Origin: Thermosediminibacter oceani DSM 16646
Lineage (GTDB): Bacteria > Bacillota > Thermosediminibacteria > Thermosediminibacterales > Thermosediminibacteraceae
Assembly: GCF_000144645.1 (NCBI RefSeq)
Contig: NC_014377.1
Coordinates: forward strand, 1,364,001-1,428,000
Direction of reading: 5' to 3'
Length of the DNA: 64,000 nt
Shown here: positions 1-64,000 of the stretch, one piece after another
How the letters are laid out: every line of letters starts with the position of its first letter
Position numbering within the stretch: position 1 is the first letter of the stretch
Program-made: the position numbers and the translations under genes
The notes under the pieces: generated by a model
Seen by the model: only the letters and a program-made list of their open reading frames with translations
What the model was told of the DNA's origin: nothing
The model's database searches: none

Positions 1-601
1 CTTTCAGATTAATTGAAAGCGGATTTAAAGGAATATTGAAGGTAGCGGCGGCTTCTCTTGCCATTCCGACGATGCTCAAACAATCGGGCCTGTTGGGAGT
101 TATTTCAAAGTCTATAACGACGTCCTCCAGCCCTATGTAATCCTTAATATCATTTCCTACCGGCGCATCCTCGGGCAGGATCAAAAGTCCGTTTTTCACG
201 TCTTCAGGCAATCCGCTGTCATCAAGCCCCAGTTCCTTCGCGGAACATAGCATTCCCTGCGATTCCAGCCCTTTTATACTTTGAACTTTGATCTCTATGC
301 CGCCTTCAATAACTGCTCCCGGCAGGGCAACCGCAACCCTATCGCCTTCTTTGATGTTCCGGGCTCCCGTAACTATCTGAAGCACCCGATGCCCGACATT
401 AACCTTTGTGACAAGCAACTTATCGGAATCGGGGTGCTTTCCGATTTTTATTATCTCGCCGACCACCACGCTTTTTATGTCACGCCCCGGATATTCTATA
501 CTTTCTGCATTTGAGCCCGACATGGTGAGCCTTCTCGCCAGTTCCTCCGGCCTGCCGTCGTAATTTACATATTCTCTCATCCATTTTAGAGATACCTTCA
601 T
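1..601 (-). CDS. pheT: Phenylalanyl-tRNA synthetase beta subunit, N-terminal part
   Basis: The first 200 codons of PheT are visible; the gene runs off the left edge of the window. PheT pairs with PheS (alpha2beta2) to charge tRNA-Phe in the cytoplasm, and it carries the tRNA-binding and editing domains. The translation starts MKVSLKWMREYVNY and continues into the EMAP/OB-like tRNA-binding domain at about residues 40-150, with the stretch VVVGEIIKIGKHPDSDKL. The ATG follows a GGGAGGG ribosome site and lies 17 bases after the pheS stop, so the two genes share one transcript controlled by the upstream T-box. Family assignment is secure; the editing domain lies outside the window. Confidence 0.96.
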   Translation of the reverse strand, partial: MKVSLKWMREYVNYDGRPEELARRLTMSGSNAESIEYPGRDIKSVVVGEIIKIGKHPDSDKLLVTKVNVGHRVLQIVTGARNIKEGDRVAVALPGAVIEGGIEIKVQSIKGLESQGMLCSAKELGLDDSGLPEDVKNGLLILPEDAPVGNDIKDYIGLEDVVIDFEITPNRPDCLSIVGMAREAAATFNIPLNPLSINLK

Positions 602-618
602 GGTCTTCCCTCCCTGAC

Positions 619-1635
619 CTAAAACTGTTCTAAAAAGCGCAGGTCGTTTTCGAAAAACAACCTCATATCGTTAATTTCGTATTTTAGCATGGCGATCCTC
701 TCTATCCCCATTCCGAAGGCAAATCCCGTCAATTCTTCCGGGTCATAGCCCGCGTTTTTCAACACATTGGGATGAACCATCCCGCAACCCAGTATCTCCA
801 GCCAACCCGTATAGGAGCACACCCTGCATCCTTTTCCATTGCAGGCTATGCAGGATATATCCATCTCGGCACTGGGCTCTGTAAAAGGAAAATAGCTGGG
901 CCTGAACCTCACCATCCTCTCTTCGCCATAGAATAATTTGGCAAAGGTTATCAACGTCCCCTTTAGGTCGGCCATGGTCACGTTTTTCCCGACCAGAAGC
1001 CCTTCCACCTGATGAAAGACGGGCGAATGCGTCGCATCAACCTCGTCGGAGCGGTAAACCCTACCCGGGACTATGACTTTAATCGGGGGCTTTCTGTTTT
1101 CCATAGTCCTGACCTGTACAGGCGATGTGTGTGTTCTCAGCAGAATATCTTCCGTTATATAGAAGGTATCCTGCATGTCTCTGGCCGGGTGGTCTTTAGG
1201 TATGTTAAGGGCTTCAAAGTTGTAATAATCCAGCTCTATTTCCGGCCCTTCCACTATCTCATACCCCAGCCCCATGAAAATTTCTTTTATTTCGTCCAAT
1301 ACCAGGGTAAGGGGATGTTTATGCCCTAGTGCCACTTTCGAGGGGATCGTTACGTCAATGGTCTCTCTCATTAGCCGTTCCTGCTTTAAGGCCTCTTTTA
1401 GTTCAAGGGATTTTCGGGAGAATTTTTCTTCAAGCATCTCTTTTATTTCGTTGGCCAGTTTACCTATCGCCGGTCTTTCTTCAGGTTTTAGGTCTGCCAT
1501 TCCCCTCAAGATAACGGTAAGCTTTCCTTTTTTGCCCAGGAATTTTATTTTCAAATCGTTCAACTCTTCCAGATTACCTACCCTTTCAAGAGCACGAAGA
1601 GCTTCTTCCTGCAAATTTATAAGTTCTTGCTTCAC
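619..1635 (-). CDS. pheS: Phenylalanyl-tRNA synthetase alpha subunit
   Basis: Catalytic subunit of phenylalanyl-tRNA synthetase, 338 aa, the usual family length. An N-terminal coiled coil (about residues 1-85) precedes the class II core, with motif 2 around [10 protein letters not shown] and motif 3 near [14 protein letters not shown]. The reading frame is open upstream to an ATG at 1689, but that ATG lies inside the T-box terminator. The GTG at 1633-1635, preceded by AGAGGAGGTAGAGGCG, is therefore the chosen start. The gene is followed closely by pheT. Expression should respond to uncharged tRNA-Phe through the leader. Confidence 0.97.
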
Positions 1636-1667
1636 CGCCTCTACCTCCTCTGAAATATAATTATATA

Positions 1668-2024
1668 CTAAAAAAGCTTTCGCCCCCACTCAGGGACGAA
1701 AGCTCACGCTCCCGTGGTACCACCCTTTTTCAGTTTATATCCGCAATAAACCCTCTTCTTCCTTTAACGGGGAAAACCGGAGAGGATTACTTAGATTCAA
1801 CCTCCCGGCTCCAGAGTGAACTTGGGCAGCTTCACCTTAAAAGAGCTTCCAGTCTACGGCTCTTTCTCCCTGAAAGGTTCCCCTGCCTACTCTCTCCTTC
1901 ATAGCCTTTCTATTGCAGAATTAGCCTTCTATATATCAGGTAAGCCACTACCGAACCCGTGGCTTCAAAAATACTCCAAAAAAAGTCGGCGGTCAGCACA
2001 AGACCACGCCCTTTCTCTTCGTTT
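1668..2024 (-). promoter_or_regulatory. T-box leader of pheST (probable UUC specifier)
   Basis: The minus strand carries the conserved T-box sequence GGTGGTACCACG at about 1709-1725. It is followed by a terminator hairpin (stem arms about 1675-1704) and a U-run at 1670-1675. A specifier codon UUC (Phe), in the context AAG-UUC-ACUCUGGAGC, fits at 1818-1820. T-box RNAs sense uncharged tRNA and release the terminator. The class is read directly; the specifier is inferred from context and from the downstream genes. Confidence 0.93.
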
Positions 2025-2030
2025 ACGATA

Positions 2031-2059
2031 ATTATAACACAGCTGCTTTAGTTTTACAA
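2031..2059 (-). promoter_or_regulatory. Sigma-A promoter of the pheST T-box transcript
   Basis: TTGTAA (2054-2059) and TATAAT (2031-2036) are separated by 17 bp and lie just upstream of the T-box leader, partly within the end of the preceding methyltransferase gene. Confidence 0.8.
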
Positions 2060-2851
2060 GGGAAAGGGGTGGTTTCTTTGGCGCACCGCTTCAAACAGCA
2101 CGATTCCGCCGGCTACTGCAACATTGAGAGATTCCGCCTTTCCAGGCATGGGAATTTTCACCACTTCGGTGGAGATTTTCAGGATTTCAGGTGAAACGCC
2201 CTCGGCTTCACTGCCGAACACCAGCACCACAGGGCCTGTTAAATCCGCGTCAAAATAGCTTTTTTCTGCACCGAGGTGGGTAACCACTATCTTCGCCCTT
2301 TTTTGGGATAACTCGTGTAGTACTACCGGAAGGTCTACTCCTTCAATGACCGGCAGGTGAAATATGGAACCCATGGTAGACCTTACTACCTTGGGGTTGT
2401 ATATATCGACACAGCCCTTGCCTGCCAGGATGCCGCTGGCACCTGCAGCGTCAGCCGTCCGGATAATGGTACCTATATTGCCCGGATCCTTAATTCCATC
2501 CAACGCCACAATCAGGAAGTTATCTTCATAAATGCTTGTCAGTTCATGGTTTTTCATCCTGACTACAGCCATTATGCCCTGTGGGGCTTCCGTATCCGAC
2601 AGAGTATCATATACCTTTCGCGGCACCTCATAGACCTTTATATTTTCGTATTCTTTTATTTTTTCTCTGTGCCGCTCTAAAAAGTCATCGGATACCACCA
2701 GAAATTCAACCAAGTAATCGGAATTCAACGCTTCTTCCGTTGCCCTGAGCCCTTCCACCAAAAAAAGCCCGTGCCTTTTCCTGTAATTTTTAAGCTGGGC
2801 CAGTGCCCGAATCATTTTAATTTGCCTTTTTGAAGGCAATTCAAGCATCAT
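2054..2851 (-). CDS. TrmH/SpoU-family RNA 2'-O-methyltransferase
   Basis: A 265-aa SPOUT methyltransferase expected to modify 23S rRNA or tRNA using S-adenosylmethionine. The N-terminal substrate-binding domain spans about residues 1-100 (FLVEGLRATEEAL). The C-terminal knotted SpoU domain carries the three family motifs LDGIKDPGNIGTIIRTADA, LVFGSEAEGVS and IPMPGKAESLNVAVAGG. The start overlaps the stop of the upstream RCK gene by four bases (ATGA), so the two are translationally coupled. A SpoU-type gene directly upstream of pheST is a common Firmicute arrangement (YsgA in Bacillus). The exact target nucleotide cannot be read from the sequence. Confidence 0.93.
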   Translation of the reverse strand: MMLELPSKRQIKMIRALAQLKNYRKRHGLFLVEGLRATEEALNSDYLVEFLVVSDDFLERHREKIKEYENIKVYEVPRKVYDTLSDTEAPQGIMAVVRMKNHELTSIYEDNFLIVALDGIKDPGNIGTIIRTADAAGASGILAGKGCVDIYNPKVVRSTMGSIFHLPVIEGVDLPVVLHELSQKRAKIVVTHLGAEKSYFDADLTGPVVLVFGSEAEGVSPEILKISTEVVKIPMPGKAESLNVAVAGGIVLFEAVRQRNHPFPL

Positions 2852-3498
2852 ATTCGGTCACCCAGAATGCATAAATTCTCTCCGGGGCCCAGAACTAACA
2901 ACGTATCTTCCTCCGAAAGAACTTCGTCGGGAGAAGGCATAATTTCAATCCAGCCGTTCTTTTTTATACCGAGGACGTTAATCCTGGAGCTCTGCGATAG
3001 ATTCAGCTCTCTAAGGGTCTTTCCTCTCATATCCCTGGTAACACCGATTTCCGCAAGGCAGGCATTTTCGGCCAGTTCTACAAAATTCCGTATATTATCA
3101 TACGGCAGGCTTTTTGCGATCCTGGAACCCATATCGCCTTCGGGGAAGATGACTACGTTGGCACCGACTTTTTTTAAAGCCCTGCTGTAAAGTTCGTTGT
3201 CGGTCTTGACGATTATCTTTTTTACACCCATCTCGTTCAGCATCATGGTGATTAAGACGCTCGCCTGAAAGTTTTGGCCGATACTTACTATTACTGCGTC
3301 GTAATTTTTTATTCCGAGGGCCTTCAGGGTCTCTTCCTTGGTCGCATCGGCGATGACGACATTATTTATGATTTCTGATAAATCCTTCACCCGGTCTTCG
3401 TCTTTATCAACCGCCAGAACCTCATACCCCAGCTTCATCAGGGTTGCTATTATACTGATCCCGAATGTGCTGAGGCCTATCACCACAAATTTTTTCAT
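2848..3498 (-). CDS. RCK (TrkA/KtrA-type) K+ channel regulatory subunit with a degenerate nucleotide loop
   Basis: A 216-aa cytoplasmic gating subunit for a Ktr/Trk potassium transporter. An N-terminal Rossmann RCK_N domain (about 1-130) is followed by an RCK_C ligand-binding domain (about 140-216). The glycine loop reads GLSTFG, where its neighbour (3513-4163) has GLGRFG, so the central glycine of GxGxxG is Ser10 here. Asp31 at the end of the second strand is kept. The gene lies 14 bases downstream of the first RCK gene and four bases into the methyltransferase gene. Two RCK paralogues next to one TrkH suggest a hetero-octameric ring, with this member perhaps binding nucleotide differently; that is inference. 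Confidence 0.92.
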   Translation of the reverse strand: MKKFVVIGLSTFGISIIATLMKLGYEVLAVDKDEDRVKDLSEIINNVVIADATKEETLKALGIKNYDAVIVSIGQNFQASVLITMMLNEMGVKKIIVKTDNELYSRALKKVGANVVIFPEGDMGSRIAKSLPYDNIRNFVELAENACLAEIGVTRDMRGKTLRELNLSQSSRINVLGIKKNGWIEIMPSPDEVLSEEDTLLVLGPGENLCILGDRI

Positions 3499-3512
3499 CA
3501 GAGTATCACCAG

Positions 3513-4163
3513 CTAAATGTATCTTTCAAGCTTTTCTATATCCTTGTTCTTGCCGACCACTACCAGAATATCTCCCTTTTTTATAAAATCCTCGGCCCCG
3601 GGAGATACGATAACATCTTCATTGCGCTTGATGGCCATCACGTTCAATCCATGCTTTACCCTCATATTTAATTCCCTCAGGGTCTTATCGTACCATTCGG
3701 GCAGGACTTTAATCTCCACTATGGAAAAATCAGGAGAAAGTTCTATATAGTCCAATATATTGGAAGAAACCAAATTATGAGCAACCCGTATACCCATATC
3801 CCTCTCGGGGAATACCACCCGATCGGCTCCGATTTTATACAGCACCTTCCCGTGTAAATCGTTCTGGGCTTTAGCCACGACGTATTTCAATCCCATCTCC
3901 TTTAGAATCAGGGTAATTAATATGCTAGCCTGAATATCGTCGCCTATGCTAACTATGCCGACATCGAAGTTTCTGATCCCGAGGGCTTTTAGCGTATTCT
4001 CATCGGTTGCATCGGCCTGGACCGCATGCGTGATACTATCAGCCAGAGACTGTACTATTTCCTCATTGCTGTCTATCCCCAATACATCATAGCCGAGTTT
4101 GTAAAGCGTTCTCGCAACACTCGATCCGAATCTCCCCAAGCCTATTACTACAAACTGTTTCAA
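3513..4163 (-). CDS. KtrA/TrkA-type K+ uptake regulatory subunit
   Basis: A 216-aa RCK protein with a canonical GLGRFG loop at residues 8-13, Asp31 for ribose binding, an RCK_N domain to about residue 130 and an RCK_C domain to the end. Such subunits form a ring that binds ATP/ADP or NAD(H) and gates the membrane subunit KtrB. The gene follows ktrB by 18 bases, and the second, degenerate RCK gene comes after it. The order ktrB, RCK, RCK reads as one operon. Confidence 0.94.
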   Translation of the reverse strand: MKQFVVIGLGRFGSSVARTLYKLGYDVLGIDSNEEIVQSLADSITHAVQADATDENTLKALGIRNFDVGIVSIGDDIQASILITLILKEMGLKYVVAKAQNDLHGKVLYKIGADRVVFPERDMGIRVAHNLVSSNILDYIELSPDFSIVEIKVLPEWYDKTLRELNMRVKHGLNVMAIKRNEDVIVSPGAEDFIKKGDILVVVGKNKDIEKLERYI

Positions 4164-4181
4164 ATCAGTCGCCTCCTGTTA

Positions 4182-5501
4182 TTAGCCAACCAATATTCTC
4201 TCTTCAGGATATTTCATTATAGCCGTTTTCTTTTTGCTGGCCAGGGCCAGCGCGATCGTGAGCGGACCTACCCTCCCGCTGAACATAGTTAAGATAATAA
4301 GCACTTTCCCGGCATCGCTCAGGTGCGGTGTGATCCCCAGGGTTAAACCTACAGTTCCAAAGGCCGACACAGTTTCGAATAGTATAGACATAAAATCGGC
4401 CCTCTCTGTAATCGTGAGCAAAAACGAAACGGTAAGGACTAGTAAAAGCGCTATTAACATTATTACGACAGCCTTAAACAGGTTATCCATGGGAATGCGC
4501 CTTTTATATATTTCAACATTTTCCTTAGATGTAATTACCGAATATATCATCATTAAAACTAAAGCAAAAGTGGAAGTTTTTACACCGCCGCCTGTAGAAC
4601 CCGGAGAAGCACCGATGAACATGAGGAAAATCGTAAAGTATTTGGCGGCCAGCGACATATCAGACAAACTTATTGTATTAAATCCTGCGGTCCTTGGTGT
4701 TACCGACTGAAAAGCTGCTGCCAGTATTTTTCCTGCCGGCGAAAGACTACCGAGGGTCTTGGGGTTTGTGTGCTCAAGGGCATATATAACCAGAAAACCT
4801 ACCACCAGAAGAAGCCCCGTCATGGTTAGTACCACTTTTGAATGAAGGCTCAGCTTGTAAATATTTCTTGTGGTAAATACGTCGTATATTACCGAGAACC
4901 CCAGACCTCCAAAAATAATCAGGGCCATTATCACGATATTTACTAATGGATCCTCGACAAAGGGAGTAAGACTTTTGAAGTCCCCTATAAGGTCAAATCC
5001 TGCGTTGTTAAACGCCGACACCCCGTGGAATATTCCGTAATATATCCCCCTAGGTACTCCGTAAATCCTAGAAAAACGCAGAGAAAGGAGCAGGGCTCCA
5101 ACAGCCTCGAATATCAGGGTTGTAAAAATGATGTACCTGGTTAGCTTCACTACCCCGGCGAGAGTCAGCTGATTTAACGCTTCCTGCATGACCAAGCGCT
5201 CTCTCAAAGTGATCCTCTTGCCCAGGATTAGAAATATTAACGTGGTCATCGTCATGAATCCCAGGCCGCCTATTTGTATGAGAAGCATTATTACGATTTG
5301 TCCGAACAGAGAATACTGAGTATAGGTATCTACCACCACGAGCCCGGTCACGCACACAGCTGATGTAGCTGTAAAAAGAGCGTTTAAAAATCCCACAGTC
5401 TCACCGTTTCTAGAGGCCACGGGCAGCGAAAGTAGAACGGTACCTACAAGGATAACCGTAGCAAATCCCAGAACGAGTATTTGAGCGGGTCTTAATTTCA
5501 A
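4182..5501 (-). CDS. ktrB: KtrB/TrkH-type potassium transporter, membrane subunit
   Basis: A 439-aa polytopic membrane protein made of four M1-P-M2 repeats, like a fused K+ channel tetramer. The P-loop filter glycines are seen in ATSAVCVTGLV, SAFNNAGFDL, SVTPRTAGFNT and SAFGTVGL, which is the TrkH/KtrB signature. It moves K+ with Na+ or H+ coupling under control of the two RCK subunits encoded just downstream. The length matches KtrB (about 440-450 aa) rather than the longer proteobacterial TrkH. Confidence 0.95.
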   Translation of the reverse strand: MKLRPAQILVLGFATVILVGTVLLSLPVASRNGETVGFLNALFTATSAVCVTGLVVVDTYTQYSLFGQIVIMLLIQIGGLGFMTMTTLIFLILGKRITLRERLVMQEALNQLTLAGVVKLTRYIIFTTLIFEAVGALLLSLRFSRIYGVPRGIYYGIFHGVSAFNNAGFDLIGDFKSLTPFVEDPLVNIVIMALIIFGGLGFSVIYDVFTTRNIYKLSLHSKVVLTMTGLLLVVGFLVIYALEHTNPKTLGSLSPAGKILAAAFQSVTPRTAGFNTISLSDMSLAAKYFTIFLMFIGASPGSTGGGVKTSTFALVLMMIYSVITSKENVEIYKRRIPMDNLFKAVVIMLIALLLVLTVSFLLTITERADFMSILFETVSAFGTVGLTLGITPHLSDAGKVLIILTMFSGRVGPLTIALALASKKKTAIMKYPEERILVG

Positions 5502-5551
5502 CCGAAGGCCAACTGAGATCGCTTTGATTTTCGATCGCCTCCTAAAAGTTT

Positions 5552-5576
5552 AAAAAGCGACCGAAGCCGCTTTTTA
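5552..5576 (-). terminator. Rho-independent terminator after rplT
   Basis: On the minus strand, AAAAAGCGGC-TTCG-GTCGCTTTTT forms a UUCG-capped stem ending in a U-run. It begins at the rplT stop codon and closes the infC-rpmI-rplT operon ahead of ktrB. Confidence 0.8.
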
Positions 5577-5930
5577 TTTTATGTTAGCTTTAGCAATTTC
5601 TACGAGTTGTGTAAATCCACCTTGATCGTGTATGGCCATTTCGGCTAACATTTTACGGTTTATCTGGACACCCGCTTTTTTGAGGCCATTTATAAATTTG
5701 CTGTAAGACAGGCCGTTGGCTCTGGCGGCTGCATTTATTCTCGTAATCCAGAGCTTCCTGAAATCGCGCTTTTTCAGCTTACGGCCCACATAAGCATACA
5801 TCAGGGATTTTAAAACCGCCTGATTGGCTATTTTAAACCGCTTACTTTTTGCCCCATAATACCCTTTCGCGAGCTTTAAAATCTTTTTATGCCTTCTGCG
5901 CGCTGTAACACCCTTTTTTACTCTTGCCAT
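5574..5930 (-). CDS. rplT: Ribosomal protein bL20
   Basis: A 118-aa basic protein starting [19 protein letters not shown], the usual L20 length and N-terminal extension. It is an early assembly protein of the 50S subunit and, in Firmicutes, the autogenous repressor of its operon through the leader RNA. Last gene of infC-rpmI-rplT, 19 bases after rpmI. Confidence 0.98.
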
Positions 5931-5949
5931 ATCCTATCCCCTCCAAAGT

Positions 5950-6147
5950 TTACTTGTATGGAATGAGCTGTTTGATGCGCTTGTAGTCGGCTTTGCTTAC
6001 AAAGGCAGGTTTTCTCAAGTGCCTCTTCCTCTTTTGGGACTTGTGAGCCAGAAGGTGGCTTTTATTTGCCTTGGCTCTTTTAATTTTCCCCTTTTTCGTA
6101 AGATCAAATCTCTTGGCAGCACCCCTGTGAGTCTTTATTTTTGGCAT
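5950..6147 (-). CDS. rpmI: Ribosomal protein bL35
   Basis: A 65-aa very basic 50S protein starting [14 protein letters not shown], the L35 signature. It lies between infC and rplT in the canonical order, only six bases after the infC stop. Confidence 0.98.
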
Positions 6148-6153
6148 GTATCT

Positions 6154-6684
6154 TCACTCCTTAGACGTATTTTGTTTTGGAGAAAGTATCATAACCATGT
6201 TTCTCCCCTCGATAACCGGGGGTTTTTCTACTATACCCTTTTCCTTGACGCTATCCGCTAGCCTTTTGAGGACTTCCTCCCCCAGCTGTGTGTGAGTGAT
6301 CTCCCTACCCCTGAATCTTATAGTGACCTTCACCTTGTTGCCGTCATCTAGAAACCTGAGGGCATTTTTAACCCTGACCTGGAAGTCGTGCTCCTCTATA
6401 TTGGGGCTCATACGGATTTCCTTTATGCTGATGACCTTCTGATTCTTCCTGGCTTCTTTTTCCCTCTTGCTCTGCTCGTACTTGTACTTGCCGTAGTCCA
6501 TTATCTTGCAGACAGGCGGTTTCGCCTGGGGAGCCACCTTAACCAGATCAAGCTGTCTTTCCTGCGCGATCTTTAAGGCTTCTTTCAGCGGCATTATACC
6601 CAGCTGTTTCCCGTCGACGTCGATAACCCTAACCTCCCGGGCCTTTATTTCGTAATTGACCTCCAGTTCTTTTTCTTTGGTAAT
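6154..6684 (-). CDS. infC: Translation initiation factor IF-3 with an AUU start
   Basis: A 176-aa IF-3: N-terminal domain about 1-75 (VNYEIKAREVRVID), lysine-rich linker, and a C-terminal domain with KEIRMSPNIEEHDFQVRVK. It binds the 30S subunit and proofreads initiator tRNA and the start codon. The best start is ATT at 6682-6684, eight bases after a GGAGG. The GTG nearby overlaps that same ribosome site and the longer upstream frame passes through the leader terminator. infC of E. coli and many bacteria uses AUU so that IF-3 represses its own translation, and the same is inferred here. Confidence 0.95.
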   Translation of the reverse strand: MTKEKELEVNYEIKAREVRVIDVDGKQLGIMPLKEALKIAQERQLDLVKVAPQAKPPVCKIMDYGKYKYEQSKREKEARKNQKVISIKEIRMSPNIEEHDFQVRVKNALRFLDDGNKVKVTIRFRGREITHTQLGEEVLKRLADSVKEKGIVEKPPVIEGRNMVMILSPKQNTSKE

Positions 6685-6835
6685 ACTGTTCACCTCCAAA
6701 GATAAATAAATAAAAGGGCAGGAAGAATCCACCTGCCCTAATTGCCATAGAGACCTTATAGGCTTTCGCCATAAGGTGAGAAGATGAATTCTTCTGCTTT
6801 TCAAGTACTCTTTATTTCGTTTTTAATATCACGTT
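6685..6835 (-). promoter_or_regulatory. L20-type leader of infC-rpmI-rplT with attenuator
   Basis: About 150 bases of structured 5' leader contain a stem-forming element around 6750-6790 (CACCTTATGG with CCTATAAGGT). An intrinsic terminator follows (GGGCAGG arm at 6732-6738 pairing with 6716-6722, then a U-rich run to 6706) just before the infC ribosome site. This matches the position and layout of the Firmicute L20 leader, in which L20 mimics rRNA binding and promotes termination. The class is inferred from context and layout. Confidence 0.75.
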
Positions 6836-6839
6836 ATTT

Positions 6840-6869
6840 AATATATCACACGGTATTTAACTATGTCAA
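6840..6869 (-). promoter_or_regulatory. Sigma-A promoter of infC operon
   Basis: TTGACA (6864-6869) and TATATT (6840-6845) with an 18-bp spacer, directly upstream of the leader and downstream of the thrS stop. Confidence 0.75.
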
Positions 6870-6880
6870 TTATTTTGTAT

Positions 6881-8794
6881 TTATTCCTTATTTTTAATCC
6901 GTGTTGTTACCTCTTCGATGAAATCTTTCAAGCTCTTCATCCCCACATCGCCCTTTTCGCGGACCCTCACCGAAACCGTGCCTTCGGCAGCTTCCTTCTC
7001 GCCCACAATCAGCATGTAAGGTATCTTCTGCAATTGGGCTTCTCTGATCTTATAGCCGATCTTCTCGTTTCTTTCGTCCAGTTCCACCCTGATATCACTG
7101 TTCTCCAGTTCAGCTGTTACCTTACGGGCGTAGTCCATGAATTTTTCGCTTATGGGGAGCACTTTGACCTGAATCGGTGCGAGCCATACCGGAAAAGCTC
7201 CTGCGTAGTGTTCTATAAGTATTCCGATAAAGCGTTCCAGACTGCCGAAAATGGTGCGGTGAATCATCACAGGCCTGTGCTTTTCTCCATCCGGACCGAT
7301 GTATGTAAGGTCGAAGCGCTCCGGCATCATGAAATCCAGCTGTATCGTACCGCACTGCCAGGTACGCCCTATGCTATCCTTTAAATGAAAGTCTATTTTT
7401 GGCCCGTAAAAAGCTCCATCACCTTCATTTATCCTATAAGGAAGCCCTTTTTTGTCCAGAGCGTTCTTCAAGGCGGCAGTAGCCCTTTCCCATAGTTCAT
7501 CGGGGCCCATGGAATTTTCGGGTCTGGTGGACAGCTCCACATGGTAGTCGAAACCGAAGATTCTGTATATATGGTCGGCCAGATTTATTACCTCTAAAAT
7601 CTCTTGTTCGATCTGCGAAGGCATCATATATATGTGGGCATCATCCTGGGTAAAGCTCCTTACCCTCATGAGGCCGTGCAGCACGCCGGAAAGTTCGTGC
7701 CTGTGAACCAGACCCAATTCCGCCAATTTCAGCGGGAGCTCCCTGTAGCTGTGAACATCACTCTTGTAAACCAGTATACCTCCGGGACAATTCATGGGCT
7801 TTATGGCGTAGCCTTCACCGTCAATCTGCGTAAAGTACATATTGGTCTTATAGTGGTCCCAGTGCCCAGAGCGCTTCCACAACTCCTCGTTTAATATGAT
7901 GGGTGTTTTGATTTCCTGGTATCCCCTCTTTTGGTGCTCCTTTCTCCAGAAATCTATCAACGTGTTCCACAGCACCATACCCTTGGGATGGAAGAACGGA
8001 AATCCCGGCCCTTCTTCGTGCATGCTGAAGAGCCCTAGCTCCTTTCCGAGCTTTCTGTGGTCCCTCTTTTTAGCTTCTTCCAGTTTCTTGAGGTACTCAT
8101 CCAGCATGGATTTTTTGGGGAACGATGTGCCGTAAATCCTCTGGAGCATCTTGTTGCGCGAGTCGCCCTTCCAGTAGGCTCCCGCAAGGCTTGTCAACTT
8201 GAAGGCCTTTATTCTCCCCGTGGAAGGTATATGAGGACCGGCACACAGGTCGATGAATTCACCGTTTTTATAAAAACTTATCTTAGCATCATCGGGCAGA
8301 TTTTCAACCAATTCGACCTTGTACGGTTCTCCCATCTCCTTTAATATTTTAACGGCCTCTTCCCTAGATACTTCCATCCGGATAAAGGGCTGGTCTTCGG
8401 CTACTATCTTCTCCATTTCCTTTTCGATTCTCTCCAGGTCTTCCGGAGTAAAACTCTCATCTCTGTCAAAATCGTAGTAAAAACCCTCTTCAATAGAAGG
8501 TCCGATAGCGAGCTTTACATTCGGGAAAAGCCTCTTCACGGCCTGGGCCATAACGTGAGATGTACTGTGTCTGAACGCATCCTTTCCCTCTTCGTCTTCA
8601 AAGGTAAGTATTTCAACACTTGAATCTTCTTCTATCCGATGGTTCAGGTCCACGATAACGCCGTTAACCTTAGCCACGAGGGCCTCCTTCGCAAGCCTCG
8701 GCCCCAAGTCTTGGGCTATATCCATCACTGTGACCCCTTTAGGATAAACCCTCTCCTCATTTCCTTTCAACACGACTTTAACCGTTTCCTGCAT
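6881..8794 (-). CDS. thrS: Threonyl-tRNA synthetase
   Basis: A 637-aa class II synthetase in the usual order: TGS domain (about 1-62), the HxxxH editing domain with RHSTSHVMAQA (about 65-240), the catalytic core with motif 2 RHELSGVLHGLMRVR and motif 3 IHRTIFGSLERFIG, and a C-terminal anticodon-binding domain (about 535-637). It charges tRNA-Thr and edits Ser-tRNA-Thr in the cytoplasm. A T-box leader precedes it. The order ytxC, thrS, infC, rpmI, rplT resembles Bacillus, here with a DUF445 gene and an insertion sequence in between. Confidence 0.98.
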   Translation of the reverse strand: MQETVKVVLKGNEERVYPKGVTVMDIAQDLGPRLAKEALVAKVNGVIVDLNHRIEEDSSVEILTFEDEEGKDAFRHSTSHVMAQAVKRLFPNVKLAIGPSIEEGFYYDFDRDESFTPEDLERIEKEMEKIVAEDQPFIRMEVSREEAVKILKEMGEPYKVELVENLPDDAKISFYKNGEFIDLCAGPHIPSTGRIKAFKLTSLAGAYWKGDSRNKMLQRIYGTSFPKKSMLDEYLKKLEEAKKRDHRKLGKELGLFSMHEEGPGFPFFHPKGMVLWNTLIDFWRKEHQKRGYQEIKTPIILNEELWKRSGHWDHYKTNMYFTQIDGEGYAIKPMNCPGGILVYKSDVHSYRELPLKLAELGLVHRHELSGVLHGLMRVRSFTQDDAHIYMMPSQIEQEILEVINLADHIYRIFGFDYHVELSTRPENSMGPDELWERATAALKNALDKKGLPYRINEGDGAFYGPKIDFHLKDSIGRTWQCGTIQLDFMMPERFDLTYIGPDGEKHRPVMIHRTIFGSLERFIGILIEHYAGAFPVWLAPIQVKVLPISEKFMDYARKVTAELENSDIRVELDERNEKIGYKIREAQLQKIPYMLIVGEKEAAEGTVSVRVREKGDVGMKSLKDFIEEVTTRIKNKE

Positions 8795-8829
8795 CGTTTC
8801 CCCCTCTTTCCGATTAATTGGTCAAAATC

Positions 8830-9030
8830 GAAAAACCTCTCGCCCCGAAAGGGACGAGAGGTTGCTCCCGTGGTTCCACCCTAATTGAAACTCTTTATGG
8901 CATAAAGATGCCGTCTTAGGACTCCGAGGTGGTCTTCAGCTTACTATTCTCAGGGCTTTTCCAGCTACCGGCCCCTCTCTGGGAGAAATCATAAGCCTAC
9001 TCTTCTCTTCACCGTCCGCATATTTTTGAT
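8830..9030 (-). promoter_or_regulatory. T-box leader of thrS (probable ACC specifier)
   Basis: The minus strand has the T-box GGGTGGAACCACGGGAGC at 8864-8881, followed by a terminator hairpin at 8834-8863 (AACCTCTCG with CGAGAGGTT) and a U-run. A specifier ACC (Thr) fits at 8931-8933 in the context AAG-ACC-ACCUCGGAG, the same spacing as in the pheST leader. Confidence 0.93.
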
Positions 9031-9038
9031 TTTTATCT

Positions 9039-9067
9039 ATTATAAACTCATGAAAAGTTAAAGTCAA
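9039..9067 (-). promoter_or_regulatory. Sigma-A promoter of thrS
   Basis: TTGACT (9062-9067) and TATAAT (9039-9044), 17-bp spacer, at the head of the thrS T-box leader. Confidence 0.82.
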
Positions 9068-9070
9068 GTT

Positions 9071-9694
9071 TTACCTCAAAAAATTTACATAGTATGAGAA
9101 CACCGCCTGCACCACCCCTATGAAAAATCCTATGACTCCGCCGAGGATCTCGATCTGTCTGAGTTCTTTCCTGGAAAGTTTTATTATCAGATTTTCCAAC
9201 TGCTCCAGGTCGAGGGCATTGATTTTCTCCTCCACCATCCGACCGAGCTTTACCTCTTCTCTGATCTTCGCTGCTAAGTTTACTTTCAATTCATCGAAGA
9301 TATCTTCTCCGTGACGGTCTACGGTTTCCTTCAAGTAAGCCGTTATTCCTGTTCTTAAAGGCTGGGGTATGAAAGCCGGCAGTTTCTCATTAGCTTTTTC
9401 CTCCACAATATTTTTAAGGTTGCTTAGTATCTGCCGCTTTATATTATCCGAGGTCAACCGCTCCACTATGTCGTCGGAAGACAGGACTTCTTTTTCAAGG
9501 GTTTCACCTATATTTTTTGAAATCTCAGCTCTCCTCTTGGGAATAAGGCCCTGCATCTGAAACCCGAGGATTCTCACCGGTTTTAATGGCCGGAATATGA
9601 GCTTAATTGCGAGCACATTAGTCTCCCAGCCTATAAAAGCTCCGATAAAAGGCATCAGTATTAACTGCAGTATTAAGTAGTTGTAATTCATCAT
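9071..9694 (-). CDS. DUF445 family membrane protein
   Basis: A 207-aa protein of the DUF445 (YheB-like) family. A hydrophobic N-terminal segment (about 5-25, LILQLILMPFIGAFIGW) is followed by TNVLAIKLIFRPLKP and a long charged helical region (about 50-180). A C-terminal transmembrane segment (about 185-203) closes the protein. The function is unknown; members are membrane anchored and often found in spore formers. The reading frame stays open upstream into the insertion sequence, but the ATG at 9694 after GGGGTAGAA gives the family's normal N-terminus. The neighbouring element has inserted into the terminator upstream of this gene. Confidence 0.85.
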   Translation of the reverse strand: MMNYNYLILQLILMPFIGAFIGWETNVLAIKLIFRPLKPVRILGFQMQGLIPKRRAEISKNIGETLEKEVLSSDDIVERLTSDNIKRQILSNLKNIVEEKANEKLPAFIPQPLRTGITAYLKETVDRHGEDIFDELKVNLAAKIREEVKLGRMVEEKINALDLEQLENLIIKLSRKELRQIEILGGVIGFFIGVVQAVFSYYVNFLR

Positions 9695-9774
9695 TTCTAC
9701 CCCGCATTTTGTTCCCTTAGAATTGGTTTCGAAAAATAATATAACATATATACCGTCAAATAGCCAGTAAAAAA

Positions 9775-9791
9775 AGAGCCCGTAGGGCTCA
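9775..9791. repeat. Left target-site duplication (hairpin) of IS1182-like copy 1
   Basis: The 17 bases AGAGCCCGTAGGGCTCA are repeated at 13869-13885 on the other side of the element. The repeat contains the perfect palindromic stem GAGCCC-GTA-GGGCTC. Read on the minus strand it is followed by a run of T, so it is the terminator of ytxC. Confidence 0.85.
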
Positions 9792-9804
9792 CAGCTTGTA
9801 GACA

Positions 9805-9840
9805 AAGCCGCTTTTAGGATGCATAACCTAAAAGCGGCTT
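9805..9840. repeat. Internal hairpin of IS1182-like copy 1, loop orientation A
   Basis: A 14-bp perfect stem (AAGCCGCTTTTAGG with CCTAAAAGCGGCTT) encloses the loop ATGCATAA. In the other copy the loop is its reverse complement, TTATGCAT. The hairpin contains the transposase stop codon and probably ends its transcript. Confidence 0.85.
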
Positions 9841-10991
9841 TTTGTTGAAGGCGAAGAAAATTTTTAAGAAAAACGAATGTAAAGCGGGGACTGTTGGCGG
9901 AAACGTTCCCCGTCTTTTCTTCCATAAAGCCAGCTTTTTTAAATTCATGCATGCGAAAAGAAGCGTGAGGTAATGTCCAACTTTCCTCAAGCCTCGTAGA
10001 TTTGTATAGCGCATGCCATGCTTTTCCTTCGCATCGGCAAATACCCGCTCGATGGTCTGGCCGCGCATTTTGTATAGTTCTTTACCCCATTGGGTGTGTC
10101 TTATATCTTCCGCTATTTCTATGTAATGCTCCCATATATGCCGAGTTATGATTTTTGTGTAATTTTTACTTTTGGTGCACTGTAGGCGCATGGGACATTT
10201 ACAGCATATTTGGGGGTTGCTCCTATATTCCCGGTATCCCGCCCGGTTGGTGGTGCTGTATTCTAATATTTGGTTGTTGGGGCATATGTAACAATCATAA
10301 TATTCGTCATAGACGTATTCGCGTTTTTTAAAGTAGCCATCTTTGGTCATCGGCCTCTTGTAGGGCATAACGGGAAGCGCTCCTGCCTCAATGATTTCTC
10401 TGCATATCCCGGGGGTTTTGTAGCCTGCATCAACCACTACCGCCTCTATTTTAGAAAATTTATCGTTTACTTCTTGAAATAAATCGGAGAATACCTGGCT
10501 GTCATGAACATTTCCAGGTGCTATTTTGACACCAAGGACAAAGTTGTTCCGGTCACAGGCTACAGAAGCTGTGTAGGCAAAGCAGCGCTCTTTTTCCCCT
10601 TTTTGAAACATCCCACTTTCAGGATCTGTGGTGCTTACCCTGACTTTTTTAGAGCTATTTTCTCCTTTGTTGTTATCGTCATCATCATCTTCTTCTTCAA
10701 AGGGCTTTTTACCGTTTGCTTCCCGTTCGGCGTTGATTTCTTTTAAAAGTTCTTCCTTATATTTTTGAGTCCGTTGCTTAGCGACTTTCTCGATATATTT
10801 ATTCTTATTGGCACTGGCTTTTATGTGAGTAGCATCGATAAATACTGCATCTGTTTTAACAAACCCGCATTCTATTGCTTCCATCAACACCCGCTCGAAT
10901 ATCTTTTCAAATAGATCACTTTCCTTAAACCGCCGTTCATAGTTTTTTCCAAAAGTTGAAAAGTGAGGTATTTTTTCTTGTAATCCATAGC
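9814..10991 (-). pseudogene. IS1182-like transposase, 3' fragment
   Basis: The C-terminal part of a DDE transposase, beginning at the IS21 insertion point and almost identical to residues of the intact 485-aa protein (20386-21843). It includes VFIDATHIKASANKNKY, the acidic EEDDDDDNN linker and a zinc-finger-like cluster (CYICPNN, CCKCPMRLQC), then QTIERVFADAKEKHGMR. The last three residues differ from the intact copy (YAS instead of CIT) because the hairpin loop is inverted. Confidence 0.9.
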
Positions 10992-11062
10992 TGTTTTTTG
11001 CAAGAGGAAATTCCCCATTTTTGCAAAGGTTTTTCCCCAGGCACCGGTGGGGAATTTTTATG

Positions 11063-11793
11063 TTAACTTAATTGCCTCATGAGTGATTGCCTCATCCGGT
11101 AGCTTTGACCATCAAAGATCAATAGGTAACTGTGGTGTATTAGCCGGTCAATCATTGCTGCTGTCATCTGCTCATCGTAGAAAATGCTCGCCCAGCGGCT
11201 GAATTCCAGGTTAGTGGTAATTACTACACTGCGACGTTCATAGCAGTCCGAAATCACCTGAAAAGTAGCTGCGCTCCTTCGCGGTCCAAAGGAACATAGC
11301 CCCATTCGTCGCAGATCAGAAGATCTGGTTTGGAAAGCTGTTTCAGTAACCCGGAAAGTTCACCTCCCTTCCGGGCTTCCACCAGCCGGTTTACCAGCGC
11401 TGCAGTGCGGAAAAACTTTACGTTGTAGCCTTTTTTACAGGCCTCCACACCGATGGCGGTGGCAAGATGGGTTTTGCCGGTTCCCACGTTGCCGTAAAGG
11501 ATCAGGTTTTTCTTTTCTTCGAGAAATTTGCAATCTTTTAGGTCCTGCGGTGTAAGCCCCTGCGGGAGTTTGATTTCATCGAATATGTAGCCGGCAAAGG
11601 TCTTTATCGTGTAAAAGCCCGCATTTTTCAAAAGCCTGTCCTTTCGGCTTGCGTCTCTGTGCTCCAGTTCTAATCTTAGCAGCTTCAGCAGGTATTCTTC
11701 ATGGCTTTGAGCCTCGATCTTGTCGCAGTTTTCCACTAGATTGCGGCTGAGTTTTAATGCTTTACAGCAGGCGGCGATTTCGTCCTTCAGCAT
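11063..11793 (-). pseudogene. istB: IstB-like AAA+ transposition helper, frameshifted
   Basis: IstB is the ATPase partner of IstA. The N-terminal part (11793 to about 11258) has Walker A GNVGTGKTHLA and Walker B LLICDEWGYVP and ends at LLF. The remaining part, VISDCYERRSVVITTNLEFS to the stop at 11063, is in another frame. One T appears to be missing from the run CTTTTC near 11258-11262 (CTTTTTC expected). Its start overlaps the istA end by seven bases. Either the element is dead or this is a homopolymer sequencing error. Confidence 0.88.
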
Positions 11794-13301
11794 AAATTGG
11801 CACCGCCTTTCAGAAAGGCTTTGTCATAGTCTTCTGCATTGAAGCGGAATGCAGTGAGTTCAGGAACCCCTTCCGGAATCTTTACCGGCTCCAACTGCGG
11901 GGTTATACCCGTTATCCTGTTATGGATGGCTACGAGGCTGTCTAAATCCTGCACTCCGTAAAGGAGAGCCTCGGCTACAGCGTTCACAGCCTGTTCAAAA
12001 CTGCTTTTGGTACAAAGCACAGCCAAAGCCTTGAGCGCTTTGCCGCGCTCACTTTTGCTTAAGCCGTCGAGGTATTCCCGGAGTGGGTCCGGCAGCATGC
12101 TGTATATTCCCGAATACTTAAGGGCTCCCGGACAGCGGGAAAGCTGGGTAAGATATGGCAGCCAGTCCATGCTTTCTTGCTTGTTGTCCCCGTAAAGCCG
12201 CCGGTGGCGCACGATTTCCCGGTGGCTCTCATCCAGCGGTATGACCTCATGGGCTGTTATCTTTACAAGCACCCGGCTGTTGGCGTATTTGGGGGCGGTA
12301 GAGTATAGGTGCTTTCCACCGTTCAAGCTGAATTTGGCGTAGGCGTTGGTTTTGACTGTTATGTAACCGGCTACCTCGTAAGGAACGGTAGGCAGCTCAA
12401 GCAGAGCCTTACGGTCTTCATTAAAAAGTTCGGCTATGGATGCCTCCTTCCGGTAGTGTTCGCGGTGCATGTCCCGGTCGCACAATCGTAAAAGTTCGCG
12501 GTTAAAATCCTCCAGCTTTTCAAACCTGGGGACCGGGACAAGGAAGTTGCGCCGGTGGTATCCCACCTTGTTTTCCACATTACCCTTTTCATGGCCGGAA
12601 GCAGGGTTACAGAATACCGCTTCAAAACCATAGTGCTGCTTGAACCTCAGGAAGGCGTCGGTTAGTTTGCGCTCTCCATTTTTCGAGAGTTTCACGATAG
12701 TGCTGGCGTTATCAAACCATAGCTTACGGGGTACTCCCCCCAAGTGTTCAAATATGTCCTTAAGTCCCTGAAACAGGCATTCCTGGTTTTCTCCCTTGAA
12801 AAGCTGGGTATATCCTACGTTACTGTAGGGAAACGACAGGTTCAGATAAAATCCGTGATGCAGCGTCCCGTTTTCGTAAAAGTCTGCCTCACCGAAATCC
12901 ACCTGCGCTTCACCCGGGATATGTTCCAGCGGCAGACGACATGAGTTGTCCTGGTACAATTCTTTTTTTCTCATGGCTACGTAGCCTGCTACGGTGCGGT
13001 AAGAACAGTTAAACTTATCTTGGTATTTTTCACAGAGCCTGTCATAAATCCTTTTGGCGGTATGCCTCTGCTTTTTGCGAGCTTTTTTATCTTCTTCAAG
13101 CCACTGATCTATATCCGCCTTGAAAGGGTCGAGTTTTGGGAAGGTATGTTTAACTTCTTCAACTTTAACCCTGGTGTTCCAGTCTTCTTGATAAATATAC
13201 TTGCGTATAGTTTTTCGGTCTTTTTGGAATTCCCGGGCTATCTCGCTGATATTTTGCCCTTTCATAAAGAACGCTTTTCTGATATTATCAATATGGGTCA
13301 T
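11787..13301 (-). CDS. istA: IstA-like DDE transposase of IS21 family
   Basis: A 504-aa integrase-type transposase. The N-terminal helix-turn-helix (about 1-55, MKGQNISEIAREFQKDRKT) precedes an rve/DDE core with D in AQVDFGEADF, D in KLWFDNAST and E in HEKGNVENKVG, and a C-terminal beta-rich domain. The start ATG at 13299-13301 follows GGAGG by nine bases; the frame is open further upstream but without a ribosome site. It works with IstB for cut-and-paste or circle-mediated transposition. Confidence 0.94.
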   Translation of the reverse strand: MTHIDNIRKAFFMKGQNISEIAREFQKDRKTIRKYIYQEDWNTRVKVEEVKHTFPKLDPFKADIDQWLEEDKKARKKQRHTAKRIYDRLCEKYQDKFNCSYRTVAGYVAMRKKELYQDNSCRLPLEHIPGEAQVDFGEADFYENGTLHHGFYLNLSFPYSNVGYTQLFKGENQECLFQGLKDIFEHLGGVPRKLWFDNASTIVKLSKNGERKLTDAFLRFKQHYGFEAVFCNPASGHEKGNVENKVGYHRRNFLVPVPRFEKLEDFNRELLRLCDRDMHREHYRKEASIAELFNEDRKALLELPTVPYEVAGYITVKTNAYAKFSLNGGKHLYSTAPKYANSRVLVKITAHEVIPLDESHREIVRHRRLYGDNKQESMDWLPYLTQLSRCPGALKYSGIYSMLPDPLREYLDGLSKSERGKALKALAVLCTKSSFEQAVNAVAEALLYGVQDLDSLVAIHNRITGITPQLEPVKIPEGVPELTAFRFNAEDYDKAFLKGGANLC

Positions 13302-13473
13302 TGTGAGCATCCTCCAATCCTCCCTTGCAGTTAAGATTTCCCTAACTACAAGGGTAAAGGTTTTTAGGGGTGCCTGCAATGACCTTTGCAAATTTGGGGA
13401 TTTTTGAGTTGCAAAAGTGGGGATTTTATTTTGCAACTCTGTCCATTTTAATTATGCAATAAACATCCATAGC

Positions 13474-13756
13474 CTAAAAACCAACGGTAAGCTACATTGA
13501 CTTCTACTTCTCTGATGGTTTGGCGCATGGAGCGGATTCCATACAATGCTTGGAGCATGAGTAGCTTAATTAACACTACCGGGTCAATACTAGGTCTTCC
13601 TGTATTTTCGCTATATAGGTCTTTTACTTCTTCATATATGAAACTAAAGTCGATGCTTTCTTCTACAGCTCTAAGGAGATGGTCTTGAGGCACCAGGCTA
13701 TCGATGCTTACTAATTCTACTTGCTTTATTATTTCTCTATTTTTCTTCGTTAACAT
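13474..13756 (-). pseudogene. IS1182-like transposase, 5' fragment
   Basis: The N-terminal 94 codons of the transposase, MLTKKNREIIKQVELVSID through AYRWFLGYG, ending at the IS21 insertion, after which the frame runs into foreign sequence and stops at 13448. The start follows GGGGCGATGAA, as in the intact copy. Confidence 0.9.
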
Positions 13757-13868
13757 TTCATCGCCCCACAATATTTTTGTATCTTCTTTAATTTTACTAA
13801 AAAGCTGATGATTTTTGTACTACCTTTTGCAAAAAAAGACTGTCGACAGTTACTTTGTCGACAGTCTG

Positions 13869-13885
13869 AGAGCCCGTAGGGCTCA
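13869..13885. repeat. Right target-site duplication (hairpin) of IS1182-like copy 1; ytxC terminator
   Basis: Same 17 bases as 9775-9791. On the minus strand this is the GAGCCC-TAC-GGGCTC stem just past the ytxC stop. Insertion has cut it from its original T-run, which now lies beyond the element at about 9769-9775. Confidence 0.85.
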
Positions 13886-13890
13886 AAATT

Positions 13891-14748
13891 TCACTTTTGC
13901 TTTGGTTTCGAAGCCAGGCAGATTTCGCAGTTATTGCAAAAATAAACCCGGCCCTCAAAAATGTTATAAATTATACTTATAACTTCACTTTTTTCCAGGC
14001 CGGTATAACCGTGAATTATGATCTTTCGGGGGGCCAGATTAATAAGGATGCTCAATGCGATATCGTCAAGGCTAAGATCGGGGTTTTCCTTTGCTATGGT
14101 GTCTATACCTTTATCTTTGTCCACTGGCTTCATATCTCTATCCAGTAGGAGAAATTGACCGTTTTTGACCAGAATATGCACCAATTCTTCTTTTGGCTCA
14201 TGAAGGTCCACAAAAAACCTGAGTAAATTTATAAATTCCCGGTATTCTTTTTCCATCAGGTACTCGTCGATGGCCTTGTCGACGACTTCTTCTAGATGCT
14301 CGATGTACTCTTTTAACCTGAAATTTATAAATCCGTCCAGAATTATCGTGTTGCAGTTATTCAAGTGATCCAGAATTTTATGTATCACAATCGTCTTTCG
14401 TTTTGAGAGATTTTGCGAGCTTTTATCCTTGCCATAAGAAAAATTTAATATCCTCCTGGCAAAATTAAAAATCGCTGTTTGTTCGTTCTTATCAAAATAA
14501 AAATATTTCCTGATAATTCTTTTTAAAAGCTTGGGCTCCCAAAAGTCGATTACTAGGTCTGCCAGCATTTCGGCGATATAAGTAAATAAATCATCTTCTA
14601 TTGCGCAGTGATAAAAAATCGAAGTTCCTACCTTTTCCCTGCGCAGAATCGCCTCCATTCCCTTTTCCTTTAGAGTCTCAAATTCCGCGCGCAATCTATG
14701 TTCAAAACCGTCGATCGGTTCTATAACTCCAATGGTTATAAAACGCAT
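13891..14748 (-). CDS. ytxC: YtxC-like sporulation protein
   Basis: A 285-aa protein matching the YtxC family (annotated as putative sporulation protein, biochemical role unknown). It has no signal peptide; it is mostly alpha/beta with charged helices, and ends with a CNNCEICLASKP cysteine cluster (CxxCxxC). FINFRLKEYIEHLEEVVDKA and the terminal IIIHGYTG are recognisable family stretches. In Bacillus ytxC precedes thrS, and the same holds here once the DUF445 gene and insertion sequences are removed. The ATG at 14748 has GGGAG eight bases upstream. Confidence 0.82.
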   Translation of the reverse strand: MRFITIGVIEPIDGFEHRLRAEFETLKEKGMEAILRREKVGTSIFYHCAIEDDLFTYIAEMLADLVIDFWEPKLLKRIIRKYFYFDKNEQTAIFNFARRILNFSYGKDKSSQNLSKRKTIVIHKILDHLNNCNTIILDGFINFRLKEYIEHLEEVVDKAIDEYLMEKEYREFINLLRFFVDLHEPKEELVHILVKNGQFLLLDRDMKPVDKDKGIDTIAKENPDLSLDDIALSILINLAPRKIIIHGYTGLEKSEVISIIYNIFEGRVYFCNNCEICLASKPKQK

Positions 14749-14842
14749 TGAGGTCACTCCCTTACTAACTTATAAATATTATATGTCCCTGCCACGAACC
14801 CTTATACAACAAAAAGAAGGGAGCTGACCTAAATTCTGGCAT

Positions 14843-14866
14843 AAAAAAAGAGCCTTTTTTCAGGCA
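14843..14866 (-). terminator. Possible terminator of the tRNA array
   Basis: Minus strand GCCTGAAAAAAGGCTCTTTTTTT, a short stem with a U-run, just downstream of tRNA-Val(GAC). The stem is weak (four to five pairs). Confidence 0.5.
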
Positions 14867-14872
14867 TAAAAA

Positions 14873-14947
14873 TGGTGGGCGCTGTAAGGATTGAACTTAC
14901 GACCTCTTCCGCGTCAAGGAAGCGCTCTCCCACTGAGCTAAGCGCCC
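14873..14947 (-). tRNA. tRNA-Val(GAC)
   Basis: A complete cloverleaf with encoded CCA: acceptor GGGCGC/GCGCCC, anticodon stem CTTCC/GGAAG around loop TTGACGC, and T-arm GTTCAATCC. Once the last member of the tRNA array, it is now separated from tRNA-Leu by the 2.8-kb island. Confidence 0.96.
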
Positions 14948-14953
14948 ACTACC

Positions 14954-14974
14954 TGGTGCCGGGAACCGGAATCG
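14954..14974 (-). repeat. Truncated copy of the tRNA-Leu 3' end (att-like direct repeat)
   Basis: These 21 bases are identical to the 3' end (CCA, acceptor and part of the T-arm) of tRNA-Leu at 17807-17827, in the same orientation. The copy is six bases upstream of tRNA-Val(GAC). This is what integration into a tRNA 3' end leaves behind. Confidence 0.85.
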
Positions 14975-15198
14975 TCCCGAAGCTATAAGATTGTCTCATA
15001 AGTTCAAAAATTTAACTTGCAGATGTTATTATAGCATCTATCCTCGTTTTATGCAAGAGGTTAAAGTAAAAAATATTGACCAATGAACCGAAGTGAACAA
15101 CAATTAGTAAAGATAAACCTCCCTTTAATGGCTTTTTTCGCCATTTGTGTGGAGTTTTTATGATCCTCGATTCATTTCCTGATACATTATATGTTCTC

Positions 15199-15244
15199 TG
15201 TTGATAGTGAAATTCGAACCCACGACCTGCGCATTGCGAATGCT
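15199..15244 (-). pseudogene. Decayed tRNA 3' half
   Basis: The T-arm-like ATTCGAACC and an anticodon-arm-like GACCTGCGCATT resemble the 3' half of a tRNA, but no D-arm or matching acceptor follows. It is similar to the piece at 17261-17308. Confidence 0.45.
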
Positions 15245-15251
15245 AATGGAG

Positions 15252-15788
15252 TTACTTGCCGTAGCTTTTGATAGTTTGACCTTGCCCATCAAGGAGTTCC
15301 CAAACCAAGTCATCAGGCTCTCCTTTGCCTGTAATATAACAAATCCGCAGACCTTTAGCTTCTACAATCGTCGCCTCCTGACCGTCAAATAGTACTTTGG
15401 CGACAGAGCTATTTCTGATGATACCCCAACTTATCCATGCCCTACCTTTATTGTACTTGTATGAGGTGAATCTAAAATTGGCAGGATTTTCACTGTTTGT
15501 CGGCCATATTCCCGAACTGATTGTCAATAAACTATATGAGAAAAGCTTTTTTTTAATAATGGCACAGGCAACAATTCCTCTTTGATCTTTATAGAAAATA
15601 AGATATTCCCCTTCATCTATATTTGCTTGATAAAGCATTTCAGTTGGTTTACCATGTTCATATTCCAATTTTTTCACTAAGAAATCATATGGTGAAAGAT
15701 TATTATTTCTAACTATAAATATAGAAATAATACTAATAGCAAAAACGCATACGATTGCGATGACTAAAATTAATGTGCCCTTTTTCAA
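15252..15788 (-). CDS. Membrane-anchored hypothetical protein (178 aa)
   Basis: The product is not recognised. It has one N-terminal hydrophobic anchor (about 5-26, LILVIAIVCVFAISIISIFI) and then an exported soluble domain rich in Tyr, Ile and Gly, ending LLDGQGQTIKSYGK. The TTG start has GGGAGG seven bases upstream. The domain size and the WELLDGQG ending suggest a small extracytoplasmic beta-rich fold; this is a guess. A truncated copy of its 3' third lies at about 62281-62490, so the gene was once present twice. It sits in the tRNA-Leu island and has lower GC than its neighbours. Confidence 0.7.
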   Translation of the reverse strand: MKKGTLILVIAIVCVFAISIISIFIVRNNNLSPYDFLVKKLEYEHGKPTEMLYQANIDEGEYLIFYKDQRGIVACAIIKKKLFSYSLLTISSGIWPTNSENPANFRFTSYKYNKGRAWISWGIIRNSSVAKVLFDGQEATIVEAKGLRICYITGKGEPDDLVWELLDGQGQTIKSYGK

Positions 15789-15931
15789 ATCATTACCTCC
15801 CTCTATTAATTACCTCCTTCTATTATATATTTTTCGGAGGCTGTAGGTTACTAAATTTCGTAAGTAGCAAGCCACTGTAATCATTACGGTTGCTTGCCAA
15901 ACAAATGGCAAACTTATTACATTAAAACGTT

Positions 15932-16945
15932 TTAGTAGTAAAGACCGCTTATAGTAGCAACGAGGCTCCATTGATTAGGAGTCCCACTAAGGGTGAAGCC
16001 TGCACCTACACCGTCAGGGCCAGCGCTAATATCAATGGTGCCGGTAACGTCTTGATATGTGTGAATATATTTGAGAATTGCCGCGGTCGTGTTGCCGTCG
16101 CCAGTCTTTTTATTCTTAATGATGGAAGTATGTATATATACATCTTCTACATACAATGTAAAAAGGTTAGGCACATACAGGTACTCCTCAAATGACCACA
16201 CGATACCTGCATTAGGTTCGGCATTAGCTAGGTATACAGTCTGGCGCTGGCCGTTATCCCACCAAGCAGTAGCGGATATATCTGTATCGTCATAATCAAA
16301 GTCGCCTCCCCATGCGAAGCCGAAGAAATCCTCACCAATGGCGGGATTATTCTTAGGATCGTAGAAGAAGTAGAATCCATCCCAATGTGCATCACCAAAG
16401 AGCTCATAGTGGGCAGTGCTACCATACGAGAGATCGAAGCATTCGAATGTAATTGTCAAAGTGCCCCTCTGACTGGTTTTGGGAGTAAAAGTGGCCTGCG
16501 GTACCATTGGTGTCTCCAATGGCTTGAAGTTTTCAATGCCGATAACATCTACTTCGTTTTTTGAAAGGAGCCTGCTGTTTGTAACGACAACCTTGTCGTC
16601 TACTATCTCGTACGTCTCTTCAACGAAAGCTGTGGCTGATACTATACCAACGAGTTTTCCTTTATTCGAAGCAAGCTTTTTCTTCAATTCAGTATTATTG
16701 GCAATATACTTACGCACAAAATCTTGCGCTTCCTTTGTAGTACCTCTAACGTTAATATCATTTCCATCAATCGTAACCTCAATATCTTTTGCCGCGACCT
16801 TTTCTACCATGATATAGGCATCAGGGAATTCCGGAGATATCACCTCAGCCGTGAGCGGAACACGATCATTTTCAGCAGCCAGAGCAGTTACATTTATCAA
16901 TAACATTGCCACGATCATGAGTAGTGATAAGATTTTTCTTTTCAT
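15932..16945 (-). CDS. Secreted hypothetical protein (337 aa)
   Basis: The product is not recognised. A signal peptide (MKRKILSLLMIVAMLLINVTALA, cleavage near ALA-AEN) precedes an N-terminal domain of about 120 residues with alternating charged strands (IEVTIDGNDINVRGTTKEA). The C-terminal part is rich in aromatic and acidic residues (DAHWDGFYFFYD, GGDFDYDDTDI) and ends in a repetitive beta-like TISGLYY. There are no cysteine pairs typical of toxins and no enzyme motif. ATG with AAGGAGAGATGGTAA upstream. It probably acts outside the cell or at its surface. Island gene. Confidence 0.72.
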   Translation of the reverse strand: MKRKILSLLMIVAMLLINVTALAAENDRVPLTAEVISPEFPDAYIMVEKVAAKDIEVTIDGNDINVRGTTKEAQDFVRKYIANNTELKKKLASNKGKLVGIVSATAFVEETYEIVDDKVVVTNSRLLSKNEVDVIGIENFKPLETPMVPQATFTPKTSQRGTLTITFECFDLSYGSTAHYELFGDAHWDGFYFFYDPKNNPAIGEDFFGFAWGGDFDYDDTDISATAWWDNGQRQTVYLANAEPNAGIVWSFEEYLYVPNLFTLYVEDVYIHTSIIKNKKTGDGNTTAAILKYIHTYQDVTGTIDISAGPDGVGAGFTLSGTPNQWSLVATISGLYY

Positions 16946-17260
16946 TTACCATCTCTCCTTTCTTAATTTAATAAGTTGCTGAAACCCTCAGAAAAAGAGG
17001 GTTTTAGCATTCTATTTTATATGGATTCCCTCCCCAAATAGTATATTAAATTTTTCCATTCCTGTAAAAATTATATCATTATGTATATTTTTGTTAAGTA
17101 TATATTTTCTAAAATTATGATAAGTCACAGTTTCGTTCACACTACTTAATTAAAGTGAAAAAGACATTGCAAAGGGTGGGTATCCCTGGAGTATTTATGG
17201 AAGAACGGGAACTAAATAAAAAGGCTTCCGAGAAAATTCCGGAAACCTTTTGTTCTCTGA

Positions 17261-17308
17261 AGCTAATAGTGGAATTTGAACCTGACCTGCGCATTATGAG
17301 AGCCTGAT
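17261..17308 (-). pseudogene. Decayed tRNA 3' half (Met-like)
   Basis: The reverse complement reads CTCATAA in an anticodon-loop position (anticodon CAT), then GCGCAGGTC and a degenerate T-arm GTTCAAATTCC. The 5' half is lost. It shares GACCTGCGCATT with 15199-15244. Confidence 0.45.
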
Positions 17309-17441
17309 AATAATATTTTTTAATGTAGTGTATTCCGTATATATCATGAAAATTAAGGCTTTCATTACCAAAAACATCCGTTCTAATTAATACCATACTT
17401 TAAAAATAAACTTTTTGGGCACCATTTGGGCACCAATTATC

Positions 17442-17806
17442 CCTATACTTTTAGATCAGCTTAAAAAAAAACTGTCTCTAGAGGAGGAATTACAAAAAAT
17501 GTAGAAAGAATCACCGGAGGCAAAAAGAATTGATGAAGCTACAATACTTGAGAGGTTGCATAATTTAGAATCGGTTTTAACGTCCTATACGGCCTCTAAT
17601 AGAGAAAAAAGAATGGCAGTAAATTTTATACGTCAATTACGACTTAACCCCGATACAGGTGAATTATACATTTATTTCTGGCAGGATCCCACAGGACGGT
17701 ATATAAAACGCTTAAAATTGCTCAAAACCGAAAGGAGTGAAAAAGAGCAAAATAATAAAGATGACGGTTCATCGTCATCTTCTATTGAAAATTTTATGAT
17801 TTTCGA
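17442..17806 (+). pseudogene. Degraded recombinase-like C-terminal fragment
   Basis: In one frame, PILLDQLKKKLSLEEELQKM is followed by a TAG at 17502-17504. The frame continues KESPEAKRIDEATILERL, then LRLNPDTGELYIYFWQDPTG, a lysine-rich tail, and runs into the antisense of tRNA-Leu. A coiled coil followed by a 'DP-TGE-x-x-IYFW' strand resembles the C-terminus of large serine recombinases. No catalytic domain remains. Its place beside the att-like repeat fits an element integrase. The assignment is tentative. Confidence 0.4.
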
Positions 17807-17895
17807 TGGTGCCGGGAACCGGAATCGAACCGGTATGGGTATTGCTACCCGCAGGATTTTAAGTCCTGTGCGTCTGCCAGTTCCGCCATCCCGGC
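17807..17895 (-). tRNA. tRNA-Leu(TAA)
   Basis: A class II tRNA of 89 bases with a long variable arm, anticodon loop CTTAAAA, acceptor GCCGGGA/TCCCGGC-type pairing and encoded CCA. Its 3' 21 bases are duplicated at 14954-14974. Confidence 0.97.
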
Positions 17896-17923
17896 TCTTT
17901 TATTTAATTGGAGGCTATTTAAT

Positions 17924-17997
<74 letters not shown>

Positions 17998-18011
17998 ATT
18001 TAAATAAAAAA

Positions 18012-18086
18012 TGGAGCGGAAGACGGGATTTGAACCCGCGACCCTCGCCTTGGCAAGGCGATGCTCTACCCCTGAGCCACTTCCGC
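18012..18086 (-). tRNA. tRNA-Gly(GCC)
   Basis: Acceptor GCGGAAG/CTTCCGC, anticodon stem TCGCC/GGCGA with loop TTGCCAA, T-arm GTTCAAATC, encoded CCA. Confidence 0.97.
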
Positions 18087-18093
18087 ACATATC

Positions 18094-18169
<76 letters not shown>

Positions 18170-18179
18170 TGGTAAAATA

Positions 18180-18256
18180 TGGCGACCCAGAAGGGACTTG
18201 AACCCTCGGCCTCCAGCGTGACAGGCTGGCGTTCTAACCAACTGAACTACTGGGCC
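18180..18256 (-). tRNA. tRNA-Asp(GTC)
   Basis: Acceptor GGCCCAG/CTGGGTC, anticodon loop CTGTCAC, T-arm GTTCAAGTC, encoded CCA. Confidence 0.97.
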
Positions 18257-18267
18257 GCATATTTTTT

Positions 18268-18343
18268 TGGTGGGCGAAACAGGGCTCGAACCTGTGACCC
18301 CGTGCTTGTAAGGCACGTGCTCTCCCAGCTGAGCTATCCGCCC
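18268..18343 (-). tRNA. tRNA-Val(TAC)
   Basis: Acceptor GGGCGGA with TTCGCCC, anticodon loop CTTACAA, T-arm GTTCGAGCC, encoded CCA. First member of the array. Confidence 0.97.
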
Positions 18344-18357
18344 TTGCGACAATTCAT

Positions 18358-18386
18358 AGTATACATGATAATTTAGCCGATGTCAA
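18358..18386 (-). promoter_or_regulatory. Sigma-A promoter of the tRNA array
   Basis: TTGACA (18381-18386) and TATACT (18358-18363), 17-bp spacer, 15 bp upstream of tRNA-Val(TAC). Confidence 0.85.
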
Positions 18387-18461
18387 AAATAATGAACTTC
18401 TATTATAAGCGTTTATGCAGTATATGCACAAATTATCGCCTTATTTCTTTAAATATCTAGT

Positions 18462-18716
18462 TCATCTATTTCCAGACTCATCGTTTTTATCTTCAATATC
18501 TATTTTCCCGTCTTCCCTGTCAATTTCCCTCTTAGCAAGATTTATCATCTTTTTCACCATATGCCCGCCTATTTTACCCGCTTCCCGTGTGGTCAAGTTT
18601 TCCCATCCGCGTTCCCTTATGTCGTCGTCGAGATGCAGTTCCTTTGCAACTTCTTCCTTTAATTTCTCGAGTTCCTTTTCAGGTTCGGAATTTGCCTGAT
18701 TTTTGCGTCGGGACAT
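18462..18716 (-). CDS. Small acid-soluble spore protein, alpha/beta type (divergent)
   Basis: An 84-aa protein with the alpha/beta SASP layout: LEKLKEEVAKEL, then a linker, then LTTREAGKIGGHMVKKMI, which matches the family's second helix (LTSREVGxVGGxMVKKMI). These proteins coat and protect spore DNA and are cleaved by GPR at germination. The charged head and a longer acidic tail (DREDGKIDIEDKND) are unusual. ATG at 18716 follows GGAGGGTTCAGGT. It is monocistronic and supports a spore-forming host. Confidence 0.85.
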   Translation of the reverse strand: MSRRKNQANSEPEKELEKLKEEVAKELHLDDDIRERGWENLTTREAGKIGGHMVKKMINLAKREIDREDGKIDIEDKNDESGNR

Positions 18717-18848
18717 ACCTGAACCCTCCAATTCCGATTCAAATACTTTATTATAGAGTATAAACAATATTTTCATTAATATACATAATCGGGGTGGTAT
18801 TGTAGATATGGATTCAGTATGCTGGAAGCAAGACACTATCGGGAAGCT

Positions 18849-19940
18849 CTAGGATCCTTTCAGAATTTCCTTTAGCGACCTGATCAGCACTTCGTTTTGC
18901 TTCGGGGTACCGACGCTGAAGCGGAGTGTATTCTCCACACCTTCTCCTTCCGGTTTTTTCGTGAGTATACCTTTCTCCAAAAGTTTTTGATAAACGTAAT
19001 CCCTGGAGATTTCAAACCTGCACAGGAAAAAATTTGCACTGCTCGGGTATACGGTTATCCCTGGGATACCTTCAAGCTTGGTCTTCAAATTTTCCCTCGC
19101 GCTTATTATTTTTCGCCTGACTTTCTCTACCCAGTCCATGTTCTTTAAAACTTCCACTGCAGCTATCTGGGAAAATAGGCTCACGTTGTAAGGGGGCTTG
19201 ACTTTATAAAATTCTTCTATCAGCGCTTCATTGGCTACGGCATAACCGATTCTCAAGCCGGCCAGAGAGAATACCTTGGAAAAGGTCCTGATTATAACCA
19301 GATTGGGGTAATCGGAAAGCCTGTTTATAAAGGTCCTACCTCCAAATTCATAGTACGCTTCATCGATCGCAACTATTCCGTTGAAGCCATCGATCAATTC
19401 AATAATATCTTCCTCTTCGAAATAATCTCCTGTGGGGTTGTTGGGGTAACAGATAAACATCACCTGAGGTGTATCTTTTTTAAAGTATTTTTTTATCTTT
19501 AATACATCCAGGCTCCACTTCCAACCTGTCGCATACTTTTCTAGCAGGAGAGGAATATTAATAACGCGGGCACCGGATATGATCGAAAAAGTCTCATAGC
19601 TCGGGAAGGCGGGAACCGGTATTATAACCTCTCTGCCAGGCCCGGCAAAAGCCAAAACAATGTCGTATATTATCTCGTCGGCACCACTTCCGACAAAAAT
19701 CTTGTCGGGCTCAATCCCCAGATATCCGGCTAATGCCTGTCTCACCTCATCGCAGCTGGGGTCATAATAACAATTAAAACTTTCTTTCTTTACTCTCTCC
19801 CAGATGCGCATCTTCAAGTCTTCGGGTAGATCGTAAGGACTTTCATTGGAATTGAGTTTTATCTGGCACGGTTCTTTAGCAGGTTTGTATGGCGATAGTT
19901 TCAAAAGGTCCTCTCGCAAGTATTTCGACGTCGATTTCAA
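18849..19940 (-). CDS. hisC: Histidinol-phosphate aminotransferase
   Basis: A 363-aa fold type I PLP aminotransferase that converts imidazole-acetol phosphate to histidinol phosphate; some also act on aromatic amino acids. It shows LNSNESPY at the N-terminus, GSGADEIIYDIVLAF, YPNNPTGDYF, the PLP-Asp region IVAIDEAYYEF, and RTFSKVFSLAGLRIGY with the Schiff-base lysine. The start is TTG after GGGGGTATGCTCC. It stands alone and is transcribed divergently from the NifU-like gene. The related CobD (24531-25646) differs by its HGGN N-terminus and cobalamin context. Confidence 0.92.
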   Translation of the reverse strand: MKSTSKYLREDLLKLSPYKPAKEPCQIKLNSNESPYDLPEDLKMRIWERVKKESFNCYYDPSCDEVRQALAGYLGIEPDKIFVGSGADEIIYDIVLAFAGPGREVIIPVPAFPSYETFSIISGARVINIPLLLEKYATGWKWSLDVLKIKKYFKKDTPQVMFICYPNNPTGDYFEEEDIIELIDGFNGIVAIDEAYYEFGGRTFINRLSDYPNLVIIRTFSKVFSLAGLRIGYAVANEALIEEFYKVKPPYNVSLFSQIAAVEVLKNMDWVEKVRRKIISARENLKTKLEGIPGITVYPSSANFFLCRFEISRDYVYQKLLEKGILTKKPEGEGVENTLRFSVGTPKQNEVLIRSLKEILKGS

Positions 19941-19982
19941 GGAGCATACCCCCTGAAGATTTATTATTTTAAATTAATAGAG

Positions 19983-20012
19983 ACTATAACATATAACGGT
20001 TCGGAAAGTCAA
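19983..20012 (-). promoter_or_regulatory. Sigma-A promoter of hisC
   Basis: TTGACT (20007-20012) and TATAGT (19983-19988) with 18-bp spacing, divergent from the nfu promoter. Confidence 0.72.
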
Positions 20013-20039
20013 TGGATTGAGTTTATTCTATCGTTCAAA

Positions 20040-20068
20040 TTGATAACGAAGATTAATTCTGATATAAT
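20040..20068 (+). promoter_or_regulatory. Sigma-A promoter of the NifU-like gene
   Basis: TTGATA (20040-20045) and TATAAT (20063-20068), 17-bp spacer. Confidence 0.8.
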
Positions 20069-20113
20069 TAAATCAACTTCAAATATATTCTTCTGGAAAG
20101 GAAGTGCGGTATC

Positions 20114-20338
20114 TTGAAAGAAAAGGTACAAGAGGTATTAAACAAGATCCGTCCATCGCTTCAGGCCGACGGTGGCGATGTGGAGCTGGTAGATGTCGAC
20201 GAAGAAAAGGGCATTGTCAAGGTGAGACTGACGGGTAGCTGTTTTGGATGCCCATTCTCAACATTGACCCTCAAAAACGGAATCGAACAGGTACTAAAAG
20301 AAGAGGTGCCCGGTGTAAAGGAAGTACAATCGGTTTAA
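20114..20338 (+). CDS. NifU C-terminal-domain Fe-S scaffold/carrier
   Basis: A 74-aa stand-alone Nfu domain. The motif [18 protein letters not shown] carries the CxxC that binds a bridging [4Fe-4S] cluster between two subunits for delivery to apoproteins. The N-terminus [21 protein letters not shown] is typical. TTG start. The IS1182-like element sits in the terminator shared with cobC, 25 bases past the stop. Confidence 0.95.
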
Positions 20339-20342
20339 AAAA

Positions 20343-20363
20343 AAACAGCCTTTCAGGCTGTTT
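20343..20363. repeat. Left target-site duplication (hairpin) of IS1182-like copy 2
   Basis: 21 bases repeated at 21956-21976. They contain the stem AACAGCC-TTTCA-GGCTGTT flanked by A and T runs, i.e. a bidirectional terminator between nfu and cobC. Confidence 0.88.
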
Positions 20364-21955
20364 CAGCTTGTAGACAAAGCCGCTTTTAGGTTATGCATCC
20401 TAAAAGCGGCTTTTTGTTGAAGGCGAAGAAAATTTTTAAGAAAAACGAATGTAAAGCGGGGACTGTTGGCGGAAACGTTCCCCGTCTTTTCTTCCATAAA
20501 GCCAGCTTTTTTAAATTCATGCATGCGAAAAGAAGCGTGAGGTAATGTCCGACTTTCCTCAAGCCTCGTAGATTTGTATAGCGCATGCCATGCTTTTCCT
20601 TCGCATCGGCAAATACCCGCTCGATGGTCTGGCCGCGCATTTTGTATAGTTCTTTACCCCATTGGGTGTGTCTTATATCTTCCGCTTTTTCCACGTAATG
20701 CTCCCATATATGCCGAGTTATGATTTTTGTGTAATTTTTACTTTGGGTGCACTGCAAGCGCATGGGACATTCACAGCATACTCGGGGATTGCTCTTATAT
20801 TCCCGGTATCCCGCCCGGTTGGTGGTACTGTATTCTAATACCTGGTTATTGGGGCAAATGTAGCAATCATAATATTCGTCATAGACGTATTCGCGTTTTT
20901 TAAAGTAGCCATCTTTGGTCATCGGCCTCTTGTAGGGCATAACGGGAAGCGCTCCTGCCTCAATGATTTCTCTGCATATCCCGGGAGTTTTGTAGCCTGC
21001 ATCAACCACTACCGCCTCTATTTTAGAAAATTTATCGTTTACTTCTTGAAATAAATCGAAGAATACCTGGCTGTCATGAACATTTCCAGGTGCTATTTTG
21101 ACACCAAGGACAAAGTTGTTCCGGTCACAGGCTACAGAAGCTGTGTAGGCAAAGCAGCGCTCTTTTTCCCCTTTTTGAAACATCCCACTTTCAGGATCTG
21201 TGGTGCTTACCCTGACTTTTTTAGAGCTATTTTCTCCTTTGTTGTTATCGTCATCATCATCTTCTTCAAAGGGCTTTTTACCGTTTGCTTCCCGTTCGGC
21301 GTTGATTTCTTTTAAAAGTTCTTTCTTATATTTTTGAGTCCGTTGCTTAGCGACTTTCTCGATATATTTATTCTTATTGGCACTGGCTTTTATGTGAGTA
21401 GCATCGATAAATACTGCATCTGTTTTAACAAACCCGCATTCTATTGCTTCCATCAACACCCGCTCGAATATCTTTTCAAATAGATCACTTTCCTTAAACC
21501 GCCGTTCATAGTTTTTTCCAAAAGTCGAAAAGTGAGGTATTTTTTCTTGTAATCCATAGCCTAAAAACCAACGGTAAGCTACATTGACTTCTACTTCTTT
21601 GATGGTTTGGCGCATGGAGCGGATTCCATACAATGCTTGGAGCATGAGTAGCTTAATTAACACTACCGGGTCAATACTAGGTCTTCCTGTATTTTCGCTA
21701 TATAGGTCTTTTACTTCATCATAAATGAAATTAAAGTCGATGCTTTCTTCTACTGCCCTAAGGAGATGGTCTTGAGGTACTAAGCTATCGATGCTTACTA
21801 ATTCTACCTGCTCTATTATTTCTCGATTTTTCTTCGTTAACATTTCATCGCCCCACAATATATTTGTATCTTCTTTAATTTTACTAAAAAGCTGATGATT
21901 TTTGTACTAGCTTTTGCAAAAAAAGACTGTCGACAGTTACTTTGTCGACAGTCTG
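20364..21955 (-). mobile_element. IS1182-like element copy 2 (intact)
   Basis: 1,592 bp, from CAGCTTGTAGACAAAG to the complement of CAGACTGTCGACAAAG. It has one transposase gene, a hairpin at each end (20377-20412 and about 21924-21954) and a 21-bp target duplication made of a terminator. The right-end stem (AGACTGTCGACA with TGTCGACAGTCT) followed by Ts on the minus strand would block outside transcription from entering the transposase gene. Confidence 0.93.
20386..21843 (-). CDS. IS1182-like DDE transposase
   Basis: A 485-aa transposase. The N-terminal domain (about 1-115) has SIDSLVPQDHLLRAVEESID and GRPSIDPVVLIKLLMLQ, the signature of IS1182/IS5-like proteins. The DDE core begins at VFIDATHIKASANK and carries an acidic insert (EEDDDDDNN). 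Then come VVVDAGYKTPG, a CYICPNN/CCECPMRLQC zinc cluster and QTIERVFADAKEKHGMRY with the catalytic Glu. The ATG at 21843 follows GGGGCGATGAA. It ends inside the hairpin at 20377-20412. No frameshift is seen, so it is probably active. Confidence 0.94.
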   Translation of the reverse strand: MLTKKNREIIEQVELVSIDSLVPQDHLLRAVEESIDFNFIYDEVKDLYSENTGRPSIDPVVLIKLLMLQALYGIRSMRQTIKEVEVNVAYRWFLGYGLQEKIPHFSTFGKNYERRFKESDLFEKIFERVLMEAIECGFVKTDAVFIDATHIKASANKNKYIEKVAKQRTQKYKKELLKEINAEREANGKKPFEEDDDDDNNKGENSSKKVRVSTTDPESGMFQKGEKERCFAYTASVACDRNNFVLGVKIAPGNVHDSQVFFDLFQEVNDKFSKIEAVVVDAGYKTPGICREIIEAGALPVMPYKRPMTKDGYFKKREYVYDEYYDCYICPNNQVLEYSTTNRAGYREYKSNPRVCCECPMRLQCTQSKNYTKIITRHIWEHYVEKAEDIRHTQWGKELYKMRGQTIERVFADAKEKHGMRYTNLRGLRKVGHYLTLLFACMNLKKLALWKKRRGTFPPTVPALHSFFLKIFFAFNKKPLLGCIT

Positions 21956-21976
21956 AAACAGCCTTTCAGGCTGTTT
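21956..21976. terminator. Right hairpin duplication; terminator of cobC operon
   Basis: Second copy of the AACAGCC-TTTCA-GGCTGTT stem, just beyond the cobC stop, with a T-run on the plus strand. Each copy retains a complete stem, so both flanking genes keep a terminator. Confidence 0.8.
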
Positions 21977-21979
21977 TTT

Positions 21980-22603
21980 TTATTCCAGATGCTGGGTCTC
22001 GTTTACCTTCACTATAAAAGTATTGTCATCATTCAATTCACCGCTGCCGTCGTAATGTAATACGGTAATGGAACCATTGCTTATTTTAAACTTCCAAAAA
22101 TACCTGAAATCCAGGCCGAGGACGGCCGTTAATATCACCCTTATAGGGCCAGCGTGGGTAACAATCAAAATATTGCCGTCAGGATGATTTTTTGCTGCAA
22201 GCTTTACAAAACTTGAAACCCTTTCCACCAGGTCCTTCAGGCTCTCACCACCCGGTGGCCTGTTTTCGCTCGGATTACACCGCCACCGGTGGAATTCTTC
22301 GGGGTATTTTTCTTCAAGCTCCTGATATGAATGCCCTTCCCATTCCCCGAAACTGAGCTCTCTCATATCCTTTGTGGAAATTACGGGAAGCCCGTGAGGT
22401 GCTGCGATGATTTTTGCAGTCTCGAGAGCTCTTTCAAGGTCGCTGGAATACACAGCATCGAAGGTTTCCCGCTTTAAAACCTGTGAAAGCCTTGCTGCCT
22501 GCTGCCTCCCCTTTTCGTTAAGAGGGATATCCTTCTGTCCCTGGTACAAAAAATTTCTATTCCAGAGGGTTTCACCATGTCTCACCAGAAATATCCTGGC
22601 CAA
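21980..22603 (-). CDS. cobC: Alpha-ribazole-5'-phosphate phosphatase (CobC-like histidine phosphatase)
   Basis: A 207-aa histidine phosphatase: FLVRHGETLWN with the phospho-accepting His, SSDLERALETA, ELSFGEWEGHSY with the catalytic Glu, and VTHAGPIRVIL with the second His. In the cobalamin lower-ligand pathway CobC dephosphorylates alpha-ribazole phosphate or adenosylcobalamin phosphate. It is the last gene of the riboswitch-controlled operon, downstream of cobS. Without this context a phosphoglycerate-mutase-like phosphatase would be equally possible. The 127-base gap to cobS holds a 9-bp inverted repeat (AGGAGTGCC at 22676-22684, GGCACTCCT at 22707-22715) and no convincing gene. Confidence 0.87.
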   Translation of the reverse strand: MARIFLVRHGETLWNRNFLYQGQKDIPLNEKGRQQAARLSQVLKRETFDAVYSSDLERALETAKIIAAPHGLPVISTKDMRELSFGEWEGHSYQELEEKYPEEFHRWRCNPSENRPPGGESLKDLVERVSSFVKLAAKNHPDGNILIVTHAGPIRVILTAVLGLDFRYFWKFKISNGSITVLHYDGSGELNDDNTFIVKVNETQHLE

Positions 22604-22730
22604 GCCAATCCTTTTAACCCAAACTGTGCAAAAATGCAGCGGTTTGAGGCTGGGCTATTTGTATTCCGCCCTTTCAGGAGTGCCCACTCCCAGCCGGCGG
22701 TATTTAGGCACTCCTATACCCATCACAAGT

Positions 22731-23468
22731 TTATAGTCTTCCAAAATAAATCAAATAAATGTAGAGGGCTGCAATTTCACAGAATTCGTTGACGGCGCCG
22801 TAAGTATCTCCGGTCATTCCTCCAAGCTGCCTGAATATGTATAGCGAAAATAAAAGGCCCGAAACAAAAGTTAAAAACGCGATTTTTATACCTTCAATTC
22901 CTGCTGCTATAAAAACGATCGTTAGAGTGAATAAGGTGGATAAAAAAAACATCATTGATGATTTGTCTTCATTGAAGACTCTACCGATCCCCTTTTCCCG
23001 AAGGTAGGGAAAAAAGGTGATGCTATAGGTCATCATCCATCTTGAAATCACCGGAAATATAATTAATAACCTGGTCCTAAACTCCGGAAGTATCGAAAGC
23101 ATGGCCGAATACTTTAGTAAAAGGAGGAGTACCACACCAATCGCACCGTAGGCCCCCAGGCGGCTGTCTTTCATCACTTCAAGCTTTTTCTCCCTCTCCT
23201 TCCCGCAAAAAAGGCCGTCCATAGTATCCGCAAAACCGTCCACGTGCAACCCGCCGGTAACTATCATTTCAAGGGTTACGAGCAAAGCAGCCAGCGCGGG
23301 AGCCGGAACGGCCTTTTTTAGAATCAAATCAACGCCCGCCAAGAGGACACCTATAACAGCTCCAACAAACGGGAAAAAAGGCAGGGATCGGGCTATATGT
23401 TTTTGATCCAATTCGAAATAAGGCAACGGTATTCTTGTCAGAAACAAAAACGCAGCGTATAATCCCAT
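22731..23468 (-). CDS. cobS: Adenosylcobinamide-GDP ribazoletransferase (cobalamin synthase)
   Basis: A 245-aa polytopic membrane protein joining AdoCbi-GDP and alpha-ribazole (phosphate) to make adenosylcobalamin. Family marks include FLTRIPLP near the N-terminus and VTGGLHVDGFADTMDGLF with the metal-binding acidic residues; KDSRLGAYGAIGVVLLLL follows, and then five or six hydrophobic segments. It sits between cbiB and cobC. Confidence 0.95.
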   Translation of the reverse strand: MGLYAAFLFLTRIPLPYFELDQKHIARSLPFFPFVGAVIGVLLAGVDLILKKAVPAPALAALLVTLEMIVTGGLHVDGFADTMDGLFCGKEREKKLEVMKDSRLGAYGAIGVVLLLLLKYSAMLSILPEFRTRLLIIFPVISRWMMTYSITFFPYLREKGIGRVFNEDKSSMMFFLSTLFTLTIVFIAAGIEGIKIAFLTFVSGLLFSLYIFRQLGGMTGDTYGAVNEFCEIAALYIYLIYFGRL

Positions 23469-23554
23469 AAGTAACTTTCACACCTTTTCTAAAATCTTAA
23501 TTCATTTCCTTTAAAAATCCCCGTTAAAAAAGTTTGTACCGCAAATAAAACTTT

Positions 23555-24517
23555 TTAAGCTAATATCAAAATAATTATTTCGCCAGTGACCAGCGCCAGA
23601 AAAGCGGAGATTATACTGAGCGCCACCGTAACCTTTATGTCTTCCGGCTTTATATCCCTCAACTTCTGACCCATATAAGGACTGAAGTGCAAACTGCCGG
23701 AATAAGAGTTCCAGCCTCCCAGGCGGATACCCAGAGCACCCGCTACAGCCGCTTCGGGAATTCCCGCATTAGGGCTTTCATGATTTCCGGCGTCAGAAAG
23801 TACCGTCTTAAACCCTCTTTTTGCATCGAGACCAAGGAGCAACGATGCGGTGAGGATTAAAAGCCCCCCCAGTCTTGCGGGAATGAAGTTTAAAAGGTCG
23901 TCCATCCTGGCCGAGAACCACCCGAAGTGAATATACCTCTCGTTTTTATATCCTACCATTGAATCAAGGGTACTCGCGGCTTTAAAAGCTAAAGCCAGGG
24001 GCCCACCACCGAGAAAGGCGTAAAATATAGGGGAAATGATTCCGTCAACGGTGTTTTCAGCAACCGTCTCGACGGTAGCTCTGCATATCTCTTCCACAGG
24101 GAGATCTTGGGTATCCCTGCCGACTATGCCTCCGAGTCGCGCTCTGGCTTCTTGTAGATCCCCCGACCGCAATTTTGCCAGTATTGCAAAAGCTTCATCC
24201 GCCAGATTTTTTGTCGCCAGCGATGTGTATATGAGCCATGTGGAGCAGAAAAATCCCAGCCAGTAATTTAATTTATAAGACAAAGCTATTATCGCGTAAG
24301 AGGAAATATATACAGTAGGTACAGTGATCAGCCATAGGATAACTCCCGCTGCCTTTAAGCCCGCCGGGGTTTTAAAAGCGCCGTAAAGGATCTTTTCCAA
24401 ATAGGCAATAAGTTTTCCCGTAAGCACGACGGGATGCGTCGGCCGCCGGGGATCACCCAGGAGCAGGTCCAGGACGAAGGCACAAAGTATAATTATAGCC
24501 GTGTGGTATTTATCCAT
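23555..24517 (-). CDS. cbiB: Adenosylcobinamide-phosphate synthase
   Basis: A 320-aa membrane protein that attaches (R)-1-amino-2-propanol O-phosphate (from CobD) to adenosylcobyric acid. The N-terminal DLLLGDPRRPTHPV and the central VAENTVDGIISPIFYAFLGG are the CbiB/CobD signature. Hydrophobic segments lie at about 7-20, 50-75, 150-175, 200-220 and 295-315. It is also named CobD in other organisms; here the aminotransferase-like neighbour carries that name. Confidence 0.95.
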   Translation of the reverse strand: MDKYHTAIIILCAFVLDLLLGDPRRPTHPVVLTGKLIAYLEKILYGAFKTPAGLKAAGVILWLITVPTVYISSYAIIALSYKLNYWLGFFCSTWLIYTSLATKNLADEAFAILAKLRSGDLQEARARLGGIVGRDTQDLPVEEICRATVETVAENTVDGIISPIFYAFLGGGPLALAFKAASTLDSMVGYKNERYIHFGWFSARMDDLLNFIPARLGGLLILTASLLLGLDAKRGFKTVLSDAGNHESPNAGIPEAAVAGALGIRLGGWNSYSGSLHFSPYMGQKLRDIKPEDIKVTVALSIISAFLALVTGEIIILILA

Positions 24518-24530
24518 GATAATCCGTCCT

Positions 24531-25646
24531 CTACTCTAACCCGATTTCTTTGGTTGCTTGTCTTAGTGCTTCCAGCAGGATTTCGTTTGCCCTCCGGTCC
24601 TTTACGGCCACTCTAAAGTAAGAATCGTCCAGGAACGCAAAATCGCCGCATTCCCTGATCGCGATACCCCTTCTTAGCAGCTCTCGTGCCAGAAATCCGG
24701 CTCCGAATTCAGCCGTTATTTTTACAAGGATGAAATTGGCCGAGGATCTAAAGGGGGTAAAACAGGAAAACTGCCTTAAACCATCCCACAGAAATTCCCT
24801 TTCCCGGGAAATATATTCTCTTGTTTTTTCTATGTAGGCCTTATCCTTTAATACCTCGGACCCCACAGCTCCGGCAAAAGTATTTACGTTCCACGGGTCT
24901 TTAAGTTTTTCTATTTTCTTAATTAATTCCTCATTGCCTATGGCAAAACCTATCCTCAGGCCCGGCAGCGCAAAAAACTTTGTCAGGGACCTGAGCACGA
25001 TGACATTCGAACGGCTCACAACTTCAGCGCAAAGGCTCTGGCTTTCCCCTACGAAGTCCATAAAGGCTTCGTCCAGGAGCAAGAAGGCCTTTGCTCTTTC
25101 CGTTTCCTCAATAAGGGGTTTTATAACATCTTTTACGACAAGGTAACCGGTAGGGTTGTTGGGGTTGCATACTATCACCAGCGCGCCGGGGCATATCCTG
25201 TCTTTTATAGATTCGATAAAATCATAGTCCCAGCAAAAATCATTTTTTGTCATATCCACCAGTTCGGTTTCTATCCGCCTGTTTCGGGATGCAAACGCGT
25301 ATTCTGTAAACGTCGGCGATGGAATAATCACCTTTGACGGTCTCAGGGCTTCCAGGGTTAGATTTATCAATTCCACGGAACCGTTACCGGGAAGGATGTT
25401 TTCGGGTTCTACACCGTAATAAATGGCGGCGGCTTCTCTGAGCTCTACCTGCCCCGGGTCGGGATAATGGACTATTTCATCAATTTTTTCCCATATAATT
25501 TGCCTTACTGAATTAGGAAAACCGAGGGGATTGATGTTGGCACTGAAGTCCAGTATCTCCCGTAGATCCAATTTAAACTTTTTACTCACCTCATAAACAT
25601 TGCCGCCATGGCTTCTCTTTTCCACTTTTTCACCCCCCAGTTTCAT
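24531..25646 (-). CDS. cobD: L-threonine-O-3-phosphate decarboxylase
   Basis: A 371-aa PLP enzyme of the HisC fold that makes (R)-1-amino-2-propanol O-2-phosphate for CbiB. The N-terminal HGGNVYEVSKKF and DFSANINPLGFP are the CobD hallmark. Then come PGNGSVELINL, NPNNPTGYLV and LRSLTKFFALPGLRIGF with the PLP lysine. The start overlaps the pduX stop by four bases (ATGA), which suits the next step, since PduX makes its substrate L-threonine phosphate. Confidence 0.94.
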   Translation of the reverse strand: MKLGGEKVEKRSHGGNVYEVSKKFKLDLREILDFSANINPLGFPNSVRQIIWEKIDEIVHYPDPGQVELREAAAIYYGVEPENILPGNGSVELINLTLEALRPSKVIIPSPTFTEYAFASRNRRIETELVDMTKNDFCWDYDFIESIKDRICPGALVIVCNPNNPTGYLVVKDVIKPLIEETERAKAFLLLDEAFMDFVGESQSLCAEVVSRSNVIVLRSLTKFFALPGLRIGFAIGNEELIKKIEKLKDPWNVNTFAGAVGSEVLKDKAYIEKTREYISREREFLWDGLRQFSCFTPFRSSANFILVKITAEFGAGFLARELLRRGIAIRECGDFAFLDDSYFRVAVKDRRANEILLEALRQATKEIGLE

Positions 25647-26545
25647 AAAATCCGCGGCCCGGAGTTGTCAATAGCGGTTTTTATAACCCTGTATTCTTTT
25701 CCGAAGCCGACCATGATTCGCCTCAAGCCTTCAAAAAAACTGCTTTCTGGAGTACGACCCTTTTCGAAAAATACTCCTACCGCCGACCCGCTGTGGGCTA
25801 CATTAACGCCGACGGCCCCGCACTTCAGACTCAAGTTTATGATATGCTCCAGATGAGGCTTGTAAAGGATCTCCTGGTGAGCTATAGCGCTTTTTATCAT
25901 AGCCCTTCCCAACAGCCCGATATCCTTTTTTCTAAAAGCCTCTCGAGTCATGTATAAAGCCTCTTCCACCATATTTTCTTTTTTCCTGTTCAATTCTTCC
26001 AAATCCCGCCGGCTGTTAAACGACTCAGTATCCACTACTTCTTCCGGATCGATTATGTAAACGTTCATATCGGGCAATTCTCCCAGGCTCTCCCTCCAGG
26101 TTCCGTGCAGGTGGTCGAAAATTACAGACCCTCTGTACATTACTCCATCGCTCGGCTCTATGGACAGAGCAATGTCTGCAATCAGATCGGGCGATATAGA
26201 TTTAGCCAGCGCTCTGGCAGCGGCAAGGCACGCGGCGGTGATATCCGCCGTACTGGAGGATAGCCCCTTCCCCACCGGTATTTGAGATACGATGCGGATA
26301 TCAAAATCGAGTTCGTGAAAACCAAAATAATCCAACAGCTTTCTTATAGCTTCGCGGGCTTTTTGCCAGTCCCCCGCTCCGTCGGTAGAATTTGCAGTAT
26401 GTTTTTTTTCGCCAGAGCCCCGTATCAATTCTACCCTGACCGTTGAGTACAGGGATATCGGGCAGGTAATAAGAAAATTGCGGCCGCCTATAGCCCCCTG
26501 GACTATCTCGCCGCAGCTTGCGGGACAGCGGGCTTCGCCTACCAA
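25643..26545 (-). CDS. pduX: L-threonine kinase (PduX, GHMP family)
   Basis: A 300-aa GHMP kinase that phosphorylates L-threonine with ATP for the cobalamin aminopropanol linker. The N-terminal CPASCGEIVQGAIGGR and the glycine-rich ATP loop PVGKGLSSSTADITA at about 90-104 identify PduX. NVAHSGSAVGVFF forms the C-terminal GHMP motif. The TTG start follows GGAGGGAGAGAA. Coupled to cobD by a four-base overlap. Confidence 0.92.
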   Translation of the reverse strand: MVGEARCPASCGEIVQGAIGGRNFLITCPISLYSTVRVELIRGSGEKKHTANSTDGAGDWQKAREAIRKLLDYFGFHELDFDIRIVSQIPVGKGLSSSTADITAACLAAARALAKSISPDLIADIALSIEPSDGVMYRGSVIFDHLHGTWRESLGELPDMNVYIIDPEEVVDTESFNSRRDLEELNRKKENMVEEALYMTREAFRKKDIGLLGRAMIKSAIAHQEILYKPHLEHIINLSLKCGAVGVNVAHSGSAVGVFFEKGRTPESSFFEGLRRIMVGFGKEYRVIKTAIDNSGPRIL

Positions 26546-26573
26546 TTCTCTCCCTCCTGATAACTTGTGAGAA

Positions 26574-27131
26574 TCACTTCAACTTCATAGGTATGCCCGA
26601 AACGAGAAAATATACCTCATCGGCTGCCGCCGCAAGCATCTGATTTATTTCACCGAGAAGGTCCCTGTAAATTCTTCCCAGCGGATACTCCGGCACCAGA
26701 CCCATCCCTACTTCGTTGGACACGATAATCACTTTCTTTTCCAAAACCCTGGCGGCACTTATCGCGTTTTCAATCTCCTGAAGCAGAGCTTTCCTTAAAG
26801 ACTCCTGCTGTTCTATTCCTTCGATTTCTGCAGAACAGATCCAATTGGATGTGAAAAGAGCCATACAATCTACGAGCACGGCATCGTATTTTGAAAAATC
26901 CGCATCCCCGCATATCTCACTTAAAACCTTGGATAGATGCAGGGGTTCTTCGATAGTCTTCCAGGTTTCGGGTCTTCTTTGCCTGTGTATGGATATTCGA
27001 TGGGCCATTTCTTCATCCAGCGCCTGGGCGGTAGCTATGTAGACAACTCTAATCCCCGCCTCGCGGGCTAGTTTTTCTGCAAAACGGCTTTTCCCACTGC
27101 GGGCTCCTCCGGTGATAAAAACGATACTCAA
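26574..27131 (-). CDS. cobU: Adenosylcobinamide kinase / adenosylcobinamide-phosphate guanylyltransferase
   Basis: A 185-aa bifunctional enzyme: P-loop ITGGARSGKSRFAE at residues 6-19, the guanylylated-His region ISIHRQRRPETW, DCMALFTSNW, and VSNEVGMGLVPEYPLGRIYRD. It converts adenosylcobinamide to AdoCbi-GDP for CobS. Its presence with btuFC shows salvage of cobinamide. Confidence 0.96.
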   Translation of the reverse strand: MSIVFITGGARSGKSRFAEKLAREAGIRVVYIATAQALDEEMAHRISIHRQRRPETWKTIEEPLHLSKVLSEICGDADFSKYDAVLVDCMALFTSNWICSAEIEGIEQQESLRKALLQEIENAISAARVLEKKVIIVSNEVGMGLVPEYPLGRIYRDLLGEINQMLAAAADEVYFLVSGIPMKLK

Positions 27132-27156
27132 GTTCGATCATCCCCCGATATCTACT

Positions 27157-28203
27157 TTACAGCCTGTAATCTCTTTGGTTTTTTTTCAAAAGCAGGTGTA
27201 GGAAAAACGGCCCACCAAAGAGGGCCGTTAGAATCCCCACGGGCAGCTCTGTAGGCGCTATAACGATCCTTGAAGCCGTATCGGCGAGCATCAGGTACAG
27301 CCCGCCGGCCAGGGCCGACATCGGATAGAGCTTACGGTGATCGGGGCCTACCAGCATTCTTATTATATGAGGGATAATGAGTCCCACGAAACCGATGATG
27401 CCGCACACTGCAACGGCGGAAGCGGTCAACAACGATCCGGCGGCTAGGCTCAATTTTTTAAGCAGTTCTACGTCGACCCCGGTGAAAAAGGCCGTGTCCT
27501 CGCCCAGCTGAAGTATGTTGAGCGACCTTAAATTCCACATGCCCAGGAGAAATCCCAGAATGCCGTAGGGAAGATTCATGTAAACCTCCTTCCATCCCTG
27601 AGAGGAAAAACTCCCAAGCATCCAGAAATAAATATGCTGGAGCTTTTGGCCGCTGAAATACATCAGAAAGGACACCACGGCGGAAATGAAACTGCTTATC
27701 GCGATACCGGCAAGCAGGAGGGTGTGAGAACTGGTCCTTCCGCCGATCCCGGCAATGACGTAGACGATGATTACAGTTAAGAAGGCCCCGAGGAAGGCAA
27801 AAGCGGGCACGGACCCCATGCCCATAACCTTCACTCCCTGAAACAGCAAAATGGCAAGGGATGCACCCAGTGAAGCACCGGCGGAAGCGCCGATAATATA
27901 AGGGTCGGCTAAAGGGTTGCGAAATATGCCCTGATAGATGACCCCGGCTGCGGAAAGTTCCGCTCCTATGAGAAAAGCCAGTATTATCCTCGGAAGCCGC
28001 AGGTTCAAAATTATTACTTCCTGAGAAGACGACCAGTCGGAAACCACTCCGGCACCGATACCGGGAATTTGACTCGCTATTATCTTTAAGATCTTTGACA
28101 GCGGTACGTTTACCGCTCCCGTTCCCAGCGATACGAAACTTGCGAGAAGTATCAATACCAGCAGCAGGGCGTATATTTTCGTAGTCTTGTTTTTTAGGTC
28201 CAT
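27157..28203 (-). CDS. btuC: Cobalamin/Fe3+-siderophore-type ABC permease
   Basis: A 348-aa FecCD/BtuC permease with about ten transmembrane helices. LRLPRIILAFLIGAELSAAG, GIFRNPLADPYIIGASAGAS and the ATPase-contact loop GLIIPHIIRMLVGPDHRKL are typical. The riboswitch upstream and the Cob enzymes downstream indicate corrinoid rather than siderophore uptake. The partner ATPase gene (btuD) is not next to it, where cobU follows instead. Confidence 0.92.
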   Translation of the reverse strand: MDLKNKTTKIYALLLVLILLASFVSLGTGAVNVPLSKILKIIASQIPGIGAGVVSDWSSSQEVIILNLRLPRIILAFLIGAELSAAGVIYQGIFRNPLADPYIIGASAGASLGASLAILLFQGVKVMGMGSVPAFAFLGAFLTVIIVYVIAGIGGRTSSHTLLLAGIAISSFISAVVSFLMYFSGQKLQHIYFWMLGSFSSQGWKEVYMNLPYGILGFLLGMWNLRSLNILQLGEDTAFFTGVDVELLKKLSLAAGSLLTASAVAVCGIIGFVGLIIPHIIRMLVGPDHRKLYPMSALAGGLYLMLADTASRIVIAPTELPVGILTALFGGPFFLHLLLKKNQRDYRL

Positions 28204-28216
28204 CCTATAACCACCG

Positions 28217-29167
28217 TCAATCTTTAAAAATTTCGGGGTGAATTATCTTAGCAAGCTGCTCCAGACCGTCGACGAGCCTTGGGGTGGGGAGCTGGAGTAT
28301 GTCTTCATCCACGTAAAAAACTTTGCCTTCTTTGACGGCTTTTATATTTTTCCAACCGGGGCGGTTACTTATATCTTGTTCTGATGATTGACCGTTATTG
28401 CCATGATAGGAATATATAATTATATCCGGATTTTTAGCGATTACCATTTCCTGGCTGTACTCGGGATATTCTTTCTCCGCATCAGCGGCAATATTCCGCC
28501 CCCCGGCTTTCTCTATAAGATCGTGCACGAAAGTTCCGGGCCCTGCAGTTGTGATGGGCGAATGCCATAGTTCGTAAAAGACTTGAGGCCTTTTATCGGT
28601 AGGGATTGAAGAGACCCGGTCCTCAACGGCTTTTATTCTATTTTTAAGACCGGACACCAGTTCCTCGGCCTGCTGGACCTTGTTCGTCGCTCTTCCGATA
28701 AGCTCTATGGCGCCAAAGATCTCGTCGATGTTCTTAGGATTTAGAACAATTACCGGGATGTTTAGTTCTTCCAGTTTTGTTACCGGTTTTTCATGCATGC
28801 TGGTAGCGATAACCAGGTCGGGTTTGAGTGATATAACCTTTTCCATATTCGGGTCGGCAAAACCGCCTATTTTTTCCTTTTTCTTTGCCTCTTCGGGATA
28901 ATCACAGTAATCGGTAACGCCAACGACTTTATCGCCTAAGCTCAGGGCAAAAAGGATTTCGGTATTGCTCGGAGCGAGCGACACGATTCGTTCCGGTTCC
29001 TTTTCAATGACAACCTCTCTTCCCATCTGGTCCTTTATTTTTACCGGGTATGTATTTTGGTCGTTATGATTGGGGTCCGCTTGGTTTTTCGCACCGCACG
29101 CGGTTAATGAAGCTAGTATCACCACAATGAGGATCGCGGGAATTATTCTTTTGAATTTTAGTTTCAT
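28217..29167 (-). CDS. btuF: Corrinoid-binding lipoprotein (BtuF-like)
   Basis: A 316-aa periplasmic-binding-type protein. A lipoprotein signal ends at the lipobox LTAC (Cys24), followed by a cluster-A/B fold with the family motif PERIVSLAPSNTEILFAL and a second half from about residue 190. It captures corrinoid at the cell surface and hands it to BtuC. First gene after the cobalamin riboswitch. Confidence 0.92.
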   Translation of the reverse strand: MKLKFKRIIPAILIVVILASLTACGAKNQADPNHNDQNTYPVKIKDQMGREVVIEKEPERIVSLAPSNTEILFALSLGDKVVGVTDYCDYPEEAKKKEKIGGFADPNMEKVISLKPDLVIATSMHEKPVTKLEELNIPVIVLNPKNIDEIFGAIELIGRATNKVQQAEELVSGLKNRIKAVEDRVSSIPTDKRPQVFYELWHSPITTAGPGTFVHDLIEKAGGRNIAADAEKEYPEYSQEMVIAKNPDIIIYSYHGNNGQSSEQDISNRPGWKNIKAVKEGKVFYVDEDILQLPTPRLVDGLEQLAKIIHPEIFKD

Positions 29168-29187
29168 TTTGAAACCTCCTTTTATTT

Positions 29188-29228
29188 TAAAAAAACTATA
29201 ACCCAGCCTTCATCACTTAAGGCTGGGC
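29188..29228 (-). terminator. Terminator of the cobalamin riboswitch
   Basis: CCCAGCCTT-AAGTGATG-AAGGCTGGG (29202-29227), then TTATAGTTTTTTT, between the aptamer and the btuF ribosome site: a transcription-attenuation expression platform. Confidence 0.88.
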
Positions 29229-29235
29229 AAACTAC

Positions 29236-29440
29236 CTTCGTAAAGTACTCACCCCTTCCTCGAAGGCTTCGTACCGCGGCCGACGGGCAGGTCTCCTGGC
29301 TACCGGATCATCTTCCCTGCGCCTTCCCAGGATTTCTCCCAGTGGCTCAGCAGTTTATCCCCGGTTACAGTGGCGGGACCGCTCAGGATTTGCACCTGAT
29401 TCCCTATTAAACCCCAAGGGTACCTGTCGGCGGTATAAAC
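29236..29440 (-). promoter_or_regulatory. Cobalamin (AdoCbl) riboswitch
   Basis: The minus strand carries the aptamer hallmarks in order: AGGTGCAAATCCTGAGCGG, GCCACTGTAACCGGGGA, GAGCCACTGGG and the B12 box-like AGCCAGGAGACCTGCC. Ligand binding is expected to favour the downstream terminator and switch off the btu/cob operon. Confidence 0.96.
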
Positions 29441-29462
29441 TTTTTTTTACTTTCTTATTAAT

Positions 29463-29491
29463 ATTATACTTTAAAATTTTAGCCTAGACAA
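29463..29491 (-). promoter_or_regulatory. Sigma-A promoter of the btu/cob operon
   Basis: TTGTCT (29486-29491) and TATAAT (29463-29468), 17-bp spacer, upstream of the riboswitch and overlapping the ptsI stop region. Confidence 0.72.
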
Positions 29492-29495
29492 GCTA

Positions 29496-31223
29496 TTAAT
29501 TTTCTTTTTCTTCAAGGACCTCATGCAGCATTTTCTTGATTTCATCGGCGCTTTCCATCTCAAGGGCTTTCGCTGCGATTTGCTTTGCCTGGTCGTACGT
29601 CAATGACCTTATTACTTTCTTAACCTGCGATATCGAAGTGGCGCTCATGGAAAATTCGTCAAGGCCCAGACCTAGCAGGATAGGAGCGGCGAGGGGGTCT
29701 CCCGCCATTTCTCCGCACATGCCCGTCCATTTTCCCGCCTTATGGGATGCGTCGATGACGTTTTTTATCAGCCTAAGCACGGCAGGGTGGAAGGGTTCGT
29801 AAAGGTGGGCTATTTTCTCGTTCATCCTGTCCACCGCAAGGGTGTACTGAATCAGATCATTGGTGCCTATGCTGAAGAAATCCACTTCCTTAGCAAGTAT
29901 ATCAGCGATAACGGCGGCCGAAGGAATCTCGACCATTATGCCGACTTCCAGGTTTTCATCGAACGGCACACCCTCCTGCCTGAGCTCGTTTTTAGCCTCT
30001 TCTAAAATCGCGTTAGCTTTTCTTATCTCATCAATACCCGATATCATAGGGTACATAATTTTGATATTACCGTAATGGCTGGCCCTTAGGATAGCCCTCA
30101 ACTGGATTTTTAGGATGTGAGGTCTATCCAGGCACATCCGGATCGCACGCCATCCCAGGAAGGGGTTCAGTTCTTCCGGCATGTCAAGGCTGGGCAGCTT
30201 TTTATCTCCGCCGATGTCAAGGGTCCTTATTATAACAGGCCTGGGGTTCATCGCCTCGGCTACCTGTTTGTAAGCCTGGAATTGCTCCTCCTCATCGGGG
30301 AGGTTTTCCCTGTCCATATACAGAAATTCTGTCCGGTAAAGGCCTATACCCTCAGCTCCGTTTTCCAGCGCGCCCCTGACATCCTTCGGAGTTCCGATAT
30401 TTGCTGAAAGTTCGACCCTTCTAGCACCGTCTCTGGTCTCAGCCGGAAGATCCCTTAGCTTTTTCAGTTCTTCCCTGTATCTGATGTAATCTAATCTCAG
30501 GGCATGATACCGCCGCAGGGTCTCCTCATCGGGGTTCACGTAGACAATGCCCTTGTTGCCGTCGATTATTACAGTATCACCGTCATTGACCTCTTTCGAA
30601 AGGAATCCCAGGCCGACGACAGCCGGTATCTCTAACGACCTTGCCATGATCGCCGTATGAGACGTTCTGCCTCCCATATCAGTCGCAAAGGCCTTCACCT
30701 TTTCTTTATCCATCTGGGCGGTATCAGAGGGAGTTAGATCCTTCGCAACCACAATTACATCTTCGCTTAAATCCGCAAGGGATTGGATCGGAACGCCCAG
30801 TATATTTTTTAAAATCCTGTCACCCACATCTTTTATATCTGCAGCCCGCTCCTTAAGATATTCGTCCTCCATGTTTTCAAACATGCCCACGTACTTTTCA
30901 ACCACTTGGTGTACCGCGTTATCCGCGGTTATCCTCTCGCTTTTTATTTTCTCTCTTATCTCATCGAGAAAAATCGGATCGTCCAGTACCATGATGTGGG
31001 CCTCGAAAATCTGCGCTTTATCCGGTCCGAGCTCTTTTTCAGCCTTTTCCTTTACCCTCAGCAGCTGTTCTCTCGATTTTGCCAGCGCTCCCTCCAACCT
31101 GTCTATTTCTGCGGGTATATCATCTTCGGTGATACTAGTGACCCTTATGACTATCTCGCTCTCTTTGAGCACAAAAGCTTTTCCGATTTCGATACCTGGC
31201 GAAGCCGCGATGCCTTGATACAT
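29496..31223 (-). CDS. ptsI: PTS enzyme I (phosphoenolpyruvate-protein phosphotransferase)
   Basis: A 575-aa general PTS protein that takes phosphate from PEP and passes it to HPr. The N-terminal phosphohistidine domain has GGRTSHTAIMARSLEIPAV (His near residue 189). The PEP-binding barrel has GIGLYRTEFLYMDRE, LDIGGDKKLP, FFSIGTNDLIQY and the catalytic Cys in GMCGEMAGDP. It serves the glucitol- and galactitol-type PTS operons in this window. No ptsH (HPr) gene is adjacent. Confidence 0.97.
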   Translation of the reverse strand: MYQGIAASPGIEIGKAFVLKESEIVIRVTSITEDDIPAEIDRLEGALAKSREQLLRVKEKAEKELGPDKAQIFEAHIMVLDDPIFLDEIREKIKSERITADNAVHQVVEKYVGMFENMEDEYLKERAADIKDVGDRILKNILGVPIQSLADLSEDVIVVAKDLTPSDTAQMDKEKVKAFATDMGGRTSHTAIMARSLEIPAVVGLGFLSKEVNDGDTVIIDGNKGIVYVNPDEETLRRYHALRLDYIRYREELKKLRDLPAETRDGARRVELSANIGTPKDVRGALENGAEGIGLYRTEFLYMDRENLPDEEEQFQAYKQVAEAMNPRPVIIRTLDIGGDKKLPSLDMPEELNPFLGWRAIRMCLDRPHILKIQLRAILRASHYGNIKIMYPMISGIDEIRKANAILEEAKNELRQEGVPFDENLEVGIMVEIPSAAVIADILAKEVDFFSIGTNDLIQYTLAVDRMNEKIAHLYEPFHPAVLRLIKNVIDASHKAGKWTGMCGEMAGDPLAAPILLGLGLDEFSMSATSISQVKKVIRSLTYDQAKQIAAKALEMESADEIKKMLHEVLEEKEN

Positions 31224-31251
31224 TTTACCCCTCCGTTTAATATATTTAATT

Positions 31252-31566
31252 TTAATCTTTTTTTAATATATCCTCTACTTCTTTGACAATCCTGTATGGC
31301 TTTGTAATTATCCTTATCGGCAGCGAAAGTATAAACTTGGTTATATCCTTTTCCAGTTCTCTAGTCATGCGGTAGGGTTTGGTGAGGATTCTCTCAATAA
31401 ATTCGGCTGCATAATTTTCTAGGAGTTTTTCCCGCTTAATCTCGATTTCGTTCCCGCACTCTTCGCATTTAATACTTTTTAAGATTTTCCCCACGTAAGT
31501 GACCACGTGGGGCGTGTCCTTATTGCAATGAAGGCAAAAGAGTTCGGCCTCCATCTTAGAGGTCAT
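31252..31566 (-). CDS. Small zinc-ribbon-like hypothetical protein
   Basis: 104 aa, not recognised by name. The N-terminal half holds two cysteine pairs (LFCLHC...IKCEEC) that should bind one zinc ion. The C-terminal half is a charged helix with a repeated TKPYR element (ILTKPYRMTRELEKD and IITKPYRIVKEVEDI, about 32 residues apart). It is located 28 bases upstream of ptsI in the same direction. It could be a small regulator or an RNA/protein adaptor; the sequence does not say. Confidence 0.72.
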   Translation of the reverse strand: MTSKMEAELFCLHCNKDTPHVVTYVGKILKSIKCEECGNEIEIKREKLLENYAAEFIERILTKPYRMTRELEKDITKFILSLPIRIITKPYRIVKEVEDILKKD

Positions 31567-31671
31567 GGGGCAACTCCTTCCCTCAGATTTTAATACTAAG
31601 CAGTTTTTTTATACTATACCTCGAAAATTAAAAAATATCAATATTGATTTCAATCACATCATTGATTTCAA

Positions 31672-33054
31672 TCACATCTTGTGAATCGGCGTTCCCAAAA
31701 GGTCCATAGCAGCTTCCATAATGGTCTCGGACAGGGTCGGATGGGCATGAATGGTATCCGCCAGCTCTTGTGCGGTGCATTCAAGTCTTATAGCCAGCGC
31801 AGCTTCAGCGATTAACTCGGTGGCTCCCGGCCCTATAATGTGGACCCCCAGTATCTCGTTCCACCTGGAATCGGCGACAATTTTAACGAACCCGAGGCTT
31901 TCTCCCAATGTCAAAGCCCTTCCGCTGGCAACAAACGGAAACCTGCCTACCCTGATGTCATCCCCGTAAATTTCCCTTGCCTCCGACTCCGTCAGCCCTA
32001 CATAGGCTATTTCGGGGTTTGTAAAAATACAGCTGGGTACTGCTCTGTAGTCCATTCTTTTATTTTCACCGAGGGCGTTGGAAGCTGCTACGATACCCTG
32101 ATGAGCCGCCACATGAGCCAGCTGAAATTTCCCCGTAATATCCCCAACGGCATACACATTTTTCAGGCTGGTCCTCATAAAATCATCTACAATGACCCCG
32201 CTTTTGTCTAGGTCTATATTCAAATCCTCAAAAGCTTCCAGGTCCGGTTTCCTTCCGACGGCAACCAGCACCTTTTCCACTGCAATGGAACGGGGCCCGT
32301 CAGGCGTAATTATGTTCACTTTTAAAAGGTCTTTTTCCTTTTCGACGGACTCCACGCGGGTTCCGGTGAGGACCTTTATCCCTTTGCTTTGCAAAACCTT
32401 TTTGATTTCGGAGGAAATTTCTTCGTCTGCCCGGGGCAGTATCCGCGGAAGGAGTTCCACGACGGTTACGTTGGAACCAATGGAACCGTATATGCACGCC
32501 ATTTCGACGCCTATTACTCCCCCGCCGATTACGAGCATTGAATCGGGTATTTTGCTTAAGGCGAGGGCTTCTTCACTGGTGATAACACCCGGAAGGTCGT
32601 GCCCTGGAAAAGGAATAACAGCCGGTTTTGAACCGGTAGCCAGGATTATGTTTTCCGCCGTTATCACCTGTTGACCTCCGGAGTAATATATTCTTATTCT
32701 CCTCTCATCTTCTAGCTTCGCCTCGCCTCTGAAAACCGATACGCCGTTGGCTTTTAACAGGTTTTCAACGCCCTTGCCGAGGGTTCTTACTATAGAGTCT
32801 TTTTGGCCCTGGGCAAGCTGCCAGTCAATCTTAACGTTTTCGGCCAGAATACCGAAATTCTTAGCATTTCCCAGACTTTGATAAATTTGGGCGCAGTGGC
32901 TTAGAGCTTTGGTGGGTATGCAACCTCGGTTAAGACAGGTCCCACCCAGGTCCCTTTTCTCTACAAGCCCCACTCTTGCCCCTTTTTTAGCAGCGTATAT
33001 AGCAGACACATAACCCCCGGGGCCTCCCCCAATGACAACAATATCGTAGTGCAC
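31672..33054 (-). CDS. lpdA: Dihydrolipoamide dehydrogenase (E3)
   Basis: 460 aa: FAD motif VIGGGPGGYVSAIYAAKKGA, redox-active pair GGTCLNRGCIPTKAL, NAD-binding VIGGGVIGVEMACIYGSIG, and the C-terminal HAHPTLSE with the catalytic His-Glu dyad. It reoxidises dihydrolipoyl-E2 and reduces NAD+. GTG start. It closes the four-gene dehydrogenase operon. Confidence 0.96.
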   Translation of the reverse strand: MHYDIVVIGGGPGGYVSAIYAAKKGARVGLVEKRDLGGTCLNRGCIPTKALSHCAQIYQSLGNAKNFGILAENVKIDWQLAQGQKDSIVRTLGKGVENLLKANGVSVFRGEAKLEDERRIRIYYSGGQQVITAENIILATGSKPAVIPFPGHDLPGVITSEEALALSKIPDSMLVIGGGVIGVEMACIYGSIGSNVTVVELLPRILPRADEEISSEIKKVLQSKGIKVLTGTRVESVEKEKDLLKVNIITPDGPRSIAVEKVLVAVGRKPDLEAFEDLNIDLDKSGVIVDDFMRTSLKNVYAVGDITGKFQLAHVAAHQGIVAASNALGENKRMDYRAVPSCIFTNPEIAYVGLTESEAREIYGDDIRVGRFPFVASGRALTLGESLGFVKIVADSRWNEILGVHIIGPGATELIAEAALAIRLECTAQELADTIHAHPTLSETIMEAAMDLLGTPIHKM

Positions 33055-33083
33055 GACAACCAGCTCCTCTTGTAAACTTGGTA

Positions 33084-34382
33084 TTATAGTAACATTTCAA
33101 CAGGGTCCTCCAGCAGTTGTTTTATCCTGCGCAGGAATTTAGCCCCCAGGGCACCGTCTATCACCCTGTGGTCGCAGGACAGGGTTAGCTTCATCATGGG
33201 CCTCACGACTATTTCGTCTTCTACTACCACAGGCTTTTTCACGATCTTGCCTACTGCCAAAATTGCACTTTCCGGTGCATTTATTATAGCTGAAAATTCT
33301 TCTATATCGAACATTCCGAGATTTGAGATGGTGAAAGTTCCATCGAGGTAATCATCGGGCATCAGCTTGCCTTCTCTGGCTTTCTTTATTAATTCCGCCG
33401 TCTCTTTGGATATCTGAACAAGACCCTTTTTATCGGCATCCCTTATCACAGGGACTATCAGCCCATCATCCAGGGCCACCGCCAATCCGATATTTATGCG
33501 GTTTTTTACGACAATTCCCTCTTCCCCCGCGCTGCTGTTTACCAGAGGATGCTCCACTAAAGCCCTGGCGGCCGCCTTTATGAGAATGTCGTTTATCGAT
33601 AATTTCACACCGTTTAGTTCCTGAATCTTCGGCGCAAGTTTTTCCCGGAGTTCCAGAGCCTTACCCATGTCAACTTCCAGTGTGAGGTAAAAGTGAGGAA
33701 CTTGTGCCTTGGTCTTTACCATTTTGTCGGAAATTATCTTTCTCATTCCGGCCCAGGGAATTACTCTGTATTCTTCCCGCGGTTCAACCGAAGCCAGCTT
33801 CAGGGCTTCCAAAACGTCCTGCTTTGTGATTCTCTCGCCTTCCAGCTTGCCGATTCGGGACAGGTCTACTCCCTTTTCTTCTGCAATTTTTCTGGCTACT
33901 GGTGTTGCCTTAACCTTCCTGGATTCTATATATTCTAGTACATCCCTTTCAACTACGCGGCCATCCGGCCCGGTGGGGGTTACCGATTTCAAATCTATGC
34001 CGTATTCTCTAGCTACCCTTTTTGCCGCTGGAGATGCTTTTACTTTTTCGCTGGGTGGCGGTGCGGGTGCCGGGCGTTCAGGTTCCACACCAGCTTGTTT
34101 TACCTCAACCCCTGTGTTCTTCCCTATTTCCGGAAGGGGCTCGGTTTCTGCGCCGATTATCGCTATTTCTTGACCCACAGCCACTACCGACCCTTCCGGG
34201 GCCAAGATCTTCCTTAAAATCCCCGAGGCCGGCGCCTCTTCCTCCAGGTTCACCTTGTCGGTCTGTATTTCCAGCAGGGGTTCACCCTGCTTTACCTCTT
34301 CCCCCTCTTTTTTCAGCCATTTTACTATCGTACCTTCCGTCATTGTAAGACCCAGTTTGGGCATTCTTACTATCTCAGCCAT
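33084..34382 (-). CDS. Dihydrolipoamide acyltransferase (E2) with two peripheral-subunit-binding domains
   Basis: 432 aa. A single lipoyl domain (1-80) has the lipoylated Lys in EIQTDKVNLEEEA. A Pro/Ala linker leads to two tandem subunit-binding domains (about 118-155, SPAAKRVAREYGIDL..., and about 160-195, TPVARKIAEEKGVDL...). The catalytic domain (about 205-432) ends with the active-site LSCDHRVIDGALGAKF. In acetoin dehydrogenase it takes the acetyl group from E1 to CoA. Two PSBDs are less usual than one and could bind E1 and E3 separately (inference). Confidence 0.93.
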   Translation of the reverse strand: MAEIVRMPKLGLTMTEGTIVKWLKKEGEEVKQGEPLLEIQTDKVNLEEEAPASGILRKILAPEGSVVAVGQEIAIIGAETEPLPEIGKNTGVEVKQAGVEPERPAPAPPPSEKVKASPAAKRVAREYGIDLKSVTPTGPDGRVVERDVLEYIESRKVKATPVARKIAEEKGVDLSRIGKLEGERITKQDVLEALKLASVEPREEYRVIPWAGMRKIISDKMVKTKAQVPHFYLTLEVDMGKALELREKLAPKIQELNGVKLSINDILIKAAARALVEHPLVNSSAGEEGIVVKNRINIGLAVALDDGLIVPVIRDADKKGLVQISKETAELIKKAREGKLMPDDYLDGTFTISNLGMFDIEEFSAIINAPESAILAVGKIVKKPVVVEDEIVVRPMMKLTLSCDHRVIDGALGAKFLRRIKQLLEDPVEMLL

Positions 34383-34402
34383 TTTATCACTCCTTGATCG
34401 AA

Positions 34403-35380
34403 TTATCTCAACAATTCTCTAACTGCTTCAACAATGTTTTCCACCTGAGGAACAGCATGTCTTTCCAGATTTGGGTTATAGGGTATTGGAATATCAAGTC
34501 CCGCCAGTCTCTTGACCGGTGCATCCAGGTAATCGAAAGCCTCGCTTCCCGCTATGCCTGCCGCTACTTCTGCACCCCAACCGAAGCTCATGGGGTCATC
34601 CTCCACTATCAAAACCCTGCCGGTCTTTTTGACCGAATCGATTATAGTGCGCATATCCAGGGGTTTTAATGTTCTGGGATCTATAACCTCCACGTCTATT
34701 CCTTCCTTTTCCAGCTCCTTAGCCGCCTCGAGGGCTCTAATAACCATTATGGAACCGGCAACTATAGTGATGTCCCGCCCTTTTCGCTTTACATCAGCTT
34801 TACCGAGGGGCAGTACATAATCTTCATCGGGTACCTCGCCCTTTACCCTGTATAGCAATTTGTGCTCGGCAAATACCACGGGGTTGTCATCCCTTATTGC
34901 GGCCTTAATGAGCCCTTTTACGTCGTAGGGTGTGGAAGGTATAACCACTTTCAAACCCGGGAAATGGGCGAACACACCCGGAAAACTCTGGGAGTGCTGA
35001 GCGGCCGCACCGGTACCGCTGCCCATCGGAGCACGTACCACCATCGGCACTTTAGCCTTGCCGCCGAACATATACCGAATTTTAGCACCCTGGTTGATCA
35101 GCTGATCCATGGCAAGGGTTAAAAAGTCGAAAAACATGATTTCAGCAATAGGCCTCATGCCGGATAAGGCTGCCCCAACCGCCATACCGACGATCGCCTG
35201 CTCCGATATGGGTGTATCTATAACTCGTTCTTCACCGAATTCGTCTATCAGCCCCCTGGTAACCCCGAAGGCTCCACCGTAGATACCTATATCTTCTCCG
35301 AGCAGGAATACGCTCTCGTCCCTCTGCATCTCTTCCCTTAAGCCTTCCCGCAGGGCGTCTATATAAAGTTTTTCAGCCAT
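34403..35380 (-). CDS. acoB: Acetoin dehydrogenase-type E1 beta subunit
   Basis: 325 aa, transketolase-like pyrimidine and C-terminal domains: [62 protein letters not shown] and [15 protein letters not shown]. It pairs with the alpha subunit to bind TPP. The ATG at 35380 follows GGGAGGAG. Acetoin versus 2-oxo-acid specificity rests on similarity to AcoB and on operon layout, not on a decisive residue. Confidence 0.9.
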
Positions 35381-35409
35381 TACATGTCTCCTCCCTTTCT
35401 CCATAAAAT

Positions 35410-36369
35410 TCATGCGTATACTCCGTCGGCAATATCTTCTAAAGAAGGTTCCGGGCTGTTCTTGGCGTATTCTATCGCGTCCTGAATCTCCCTTTCCACT
35501 TCTTTTTCTATTCTATCGAGTTCTTCTTCGGTGGCTATTTTTTCCTCCACCAGTTTTAGCCTGTAACGTTTGATGGGGCATTTTTGCTTCCACTCTTCTA
35601 TTTCCTCTTTTGTCCTGTAAACATTGGCATCGCTCTTGGAATGTCCTAGCCACCGGTAAGTTTTGGCTTCTATAAGAGAAGGCCCTTCGCCCCTTCTGGC
35701 CCTTTCCACCGCCTTTTTTACCACGTGGTAGACCGCTTCCACGTCGTTGCCGTCAACAATTTCCCCGGGCATGTCGTACGCTGCCGCCCGGTCGGCAACA
35801 TTTTTTACCGCGGTAGACCTGCTGAAAGCTACGGACATGCCGTAAAGATTGTTCTCGCATAAATACACCACAGGAAGTCTCCACAGGGAGGCTATATTTA
35901 AAGACTCATGGAAAACTCCCTGGTTGTTGGCCCCATCGCCAAAAAAGCACAGTGTAACTTTGCCGTCTTTTTTCATCTTGGATGCCAGCGCCGCACCCGT
36001 CGCTATGGGTACCCCACCTCCAACTATACCGTTAGCCCCAAGATTGCCGGTCTCGATATCGGCTATATGCATGGAACCGCCTCTGCCCCTGCAGTATCCG
36101 GTTTCTCTTCCCAGGAGCTCGGCAAACATCTGGGGGAGCCTGCCTCCTTTCGCGATGCAGTGACCGTGACCCCTATGGGTACTGGTAATCATATCGTCAG
36201 CTTCCAGCGCTGCAATCGCTCCCACAGCAGTAGCTTCTTCACCAACAGAAAGATGGCATGTACCCCAGATCATATTGGCCTTGAACAGCCTGTCGACTTC
36301 CAGCTCAAAACGCCTTATCTCGTACATTTTCCTGTACATCCATAGCCTCTTTTCTTTTGTTAAATCCAT
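35410..36369 (-). CDS. acoA: Acetoin dehydrogenase-type E1 alpha subunit
   Basis: 319 aa, TPP-binding: [51 protein letters not shown] and the TPP motif [15 protein letters not shown]...NNLYGMSV. It cleaves acetoin (or decarboxylates a 2-oxo acid) and starts the cycle finished by E2 and E3. The ATG at 36369 is seven bases after GAGGTGG. First gene of the complex, preceded by its own AT-rich promoter region (TATAAT at 36446-36451). Confidence 0.9.
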
Positions 36370-36502
36370 CACATTACCACCTCTCGTTTATTTTAATAAT
36401 TCCGTTTAGCAGGTAACCGGGTTCTGTATTTACAAATGTTATATGATTATATCATATGCTTATATTATGCAATTTTTATGCCGCCTCTTTTGGGGATAAT
36501 AT

Positions 36503-36523
36503 GAAGGGGCTTTAGCCCCCTCA
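36503..36523 (-). terminator. Hairpin after the SAF-domain oxidoreductase
   Basis: A GGGGC-TTTA-GCCCC stem just past the stop codon, followed on the minus strand by TTCATATTAT, a weak U-tract. It separates the glucitol operon from acoA. Confidence 0.55.
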
Positions 36524-36543
36524 GTACCGATCTACATTTTATA

Positions 36544-37842
36544 TCAGCCTATCAACTTTTCCTGCATTCTCCGCAGCTGTAAAATGAGTGAATTTTCATC
36601 TAGCTTCACCGCGTCGTAGGTTATTACCTCGCCCTTTTTCACATCCTTCGTCATAACTACATTATTATTTACAAGCCCTATGGGCAGGGCGTTCTCTCTT
36701 TTAGCATTTTCATAGGTATCTATTACGCCGTAAACCGTAAAACCACCTATACCATCAAGATGTTCCCCAGCTTTCAAATCTTTCTTTGCTACCGCTATAG
36801 TCTCGGACACCGGAGCACCCTTTGGAGCTATAGTTGGCTCTCCGTAAATGTACGCCCTAGCTGCGGAAAGGGGCGTCTCTATGCTCGTCAGGTGGTAGGG
36901 ACGGTAAAATACGTAGTTGGGGCCTTCGCCCATGGAAAGATAGGCCATTTCTTCCCGGACGGCTTCCAGCTTAGTGGTAACTATCACGAAAACGCCGGGC
37001 GCAACACCGTTTACGTATTCCACGACCTGGTATCTGTCCAGAATTCCTCCTTCTTCTTTAAGTCTGAAGATCTCTGGTAATTCTTTCACGGTGGCTTTCG
37101 GGCCGATTAACCCCCGCCTGGTGGGAAGGAAACCGGTGGCGTTGGACACGGCGGTAAGCTCCACCATAGTCTTGGTGCCGTCTTTGAAAGACGCCAGCAT
37201 TTTCGGATTCATATTCTTTTTCATGGCTTCTTCCATTACAGAGTCGGGATTGGCTTCCAGATCCAGGGGATTGTTTTTTCCCTTACCGGCAACTAATATC
37301 TCAAACCCCATTGCATCGGCAAAATCGTAAAGTTCCTTTATTGCCCCGGGTTCATCGCCGGCAGAAACAGTGTATACCACTCCCGCACTATCTGCCATCT
37401 TCTTTAATATCGGTCCAACCGTTACGTCGGTTTCCACGTTTAACATGACAATATGCTTGCCGTTGTATATCGAATCGAGAGCGATATGGGCACCGGCCTC
37501 CGGCACTCCCGTGGCATCAATCACCACATCGATGGGTATAGCTTTCGTTATTGCGCCAAAATCTTCGGTTACTGCGTATTTACCCCGTCCCAGAGCTTCT
37601 TCCACCTCCGAGGGGGTTTTGGCCGTAAGGATGTCGTCGGGGGCTACGCCGGCCAGGGTATATGCTCTCCTGGCTTCCTCTAGCTTTCTGTCACAGATTG
37701 CCGCCACCCTGATACCTTTCATACAAAATATCTGGCTTACCATTCCACGGCCCATCTGACCGGCACCTATTAAGCCTACGTTGATTTTTTTCCCGCTAGC
37801 ATCTAATTCCCTCAGCTTTGAATTCAAATTAAGCATAGCCAT
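36544..37842 (-). CDS. NAD(P)-binding oxidoreductase with C-terminal SAF domain
   Basis: 432 aa. The N-terminal Rossmann fold (about 20-160, VGLIGAGQMGRGMVSQIF) is of the homoserine-dehydrogenase/Gfo-like type, followed by a catalytic middle part (VSAGDEPGAIKELYDFADAM, GKGKNNPLDL). A C-terminal SAF domain (about 350-430, VAKKDLKAGEHLDGIGG and NVVMTKDVKKGEV) closes it. Such proteins occur with sugar-alcohol gene clusters, but the reaction is not settled to my knowledge. As the last gene of a glucitol-PTS operon without a recognisable sorbitol-6-phosphate dehydrogenase, it is a good candidate for oxidising the imported polyol phosphate (inference). Confidence 0.82.
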   Translation of the reverse strand: MAMLNLNSKLRELDASGKKINVGLIGAGQMGRGMVSQIFCMKGIRVAAICDRKLEEARRAYTLAGVAPDDILTAKTPSEVEEALGRGKYAVTEDFGAITKAIPIDVVIDATGVPEAGAHIALDSIYNGKHIVMLNVETDVTVGPILKKMADSAGVVYTVSAGDEPGAIKELYDFADAMGFEILVAGKGKNNPLDLEANPDSVMEEAMKKNMNPKMLASFKDGTKTMVELTAVSNATGFLPTRRGLIGPKATVKELPEIFRLKEEGGILDRYQVVEYVNGVAPGVFVIVTTKLEAVREEMAYLSMGEGPNYVFYRPYHLTSIETPLSAARAYIYGEPTIAPKGAPVSETIAVAKKDLKAGEHLDGIGGFTVYGVIDTYENAKRENALPIGLVNNNVVMTKDVKKGEVITYDAVKLDENSLILQLRRMQEKLIG

Positions 37843-37899
37843 CCCCTTTCTTTTTTACAAATCTTTCCTTCATTATGTTAACATTTATCAAGATCACCA

Positions 37900-38262
37900 T
37901 CAATAACCTTGTATCAATATTTCCTCTCCCACTTTGGGCATAGGTATCTGTTTTTCCTCCAGGTGGATATTCCCCGGCAGTTCCGGAGTCGTCTTGCCGT
38001 CGAATTTGAGGCAGACGTGACCGATTTTTGCCAAATTTTTATTGGCTACATCACCGACGGCCGTCACTTTGAAACTTACCCGCCCAAGATAAAGTACGTC
38101 GCCGGGCACCACATCTTCCATCAGTTTCCTGCCCCTGTGAACCACCGATATTTCCCGCAATTCCTGCGGGGCGCTCTCGTCAAATAATATGATCATCTTC
38201 TGCTCTATGAATTCTTCTACCATATCCCCTATTGCAGTGACCACCGCTTCGAATTTTTTCAT
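37900..38262 (-). CDS. srlB: PTS glucitol/sorbitol-type EIIA
   Basis: 120 aa, the whole EIIA-gut fold: YEAVVTAIG-type N-terminus (KKFEAVVTAIGDMV), ELREISVVHRG with the phospho-acceptor His region, and YLGRVSFKVTAVGDVANKNL. It receives phosphate from HPr and passes it to the IIB domain of SrlE. Two adjacent ATG codons (38265, 38262) follow AAGGAAGG; the second has better spacing. Confidence 0.93.
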   Translation of the reverse strand: MKKFEAVVTAIGDMVEEFIEQKMIILFDESAPQELREISVVHRGRKLMEDVVPGDVLYLGRVSFKVTAVGDVANKNLAKIGHVCLKFDGKTTPELPGNIHLEEKQIPMPKVGEEILIQGY

Positions 38263-38289
38263 CATTATCCTTCCTTTCTGACAGAGACT

Positions 38290-38309
38290 ATGGCGCCTGA
38301 AGGCGCCAT
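38290..38309. other. Perfect hairpin in the srlE-srlB gap
   Basis: ATGGCGCC-TGAA-GGCGCCAT, an 8-bp perfect stem with a 4-base loop and no U-run, between two operon genes. It could be an mRNA processing or stabilising element, setting different EIIA and EIIBC levels. Confidence 0.6.
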
Positions 38310-38326
38310 TTTGCATAAACTATTAA

Positions 38327-39322
38327 TTATACGTAAAGTCCGAAACTAAAGAGGTATGCTATTAAGACCGCTATGGGACCTGTAATCAGCCGGGAAATCA
38401 GGATGGCGCCTACGCCTATCTCAACTGTCTCGGGTTCTGCCTCCCCAAGGCTCAGGCCTACGGGTATGAAATCGCATCCTACCTGAGGATTGATGGCAAA
38501 TAGCGCCGGAAGCGCGTACTGAGGAGGTACATTGCCCTTTCCAATTTCCACACCCACCAGCACGCCGACAACTTGAGCTATTACGGCACCCGGCCCCAGC
38601 AGAGGTGAAAGCACAGGTAGAGCACATATAACCGAAATGATGAGAAGCCCTGGCAGGGTACCGGCCATCGGAGAGATTACGTTGGCTATCCAGTTTCCTA
38701 CCCCCGACTTCAGGATTATTCCGATCAGGGTAGCCACAAAAGCCATAAAGGGGAGAATGTTCTTGATTATCTGCTCTATGGTCTCGCGGCCGGCCTGATA
38801 CATGACGCCTACAACTCCGCCCATTCCCCGGCCTATTTTTTCAATGAAGCCAATTTGCCTACTGTTGCTGCTGGTTTTCTGGGGTTTTTCTGCACCGGCT
38901 CCGGTAGATTCAGGTGCGGTTTCACGGCGGGGCACATAACCCGTCGCTTCATCGGAAACCGTGGTTATATTTTCCACCTTAACCCCGGAGACGTATATAT
39001 CTGCTGAAATATACTGCGCCAGGGGACCTGCCTGTCCCACCGGGGTGAGGTTTATAGTGGGAATCCGTTTTTTGGGATAAACGCCGCATCGGGCGGTACC
39101 GCCGCAGTCGATGACCACGCAGCAGATCTGCTGTTCGGGTACCGAAGATTTGAAGCCGTCCACCGCCACGCCGCCGGTAAGCTCCGCAATTTTTCGCGTT
39201 ACCGGATCGATACCACCCCCGGTTATGGATACAATCTTGTCCCGGCCTTCTTCGGGCTTTATTATCAAAGGCCCGCCCCATCCCCCGGGGCCCTTTTCAA
39301 CTTTTACAGCCCTATAACTCAT
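38327..39322 (-). CDS. srlE: PTS glucitol/sorbitol-type EIIBC
   Basis: 331 aa. The N-terminal IIB domain (about 1-130) has GGWGGPLII and the cysteine-containing QICCVVIDCGGTARCGVYP. A Ser/Thr linker (about 131-160) leads to the C-terminal IIC half with four to five membrane helices (LPFMAFVATLIGIILKSG, LLIISVICALPVLSPLLGPG). With SrlA it forms the membrane permease and phosphorylates the polyol on entry. Confidence 0.95.
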   Translation of the reverse strand: MSYRAVKVEKGPGGWGGPLIIKPEEGRDKIVSITGGGIDPVTRKIAELTGGVAVDGFKSSVPEQQICCVVIDCGGTARCGVYPKKRIPTINLTPVGQAGPLAQYISADIYVSGVKVENITTVSDEATGYVPRRETAPESTGAGAEKPQKTSSNSRQIGFIEKIGRGMGGVVGVMYQAGRETIEQIIKNILPFMAFVATLIGIILKSGVGNWIANVISPMAGTLPGLLIISVICALPVLSPLLGPGAVIAQVVGVLVGVEIGKGNVPPQYALPALFAINPQVGCDFIPVGLSLGEAEPETVEIGVGAILISRLITGPIAVLIAYLFSFGLYV

Positions 39323-39334
39323 TCCACAGCCCTC

Positions 39335-39859
39335 CTATGCACGCTCTCTCTGTCGCATCATCCTGACGGTCAGCCTCTCCGTCACTAAGCCGCGTATAAA
39401 GATCACTATGACACCAACTAGAAAGTATCTGACGGCCAGCTCCCCAAGTGGTAATCCGAGTTGCTGAATTCCCTGGGCAATGCCCATGTATACGAAAAGC
39501 TCCGCCGGATTGGCGTGAGGGAAAAGACCGGTAATAGGGTGAACGAAGGAAACCGCCGCATCGTAAAAGGCAGGTTTGTATTTTTCCGGGAGAAATCTCC
39601 CGAAGGTATAAGCCATGGGATTGGTGAGGAAGAACACGGCCATTACCGGCATTACAGTATATCTGAGCAGGGTGTATTTCCCTGCAGCCTGAGCAAGACG
39701 GTTTATCCTCTCCTGGCCTACGAGTTTAATAAAAGCATTTACGGCGGTCATCAAAGTAATCAGCGTGGGTAAAATGCCGCCGGCAAGGCTTAAAAACACC
39801 TTACCGCCTTCCTGGAAAAGACCTATAAAACTCTGGGCAAAGTTGGCCAAAACGTCCAC
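39335..39859 (-). CDS. srlA: PTS glucitol/sorbitol-type EIIC
   Basis: 174 aa, hydrophobic, with VNAFIKLVGQERINRLAQ and TNPMAYTFGRFLPEKYKPAFYD typical of SrlA. GTG start after GGAGGTGAATATTTC. It carries the other half of the permease and the substrate site. Confidence 0.94.
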   Translation of the reverse strand: MDVLANFAQSFIGLFQEGGKVFLSLAGGILPTLITLMTAVNAFIKLVGQERINRLAQAAGKYTLLRYTVMPVMAVFFLTNPMAYTFGRFLPEKYKPAFYDAAVSFVHPITGLFPHANPAELFVYMGIAQGIQQLGLPLGELAVRYFLVGVIVIFIRGLVTERLTVRMMRQRERA

Positions 39860-39919
39860 GAAATATTCACCTCCATAAGATTAAATCGGATTAAAAAAAA
39901 TATCACCTCCGATGTTTTT

Positions 39920-40285
39920 TCATAGATTTTTCTCTTGCAGCATTTTGACTGCATTTTCAACGGCTTTTTTGAAACCCTCATCCTTGTCATTCAGCACGTA
40001 AGGCACTTCCTGTAAATACAGGCCTTTCATTTCCTTAATTTCTTTAAACCTTGCGAAGACAGTCATCCCGCTCATCCTGTAAGCCTCAAGGATCTTTCCT
40101 GTTTTGTCGGCTGCAATCAGCACGATGTTCCCGGGTGTCATCTTACCTTTAGCACTGCCGATTCCTACCCGGCCAACTTTTTTTAGTTGTTTTATTTTCT
40201 CCTGCAGGTTTTTAATCTGAAAATAGGTAAAAATTCCCTGTAGTATCCACATTAATCCTATTATTCCCAATATCTTAACCCACAT
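39920..40285 (-). CDS. gutM: GutM-like glucitol operon activator
   Basis: 121 aa. An N-terminal membrane anchor (about 5-22, ILGIIGLMWILQGIFTYF) is followed by a soluble domain with KKVGRVGIGSAKGKMTPGN, the GutM core. GutM co-activates the glucitol operon in enterobacteria. ATG at 40285 has AGAGG six bases upstream; an earlier ATG at 40303 lacks a ribosome site. First gene of the operon after its promoter. Confidence 0.88.
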   Translation of the reverse strand: MWVKILGIIGLMWILQGIFTYFQIKNLQEKIKQLKKVGRVGIGSAKGKMTPGNIVLIAADKTGKILEAYRMSGMTVFARFKEIKEMKGLYLQEVPYVLNDKDEGFKKAVENAVKMLQEKNL

Positions 40286-40335
40286 ACACAACCTCTTAAT
40301 CATTTGTTCAATATTTTATCATATGTTCTTAATTT

Positions 40336-40364
40336 AAGATAGCATAAATAAATTTTAATGTCAA
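40336..40364 (-). promoter_or_regulatory. Sigma-A promoter of the glucitol operon
   Basis: TTGACA (40359-40364) and TATCTT (40336-40341) with a 17-bp spacer, just downstream of the palindromic operator at 40369-40384. Confidence 0.75.
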
Positions 40365-40368
40365 TAAT

Positions 40369-40384
40369 TGTGATAATTGTCACA
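40369..40384. promoter_or_regulatory. Perfect TGTGA-N6-TCACA palindrome upstream of gutM
   Basis: TGTGATAATTGTCACA, centred about 48 bp before the predicted transcription start. It matches the Crp consensus half sites exactly and lies where class II-like activators bind. The protein that reads it, a Crp/Fnr relative or the SorC-type regulator, cannot be told from sequence. Confidence 0.65.
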
Positions 40385-40398
40385 TATCTTAAAGCATA

Positions 40399-40430
40399 TA
40401 AAAAAAAGACTCTAAATTTGAGTCTTTTTT
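40399..40430 (-). terminator. Terminator of the SorC-family regulator gene
   Basis: AAAAAAGACTCAAATTTAGAGTCTTTTTTT on the minus strand: stem AAAAGACTC/GAGTCTTTT with long U-run, overlapping the stop codon. Confidence 0.85.
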
Positions 40431-41368
40431 GAATTCACCATTAAAAACTGCCCGGTTTTTTCGTCGGTAATGAGAACATCCAGATAATGACCCCTTAAAG
40501 CTGCAAGAATTGCTTTACGTTTTTCATGACCTCCCGCAACCCCGATCACAAGGGGAATCTCTTTCAATTTTTTCAGAGATATGGCTATTACCCTCTCGTT
40601 TAATTCCGGACAGCACGGATTCCCATGTTCGTCTATAAAGCGCGAGCATAGGTCACAACAGACACCGGACCTTTTTAGATCTTCGAGCTCTCTTTCCGAA
40701 AAGTAACCCGTTTCCAGCATGGTGGACTCGGCGCCAAAAGGAGACCCTATCCCAATCAGTGCTATATCGACCCGTTCGGCCATTTCCAGAACCTGCCTTA
40801 TATTGCTGTCGGAAAGAAGGGTGTTTTTAACTTCCACACTATCTACCAATGCTGGGGCGTGAAGGAGTTGCCAGCGGCCGCTAAAACATCGGGCTAAATT
40901 CATCACTATTTGGTTAGAATGAAGGTCGATTCTGGTCTGGCCTACCCCTCCGACCAGGGGAATAAAAGTGGCATCCAGCTCGGGGGCGTTTTTGATATAT
41001 TCGGGCACATAAGCCAGCGTAGTCCCCCACGAAACACCTACAAGACTTTTATCCTTTAGAGTCCTAACCAGAAAGCCAGCCGCCGCTTCTGCCAGGTATC
41101 TTTTAAGTCCCTCTCCTTCATCGTAAGGGGTTATAATTACCTCCTTTAAATTAAAACATTTCTCGAGGGTATCCTCAAGCTTGGCGAAACTCCCTTCGTA
41201 ATTTATCTTTATCTCAACTATTCCCTCTTCCCGAGCCTTTTGCAATAACCTTGAAACCGAGGGTCTTGATATACCGAGCTTGTCGGCTATCTCTTGCTGG
41301 GTTTTATTCTCATCGTAGTACATATGAGCTATTTTGATCAAAAGCCTTCTATCTTTCGTGACGTTCAA
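40412..41368 (-). CDS. SorC/DeoR-family sugar-binding transcriptional regulator
   Basis: 318 aa. The N-terminal helix-turn-helix (about 10-55, NKTQQEIADKLGISRPSVSRLLQKA) precedes a sugar-phosphate-binding domain (about 60-315) with GVSWGTTLAYV, FIPLVGGVGQTRIDLHSNQI, and IALIGIGSPFGAESTM; IPLVIGVAGGHEKRKAILAAL ends it. It probably senses the phosphorylated polyol and controls the adjacent glucitol operon, whose promoter lies right downstream. TTG at 41368 after AGAGGGTG is preferred over a GTG embedded in that ribosome site. Confidence 0.9.
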   Translation of the reverse strand: MNVTKDRRLLIKIAHMYYDENKTQQEIADKLGISRPSVSRLLQKAREEGIVEIKINYEGSFAKLEDTLEKCFNLKEVIITPYDEGEGLKRYLAEAAAGFLVRTLKDKSLVGVSWGTTLAYVPEYIKNAPELDATFIPLVGGVGQTRIDLHSNQIVMNLARCFSGRWQLLHAPALVDSVEVKNTLLSDSNIRQVLEMAERVDIALIGIGSPFGAESTMLETGYFSERELEDLKRSGVCCDLCSRFIDEHGNPCCPELNERVIAISLKKLKEIPLVIGVAGGHEKRKAILAALRGHYLDVLITDEKTGQFLMVNSKKTQI

Positions 41369-41421
41369 AAAAGTCACCCTCTTTTAATCGATTGTTTACA
41401 TCTTAAGAATATGTGCAATTT

Positions 41422-41451
41422 ATTATAACCACTTTTATTTTGGTATGTCAA
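41422..41451 (-). promoter_or_regulatory. Sigma-A promoter of the SorC-family regulator
   Basis: TTGACA (41446-41451) and TATAAT (41422-41427), 18-bp spacer. Confidence 0.8.
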
Positions 41452-41533
41452 TAATAGGCAGAAAATGACTCAATAATTTTTTAGTAAGAAACCAATAATA
41501 ATAAAAATTCACCTTAAAGGAGGTCGTTTTCCA

Positions 41534-41701
41534 ATGGCCATTCAAAACAAAGATACGGGTAAAAAAGAAAAAGGCAGAGTAAAGGAGGAGATAGCTCCGG
41601 AGCTCGCTGTTCGAAAAGAGGATCTTAACAGGATCCGCGGACTTAGAAAGGTGGTGGACCCCGAGCGAGGACCGGAAAACAAAAAAAGCCCGCATTCTTA
41701 A
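41534..41701 (+). CDS. Small highly charged hypothetical protein (55 aa)
   Basis: The protein, MAIQNKDTGKKEKGRVKEEI onward, has about 45 percent charged residues and no cysteine or membrane segment. A very strong ribosome site (AAAGGAGG, nine bases upstream) and an intrinsic terminator immediately after support expression. The product is not recognised; composition and size would suit a small spore or nucleic-acid-associated protein, but this is a guess. Confidence 0.65.
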   Translation: MAIQNKDTGKKEKGRVKEEIAPELAVRKEDLNRIRGLRKVVDPERGPENKKSPHS

Positions 41702-41722
41702 TCGGAATACGGGCTTATTCTT
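41681..41722. terminator. Bidirectional terminator between the 55-aa gene and the transaldolase
   Basis: GCCCGCATTC with GAATACGGGC (41688-41714), a 7-U run on the minus strand and a shorter one on the plus strand. Confidence 0.85.
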
Positions 41723-41732
41723 TTAAACCTTA

Positions 41733-42380
41733 CTATTTTTTCGGTACCTTTTTCCAATCCTCGAGGAACCTCTGCACCCCGATATCGGTCATGGGGTGCT
41801 TCACCATCTGTTCCAGGACTTTATAGGGCACTGTGGCAATATCCGCTCCCGCTTTTGCAGCGTTAACCACATCCATAGGCGTTCTGATACTGGCGGCAAT
41901 AATTTTAGTTTTTATATCGTGAAGAGTAAAAATATCAACTATGTCCGAGATAAGAGCAATTCCATCCTGACTTATATCGGTAAACCTTCCGATAAAGGGG
42001 CTCACATATGTTGCACCAGCCTGAGCCGCCAAAAGGGCCTGACTCGGAGAAAATACCAGAGTAACGTTGGTTTTAATGCCTTTATTGCTTAATTCTTTTA
42101 CCGCCTTTAAACCTTCCCAAATCATTGGAATTTTGATTACTATATTTGGGTGCCAGGAAGCTATCTCTATAGCTTCTTTTATCATTCCTTGGGCATCAAG
42201 GCTAACAACTTCTGCACTTATCGGCCCATCCACGATTTTTGTTATTTCTAAAATAGTTTCTTTAAAATCCCTTCCCTCTTTTGCAATTAGGGTGGGGTTG
42301 GTTGTAACACCTGAGATAACTCCTAAAGCCGCGGCTTCTCGAATTTCAGTCACGTTGGCCGTGTCCAGGAACAACTTCAT
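41733..42380 (-). CDS. Fructose-6-phosphate aldolase / small transaldolase
   Basis: A 215-aa TalC/FSA-type enzyme: [43 protein letters not shown] with the Schiff-base Lys, and [14 protein letters not shown]. It either cleaves fructose 6-phosphate to glyceraldehyde 3-phosphate and dihydroxyacetone or acts as transaldolase in the pentose phosphate pathway. Sequence alone does not separate the two reliably; the position after the polyol PTS genes suits both. Own promoter. Confidence 0.92.
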
Positions 42381-42413
42381 ACTTCATACCTCCGTAAGCT
42401 TTTATTCGGCACT

Positions 42414-42442
42414 ATTATATTTCACTCGCAGGGGCCAGTCAA
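42414..42442 (-). promoter_or_regulatory. Sigma-A promoter of the transaldolase gene
   Basis: TTGACT (42437-42442) and TATAAT (42414-42419), 17-bp spacer. Confidence 0.8.
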
Positions 42443-42553
42443 TACGGGGTTCTGCCGTTGTTTTAACGCTCATGGGAGAAAACCCTTTCATATTAATAAT
42501 TTACCATGATTTCGGAAAAATTAAGTCTAGGATCTGACGAAAGGGGGATAACT

Positions 42554-43495
42554 ATGAAAATAGGTATTATTGGAACGGGATACGTGGGTTCAACCACCGC
42601 TTTTGCCCTCATGCTACAGGGAATTGTATCGGAAATGGTACTGATAGACGTAAACAGGGATAAGGCCGAAGGCGAAGCCCTAGACCTCATTCACTCCATG
42701 TCCTTTGTGAACCCTATAGAGATTTACGCCGGTGACTACCGCGATCTTAAAGATGCCAGTGTAGTCATAATCTCGGCAGGGCCGAGCATTTCAAAGGGTG
42801 AAACCAGACTCGACCTCGCCAGTAAGAATTATAAAGTATTCAGGAAAATAGTGCCCAAGATTGTAGAAAACAACGAAAACTGCATACTGCTGGTGGTCAC
42901 GAACCCGGTGGACGTCCTCTCCTACGTCACTTTAAAACTCTCGGGCTTTCCGGAAAACAGGGTCATAGGATCCGGAACAGTCCTTGACAGTTCGAGATTC
43001 AGAGCTGCGTTGAGCAAGAAACTTAACGTCGATGCTCGCAACATCCATGCCTATATAATAGGTGAACACGGGGATTCCCAGGTCGCCGCCTGGAGCCTAA
43101 CCAACATCATGGGAATAAAATTCGACGAGTTCTGCGCGACTTATATAAAAAACTTTGATCCAGCCATTAAACAGGAAATAGAGCGTGAAGTAAAATATTC
43201 GGCTTATAAAGTTATAGAAAAAAAAGGTGCAACGAGCTTTGCCGTTGCCTTGGCGATTGCAAAAATAGTAAAAAGCATTTTACGGGATGAAAATTCGATA
43301 CTCACGGTCTCGACGTACGTGCGGAGCCTGTACGAAATTGAGGACGTCTTTCTAAGCCTCCCGTGTGTGGTCAACAGAAACGGAGTTGACAAAGTGCTTC
43401 TACCACCTCTTTTACCTGCAGAGAAAGGAGCTTTACGGAATTCAGCTGAAGTTATAAAGAGCTATATTGACCAATTGATGTCATCAAAGGTTTAA
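42554..43495 (+). CDS. ldh: L-lactate dehydrogenase
   Basis: A 313-aa NAD-dependent 2-hydroxyacid dehydrogenase: KIGIIGTGYVGSTTAFAL, the active-site loop GETRLDLASKN, TNPVDVLSYV, GSGTVLDSSRFR and the catalytic HAYIIGEHGDSQV. It reduces pyruvate to lactate to recycle NADH. ATG at 42554 follows AAGGGGGATAACT. It stands alone on the plus strand between minus-strand operons. The triad Arg/Asp/His and GEHGDS favour lactate over malate. Confidence 0.92.
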   Translation: MKIGIIGTGYVGSTTAFALMLQGIVSEMVLIDVNRDKAEGEALDLIHSMSFVNPIEIYAGDYRDLKDASVVIISAGPSISKGETRLDLASKNYKVFRKIVPKIVENNENCILLVVTNPVDVLSYVTLKLSGFPENRVIGSGTVLDSSRFRAALSKKLNVDARNIHAYIIGEHGDSQVAAWSLTNIMGIKFDEFCATYIKNFDPAIKQEIEREVKYSAYKVIEKKGATSFAVALAIAKIVKSILRDENSILTVSTYVRSLYEIEDVFLSLPCVVNRNGVDKVLLPPLLPAEKGALRNSAEVIKSYIDQLMSSKV

Positions 43496-43558
43496 TTATT
43501 ACCATTCTCTGCCATTGCTCTAAGGCATTTTCACCGCTATTATTCGGTGAGTTATTTT

Positions 43559-44590
43559 TTAAGGTTTCAAAACAGCTTTAAGCCCTTCACCCTTCATTAC
43601 CTTTTCAAAAGCCTCAGACCAATCCTCAAGATCATAAATGTCGCTAATTATTGCTTTTGCATTTACTTTTCCAGTTTCCAGCAAATATAAAGCCAATTTC
43701 CAGGAGCTTGGCTTTTGACTCCGGGAACCAATGTAACATATTTCTTTTTGGACTATTTTCTCAAGATCTACCTCATTGTATGCTTTCGCAAATATTCCAA
43801 CCTGTACTATTGTACCTTTTTTTCTAACCAGTGAAATTCCTGAATTCAAGGCTTTAACAGACCCGGAACATTCAAATACCTTATCCACACCGTACCCGTT
43901 AGTAAGAGTGCTCACTATTTCTTCTAAGTTTTCTTTTTCTATATCTACAGTCTTGTCAATGCCTAATTCACGAGCTACTTTGAATCTATCTTCATCCTTA
44001 GTAAGTCCAGCTAGAATTACATATCCTCCCCTTGCTTTAACTATTTGAGCAGTTAATAAACCAATAGGCCCTGGTCCAAATATCAAAACCACATCGCCTA
44101 ATTCAACATTTGTCTTTTCTAAAACAGCATGGACAGCACAAGCCAGCGCTTCCGTAATTGAAGCCGACAACAAATCAACATTATCCGGTAGAACGTGAAT
44201 ACTTTCTTTCCTTGCTACAACATATTCAGCAAAACTTCCATTTACCTGCGTACCTATGCCCTTCCTGTCAGGGCACAGATTATAATCTACGCTTTTACAG
44301 TAATCGCATTCTCCGCAAATGTAAAATGTAGTCTCACTAGTCACTTTATCTCCAACTTTAATCCCTTTCACGTTTTTCCCAACTTCAACAACTACACCTG
44401 AAAATTCATGTCCTAAGACTACCGGCGGTCTTAGATTTTTATATTCTCCTTTGTATGAATGAATATCGGAACCACAAATACCCGAATACGCTACTTTTAT
44501 TTTTACCTGATCATCATTAATGGTTGGTTCATCAATTTCTACCAATTCCATATTTCCGTATCCATTTTCTTTCTTTAATAGAGCCTTCAT
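43559..44590 (-). CDS. Zinc-dependent polyol/threonine-type dehydrogenase
   Basis: A 343-aa medium-chain dehydrogenase: catalytic zinc Cys in CGSDIHSYKG, GHEFSGVVVEVG, the structural zinc cluster CGECDYCKSVDYNLC, Rossmann GPGPIGLLTAQIVKARG. It most resembles sorbitol/threonine dehydrogenases. It is the last gene of the galactitol-type operon, 18 bases after the previous dehydrogenase, so it may act on a second polyol or on the same pathway's product. ATG at 44590 has GGAGG upstream. Confidence 0.88.
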   Translation of the reverse strand: MKALLKKENGYGNMELVEIDEPTINDDQVKIKVAYSGICGSDIHSYKGEYKNLRPPVVLGHEFSGVVVEVGKNVKGIKVGDKVTSETTFYICGECDYCKSVDYNLCPDRKGIGTQVNGSFAEYVVARKESIHVLPDNVDLLSASITEALACAVHAVLEKTNVELGDVVLIFGPGPIGLLTAQIVKARGGYVILAGLTKDEDRFKVARELGIDKTVDIEKENLEEIVSTLTNGYGVDKVFECSGSVKALNSGISLVRKKGTIVQVGIFAKAYNEVDLEKIVQKEICYIGSRSQKPSSWKLALYLLETGKVNAKAIISDIYDLEDWSEAFEKVMKGEGLKAVLKP

Positions 44591-44608
44591 TGATAATACC
44601 TCCATTAC

Positions 44609-45646
44609 TTAAGGAATAATAATAATTTTGTTGTATTCTTCCCTTTTATTTGCGATCATATCGAAGGCTTCTTTTATTTTACTTAACTCAAATCGATGGG
44701 TAATCATTGATTCTAAGTTAATGGACTTATTTTTTAAATAACTAATGCTTTTATACCATTCTTGCCCCGGAAATGGCGCTGAATAAGAATTCCAAAACCC
44801 TTTGAGAGTGAGTTCTTTTCTAAAAATGCTCTCAAAAGCCTTTTCCGACAAGTGAATATCAGAATATGCAATACCAAGGTAAGCTATTTTACCTTTTTTT
44901 CTGGTGATTAACAAACATTGTTCTTGAGTTATTGTTGAGCCGGCACATTCAAAAGCAATATCTACGCCCTTATTAGACGTTAATTTTAAAATTTCCTCTA
45001 CCGGGTCTTTTTCTTTTGCATTGATGCAAGTTGTAGCACCAAGCATTTTCGCTTCGGCAAGTTTTTTATCGGAAATATCAACAGCAATAATATCTCCCAC
45101 ACCGCAAATTTTTAACCACAGCAAAACAAGCTGCCCTAGTATTCCACTTCCCATTATAGCAACTGTATCACCAAGAGTAGGTCTAATACCCAAAACTCCA
45201 TGTAATGCTACTGCCAACGGTTCTATCATGGCTGCAATTTCAAAATCAATGTCTCCAATATTCAGCACGTTAGATGAAGGTACTTTTACGTATTCTGCAA
45301 AACCGCCGTACAAATTGGCACCAAGCATATCATAGTCATCACACAATGAAAAATTTCCTCTCAAACAATTATCGCATTTACCACATGGAATAAAAGGAAC
45401 GACTGCTACTCTATCTCCAATTTCTATATTTTTAACTTTTGGTCCCTTTTCTACTATGACACCTGAAATTTCGTGACCTGGAATGGCAGGCAAATTGTAC
45501 TTCCACTTTTTTAATATTCTTGGTGGATCTGATCCGCAAACACCGCAAGCCTTAACCTCAACAATTACATCATCTTCCCCGTATTCGGGATCAGGAAAAT
45601 CCACATATCTAATATCGTTAACACCAAATAAAACACCGGCTTTCAT
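44609..45646 (-). CDS. gatD: Galactitol-1-phosphate 5-dehydrogenase-like zinc dehydrogenase
   Basis: A 345-aa medium-chain dehydrogenase with CGVCGSDPPRILKKWKYNLP, GHEISGVIVEKG, zinc cluster CGKCDNCLRGNFSLC and MGSGILGQLVLLWLKICG. The SDPPRI...YNLPAIPGHE pattern is that of GatD, which oxidises galactitol 1-phosphate to tagatose 6-phosphate. Placement after gatABC supports this. Tagatose-6-phosphate kinase and aldolase genes are not in the window. Confidence 0.88.
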   Translation of the reverse strand: MKAGVLFGVNDIRYVDFPDPEYGEDDVIVEVKACGVCGSDPPRILKKWKYNLPAIPGHEISGVIVEKGPKVKNIEIGDRVAVVPFIPCGKCDNCLRGNFSLCDDYDMLGANLYGGFAEYVKVPSSNVLNIGDIDFEIAAMIEPLAVALHGVLGIRPTLGDTVAIMGSGILGQLVLLWLKICGVGDIIAVDISDKKLAEAKMLGATTCINAKEKDPVEEILKLTSNKGVDIAFECAGSTITQEQCLLITRKKGKIAYLGIAYSDIHLSEKAFESIFRKELTLKGFWNSYSAPFPGQEWYKSISYLKNKSINLESMITHRFELSKIKEAFDMIANKREEYNKIIIIP

Positions 45647-45714
45647 CAGACCAATACTCCTTCCAAAGAAGAATTTTTATTCATGAACCTTTTTCCATCC
45701 TCAAGAAAATATAG

Positions 45715-45757
45715 GCACCTCCTGAACTCAAATTTAAATTGAGTATCAGGAGGTACC
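45715..45757 (-). other. Long imperfect hairpin between gatC and gatD
   Basis: GGTACCTCCTGATACTCAAT pairs with ATTGAGTTCAGGAGGTGCC-like sequence across the 162-base gap (about 20 bp with two mismatches). No U-run follows, so it is more likely an mRNA processing or stability barrier than a terminator. Confidence 0.6.
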
Positions 45758-45808
45758 GCTTAACATTTTATTGTATTGTCAAATTATATTTACATCTAAT
45801 TATTAGCC

Positions 45809-47149
45809 TTACCTTTCTACGGCCTTTTTATTTCTATTAAATAATAATACTAAAACAACTATTGCACCAAATATTGCCCAACCCCATGGCAGTTCAAAGA
45901 TTTTAATAATGAGCCAGTTCAGTAAGTTACCGCCTTCATCTAAACTTGATATTAAAGATGTTCCTTCTGGAATTGCAAATTTAGCTTGCTGCGCCATCAT
46001 TGTGTGAAGAGGCGCTAAGTCAGTAGCCATATACAAAGCCGTAGCCATTAATACTGTACCAGTAAGGACGGAATGGATTATATTTCCGTTAGTAGACCCA
46101 ACTATAAATGCTATATAAAACACTATTGTTGCAAGGTCACCAAAAGGCAGCACTTTATTCCCCGGAAGAATTACTGCTAAAAATACGGTAATAGGAATGA
46201 GTATTAAAGCTGTCGCTATTACAGAAGGATGTCCTACTACAACTGCAGCATCCAAGCCTATATAAAGATCGCTGGCATTTTTAAATCTCTTCTGCAAAAA
46301 TTCTCTTACTGATTCGGAAAACGGTATAAGGCCTTCCATCAAAATTCTAACCATTCTTGGCATGAGAAGCATAACGGCTGCCATTGATATTCCGATTTGA
46401 GTTATTTTAGCAAAATCATAACCAGCTAAAATACCTAACGCTAATCCCAGTATCAATCCCATCATCATCGGCTCGCCAAATATACCAAACCTTTTTTGAA
46501 TTGTTTCTGGATCAGCTTTTATATCTTTTAACCCGGGAATTCTACCAATGAGTTTTCCTAGCGGTATTCCGAGCACAGCATAAGCGACTGTAGAACCCGT
46601 AGGCAATGAAATACCCTCTAACTTAAAGAAGTTCTGAACCATTGGGGCTGTCCAGTCGGCTATTTTCAAAACTATAACTTCACGGATAATGGCAGCAACA
46701 AGTGCAAGGGCCACATTTCCACCCGTAATGACATATACAAAAGCTGCCGTTGCTGCAAAATGCCAATAATTCCAGATATCGATATCCATGGTTTTTGTCG
46801 TCCGCGTAACTAACATTATCAAGTTTACAATTAAAGCTAAAGGTATTATGAAAGCTGCTACTGGAGAAGCCCAGCTTATAGCGGCAGCTGCAGGCCACCC
46901 CACATCTATTACCTGTAACTGCAACCCAAATCTATCTACCATTGCTTGCGCTGCTGGTCCTAAATTGTTTACAAGAAGACCTATTACAAGGTTTATACCT
47001 ACAAAACCAATACCTATAGTAATACCCGATCTGAATGCTTTGCTGAAACCTTGTCCAAAAAACAAACCTATTATTGTTAGTGCTAACGGAAGCATTACAC
47101 TTGGGCCAAGGTTTAAAATATATTGGACAATGTTTAGCAAATTATCCAT
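45809..47149 (-). CDS. gatC: PTS galactitol-type EIIC
   Basis: A 446-aa permease with about ten to twelve membrane helices. LGPSVMLPLALTIIGLFFGQ at the N-terminus, AYAVLGIPLGKLIGRIPGLK, and GLDAAVVVGHPSVIATALI are EIIC-gat features. It takes up galactitol or a related polyol and presents it to the IIB domain for phosphorylation. ATG after GGGAGG. Confidence 0.94.
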   Translation of the reverse strand: MDNLLNIVQYILNLGPSVMLPLALTIIGLFFGQGFSKAFRSGITIGIGFVGINLVIGLLVNNLGPAAQAMVDRFGLQLQVIDVGWPAAAAISWASPVAAFIIPLALIVNLIMLVTRTTKTMDIDIWNYWHFAATAAFVYVITGGNVALALVAAIIREVIVLKIADWTAPMVQNFFKLEGISLPTGSTVAYAVLGIPLGKLIGRIPGLKDIKADPETIQKRFGIFGEPMMMGLILGLALGILAGYDFAKITQIGISMAAVMLLMPRMVRILMEGLIPFSESVREFLQKRFKNASDLYIGLDAAVVVGHPSVIATALILIPITVFLAVILPGNKVLPFGDLATIVFYIAFIVGSTNGNIIHSVLTGTVLMATALYMATDLAPLHTMMAQQAKFAIPEGTSLISSLDEGGNLLNWLIIKIFELPWGWAIFGAIVVLVLLFNRNKKAVER

Positions 47150-47160
47150 TTTGTTCCCTC

Positions 47161-47455
47161 CTAATCTTTTAGATTTTTCAAAATTTCATTGTCGATATTT
47201 TCAGTCCCTATCCCGGTTAAATACCCCATCGCATTGACCACGGGGATAGAATAAGTTTTTGGTAATATTGAAGTTGTAACTAATAAATCGGCTTCATTCT
47301 CCTTTGAAGCCACCTCTGACATCTTGCATTGTATAACATCTGCATTAATCCCATTTTCCTCAATAATTTTTTTACTCTTTCCGCTACTACAGTAGATGTA
47401 GCAATACCTGTGCCACAAGCCACTAAAACAACCTTTCTTCCGCTTTTTTATCCAT
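47161..47455 (-). pseudogene. gatB: PTS galactitol-type EIIB with two homopolymer frameshifts
   Basis: An EIIB-gat should read K-VVLVACGTGIATSTVVAERV-KK-IIEENG, with the phosphocysteine in VACGTG. Here those parts lie in different frames. From the ATG at 47455 (GGAGGAATAACA upstream), the frame stops after eleven codons unless one A is added to the A6 run near 47447. The middle segment needs one more A in the A7 run near 47370 to join the C-terminal part, which runs to 47161. Both lesions are single-base losses in poly-A, so sequencing error, real decay or transcriptional slippage are all possible. Flanking gatA and gatC are intact. Confidence 0.85.
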
Positions 47456-47479
47456 GTTGTTATTCCTCCTTTTTCCTAT

Positions 47480-47953
47480 TTAATCTTCTTTTAGCGTATG
47501 ATTTTTTATAATTTTTATTACCTCATCACCACCTTCTACGTTCAGAATGCGTTTCAAAAAGTCTTCATTTTGAATCAGGTTTACTAATTGCTGGAGCATC
47601 TCAACCTGACTGTGTGGTGAATTTAAGGCCAACATAAAAACTATATTAACCGGTACATCTTCTTGAGGATTGGCCATATTTTGAAATATCACCGGTTTGG
47701 CAAGGGTAGCCAAGGCGATTGCCGGCTTTAATACATGTTCCGCATCAGTATGCGGTATAGCCACGTTATAATTACCAAGGAGTAGACCTGTGGGAAAGGT
47801 TTTTTCTCTATTAATAATTGCATCTAAGAAAGTTTCCTTAACATAACCATTTTCGAGCAATTTTTCGAATAAAATTTTAAATACTTCTTCTTGAGTTTTT
47901 ACTTCTAAATTTGTAACTACCAATTCTTTACGAATAAGGTCCGATATTTTCAC
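47480..47953 (-). CDS. gatA: PTS galactitol/fructose-type EIIA
   Basis: 157 aa, EIIA type 2 domain with GNYNVAIPHTDAEHVLKPAIA carrying the phospho-acceptor His, and PVNIVFMLALNSPHSQVEML. It passes phosphate from HPr to GatB. First gene of the operon, 42 bases downstream of a sigma-54 promoter. Confidence 0.93.
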   Translation of the reverse strand: MKISDLIRKELVVTNLEVKTQEEVFKILFEKLLENGYVKETFLDAIINREKTFPTGLLLGNYNVAIPHTDAEHVLKPAIALATLAKPVIFQNMANPQEDVPVNIVFMLALNSPHSQVEMLQQLVNLIQNEDFLKRILNVEGGDEVIKIIKNHTLKED

Positions 47954-47994
47954 TGCATGGAACCTCCTCTTAGTTAACGGTCAATAATTTCTTT

Positions 47995-48010
47995 TGCAAA
48001 AACCATGCCA
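47995..48010 (-). promoter_or_regulatory. Sigma-54 promoter (-24/-12) of the gat operon
   Basis: TGGCATGGTTTTTGCA on the minus strand matches the TGGCAC-N5-TTGCA consensus, with GG and GC at the right spacing. The sigma-54 activator gene directly upstream (48036-50996) is the expected partner. Confidence 0.92.
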
Positions 48011-48035
48011 TTATTTTGCCATGTTTTGTGGCGTA

Positions 48036-50996
48036 TTAATTCCTATTAAAACTCAGTATATATTCTAAAAGCACTTTTTTAACGATACCGACATCCTTTA
48101 ACGACTTAACTTTATCTATAAAATTAACATCTTGGAGTACCTTATATAACCTCCTAAAAATCTCTACCGAATTTTCTTTTAATGCCAACATAACCACAAT
48201 TTCTGCCTCATCTTCATGCGTCCACTTTATGGGGTTTTTTAGTATCGCTAGGGCTATAGCGGATTTTAACACATTTTCTGGGGTTCCATGAGGGATGGCT
48301 ACCTTATTTTTCAAAAGGGTAGGCCCCATAAGTTCTCTACGATAAACATCTAACAAGTACCTTTCATTGACGAAATTATTCTTTATTAACAGATTTCCCA
48401 GCTGATCGAGAACATCATTTTTCATTTGAAAATCGCCATTAATAACAATTAAATCTTCATGGAAAAGATCTGTAAAAGGTAAAATTCCAGAAAGTTTATT
48501 ATCAAAGGTTTTAACTTTTTCGGTTACCCCCATGATTTGTCTTATCGTGTTAAAGGCTTCACCACTTACTAATTCTTCTAGCGAAATAAAAGGTATATCT
48601 TCATCCTCAGGATTTACAGTACCAACTATTGCTGCCACCTTTTTTTCCATCTTTATTTTCTTTACCTGCAATTTTATATCTTCATCCATCATAGCACCAA
48701 TAGGAATTATTTCAGCTTTATCAAAAATATCCGGTGCCACTTCTTTAATAAGCTCTTTTAATTTAATCGCTGCTCCTTTTCCAGTTATACAAACAGTTAA
48801 AATAACCCACTCTTTGTCATTATCTTGACGTATCTCATTAAACGCAAATCTACCTATTTCTAATTCGTCTTTTTGAATGTTTTCTACAATATCATCTAAA
48901 TTAGTATCAGGCAAAATTGCTCTCCTAACGGCCTCAAGAACCATTACGGTATCAACCCGCCATACGGTCCGCGTTGGTATTCCGGTTTTTTGGGTGATTA
49001 TTTCCCCAAAAGTCATAAGAGAACCCATATCCACTAAAAGTAACACACCTTTGCCCTCATCAATATTTTTAACAACTTCCATAGTTTTATTAAGAGCCGA
49101 CTCGGGTTTTTCATCCAAACCCATCTCTATGCCTACTGCGTGATCAACCCCCAGGAGACGGTTGGCAACTTCCACCATACCCTTAGCTACATGTCCGTGA
49201 GTTAGCACTACCACCCCGACTCTCCCCGTTTTTAAATCAATAGGGCGAGTAGCAGTCCGAAGATACATGGCTACGAAAGCCACCTCATCTTCAGGTATCT
49301 TATATCCCGTAGCCAACTCGACTACATTCAGCATTTCCTTTGCGAGCCTGTATTCTAGCGTATATTCATTCTTAACCTTTTCAAGCTGGGGGTTGATTAT
49401 GGGTTTGCCCTGCCGGATGCGGTCCAGTGTCGCGCTCAGGTGTATGGCTAGACAGTAAAAAAGGTGGTTGTCCACCTTGCCCAGCTTTCTTTCGGCAACC
49501 CTCATCATCTGCTCTGCCAGATTGACGACATGGGAACCTACGATGCCCTCTAAGTCCTTTTTGTCCAGCATTTTTTGCTTCGTCTCAAATTGTTTAACCA
49601 ATTGTTGGAATTTTACCTCGAGTTCCCCTCCTATAACCCTGTTTATAACATCCTGGCTCAAGCCCTGATTCTGAAGTTCCTGGTATTTCTCTTCGATGTA
49701 CCTGTATATCTCCTCGGGCAAAATATACAGGTCTTCCTTCGGTAAAAAAGTAATGCCGGATTCGCCGGGGTTTACCATTAGATCCCCTTTAAGGATCGTT
49801 TCAATTTCCGGGATCCGATTCTGAACCTTCAACATTCCCCTCCTGGCGTGTACCGGCAGGTCTATCAGATCCACTTCAATAAAATCTTGCTGATTTCCTA
49901 TATACGACAAAAACCCTCTTGCACACGCTACCTGTATATCGCTCCTGAGCTGACCTATGTTTCCCGGGCAATCATACATCAGCAGAGCCCTCAGGGCTTC
50001 CTGTTTGATTTTTATTTTTACTCCTATCCGGTCCGACTCTTTCCTGAAAAAATCCTTTATTATCTCGTATCTTTCGGATATGGGTCTGGCCGAAAGAGGA
50101 GGTAGTTCGATTATCATCGGTATCCTGCGCCTGAAAGTCAAAAGCAAGGAAGACTCGATATCTTCCGTCGTAGCGGCTATAATCATGACGTTGGCCGAGC
50201 GATAAGCTTCCGTCTCGCCAAGGCGCCTGAACTTCCCCTTATCTATGAGGTAGAACAGTATTTCCTGCCCTTCCGGAGGAAGACGGTGTACTTCGTCCAG
50301 GAATAGTATCCCGCCGTTGGCTTTTTCCACCAGTCCATCCTTCGATGAATCCGCACCGGTATATGCCCCTTTTACGTGACCAAAGAGCTGGGACAGGAGA
50401 AGCTGCGGATTTTCGGCGTAGTCAGCGCAATTAAATACCACAAAGGGAGCGTTAGGAGGAAGTTTCCCGGTCTCGATGGCAAATTGGTACATAGCTTCCG
50501 CCAGTATGCTCTTTCCAACGCCCGTAGGCCCCAGAATCATTGTGTGAAGGCCGTGGGGAGGATAAAGCACGGCGGCTTTGGCCTGCTGGATCTGGGGCTT
50601 TAAACTTCCATCGTAACCGATGATTCTCTCGAAAGCGGTTGAACTTTCGGAGCCGGCTTTATATTTTTTTTCAGGCGTTTCCTGTAGTTGTTTTTGAGGT
50701 CTTGCGGACAATTCCTTGCGTAGCTGGGAAATTATAAACCTGGACACGTTAAAGCCGCGTTTCTGAATGAGTCTTGTAAGCTCCCTGTCTGATACATTGG
50801 GGTTTTTCACCATCTCTTCTTCCATAGCCTTCATCAGGTAAGGTTTGCGCCTTTCGCGAGAATCGGGGATGTTAAGCTCTCCTCTCAGAATTGTGACTTC
50901 GTCACGCCTTGCCCCCAGCATACCGGCCAGCTGTTCGTCGGTATAAGGGTTTTTCTTGTCTTCGTTTTTGATGAGCTCCATCAGACGTTCTTTCAT
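48036..50996 (-). CDS. Sigma-54-dependent PTS regulator (LevR-like, with PRD and EII domains)
   Basis: 986 aa. The N-terminal region (1-120) has a possible helix-turn-helix (YTDEQLAGMLGARRDEV). The AAA+ domain (about 125-370) has Walker A GPTGVGKS at 156-163, the sigma-54 contact GAYTGA at 210-215 and Walker B GGILFLDEVHRLP. Then follow a PRD (about 470-570), an EIIA-Man-like domain with VVLTHGHVAKGMVEVAN, a region resembling a second regulation domain, and a C-terminal EIIA type 2 domain with VAIPHGTPENVL. Phosphorylation by PTS proteins should set its activity at the gat promoter 26 bases downstream. ATG at 50996 after GAGAGGTGTTCGGAT. Confidence 0.93.
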   Translation of the reverse strand: MKERLMELIKNEDKKNPYTDEQLAGMLGARRDEVTILRGELNIPDSRERRKPYLMKAMEEEMVKNPNVSDRELTRLIQKRGFNVSRFIISQLRKELSARPQKQLQETPEKKYKAGSESSTAFERIIGYDGSLKPQIQQAKAAVLYPPHGLHTMILGPTGVGKSILAEAMYQFAIETGKLPPNAPFVVFNCADYAENPQLLLSQLFGHVKGAYTGADSSKDGLVEKANGGILFLDEVHRLPPEGQEILFYLIDKGKFRRLGETEAYRSANVMIIAATTEDIESSLLLTFRRRIPMIIELPPLSARPISERYEIIKDFFRKESDRIGVKIKIKQEALRALLMYDCPGNIGQLRSDIQVACARGFLSYIGNQQDFIEVDLIDLPVHARRGMLKVQNRIPEIETILKGDLMVNPGESGITFLPKEDLYILPEEIYRYIEEKYQELQNQGLSQDVINRVIGGELEVKFQQLVKQFETKQKMLDKKDLEGIVGSHVVNLAEQMMRVAERKLGKVDNHLFYCLAIHLSATLDRIRQGKPIINPQLEKVKNEYTLEYRLAKEMLNVVELATGYKIPEDEVAFVAMYLRTATRPIDLKTGRVGVVVLTHGHVAKGMVEVANRLLGVDHAVGIEMGLDEKPESALNKTMEVVKNIDEGKGVLLLVDMGSLMTFGEIITQKTGIPTRTVWRVDTVMVLEAVRRAILPDTNLDDIVENIQKDELEIGRFAFNEIRQDNDKEWVILTVCITGKGAAIKLKELIKEVAPDIFDKAEIIPIGAMMDEDIKLQVKKIKMEKKVAAIVGTVNPEDEDIPFISLEELVSGEAFNTIRQIMGVTEKVKTFDNKLSGILPFTDLFHEDLIVINGDFQMKNDVLDQLGNLLIKNNFVNERYLLDVYRRELMGPTLLKNKVAIPHGTPENVLKSAIALAILKNPIKWTHEDEAEIVVMLALKENSVEIFRRLYKVLQDVNFIDKVKSLKDVGIVKKVLLEYILSFNRN

Positions 50997-51112
50997 ATCC
51001 GAACACCTCTCGCCAGTTTCACATTTTATGCAATAACTGTACCATTTCCATTCTGATACGGAATTCCGGTACCATCTTTCCACAAAACATGCCGCTTATT
51101 CAACATAGTTGT

Positions 51113-51138
51113 AAAAAAGCCTGACAGCAGCGTCAGGC
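51113..51138 (-). terminator. Terminator of uvrC
   Basis: AGCCTGAC-GCTGCT-GTCAGGCT followed by TTTTTAC on the minus strand, 25 bases past the uvrC stop. Confidence 0.9.
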
Positions 51139-51163
51139 TCTTAGCTCCGATATATATTCCTTG

Positions 51164-52984
51164 TTATTTATGAAAATACTCGTATACGGCCACAGCCGCT
51201 TTTTTATTCATCCCGGGCACCTTCGATAGCTCCTCCGGGGTCGCCTTTTTTATAGCCTCCAGGCTACCGAAGGCTTTTAGCAGAGCTTTTCTTCGCGCTT
51301 CCCCTATGCCGGGTATATCTTCGAGGACGGATTTCAGGTTCCTCCTGGTGCGCAGTTTTCTGTGATAAGTGACAGCAAAGCGGTGAGCTTCGTCTCTTAC
51401 CCTCTGAAGCAGGTAGAGAGCCTGTGAATCTCGGGGCAGAATTAAAGGCTCGTCCCTTCCTTCGATAAATATATGCTCAAACTCTTTCGCGAGGCCTATA
51501 GTCGGAATATAATCCAGGTTCAATTCCCTTAAGGCCTCCCGGGCGTATCTCAATTGACCCTTACCACCGTCTATAACGAGCAGGTCGGGAAAATCTCTGA
51601 ACTTTTCGTCGCCTTCAAGCCCTCTTTTGAACCTCCTGTAAACGGCCTCTTTCATACTTTCAAAGTCATTAGGGCCCTCTACCGTCTTAATCCTGAACTT
51701 CCTGTAGTCCTCCTTTTTCGGTATGCCTTCTTCGAAGACCACCATAGAGGCCACTGACTCGGACCCTTGTGTATTCGAAATGTCAAAGGCTTCTATACGC
51801 CGAGGAATATCTTCTAAGCCAAGGCTTATTTTCAATTCTTCCATCGCTTTTTGGTTTCTGATCCTTTCCCTCTCTTCGGCGCTTTCCCTCTGTTCCAGAT
51901 AGGCCCTGGCATTTTCCGCCACCATTTCGGCGAGCTGCTTTTTCTCTCCCCGCTTGGGTATTGTTATCTTCACTTTTGAGCCTTTTTTCCCGGACAGCCA
52001 ACTTTCGATGGTATCCCTGTCATCTATTTCTTCTTCTAAGATGATTTCCTTTGGTATAAAGGAGGCGGTATCGTAAAACTGTTTGATGAAAGACGTCAGT
52101 ATTTCCTTTCTTTCTGCACCGTCGGTGTTTTTTAAAATAAAGGGCTCCCGTTCTGTAAGCTTTCCTTCCCGCACAAAAAACACCATCACGCAGGCTGTAT
52201 CAAAGCCGCGGGCCATTGCTATGACGTCCTGGTCGACCATGTCTGTGGACACAATCTTTTGTTTTTCCAGCAGTTTTTGCAGGGCTTGAATCTGGTTCCG
52301 ATAAACCGCCGCTGTTTCGAAATCGAGGGACTGGGCGGCCTGTTCCATTTTTTCCCTCAGGTGGTTGAGAAGCGCTTCCTGCCTACCCTCTAGAAACATC
52401 ACAACGTTTTTAATTAATTCACCATATTCTTCTTTTTGCAGATTTCCCTGACAGGGGGCAAGGCAGCGGTTTATGTGGTAATTGAGGCAGGGCCGCTCTT
52501 TTAACGGAACCCGGCTTAAATCCTTTTTACAGCTCCTCACCGGAAAAATTTTTCTCAAAACGTCTATTGCTTCCCTCATAGCACCCGCGTTTACGTAAGG
52601 TCCAAAATACCTCGCCCCGTCTTTTTTTATTTTACGCACGACCTCAATTCTTGGGAAAGGTTCGTTTAAAGTGATCTTGATGTAAGGATACTGCTTGTCA
52701 TCCTTTAAAAGGATGTTGTACTTTGGTTTGTAAAATTTTATGAGGTTGCATTCCAGGATAAGCGCTTCCACTTCGGAGTCGGTAACGATATACTCTATGT
52801 CGTCAATGTGGGAAACCATTGAACTCACTTTGGGAGGGAGGCTATCCCCTGCCTTGAAATAAGATCGAACCCGGTTTTTCAATGAAACGGCTTTTCCCAC
52901 GTATATGACTTTCCCGTTTTTATCCTTCATTATATAGACTCCGGGTTTTTCGGGAAATGATTCTATTCTTTCGGGATTGAACAT
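51164..52984 (-). CDS. uvrC: Excinuclease ABC subunit C
   Basis: A 606-aa nucleotide-excision nuclease. The GIY-YIG domain (about 10-95, GVYIMKDKNGKVIYVGKA) makes the 3' cut. Then come a cysteine-bearing linker with CLNYHINRCLAPC, the UVR motif (about 200-235), the RNase H-like domain (about 370-540, IEAFDISNTQGSESVASMV and LLVIDGGKGQL) for the 5' cut, and C-terminal helix-hairpin-helix repeats (DIPGIGEARRKALLKAFGS). Full length, with its own terminator. Confidence 0.98.
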   Translation of the reverse strand: MFNPERIESFPEKPGVYIMKDKNGKVIYVGKAVSLKNRVRSYFKAGDSLPPKVSSMVSHIDDIEYIVTDSEVEALILECNLIKFYKPKYNILLKDDKQYPYIKITLNEPFPRIEVVRKIKKDGARYFGPYVNAGAMREAIDVLRKIFPVRSCKKDLSRVPLKERPCLNYHINRCLAPCQGNLQKEEYGELIKNVVMFLEGRQEALLNHLREKMEQAAQSLDFETAAVYRNQIQALQKLLEKQKIVSTDMVDQDVIAMARGFDTACVMVFFVREGKLTEREPFILKNTDGAERKEILTSFIKQFYDTASFIPKEIILEEEIDDRDTIESWLSGKKGSKVKITIPKRGEKKQLAEMVAENARAYLEQRESAEERERIRNQKAMEELKISLGLEDIPRRIEAFDISNTQGSESVASMVVFEEGIPKKEDYRKFRIKTVEGPNDFESMKEAVYRRFKRGLEGDEKFRDFPDLLVIDGGKGQLRYAREALRELNLDYIPTIGLAKEFEHIFIEGRDEPLILPRDSQALYLLQRVRDEAHRFAVTYHRKLRTRRNLKSVLEDIPGIGEARRKALLKAFGSLEAIKKATPEELSKVPGMNKKAAVAVYEYFHK

Positions 52985-53026
52985 AAAAAATCCCTCCGCT
53001 TTTATTATACCATAAGCGAGAGGGTA

Positions 53027-53401
53027 TCACCGCTGCTTTCTCGTATGGTTGACGTGTTCGAAGCCTTCTTTAATGATTTGAATTACGTGATCGTCATCCA
53101 GCGAATAATACACCTGTTTCCCGTCCCGCCGGAATTTAACAAGGTGCGCCACCCGGAGAACCCGGAGGTGATGGGAGACGTTGGATACGGTCATCCCCAG
53201 TATTGCCGCAATATCGCATACGCAAAGTTCTTCCTTTGAAAGTAGATACACGATTTTAGCTCTGGTTTCATCAGCCAGTACTTTAAACAGTTCCGCCAAA
53301 TCCCCCATATCGGGTACGGTCCCCATCAGGGTTCTTACCTTTTCTTCGTCGATACAAAATACATCGCATAAATCCGCGCTTGAATTTTTCCTTTCATTCA
53401 T
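53027..53401 (-). CDS. ArsR/SmtB-family metal-sensing repressor
   Basis: 124 aa. An N-terminal extension with CDVFC is followed by the winged helix: LFKVLADETRAKIVYLL, ELCVCDIAAILGMTVSNVSHHLRVL and the wing FRRDGKQVYYSLDDDHV. The C-terminal helix has DHVIQIIKEGFEHVNH. The paired ELCVC and N-terminal cysteines (CadC-like alpha3N site) and the His/Asp set in the last helix (CzrA-like alpha5 site) suggest a sensor of Cd/Pb/Zn-type ions. No transporter gene is next to it, so its target is unknown. Confidence 0.9.
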   Translation of the reverse strand: MNERKNSSADLCDVFCIDEEKVRTLMGTVPDMGDLAELFKVLADETRAKIVYLLSKEELCVCDIAAILGMTVSNVSHHLRVLRVAHLVKFRRDGKQVYYSLDDDHVIQIIKEGFEHVNHTRKQR

Positions 53402-53487
53402 CGGCTTTCACCTGTTAATAATTTCTTTTTGCTAATTATAACTTATTTTCGGCAATTTGTCACCCGTTTAAATTTTTGCCTATGAGC

Positions 53488-54057
53488 TCACACTCGGGAA
53501 CCTCCCCGGATGAGGATATCCAACAATTTGTTATCATAAAAACCGATAACGGGTATCTCCCCACGATCTTTCAGCCGGATTCTGATATTTCCCCTTTCGC
53601 TTTCTTCTACAACGCTTCCGTAGAGATGTTTTCTTAAAAAATCCAGCACTCCTGCATCCTCTATTGCCAGTGCCAGAACTTTATCATTGTCAAGCAATGC
53701 TATGTGATCTCGCGATATTCGCTTTCCGAAAACGACAATCTGAGGGATATCCTCTCCCTTATACCCCTCGACCAGGACTACGTCCATACTTTTTAGTTGG
53801 TCTAAAATCTCGAAAAGAGATCTCTCACGATCGCATCGCTCTACCTTGAGCAATTCTTTACCCGACGATGCGATTACGGTATCGGCCCCTGCGTCGAAAA
53901 ATCTGCCCGTATCCTTTTCCCCCGAATCAAAACCATGCGGAGTATGTTTTATAACTCCAACTTTAATTCCTCGCTTTTTTAATTCCCTTACAGCCCACGC
54001 TATCAGTGTGGTTTTACCGCTGTCGGAAAAACCTACAAATCCCACAACGCTGGACAA
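53488..54057 (-). CDS. mobB: Molybdopterin-guanine dinucleotide biosynthesis protein MobB
   Basis: A 189-aa P-loop GTPase: VVGFVGFSDSGKTTLIAWAV at the N-terminus, VGVIKHTPHGFDSGEKDTGRF, DVVLVEGYKGEDIPQIVV. It helps MobA attach GMP to molybdopterin. A short C-terminal extension (about 150-189) is less typical. The TTG at 54057 after GGGTGG is preferred because an earlier ATG at 54102 lies on the likely -10 box (TATAAT at about 54103-54109). No other molybdenum genes are nearby. Confidence 0.87.
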   Translation of the reverse strand: MSSVVGFVGFSDSGKTTLIAWAVRELKKRGIKVGVIKHTPHGFDSGEKDTGRFFDAGADTVIASSGKELLKVERCDRERSLFEILDQLKSMDVVLVEGYKGEDIPQIVVFGKRISRDHIALLDNDKVLALAIEDAGVLDFLRKHLYGSVVEESERGNIRIRLKDRGEIPVIGFYDNKLLDILIRGGSRV

Positions 54058-54113
54058 CAGCACCACCCGCGATATAAATAATGAGATAGTGTATAGAAGC
54101 ATTATACTTAAAT

Positions 54114-54177
54114 AATTCTAAAAAAACAATACCCGCCCTAGTCCCCTCTCTTATTGAGAGAGATTTCAGGGCGGGAA
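54114..54177 (-). terminator. Terminator of the amino-acid symporter gene
   Basis: The long stem CCCGCCCT...AGGGCGGG with an inner CTCTCTC-AATAAGAGAG arm, then a T-rich run ending near 54114 (TTGTTTTTTT). The mobB -35 region overlaps its end. Confidence 0.85.
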
Positions 54178-54208
54178 AATAATATCCTTCGGCTATGTTA
54201 AGATCGAA

Positions 54209-55597
54209 CTACGCGCCCTCTTTCTCGAAAAACTCCCTGGTTAATTTAAAGATTGTTCCGCTCAAACCTAAAAGGCCTATGAGGTTCGGTACTGCCATAA
54301 GGCCGTTTAAAGTATCCGCCAGGTGCCACAGTTCCTCGAGTCCACCGATTGCACCTATTACCACAAAAGGTATAAATATGATTCTGTAAATAATCTTTGC
54401 GCCTACGCCGAAGAGGTACTCGATACACTTTTCCCCGTAATAGGACCAGCTGAGCAGAGTTGAGTACGCGAAAAGCAGTATACCTATGGCTACTATAATC
54501 CCGCCCACTCCCGGGAGCCCCTGGTTAAATGCAGCGGTGGTCAACGCAGCGCCGGTAAGCTGCTTGCCAGTAGCATCCACCTGGGTCCATACACCGGTGG
54601 TAAGTATTGTAAAGGAGGTTAGCGAGCATATAACGATAGTATCCATGAAAACCTCGAAAATCCCCCACAAACCCTGGCGGACTGGATGGTCGGTGGTGGC
54701 CGCAGCATGGGCTATGGGTGCGCTGCCCAAACCGGCTTCGTTGGAAAAAACACCTCTGGCCACACCGTATTTCATCGCCATCATAACTGTAGATCCGGCG
54801 AATCCGCCGATGGCAGCCGATCCTGTGAAGGCTTGACTTATAATCATAGCGATGGCGGAAGGCAGTCGCGATATATTCAATAGAAGTATTATGACAGATC
54901 CAACTATATAAAATGCGGCCATAAAGGGCACCAGTTTTTCAGTAACCGTAGCCAGCCTCTTTAAACCTCCGAGGATTACAAGGGCGGTCATCATTGCAAG
55001 AGCTATACCGGTATATAACTTCGGGATCCCGAAAGTCGCATCAAGGGAAGCAGCTACCGAATTGGCCTGAACCATATTGCCTATACCGAAGGCAGCTATT
55101 GCACCGAACAGGGCAAAAAGCACCGCTAGCACCTTGATTTTTAGCCCCTTCTCCAGATAATACATAGGCCCACCGGCAAAACTTCCGTCAGGTTTTCTCT
55201 CCCTGAAATGAACCGCTAGTACGACTTCACCGAATTTGGTTGCCATGCCCACAAAAGCGGAGACGAGCATCCAGAAAACAGCTCCCGGTCCGCCAGTTGC
55301 AATGGCCGTAGCAACACCCGCTATATTGCCGGTTCCAACCGTCGCCGCTAGAGCCGTTGCCAGAGCCTGAAAGGGGGTTACTTCTCCTTCTCCCCTCTGC
55401 TGTTTTTCAAACATTTTAAACAACGTATTTTTCATTACATAAGAGAATTTTCTAAGCTGTATGAATCCCAGGCCTATGGTAAGGATAAGGCCCGTTCCAA
55501 CGATCAGAATAAGCATAGGTGGACCCCATACTATGCCATTGACAATACCATTGATTTCTAATAACTTGTCTAAAATTTGTGTTAATTTTTCTGACAT
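54209..55597 (-). CDS. Sodium:alanine symporter family protein (AgcS)
   Basis: A 462-aa polytopic carrier with about ten membrane helices. GPPMLILIVGTGLILTIGLG at the N-terminus, ALATALAATVGTGNIAGVAT (the Na+/substrate signature of the AGCS family), GGPMYYLEKGLKIK, and FSNEAGLGSAPIAHAAA. It imports alanine or glycine with Na+. The divergent sigma-54 regulator and alanine dehydrogenase support alanine as substrate. A sigma-A-like promoter (TTGGTT at 55726-55731, TATAAT at 55702-55707) fits upstream. Confidence 0.93.
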   Translation of the reverse strand: MSEKLTQILDKLLEINGIVNGIVWGPPMLILIVGTGLILTIGLGFIQLRKFSYVMKNTLFKMFEKQQRGEGEVTPFQALATALAATVGTGNIAGVATAIATGGPGAVFWMLVSAFVGMATKFGEVVLAVHFRERKPDGSFAGGPMYYLEKGLKIKVLAVLFALFGAIAAFGIGNMVQANSVAASLDATFGIPKLYTGIALAMMTALVILGGLKRLATVTEKLVPFMAAFYIVGSVIILLLNISRLPSAIAMIISQAFTGSAAIGGFAGSTVMMAMKYGVARGVFSNEAGLGSAPIAHAAATTDHPVRQGLWGIFEVFMDTIVICSLTSFTILTTGVWTQVDATGKQLTGAALTTAAFNQGLPGVGGIIVAIGILLFAYSTLLSWSYYGEKCIEYLFGVGAKIIYRIIFIPFVVIGAIGGLEELWHLADTLNGLMAVPNLIGLLGLSGTIFKLTREFFEKEGA

Positions 55598-55779
55598 ACG
55601 ACTCCTCCTAAACAGTCATATTAATTTCTTATTATATTCGAAATTTAACCCCATATCCCTCCTTTCAAAATGTATTTATAATTTCCGATTATTCTATCAC
55701 TATTATATTACAAAAACTATTTTTTAACCAAATACTGCAAAGGGCTAAATTTTAAAGTAATCAATATTATCATTATGTA

Positions 55780-55808
55780 GTGGAAACTTTTTATTCCACG
55801 GTTTCCAC
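55780..55808. promoter_or_regulatory. Operator-like repeat in the symporter-regulator intergenic region
   Basis: GTGGAA-N8-TTCCAC (55780-55799), followed by another half GGTTTCCAC (55800-55808). The same GTGGAA-N8-TTCCAC occurs upstream of ald (57437-57456), so both are likely binding sites of the sigma-54 regulator encoded between them. Confidence 0.75.
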
Positions 55809-55881
55809 TTTTAAAAGGTTTTTTTACTTTGACAGAGAATAATAAATATAATGATAAAACGCTTATTCCGGAGGGTTTGCT

Positions 55882-57429
55882 GTGAAAAAATTCAGGTACA
55901 GGATACGATTCAACGATCGGGTGGGGATGGTAAGGGATATTTCGGAAATCGTGGCAAAAGGAGGAGCGAATATATCGTCTCTCGCGGTAAAACAGGGCGA
56001 AATTTACCTTCAGATAGAATCCATGCCTGAAGACAAGCTCCATTCTATACTCAGGGATATTTCGAGCATCCCGGACGTCTACGAGTTAACTCCCGTGGAA
56101 TGGATGCCCCATGAACTTGCAGAGCAGCACTTGAGAACGGTAATAAATTCAGTCCACGAAGGTATACTTTCTATAAACAGGAATTTTATCATATCCACAT
56201 GCAATGTCCGCGCCATGCAGATCCTCAAGTTCGATCAGCTGCCGATAGGAAAAGCCCTTTACGATGTAATGGATTTGCCGAAGGATATTTTGGAGCGAAT
56301 TGAAAAAGGCAAACCCGTGGAACAGAAAGAAGTCATTATCAGGACGTCCAAGGGACCTTCTCGTTTTATGATCAACTCAAAACCGATTTTCGACGATCGG
56401 GGAGAAACGGCGGGGGCAGTAATAACTTTGATGAAGATGTCGGAAATAAGGCGGCTCGCCCACTCCCTGACGCGACCAGTAATGGTTACCTTTGATGATA
56501 TCATTTATAAAAGTAAAAAAATAAAAGAAATAGTGGATATGGCAAAGACTGTAGCGGCCGGGGATTCCACGGTCCTTTTGAGGGGCGAAAGCGGCACCGG
56601 TAAGGAACTTTTTGCGAGGGCGATTCACATGGAGAGCCCCCGGAGGGACTGCCCCTTTGTCGCCGTAAACTGCGCCGCAATCCCCGATACGCTGCTGGAA
56701 AGTGAGCTGTTCGGCTACGCCGACGGCACGTTTACGGGAGCCAGGCGCGGAGGACGACCCGGTCTTTTTGAATTTGCCCATCACGGCACCATCTTCCTCG
56801 ACGAAATAGCAGAACTCCCGCCCCATATACAGGCAAAGCTGCTCAGAGTATTGCAGGAAGGAAACGTCCGCCGGCTCGGTGAAATGGAAGAGATAAGGGT
56901 AGACGTTAGGATTATAGCCGCCACCAACCGTCCCCTCGAAGAAATGGTAGTTAGAGGAGATTTTAGAGAGGACCTTTTTTACCGCCTAAATGTCATACCA
57001 ATTTACCTGCCTCCTTTAAGAGATCACAAGGAAGACATACCCGTACTTGTGGATTACTTCATAAAAAAATTCAACCAGAAGTTCAGCAAATCGGTTCAGG
57101 GTATTTCTCCTGATGCTCTTGAACTTCTTCTCAACTACCACTGGCCGGGCAATATCAGGGAACTGGAAAACGTCATGGAAAGGGCTATGAACCTTTGCAA
57201 AGACCACATTATAAAAGTCAAAGATATTATCATAAATACGCCTTCGATCCTGGTTTCACCCGGAGAAAAATATTTTCATTTAAAGGAAATTGTCCAGGAA
57301 ACGGAAAAAGAGGCACTGCTTAGGGCTCTAGCCCAGGGAGGCAGTGCGAGAAAAGCGGCAAAGATTCTGGGAGTGTCCCATACTACGGTCATCAAAAAAT
57401 TAAAAAAATATGGTCTTACTCCTGACTGA
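55882..57429 (+). CDS. Sigma-54-dependent activator with ACT and PAS domains
   Basis: 515 aa. An N-terminal ACT-like domain (1-75, RYRIRFNDRVGMVRDISEIV) for amino-acid sensing is followed by a PAS domain (about 80-190). The AAA+ domain (about 203-440) has Walker A GESGTGKE at 235-242, the sigma-54 loop GTFTGA at 282-287 (usually GAFTGA), and GTIFLDEIAELP. A Fis-type helix-turn-helix (GSARKAAKILGVSHTTVIKK) ends the protein. The layout is that of TyrR/PrdR-like regulators. It lies next to ald and its sigma-54 promoter, and probably activates alanine catabolism. Confidence 0.93.
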   Translation: MKKFRYRIRFNDRVGMVRDISEIVAKGGANISSLAVKQGEIYLQIESMPEDKLHSILRDISSIPDVYELTPVEWMPHELAEQHLRTVINSVHEGILSINRNFIISTCNVRAMQILKFDQLPIGKALYDVMDLPKDILERIEKGKPVEQKEVIIRTSKGPSRFMINSKPIFDDRGETAGAVITLMKMSEIRRLAHSLTRPVMVTFDDIIYKSKKIKEIVDMAKTVAAGDSTVLLRGESGTGKELFARAIHMESPRRDCPFVAVNCAAIPDTLLESELFGYADGTFTGARRGGRPGLFEFAHHGTIFLDEIAELPPHIQAKLLRVLQEGNVRRLGEMEEIRVDVRIIAATNRPLEEMVVRGDFREDLFYRLNVIPIYLPPLRDHKEDIPVLVDYFIKKFNQKFSKSVQGISPDALELLLNYHWPGNIRELENVMERAMNLCKDHIIKVKDIIINTPSILVSPGEKYFHLKEIVQETEKEALLRALAQGGSARKAAKILGVSHTTVIKKLKKYGLTPD

Positions 57430-57436
57430 TTCCATA

Positions 57437-57456
57437 GTGGAACTTTATGTTTCCAC
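57437..57456. promoter_or_regulatory. Upstream activator site of ald
   Basis: GTGGAACTTTATGTTTCCAC, an inverted repeat identical in arms and spacing to 55780-55799, about 42 bp upstream of the sigma-54 promoter. Confidence 0.78.
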
Positions 57457-57497
57457 CCTTTGATCGCTGAGGTCCGTCTGTTGTTCCGGTAACATAA

Positions 57498-57513
57498 TGG
57501 TATGAATCTTGCA
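57498..57513 (+). promoter_or_regulatory. Sigma-54 promoter (-24/-12) of ald
   Basis: TGGTATGAATCTTGCA matches TGG-N10-GC with the TTGCA -12 element, 56 bases before the ald start. Confidence 0.9.
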
Positions 57514-57568
57514 TTTGTATTTTAGTTGATATTATTCTACATTAAAAACAAGACAGGGAGGTTAAAAA

Positions 57569-58693
57569 ATGATCATTGGCGTGCCAAAGGAGATAAAGCC
57601 ACAGGAAAACCGGGTTGCCATGACGCCAGCTGGCGTGGACGCCCTCGTAGCGGCGGGCCACAAGGTATTAATCGAGAAAGGTGCCGGAGAGGGCAGCGGA
57701 ATTTCAGACGAAGATTACAAGCTCGCCGGGGCGGAAATAATGCCCACTGCGGAAAGCGTCTGGCAAAACAGCGAAATGATCGTGAAAGTAAAGGAACCCC
57801 TGCCCAATGAATACAAGTATTTTAGAGAGGGACAGGTGATATTTACATACTTGCACCTGGCTCCAGAACCCGAGCTGACAAAAGCCCTCATGAATAACAA
57901 AGTGGTCGCAATAGCCTATGAAACCGTCCAGAAGGAAGACGGAAGCCTCCCCCTGCTTACACCGATGAGCGAAGTTGCAGGAAGGCTCGCAATTCAGGAA
58001 GGTGCCAATTACCTTTTAAAATTTAGAGGTGGAAAAGGTGTTCTGCTCTCCGGCGTGCCCGGCGTTCCTCCAGCCTCTATCGTTATCGTGGGTGCAGGAA
58101 CCGTCGGCATGAACGCCCTTAAAAGAGCCGTTGGCATGGGGGCAAGGGTTACCGTCCTCGACGTTAACGTAAACAGATTGCGTTACCTGGACGACATTTA
58201 CCAGGGGCGGATCGAGACCCTCTACTCTAACCGCTTCAACCTGATGAAAGCCGTGAGCAAGGCGGACCTTGTCATAGGTGCAGTATTAATCCCCGGTGCC
58301 AAGACGCCGCGCCTGATCACTGAAGATATGGTCAAAGCCATGGAACCCGGTAGCGTCATAGTTGATGTCGCTATAGATCAGGGCGGCTGCGTGGAAACTA
58401 TCGATCACCCCACAACCCACGCCGATCCCGTATTCGTGAAACACGGAGTAATCCATTATGCCGTTGCCAATATACCCGGCTCGGTACCGCGCACTTCCAC
58501 CTTCGCCCTCACCAACGCAACGCTACCGTATACTGTGGAGCTCGCGAATAAAGGCTGGAAAAAGGCTGTTATGGAAAACAAGGCTCTCGCCCTCGGCGTA
58601 AACGTGGTAAGCGGGAAGATTACCTATAAGGCTGTGGCCGAAGCTCATAAACTGCCCTACCATCCGCTGGAAGAAGTCCTCTCGGAAATGTAG
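57569..58693 (+). CDS. ald: Alanine dehydrogenase
   Basis: 374 aa: [20 protein letters not shown] at the N-terminus with the substrate-binding Arg15 region, [13 protein letters not shown] with catalytic Lys, [13 protein letters not shown] with His, and the NAD fold [20 protein letters not shown]. It deaminates L-alanine to pyruvate and ammonium. ATG after GGGAGG. Forms one module with the sigma-54 activator and the symporter. Confidence 0.97.
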
Positions 58694-58696
58694 CCA

Positions 58697-58732
58697 AAAG
58701 CCCTTCCGGTCATTCCGGAAGGGCTTTATTGT
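58697..58732. terminator. Bidirectional terminator between ald and the histidine kinase
   Basis: AAAGCCCTTCCGG-TCATT-CCGGAAGGGCTTT, a 13-bp perfect stem; T-rich on the plus side. The kinase stop codon lies in the stem. Confidence 0.88.
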
Positions 58733-60470
58733 CTAATCTCTTCCCGAACGGTATGTTAAAGCAAAATACGGCTCCACTGTCTCTCAAATTTTTAGCCCAA
58801 ACCTTCCCGCCGTGAGCCTCAATGATGTTCTTTACTATGGCAAGGCCGATACCGGTGCCGCCGTTATCCCTTGTTCTAGCCTTGTCTACTTTATAGAAGC
58901 GCTCCCATATAAATGGTAATTCGTCTTCGGGTATGCCGGGGCCCCGGTCTTTTACGCATACCGTTACGCTTTCGGTACCCGCCGAGGCTTCGATTATTAT
59001 CTCTCCACCGTTTTCCGTGTACCTCAACGCATTGTCTATGAGATTTATTAAAACCTGCTCCATTCTGTCCTCGTCAGCATAGATTAAAGGCAGTTCTTTT
59101 AATTCGGCAGTAATATTGACGCGCTTTTTTTCTGCAACGGGGTTAACTTTTTTTATTACTCTCTCTATCAGTTTGTTTAGAGAAATGTTGTCTTTTTTAA
59201 GGGTTAAATGCCCGGTTTCCATAAGGGAAAGGTCCAGTAGGTCATTCACAAGGCGGCGAAGCCTTAAAGTTTCTTCCAATATAATGTTCAGGTATTTTTT
59301 CTTTTCTTCCGGCTGTTTTACCATACCGTCGATAAGAGCTTCGGTGTACCCCTGAAGATACGTCAGTGGGGTCCTCAACTCGTGGGATACATTTGCCACG
59401 AATTCCCTTCTTAGTGACTCCAGCTTTTTTTCCCGTGTCACATCCTGCAGCACCGCAACAACGCCCCATACTTCCGATTCATCGTTTAGAAGCGGTGCAA
59501 GCCTTACACTCAGAATTCTTCCTTCAACCTTTACTTCATCCTGCAAGGATTTTTTATTATGTTTCACCCTTTGGACCAGTTCTCCGAGCACCTGCTCTAC
59601 CGTAAGCTCTAAATCAAAGCTGCCTTGAGGCCCATTTCCCAGCAATTCCTCCGCCTGCGGATTGGCCATGAGCACCCGGCCTGAAGAATCTAAGGTTATG
59701 ACTCCGTCGGTCATACTCAGGAGAACGTTTCTCAGCTGATTTTTCTCCTGCGAAAGTTCGGTTATATTCTTCTTTAAAGCATCGGAAAGAAAGTTCAGGG
59801 TCCTTGCGAGAGTCCCGATTTCGTCGTCGGTTTCGGGCTCCACTTTGTCCCCAAACTCCCCTCTCGCCATACCTTCCGCAACTTTTTTCATTTTGACCAG
59901 AGGTCTTGTTATATTTTCCGAGAGTCCGAAACTCAAAGCGGTGGATATCAGCACAGCTCCCGCGGCCACAAAAAGTATTCCCCGCCTTATCTGCCATATG
60001 GATTCCTGGATGGATGCCATTGGAGAGAAGAGGATAAGTCCCCCGACAACGCTTCCATCGCGGGTAATCGGAAGAGCAACCATGAGCATTGAAGTGTCGA
60101 ACTGCGGCAAATAGCCTTTATAAACCACCACGTCGCCTTTCAGCACGTCCGCAAGCCTGCCGCCGTCTATCGGCACCCTATAGCCGTATTGAAACATATT
60201 AGAGCATGCCGTGATGAGCCCCCGGCGGTCTACCACAACCGCGTGGGCGTTTATAAACTTGCTGATATCTATGAGCTCCGCCGGCTCAATACCGCGAATA
60301 ATAAGGGCCACAAGCTGTTGGCCCTCGTTTATCATCTCGTTCTGTTTTATTTTGATGTAAAAATCTTCAAAAAAGCTGGACAGGATGAACCCTGAGGAAA
60401 CAAGGGTTACAATGGTCAAAAGCGTCATATAAAGCCACAGTTTTCCCGTTATGGTCTTTCGAAAGTTCAC
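58710..60470 (-). CDS. Sensor histidine kinase (HAMP-PAS, PhoR/ResE-like)
   Basis: 586 aa. Membrane helix 1 (about 11-32) and an extracytoplasmic sensor (33-163) are followed by membrane helix 2 (164-184), HAMP (185-237) and PAS (about 243-345). The HisKA domain has the phospho-acceptor His363 in FVANVSHELRTPLTYLQGY. The HATPase domain shows LINLIDNALRYT, DRGPGIP and GGTGIGLAIVKNI. It overlaps the response-regulator gene by four bases. The signal is unknown; the layout resembles PhoR and WalK kinases. Confidence 0.95.
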   Translation of the reverse strand: MNFRKTITGKLWLYMTLLTIVTLVSSGFILSSFFEDFYIKIKQNEMINEGQQLVALIIRGIEPAELIDISKFINAHAVVVDRRGLITACSNMFQYGYRVPIDGGRLADVLKGDVVVYKGYLPQFDTSMLMVALPITRDGSVVGGLILFSPMASIQESIWQIRRGILFVAAGAVLISTALSFGLSENITRPLVKMKKVAEGMARGEFGDKVEPETDDEIGTLARTLNFLSDALKKNITELSQEKNQLRNVLLSMTDGVITLDSSGRVLMANPQAEELLGNGPQGSFDLELTVEQVLGELVQRVKHNKKSLQDEVKVEGRILSVRLAPLLNDESEVWGVVAVLQDVTREKKLESLRREFVANVSHELRTPLTYLQGYTEALIDGMVKQPEEKKKYLNIILEETLRLRRLVNDLLDLSLMETGHLTLKKDNISLNKLIERVIKKVNPVAEKKRVNITAELKELPLIYADEDRMEQVLINLIDNALRYTENGGEIIIEASAGTESVTVCVKDRGPGIPEDELPFIWERFYKVDKARTRDNGGTGIGLAIVKNIIEAHGGKVWAKNLRDSGAVFCFNIPFGKRLDNKALPE

Positions 60471-61150
60471 TTTACCACCTCGAATTTATACCCAACTCCC
60501 CAGACCGTAGTGATATACGAGGCGGCTTTGCTCCTCCCCAGTTTTTCCCTGAGCTGCTTAATGTGCGTGTCTACAGTCCTCAGGCTTCCAAAAAAGTCGT
60601 ATCCCCACACCTCTTCCAGTAGCTTTTCCCTTGTAAATACCTTCTCCTTGTTTTTCGCAAGGAAGTATAAAAGATCAAATTCCTTTGGGGTGAGAGCCAC
60701 TTCTTTGCCGTCCGCTCTCACCGTCCGGGACTCAGGCTCTATGACAAGCCCCGGAAATTCCAGCGTCTGCTCCGGGCCTTTAGGGCCGAGGCGCCTCAGG
60801 AGAGCCTTTACCCTGGCTACTAACTCCCTCGGACTGAAGGGTTTCACTACGTAATCGTCGGCACCCAGCTCAAATCCCAGGACTTTATCAAATTCTTCAC
60901 CTCTGGCAGTCAGCATTATAATGGGTATATCGGATTTTTTCCTGACCTCCTTACATACAGTCCACCCGTCAATGACGGGCAGCATAAGGTCTAGAATAAT
61001 CAGGTTGTATTCTCCCTTTGCTATCATGTCAAGGGCCTGCTGGCCATCATGGGCTTCGTCGACTTTAAACCCTTCTTTTTCCAGATAGAGCTTCACCAGA
61101 TCCACTATTTTCTCTTCGTCGTCAACTACGAGAATCCTTATTTCCGACAA
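60467..61150 (-). CDS. OmpR-family response regulator
   Basis: 227 aa. The receiver domain (1-120) has acidic pocket DD10-11, phospho-acceptor Asp54 in LIILDLMLP, and Lys in VVKPFSPREL. The winged-helix DNA-binding domain (about 130-225) has LTPKEFDLLYFLAKN and RTVDTHIKQLREKLG. Partner of the kinase just downstream. TTG start. Confidence 0.96.
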   Translation of the reverse strand: MSEIRILVVDDEEKIVDLVKLYLEKEGFKVDEAHDGQQALDMIAKGEYNLIILDLMLPVIDGWTVCKEVRKKSDIPIIMLTARGEEFDKVLGFELGADDYVVKPFSPRELVARVKALLRRLGPKGPEQTLEFPGLVIEPESRTVRADGKEVALTPKEFDLLYFLAKNKEKVFTREKLLEEVWGYDFFGSLRTVDTHIKQLREKLGRSKAASYITTVWGVGYKFEVVK

Positions 61151-61249
61151 TGCACGTCCTCCTTATCTGCAAAAAAAGGCCAAGCGAACTTGACCCTTAA
61201 TCCATAACATCATTATAAATTTTTACGATTTTTGCGTCAACAGCTCTTT

Positions 61250-62014
61250 TCACTGCTTTTTCCGCATTTCTCCCGTATTTCTGTCAACGTAATAGTCTCC
61301 CTTTATGAGGAGCTGTGACACGGGAACTATTTCATATCCTCTTCCTATCAATTCTTTTAATATCGGTTCTAGTGCTTCTGCGGTATACTTTCCGTTGTTG
61401 TGGAATAAGACTATAGATCCCGGTTTTACCTGGTTGACGACCCTGCTGTATATGGCTCCTGCACTCAAATCCTTCCAATCGAGAGAATCCACATCCCACT
61501 GAATTACATAGTATCCCAACTCATTGGCTGTTTCGATCAGTGTATTGCTGTAATCTCCAAAAGGTGGCCGAAAGACTTTACATTCCTGACCGGTGAGTTC
61601 CTTTATTTTTTCATGGGTGGATTTTATCTCCTCGATTATCTGCTGTTTCGAAAGATTCCCCATCTGCGGATGAGTGGCGGAATGATTTCCTATTTCATGG
61701 CCTTCCTGAGCGATTAATTTCGTCATGTCCGGGTATTTGTCCATCCACATCTTTACGAGGAAAAAGGTAGTTTTAACATTATATTTCTTCAAGATTTCGA
61801 GTAATTTCGGAGTTTTGTCCGAACCCCAGGCCGCATCAAAGGAAATGGCAATCCTCTTTTCTTCAGTCTGAACCCTGTAGATAGGTACCAATCTATCCCG
61901 CCCAGCAAAAACGTAAATAACCCTTTTGAAAACTGTCGCGTGAGAGGCCAAAATAATAGCAAAAATGGTCAGCAAACAGAAAAATGTCGTAAAGTATTTT
62001 TTATCTATTTTCAC
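61250..62014 (-). CDS. Polysaccharide deacetylase, PdaB-like sporulation type
   Basis: 254 aa. An N-terminal membrane anchor or signal (about 8-27) is followed by the NodB domain (about 50-240): ISFDAAWGSDKT (motif 1 in its PdaB form), GNHSATHPQM with metal-binding His pair, and FRPPFGDYS. SIVLFHNNGKYTAEAL ends the domain. It should remove acetyl groups from peptidoglycan or cortex sugars outside the membrane. A broken copy of its middle part lies at 62630-62805. Confidence 0.92.
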   Translation of the reverse strand: MKIDKKYFTTFFCLLTIFAIILASHATVFKRVIYVFAGRDRLVPIYRVQTEEKRIAISFDAAWGSDKTPKLLEILKKYNVKTTFFLVKMWMDKYPDMTKLIAQEGHEIGNHSATHPQMGNLSKQQIIEEIKSTHEKIKELTGQECKVFRPPFGDYSNTLIETANELGYYVIQWDVDSLDWKDLSAGAIYSRVVNQVKPGSIVLFHNNGKYTAEALEPILKELIGRGYEIVPVSQLLIKGDYYVDRNTGEMRKKQ

Positions 62015-62220
62015 ATAACACCACCGCCTTACTTAAACTTCATCTTATCTTTATTCCAGCATTATGTTGTTTATGATATTTTTGATTTGTGCCTAATAAA
62101 TTTAACGTTTGCAGACTTATATTTTGGAAGCCACTTAATTAGCTTCAAACTTGCATTAGCAGTATGCTGGACTTCCGCAGGTGCATCCTAAGCGCATTTT
62201 TAAGTAATGTAAGAAAATAA

Positions 62221-62241
62221 AAAAACCACCGTAAGGTGGGA
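62221..62241. repeat. Hairpin at a residual IS1182-like end
   Basis: AAAAACCACC-GTAA-GGTGGGA: A-run plus a CCACC/GGTGG stem, directly followed by CAGCTTGTAGACA, the first 13 bases of the IS1182-like element. Same arrangement as at 9775-9792 and 20343-20364. Confidence 0.7.
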
Positions 62242-62254
62242 CAGCTTGTAGACA
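62242..62254. mobile_element. Residual left end of an IS1182-like element
   Basis: 13 bases, CAGCTTGTAGACA, identical to the element end; the rest of the element is gone and unrelated sequence follows. Confidence 0.65.
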
Positions 62255-62280
62255 CATAACTAAACTTTTACGGAATAATA

Positions 62281-62490
62281 AAGTTACTTGCCGTAGCTTT
62301 TAATAGTTTGACCTTGCACATCAAGGAGTTCCCAAACCAGGTCAGGGTCTTTTTTGCCTGTAATATAACAAATCCGCAGACCTTTAGCTTCTACAATCGT
62401 TGCCTCCTTACCATCAAATAGTACTTTGGCGACAGAGCTATCTCTGATGATACCCCGGCTTATCCATGCCCTACCTTTATTGTACTTGTA
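62281..62490 (-). pseudogene. 3' fragment of a second copy of the 178-aa membrane-anchored protein
   Basis: About 210 bases closely match 15249-15461, including the coding end (residues of GKAWISRGI... to IKSYGK), with scattered substitutions and small indels. No start or anchor region is left. Confidence 0.85.
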
Positions 62491-62497
62491 TATAAAG

Positions 62498-62535
62498 CCA
62501 GGGCTATGGGAAATGTCATAGCCCTGGGTCTTTTT
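62498..62535 (+). terminator. Terminator-like hairpin in the degenerate region
   Basis: CCAGGGCTATG-GGAAATGT-CATAGCCCTGG, 11-bp perfect stem, followed by GTCTTTTTG on the plus strand. It lies exactly between the two gene fragments. Confidence 0.65.
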
Positions 62536-62622
62536 GAATTATCCCAACTTTTACCTTAAGTCTGCATACCCACTCATTGTTGCTTATCCTTACGTTCCTT
62601 TGTGTAGCAAAATTTATGTAAT

Positions 62623-62802
62623 TGTATCTAAATCCCACCGAATAACATAATACCCTAGTTCGTTGGCAGTGATAATCAGTGTTACTGTAATCTCCAAAGG
62701 GCAGTCGAGACACCTTGCATTCCTGACCGGTAAGCTCTTTTATCTTGTCATGGATGGCTTTAATCTCCTTAATTATATCCTGTTTGGAGAGGCTCCCCAT
62801 TC
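62623..62802 (-). pseudogene. Fragment of a second PdaB-like polysaccharide deacetylase
   Basis: MGSLSKQDIIKEIKAIHDKI and KELTGQECKVSRLPFGDYSN match residues around 140-180 of the intact gene at 61250. After that a frameshift places ELGYYVI in another frame, followed by stops. The RPPFG motif has decayed to RLPFG. The flanks 62015-62220 and 62806-62930 contain no gene that I can support. Confidence 0.82.
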
Positions 62803-62930
62803 GTAGGCAGGTTACAGAATGGATTACTTATCTTTATTCCCGTATCCCGATACTTATGATATTTCTCTGAATATGCAAGGTCTTTTAAGAATAAAATTTA
62901 TTAAAAAATATTGGGCGGGAGAGATGTAAA

Positions 62931-63230
62931 ATGATATCAAACATTCAGAGAAAAGGGGTTGTAATGGGAATTATCTGGAGCCTCTTAGCCTGGATTCCTT
63001 ATTATACCGATTATCTAGGGTCCGTGCGAGGAATTATAGGTATTCCTGCTGCTCTGGGGTTAAATCTGGAGCTGGCACTGAACAGGGGCGATTCCTTCGC
63101 TTACAGCATTCTTTTGGGGGCGGGCATGGGATTTGTAATTGGCAGCATTGCGGATTTTGCCAGGAACGGAATAAAAATTGTAGGCCTTTTCCCTCGTAAA
63201 AAGAAGAAACTATATGGGAGGGGGTTGTAA
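62931..63230 (+). CDS. Small hypothetical membrane protein (99 aa)
   Basis: Two hydrophobic segments (about 10-26, VVMGIIWSLLAWIPYYT, and about 56-76, YSILLGAGMGFVIGSIADFA) and a basic tail (FPRKKKKLYGRG). The product is not recognised. ATG after GGGAGAGATGTAAA. It ends two bases before the GDT1-like gene, so the two are co-transcribed and may work together. Confidence 0.72.
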   Translation: MISNIQRKGVVMGIIWSLLAWIPYYTDYLGSVRGIIGIPAALGLNLELALNRGDSFAYSILLGAGMGFVIGSIADFARNGIKIVGLFPRKKKKLYGRGL

Positions 63231-63232
63231 TA

Positions 63233-63508
63233 TTGTCCCACTTAAAAACCTTTTTTACAACTTTTTTAATGGTATTTCTAGCCGAGCTGGGGGATAAGAC
63301 CCAGCTCACAACTCTTTTGATGGCTGCTCACAATGAATCTTTAAAAAGCGTCTTTTTGGGTGCATCGCTTGCTCTCATTGCAAGCAGTTTCATAGGCGTA
63401 TGCCTGGGTGGGTATATGTCCAGGTTCCTTCCGGAAAGCCTCATTCACTCTGCCGCGGGGATCAGCTTCATAATTATCGGAATATTACTCTTAGCTCAGA
63501 AGTTTTAA
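63233..63508 (+). CDS. Single-domain GDT1/UPF0016-like cation transporter half
   Basis: 91 aa with three membrane helices. The family motif E-x-G-D-(K/R)-(T/S) is present once, in FLAELGDKTQLTTLLMAA. Two-domain relatives (human TMEM165, yeast Gdt1, Vibrio MneA) carry Mn2+ or Ca2+ and have the motif twice. A one-domain protein must pair with itself or with another half; no second half is seen here. TTG start. Confidence 0.87.
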   Translation: MSHLKTFFTTFLMVFLAELGDKTQLTTLLMAAHNESLKSVFLGASLALIASSFIGVCLGGYMSRFLPESLIHSAAGISFIIIGILLLAQKF

Positions 63509-63523
63509 AAAAATAACCGGGTA

Positions 63524-63532
63524 TGCTATAAT
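63524..63532 (+). promoter_or_regulatory. Extended -10 promoter before the Na/Pi cotransporter gene
   Basis: TGCTATAAT, an extended -10 element; no good -35 is seen. 39 bases before the TTG start. Confidence 0.55.
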
Positions 63533-63570
63533 ATTTTCGGCAAATTACATTAAAGTAGAGGAGGGTGTTT

Positions 63571-64000
63571 TTGACTTTAGATAGTTCATTGACTTTAATT
63601 GGGGGCCTGGGGCTTTTCATCTATGGCATGAAGCTTATGGGAGAGGGACTGGAAAGGGCCGCAGGAGACAGGCTTAGGGCTATCCTGGAACTATTTACCA
63701 GAAACAGGATACTGGGAGTCCTGACGGGAACGCTGGTTACTTCTATCATCCAGAGCAGCAGCGCCACTACAGTAATGGTCATCGGCCTCGTCAACGCGGG
63801 ACTCATGGACCTCCTGCAGGCCATCGGTGTAATAATGGGCGCCAACATAGGTACCACCGTCACCGCCCAGCTCATAGCTTTTAGGCTCACTAAAGCTGCT
63901 CTCCCGGCAATAGGGGTGGGCACAGCGTTACATCTTTTCTCCAAAAGCAAAAAACAGAAATTCCTCGGTCAGGTAGTTCTGGGATTCGGCCTTTTGTTTT
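63571..64000 (+). CDS. Na/Pi cotransporter family protein, N-terminal part
   Basis: 143 codons are visible and the gene runs off the right edge. TTG start after GAGGAGGG. The first repeat of the NptA/PhoU-type cotransporter is seen: GGLGLFIYGMKLMGEGLERA, TGTLVTSIIQSSSATTVMV with the QSSSAT motif, and GVIMGANIGTTVTAQLIAF. It imports or exports phosphate with Na+; many bacterial members carry a C-terminal PhoU domain, which cannot be checked here. Confidence 0.93.
   Translation, partial: MTLDSSLTLIGGLGLFIYGMKLMGEGLERAAGDRLRAILELFTRNRILGVLTGTLVTSIIQSSSATTVMVIGLVNAGLMDLLQAIGVIMGANIGTTVTAQLIAFRLTKAALPAIGVGTALHLFSKSKKQKFLGQVVLGFGLLF

Follow-up and report, generated by a model that had tools for sequence, protein, structure and literature searches.

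A conserved palindrome at the glucitol promoter of Thermosediminibacter oceani is a candidate Rex operator layered on probable SorC-family sugar control

The 16-base palindrome next to the glucitol (gut) promoter in a 64,000-nucleotide stretch of the chromosome of Thermosediminibacter oceani, a heat-loving anaerobe (the window is this stretch; positions are numbered from its first base) is a real and conserved element, beyond what chance would produce. With moderate confidence, and from comparison of sequences across genomes, we take it to be a candidate operator of the redox repressor Rex (Rex1), layered on sugar control by the SorC-family protein GutR. A Rex operator over SorC control would be the most economical account of the site; reading by a Crp/Fnr protein is possible and second best, and in this species alone the Crp/Fnr protein, judged by its predicted specificity, fits the site even better than Rex. 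The palindrome, TGTGATAATTGTCACA, occupies positions 40369-40384 and is an exact TGTGA-N6-TCACA that stands 4 bases upstream of the -35 of a minus-strand promoter. Read on the minus strand, the order is TGTGACAATTATCACA-ATTA-TTGACA-17-TATCTT-N7-GAACATATG-N10-GAACAAATG, then gutM, and if +1 is taken by inference to lie 7 bases past the -10, the dyad centre falls at ~-47.5. The first-pass annotation, whose span of 40336-40384 takes in promoter and palindrome together, had described a perfect TGTGA-N6-TCACA just upstream of TTGACA/TATCTT and centred near -48, equal to the Crp consensus and adjoining a regulator of the SorC family. We find the same: the core is exact and is the sole exact match in the window, and the gene at 40412-41377 matches PF04198 (E 2e-67). 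The features of the locus, all on the minus strand, are as follows.

41389..41451, minus strand: promoter of gutR itself, TTGACA at 41446-41451 and TATAAT at 41422-41427, with a SorC-like repeat at 41389-41417 and no TGTGA palindrome
40412..41377, minus strand: gutR, SorC/DeoR-type regulator of 321 aa (PF04198 as above; NCBIfam DeoR model E 1.8e-78, under the model cut-off)
40400..40430, minus strand: terminator-like hairpin and T-run, overlapping the gutR 3' end, between gutR and the gut promoter (hairpin by eye)
40368..40385, minus strand: candidate redox-regulator operator around the core 16-mer, position-locked in relatives and the best window match on both the Rex and the Crp matrix
40359..40364, minus strand: -35 hexamer TTGACA of the gut promoter (from the sequence and relatives' promoters)
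40336..40341, minus strand: -10 hexamer TATCTT, after a 17-base spacer (from the sequence)
40301..40328, minus strand: probable GutR (SorC/DeoR-type) operator, GAACATATG-N10-GAACAAATG, at ~+1 to +28; the only match in the window, 0 expected
39920..40303, minus strand: gutM (PF06923, E 7e-35), its start more likely the ATG at 40285
39335..39859, minus strand: srlA, glucitol PTS IIC (NF049923 above cut-off; PF03608)
38327..39322, minus strand: srlE, glucitol PTS IIBC (PF03612, PF07663)
37900..38316, minus strand: srlB, glucitol PTS IIA (PF03829)
36544..37842, minus strand: NAD-binding oxidoreductase with SAF domain (DRL_cat; PF21135, E 1.5e-69)
33084..36372, minus strand: downstream genes for E1 alpha, E1 beta and E2 of a pyruvate/acetoin dehydrogenase-type complex (TIGR03182 above cut-off for 35410-36372; the rest judged from translations)

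The DRL_cat oxidoreductase is a conserved gene of the operon, matched in all five named relatives compared. The named relatives of this locus are Bacillota, the nearest being Thermosediminibacter litoriperuensis (SorC protein 94% identical). Two other candidate controls were discarded. For CcpA/cre control the window contained one match, at 38466 within srlE, no more than chance would give, and the start of acoA has a Rex-like site (36357, 11.5 bits) that is not kept in L014 or L015. We also note that ATTGATTTCAATCACA occurs twice with an 18-base period at 31643-31676, around the 3' terminus of the gene for dihydrolipoamide dehydrogenase.

Against the single exact TGTGA-N6-TCACA in the window, shuffled sequence gave a mean of 0.03; with two mismatches allowed there were 19 window matches and 17.0 by chance, a chance-level count that leaves only the exact match informative. 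The whole genome (2,280,035 bases) holds 5 exact copies, as against 0 for the backwards control. To follow the site through relatives we used a GutM search of 26 genomes, 4 of them (2 with gutM) added by a class-wide extension; it gave 20 matches, including weaker ones below the cut-off of the extension. Before counting we set aside G003, because a contig end truncates its sorC, and the loci L045, L046 and L047, where no neighbouring gene matched SorC; the promoters of L017/G002 and of L018/G008 are identical and were each counted once. In the remaining sample of 16 gut promoters with SorC, the palindrome (8, 9 or 10 of its 10 defined bases) is present in 11 (G000, which is T. oceani, G020, G015, G014, G018, G016, G001, G002, G008, G009 and G005), always starting 20 bases upstream of the -35; the gut promoters of G011, G012, G013, G022 and G024 have none. 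The -35 of the site-bearing promoters is TTGACA in 11/11, counting the TTAACA form of G005. Over these 11 promoters the offset of -20 from the -35 gives a mean of 9.18/10 motif matches, compared with 2.87 over offsets -45 to -1 (positions were scored by script in 15 promoters, G012 being judged from its promoter sequence). The promoters fall into two families: in f1 terminator-like sequence and then the gut promoter separate sorC from gutM, and in f2 the gut promoter lies ahead of a sorC-gutM operon. The flanks of the palindrome are unconserved in both, and finding one element at an unchanged distance from the -35 in both layouts argues for function. The annotation had named a lack of conservation in relatives, together with a failure of either protein to bind, as the finding that would count against the site; its position is kept (11/16), its exact letters less so, an exact TGTGA-N6-TCACA being found in 3 of the 11 gut sites. 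The idea that the palindrome is a chance occurrence or a feature of the promoter itself could draw on the low number of exact genomic copies, one of which falls within a coding region, yet a position locked across two families and two operon layouts, at 0.03 exact matches expected per window, makes it extremely unlikely.

Which protein reads the site is a separate matter. The annotation had proposed a Crp/Fnr relative or an unusual SorC operator; the second proposal gives way to a separate and better candidate operator of SorC type 3' of the -10, and the first stands only as a possibility (one such protein, with a Crp-type helix), the cross-genome comparison favouring Rex. Directly 3' of the -10, a GAAC-type repeat such as TGAACCAATGATTA...TGAACAAATGTTCA is present in 15/16 gut promoters (by eye). 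The exception, G012 (L044), has a SorC protein 42% identical and a repeat of GCAC rather than GAAC type, possibly a case of regulator and operator changing together. According to PMC11229326 the half-operator of Bacillus subtilis DeoR is TTGAACA, and half-sites of this type are absent from the palindrome and present in the separate repeat. Since a separate SorC-type repeat is present, the palindrome is not needed to explain SorC control. That it is nonetheless an unusual operator of GutR fits with its always accompanying this SorC protein at gut promoters, and with a B. subtilis DeoR operator that reaches a comparable upstream span, -60 to -21 (PMC11229326). We hold this to be very improbable, however, as 4 of the 15 promoters with the GAAC-type repeat are without the palindrome, the f1 promoter of gutR carries a SorC-like repeat without the palindrome, and the palindrome also stands ahead of the V-ATPase operon.

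A single clear Crp/Fnr protein is encoded in the genome (2250933-2251640), the remaining PF13545 matches scoring lower and the second match being the SorC protein. The recognition helix of the Crp/Fnr protein, TSRETVTR, is of the R-E...R type of Crp and, by eye, the protein is without the Arg-Ser that we take to belong to the cAMP pocket, unlike enterobacterial Crp. An orthologue (61-100% identity) is found in 13/22 genomes and tracks exact TGTGA-N6-TCACA sites ahead of hcp, which are present in 11/12 genomes with both orthologue and hcp (in G019 there was no exact site within the hcp stretch searched) and in 0/6 hcp genomes without the orthologue. The site in T. oceani is:

G000:C1:1641949-1641964 (L003:1501-1516): hcp site of this genome, exact TGTGA-N6-TCACA (relatives: L098-L115)

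Between each hcp site and a -10-like hexamer there are 21 bases (22 in G003), so that the sites are centred at -41.5 in 10 of 11 and at -42.5 in one, and no -35 was seen by eye in these 11 promoters; -41.5 is the class II position. An exact site also precedes a ferredoxin-like gene in this genome, and a similar ferredoxin likewise in G001. Because these sites fit the core regulon of HcpR, given as hcp and frdX in PMC1274295 and PMC12915319, it is very probable that the resident protein is HcpR-like and activates hcp, and the hcp sites that track it make a clean class II regulon prediction. Ahead of hcp in genomes without the Crp-type protein, the patterns tried gave no HcpR2-type sites (GTAAC-N4-GTTAC and similar). 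A stop-containing fragment in G010 (L097, G010:C221:982-1203) has a helix like that of the orthologue (VGTSRETVTRML) and is a decayed copy; G010 is without hcp or gutM matches.

Binding of this HcpR-like and probably not cAMP-binding protein to the gut site is possible, though on balance unlikely. A helix R and E correlate with G3 and A6 of TGTGA under the R180/E181 rule of PMC1274295, by which the protein would read TGTGA; it is the one clear candidate in the genome, its orthologue tracks the exact hcp sites, and the matrix derived from hcp sites gives the window site 19.2 bits. A precedent for this ambiguity comes from Staphylococcus aureus: PMC2883068 describes both Rex and ArcR, a Crp/Fnr protein, as candidates for such sites. 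The geometry differs, however: the gap to the -10 is 21-22 bases at hcp and 27-28 at gut, the gut sites being centred at ~-47.5/-48.5 before a consensus -35. In the eight site-bearing genomes with the orthologue, moreover, 1/8 gut sites is exact as against 11/11 hcp sites (Fisher p 1.6e-4, genomes not independent). Finally, G008, G009 and G005 keep the gut site and no orthologue was found in these genomes (99%, 68% and 82% complete, respectively), in which the Crp/Fnr helices are SRPSLSR, TTRSINR or QRTSLSR and not R-E...R.

Rex, by contrast with the Crp/Fnr orthologue in 13 of them, is encoded in 22/22 genomes of the order, Rex1 in 21 and only a Rex2-like copy in G010. The 24-residue Rex1 helix is identical in 21/21 copies and retains R, K and R at the DNA-contacting positions of Thermotoga maritima Rex described in PMC8836258 (RK is conserved with the 7wb3 sequence). 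TTGTTAA-type palindromes, which agree with the clostridial Rex consensus as given in PMC8457756 and PMC5886521, are present at 19/21 rex promoters. In the rex promoters (L133-L153) we also observed a second, TTGTGAYNNNTTTCWCTT-like element ~20 (f1) or ~40 (f2) bases 3' of the TTGTTAA palindrome, a spacing of whole helical turns; the main palindrome is degraded in the rex promoter of G000.

The gut sites resemble these operators. The 18-bp inverted repeat with TTGTGA/TTGTTA halves and an A/T-rich centre is seen in ATGTGACAATTATCACAA of the window and in relatives (e.g. TTGTTAAAATAATCACAA), and one half-site is TTGTTA in 4/11 (G014, G015, G018 and G005). We trained Rex and Crp matrices without gut or V-ATPase sites. 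On the Rex matrix 10/11 gut sites reach at least 11 bits (G001, 7.6), and on the Crp matrix the 11 range from 3.3 to 20.8 bits; gut sites outscore hcp/frdX-type sites on the Rex matrix (Mann-Whitney p 3e-4, a rough value because training sites were picked by eye). The window site itself scores higher as a Crp site than as a Rex site (13.9 bits on the Rex matrix), and so do those of G008 and G009. Of the bases preferred by Rex in the order, A at position 7 and T at position 12, the window site has neither (C and A), and in many gut sites the first and last spacer bases are C/T and A/G. In S. aureus, mismatches at position 7 are common among confirmed Rex sites (PMC2883068), and we therefore regard the preference as neither absolute nor strictly defining. 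Rex footprints reported for Streptomyces avermitilis hold TTGTGATACGGTTCACGA and TTGTGACCTGCTTCACAT (PMC5355995), and one half of the T. maritima Rex operator is TTGAGA (PMC8836258), as in the G020 gut site. Identity to that operator is 13-15/18 for gut sites (window 14, G020 15) and 11-13 for hcp-type sites, and hardly separates the two. Rex is also encoded in G011, G012 and G013, whose gut promoters are without the site, and the Rex matrix found no site above 8.3 bits in the neighbourhood of the window's lactate dehydrogenase gene.

The V-ATPase operon carries the same palindrome in 5/5 genomes scanned for exact sites, with or without a Crp-type protein (L019:1501, L120, L122, L125 and L131). 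In G001, G008 and G009 it abuts TATAAT, which is a repressor's place, and in S. avermitilis Rex is described as controlling an ATPase operon (PMC5355995). The V-ATPase operon is a candidate for Rex control as well.

It is also conceivable, though we rate it as rather unlikely, that the gut site is read by Rex2 or by another factor with a TGTGA-type site. Two Rex copies are encoded in 11/11 site-bearing genomes, the second paralogue being found in most genomes. The Rex2 helix is RQDL...GQQGYGY in 9/9 read (L154-L162), with RQ and QQ replacing the RK and TR contacts (Gln for Lys and Arg), and its specificity may accordingly differ from TTGTTAA; as a class, moreover, the gut and V-ATPase sites fall between the two matrices, Rex and Crp. 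Against this, no conserved palindrome was seen upstream of rex2 in the 9 loci read. We favour Rex1 because the gut site is kept where no Crp-type protein is found, and because of its TTGTTA halves, the matrix scores, the invariant Rex1 helix and the V-ATPase sites.

If Rex1 reads the site, two controls would act on one strong sigma-A-type promoter. GutR would bind its repeat over the start site and block transcription until glucitol phosphate is present, and Rex would sit on the 18-mer beside the -35 when NAD+ is plentiful and depart as NADH rises, tying use of the reduced sugar to redox state. We infer the inducer of GutR, the binding of Rex1 at the gut site and its action there as a repressor, although it may instead be an activator. 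That a pathway yielding NADH should be repressed when NADH is low is physiologically odd, and the reason for it is not obvious; activation by Rex at gut would make better sense and may be suggested by position. More speculative, and decidedly improbable in our view, is a shared input at one 16-mer in this species, in which drifted ancestral Rex letters became readable by both Rex and the HcpR-like Crp/Fnr protein, and Rex, at its rigid distance from the -35, may stimulate reduced-sugar uptake and so provide negative feedback on NADH. The open-licence literature searched yielded no paper describing a glucitol operon under Rex control. Were the Rex reading true, a sugar-alcohol uptake operon would join the Rex regulon, with redox state gating the use of a reduced sugar; and TGTGA-N6-TCACA in Bacillota would be no evidence for Crp.

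The enterobacterial srl/gut operon has a CRP site and GutM. The operon described here shares with it the glucitol PTS genes, gutM and a TGTGA palindrome, but its regulator is of the SorC family and its host is a firmicute. Operators of the SorC/DeoR type (B. subtilis DeoR, ATTGAACAAAATTTCAAT...) resemble the GAACAWATG repeat of this promoter and are unlike the TGTGA palindrome. HcpR/Crp sites, wTGTGAnnnnnnTCACAw, have a core that is exact in the window, and a protein with the R-E...R helix is encoded and has the same core at its hcp site; they differ in lying at ~-41.5 at hcp, as opposed to ~-47.5 at gut, and the gut site is kept where the protein was not found. Operators of Gram-positive Rex (ROP, TTGTGAANNNNTTCACAA / TTGTTAANNNNTTAACAA) differ from the gut site in that the target here is a glucitol PTS, the spacer edges are often C/T and A/G, and the site is just upstream of the -35; they share with it the 18-bp A/T-rich palindrome, the TTGTGA/TTGTTA halves with a 6-base gap and the placement at or next to a promoter, and a Rex with conserved DNA contacts is encoded here.
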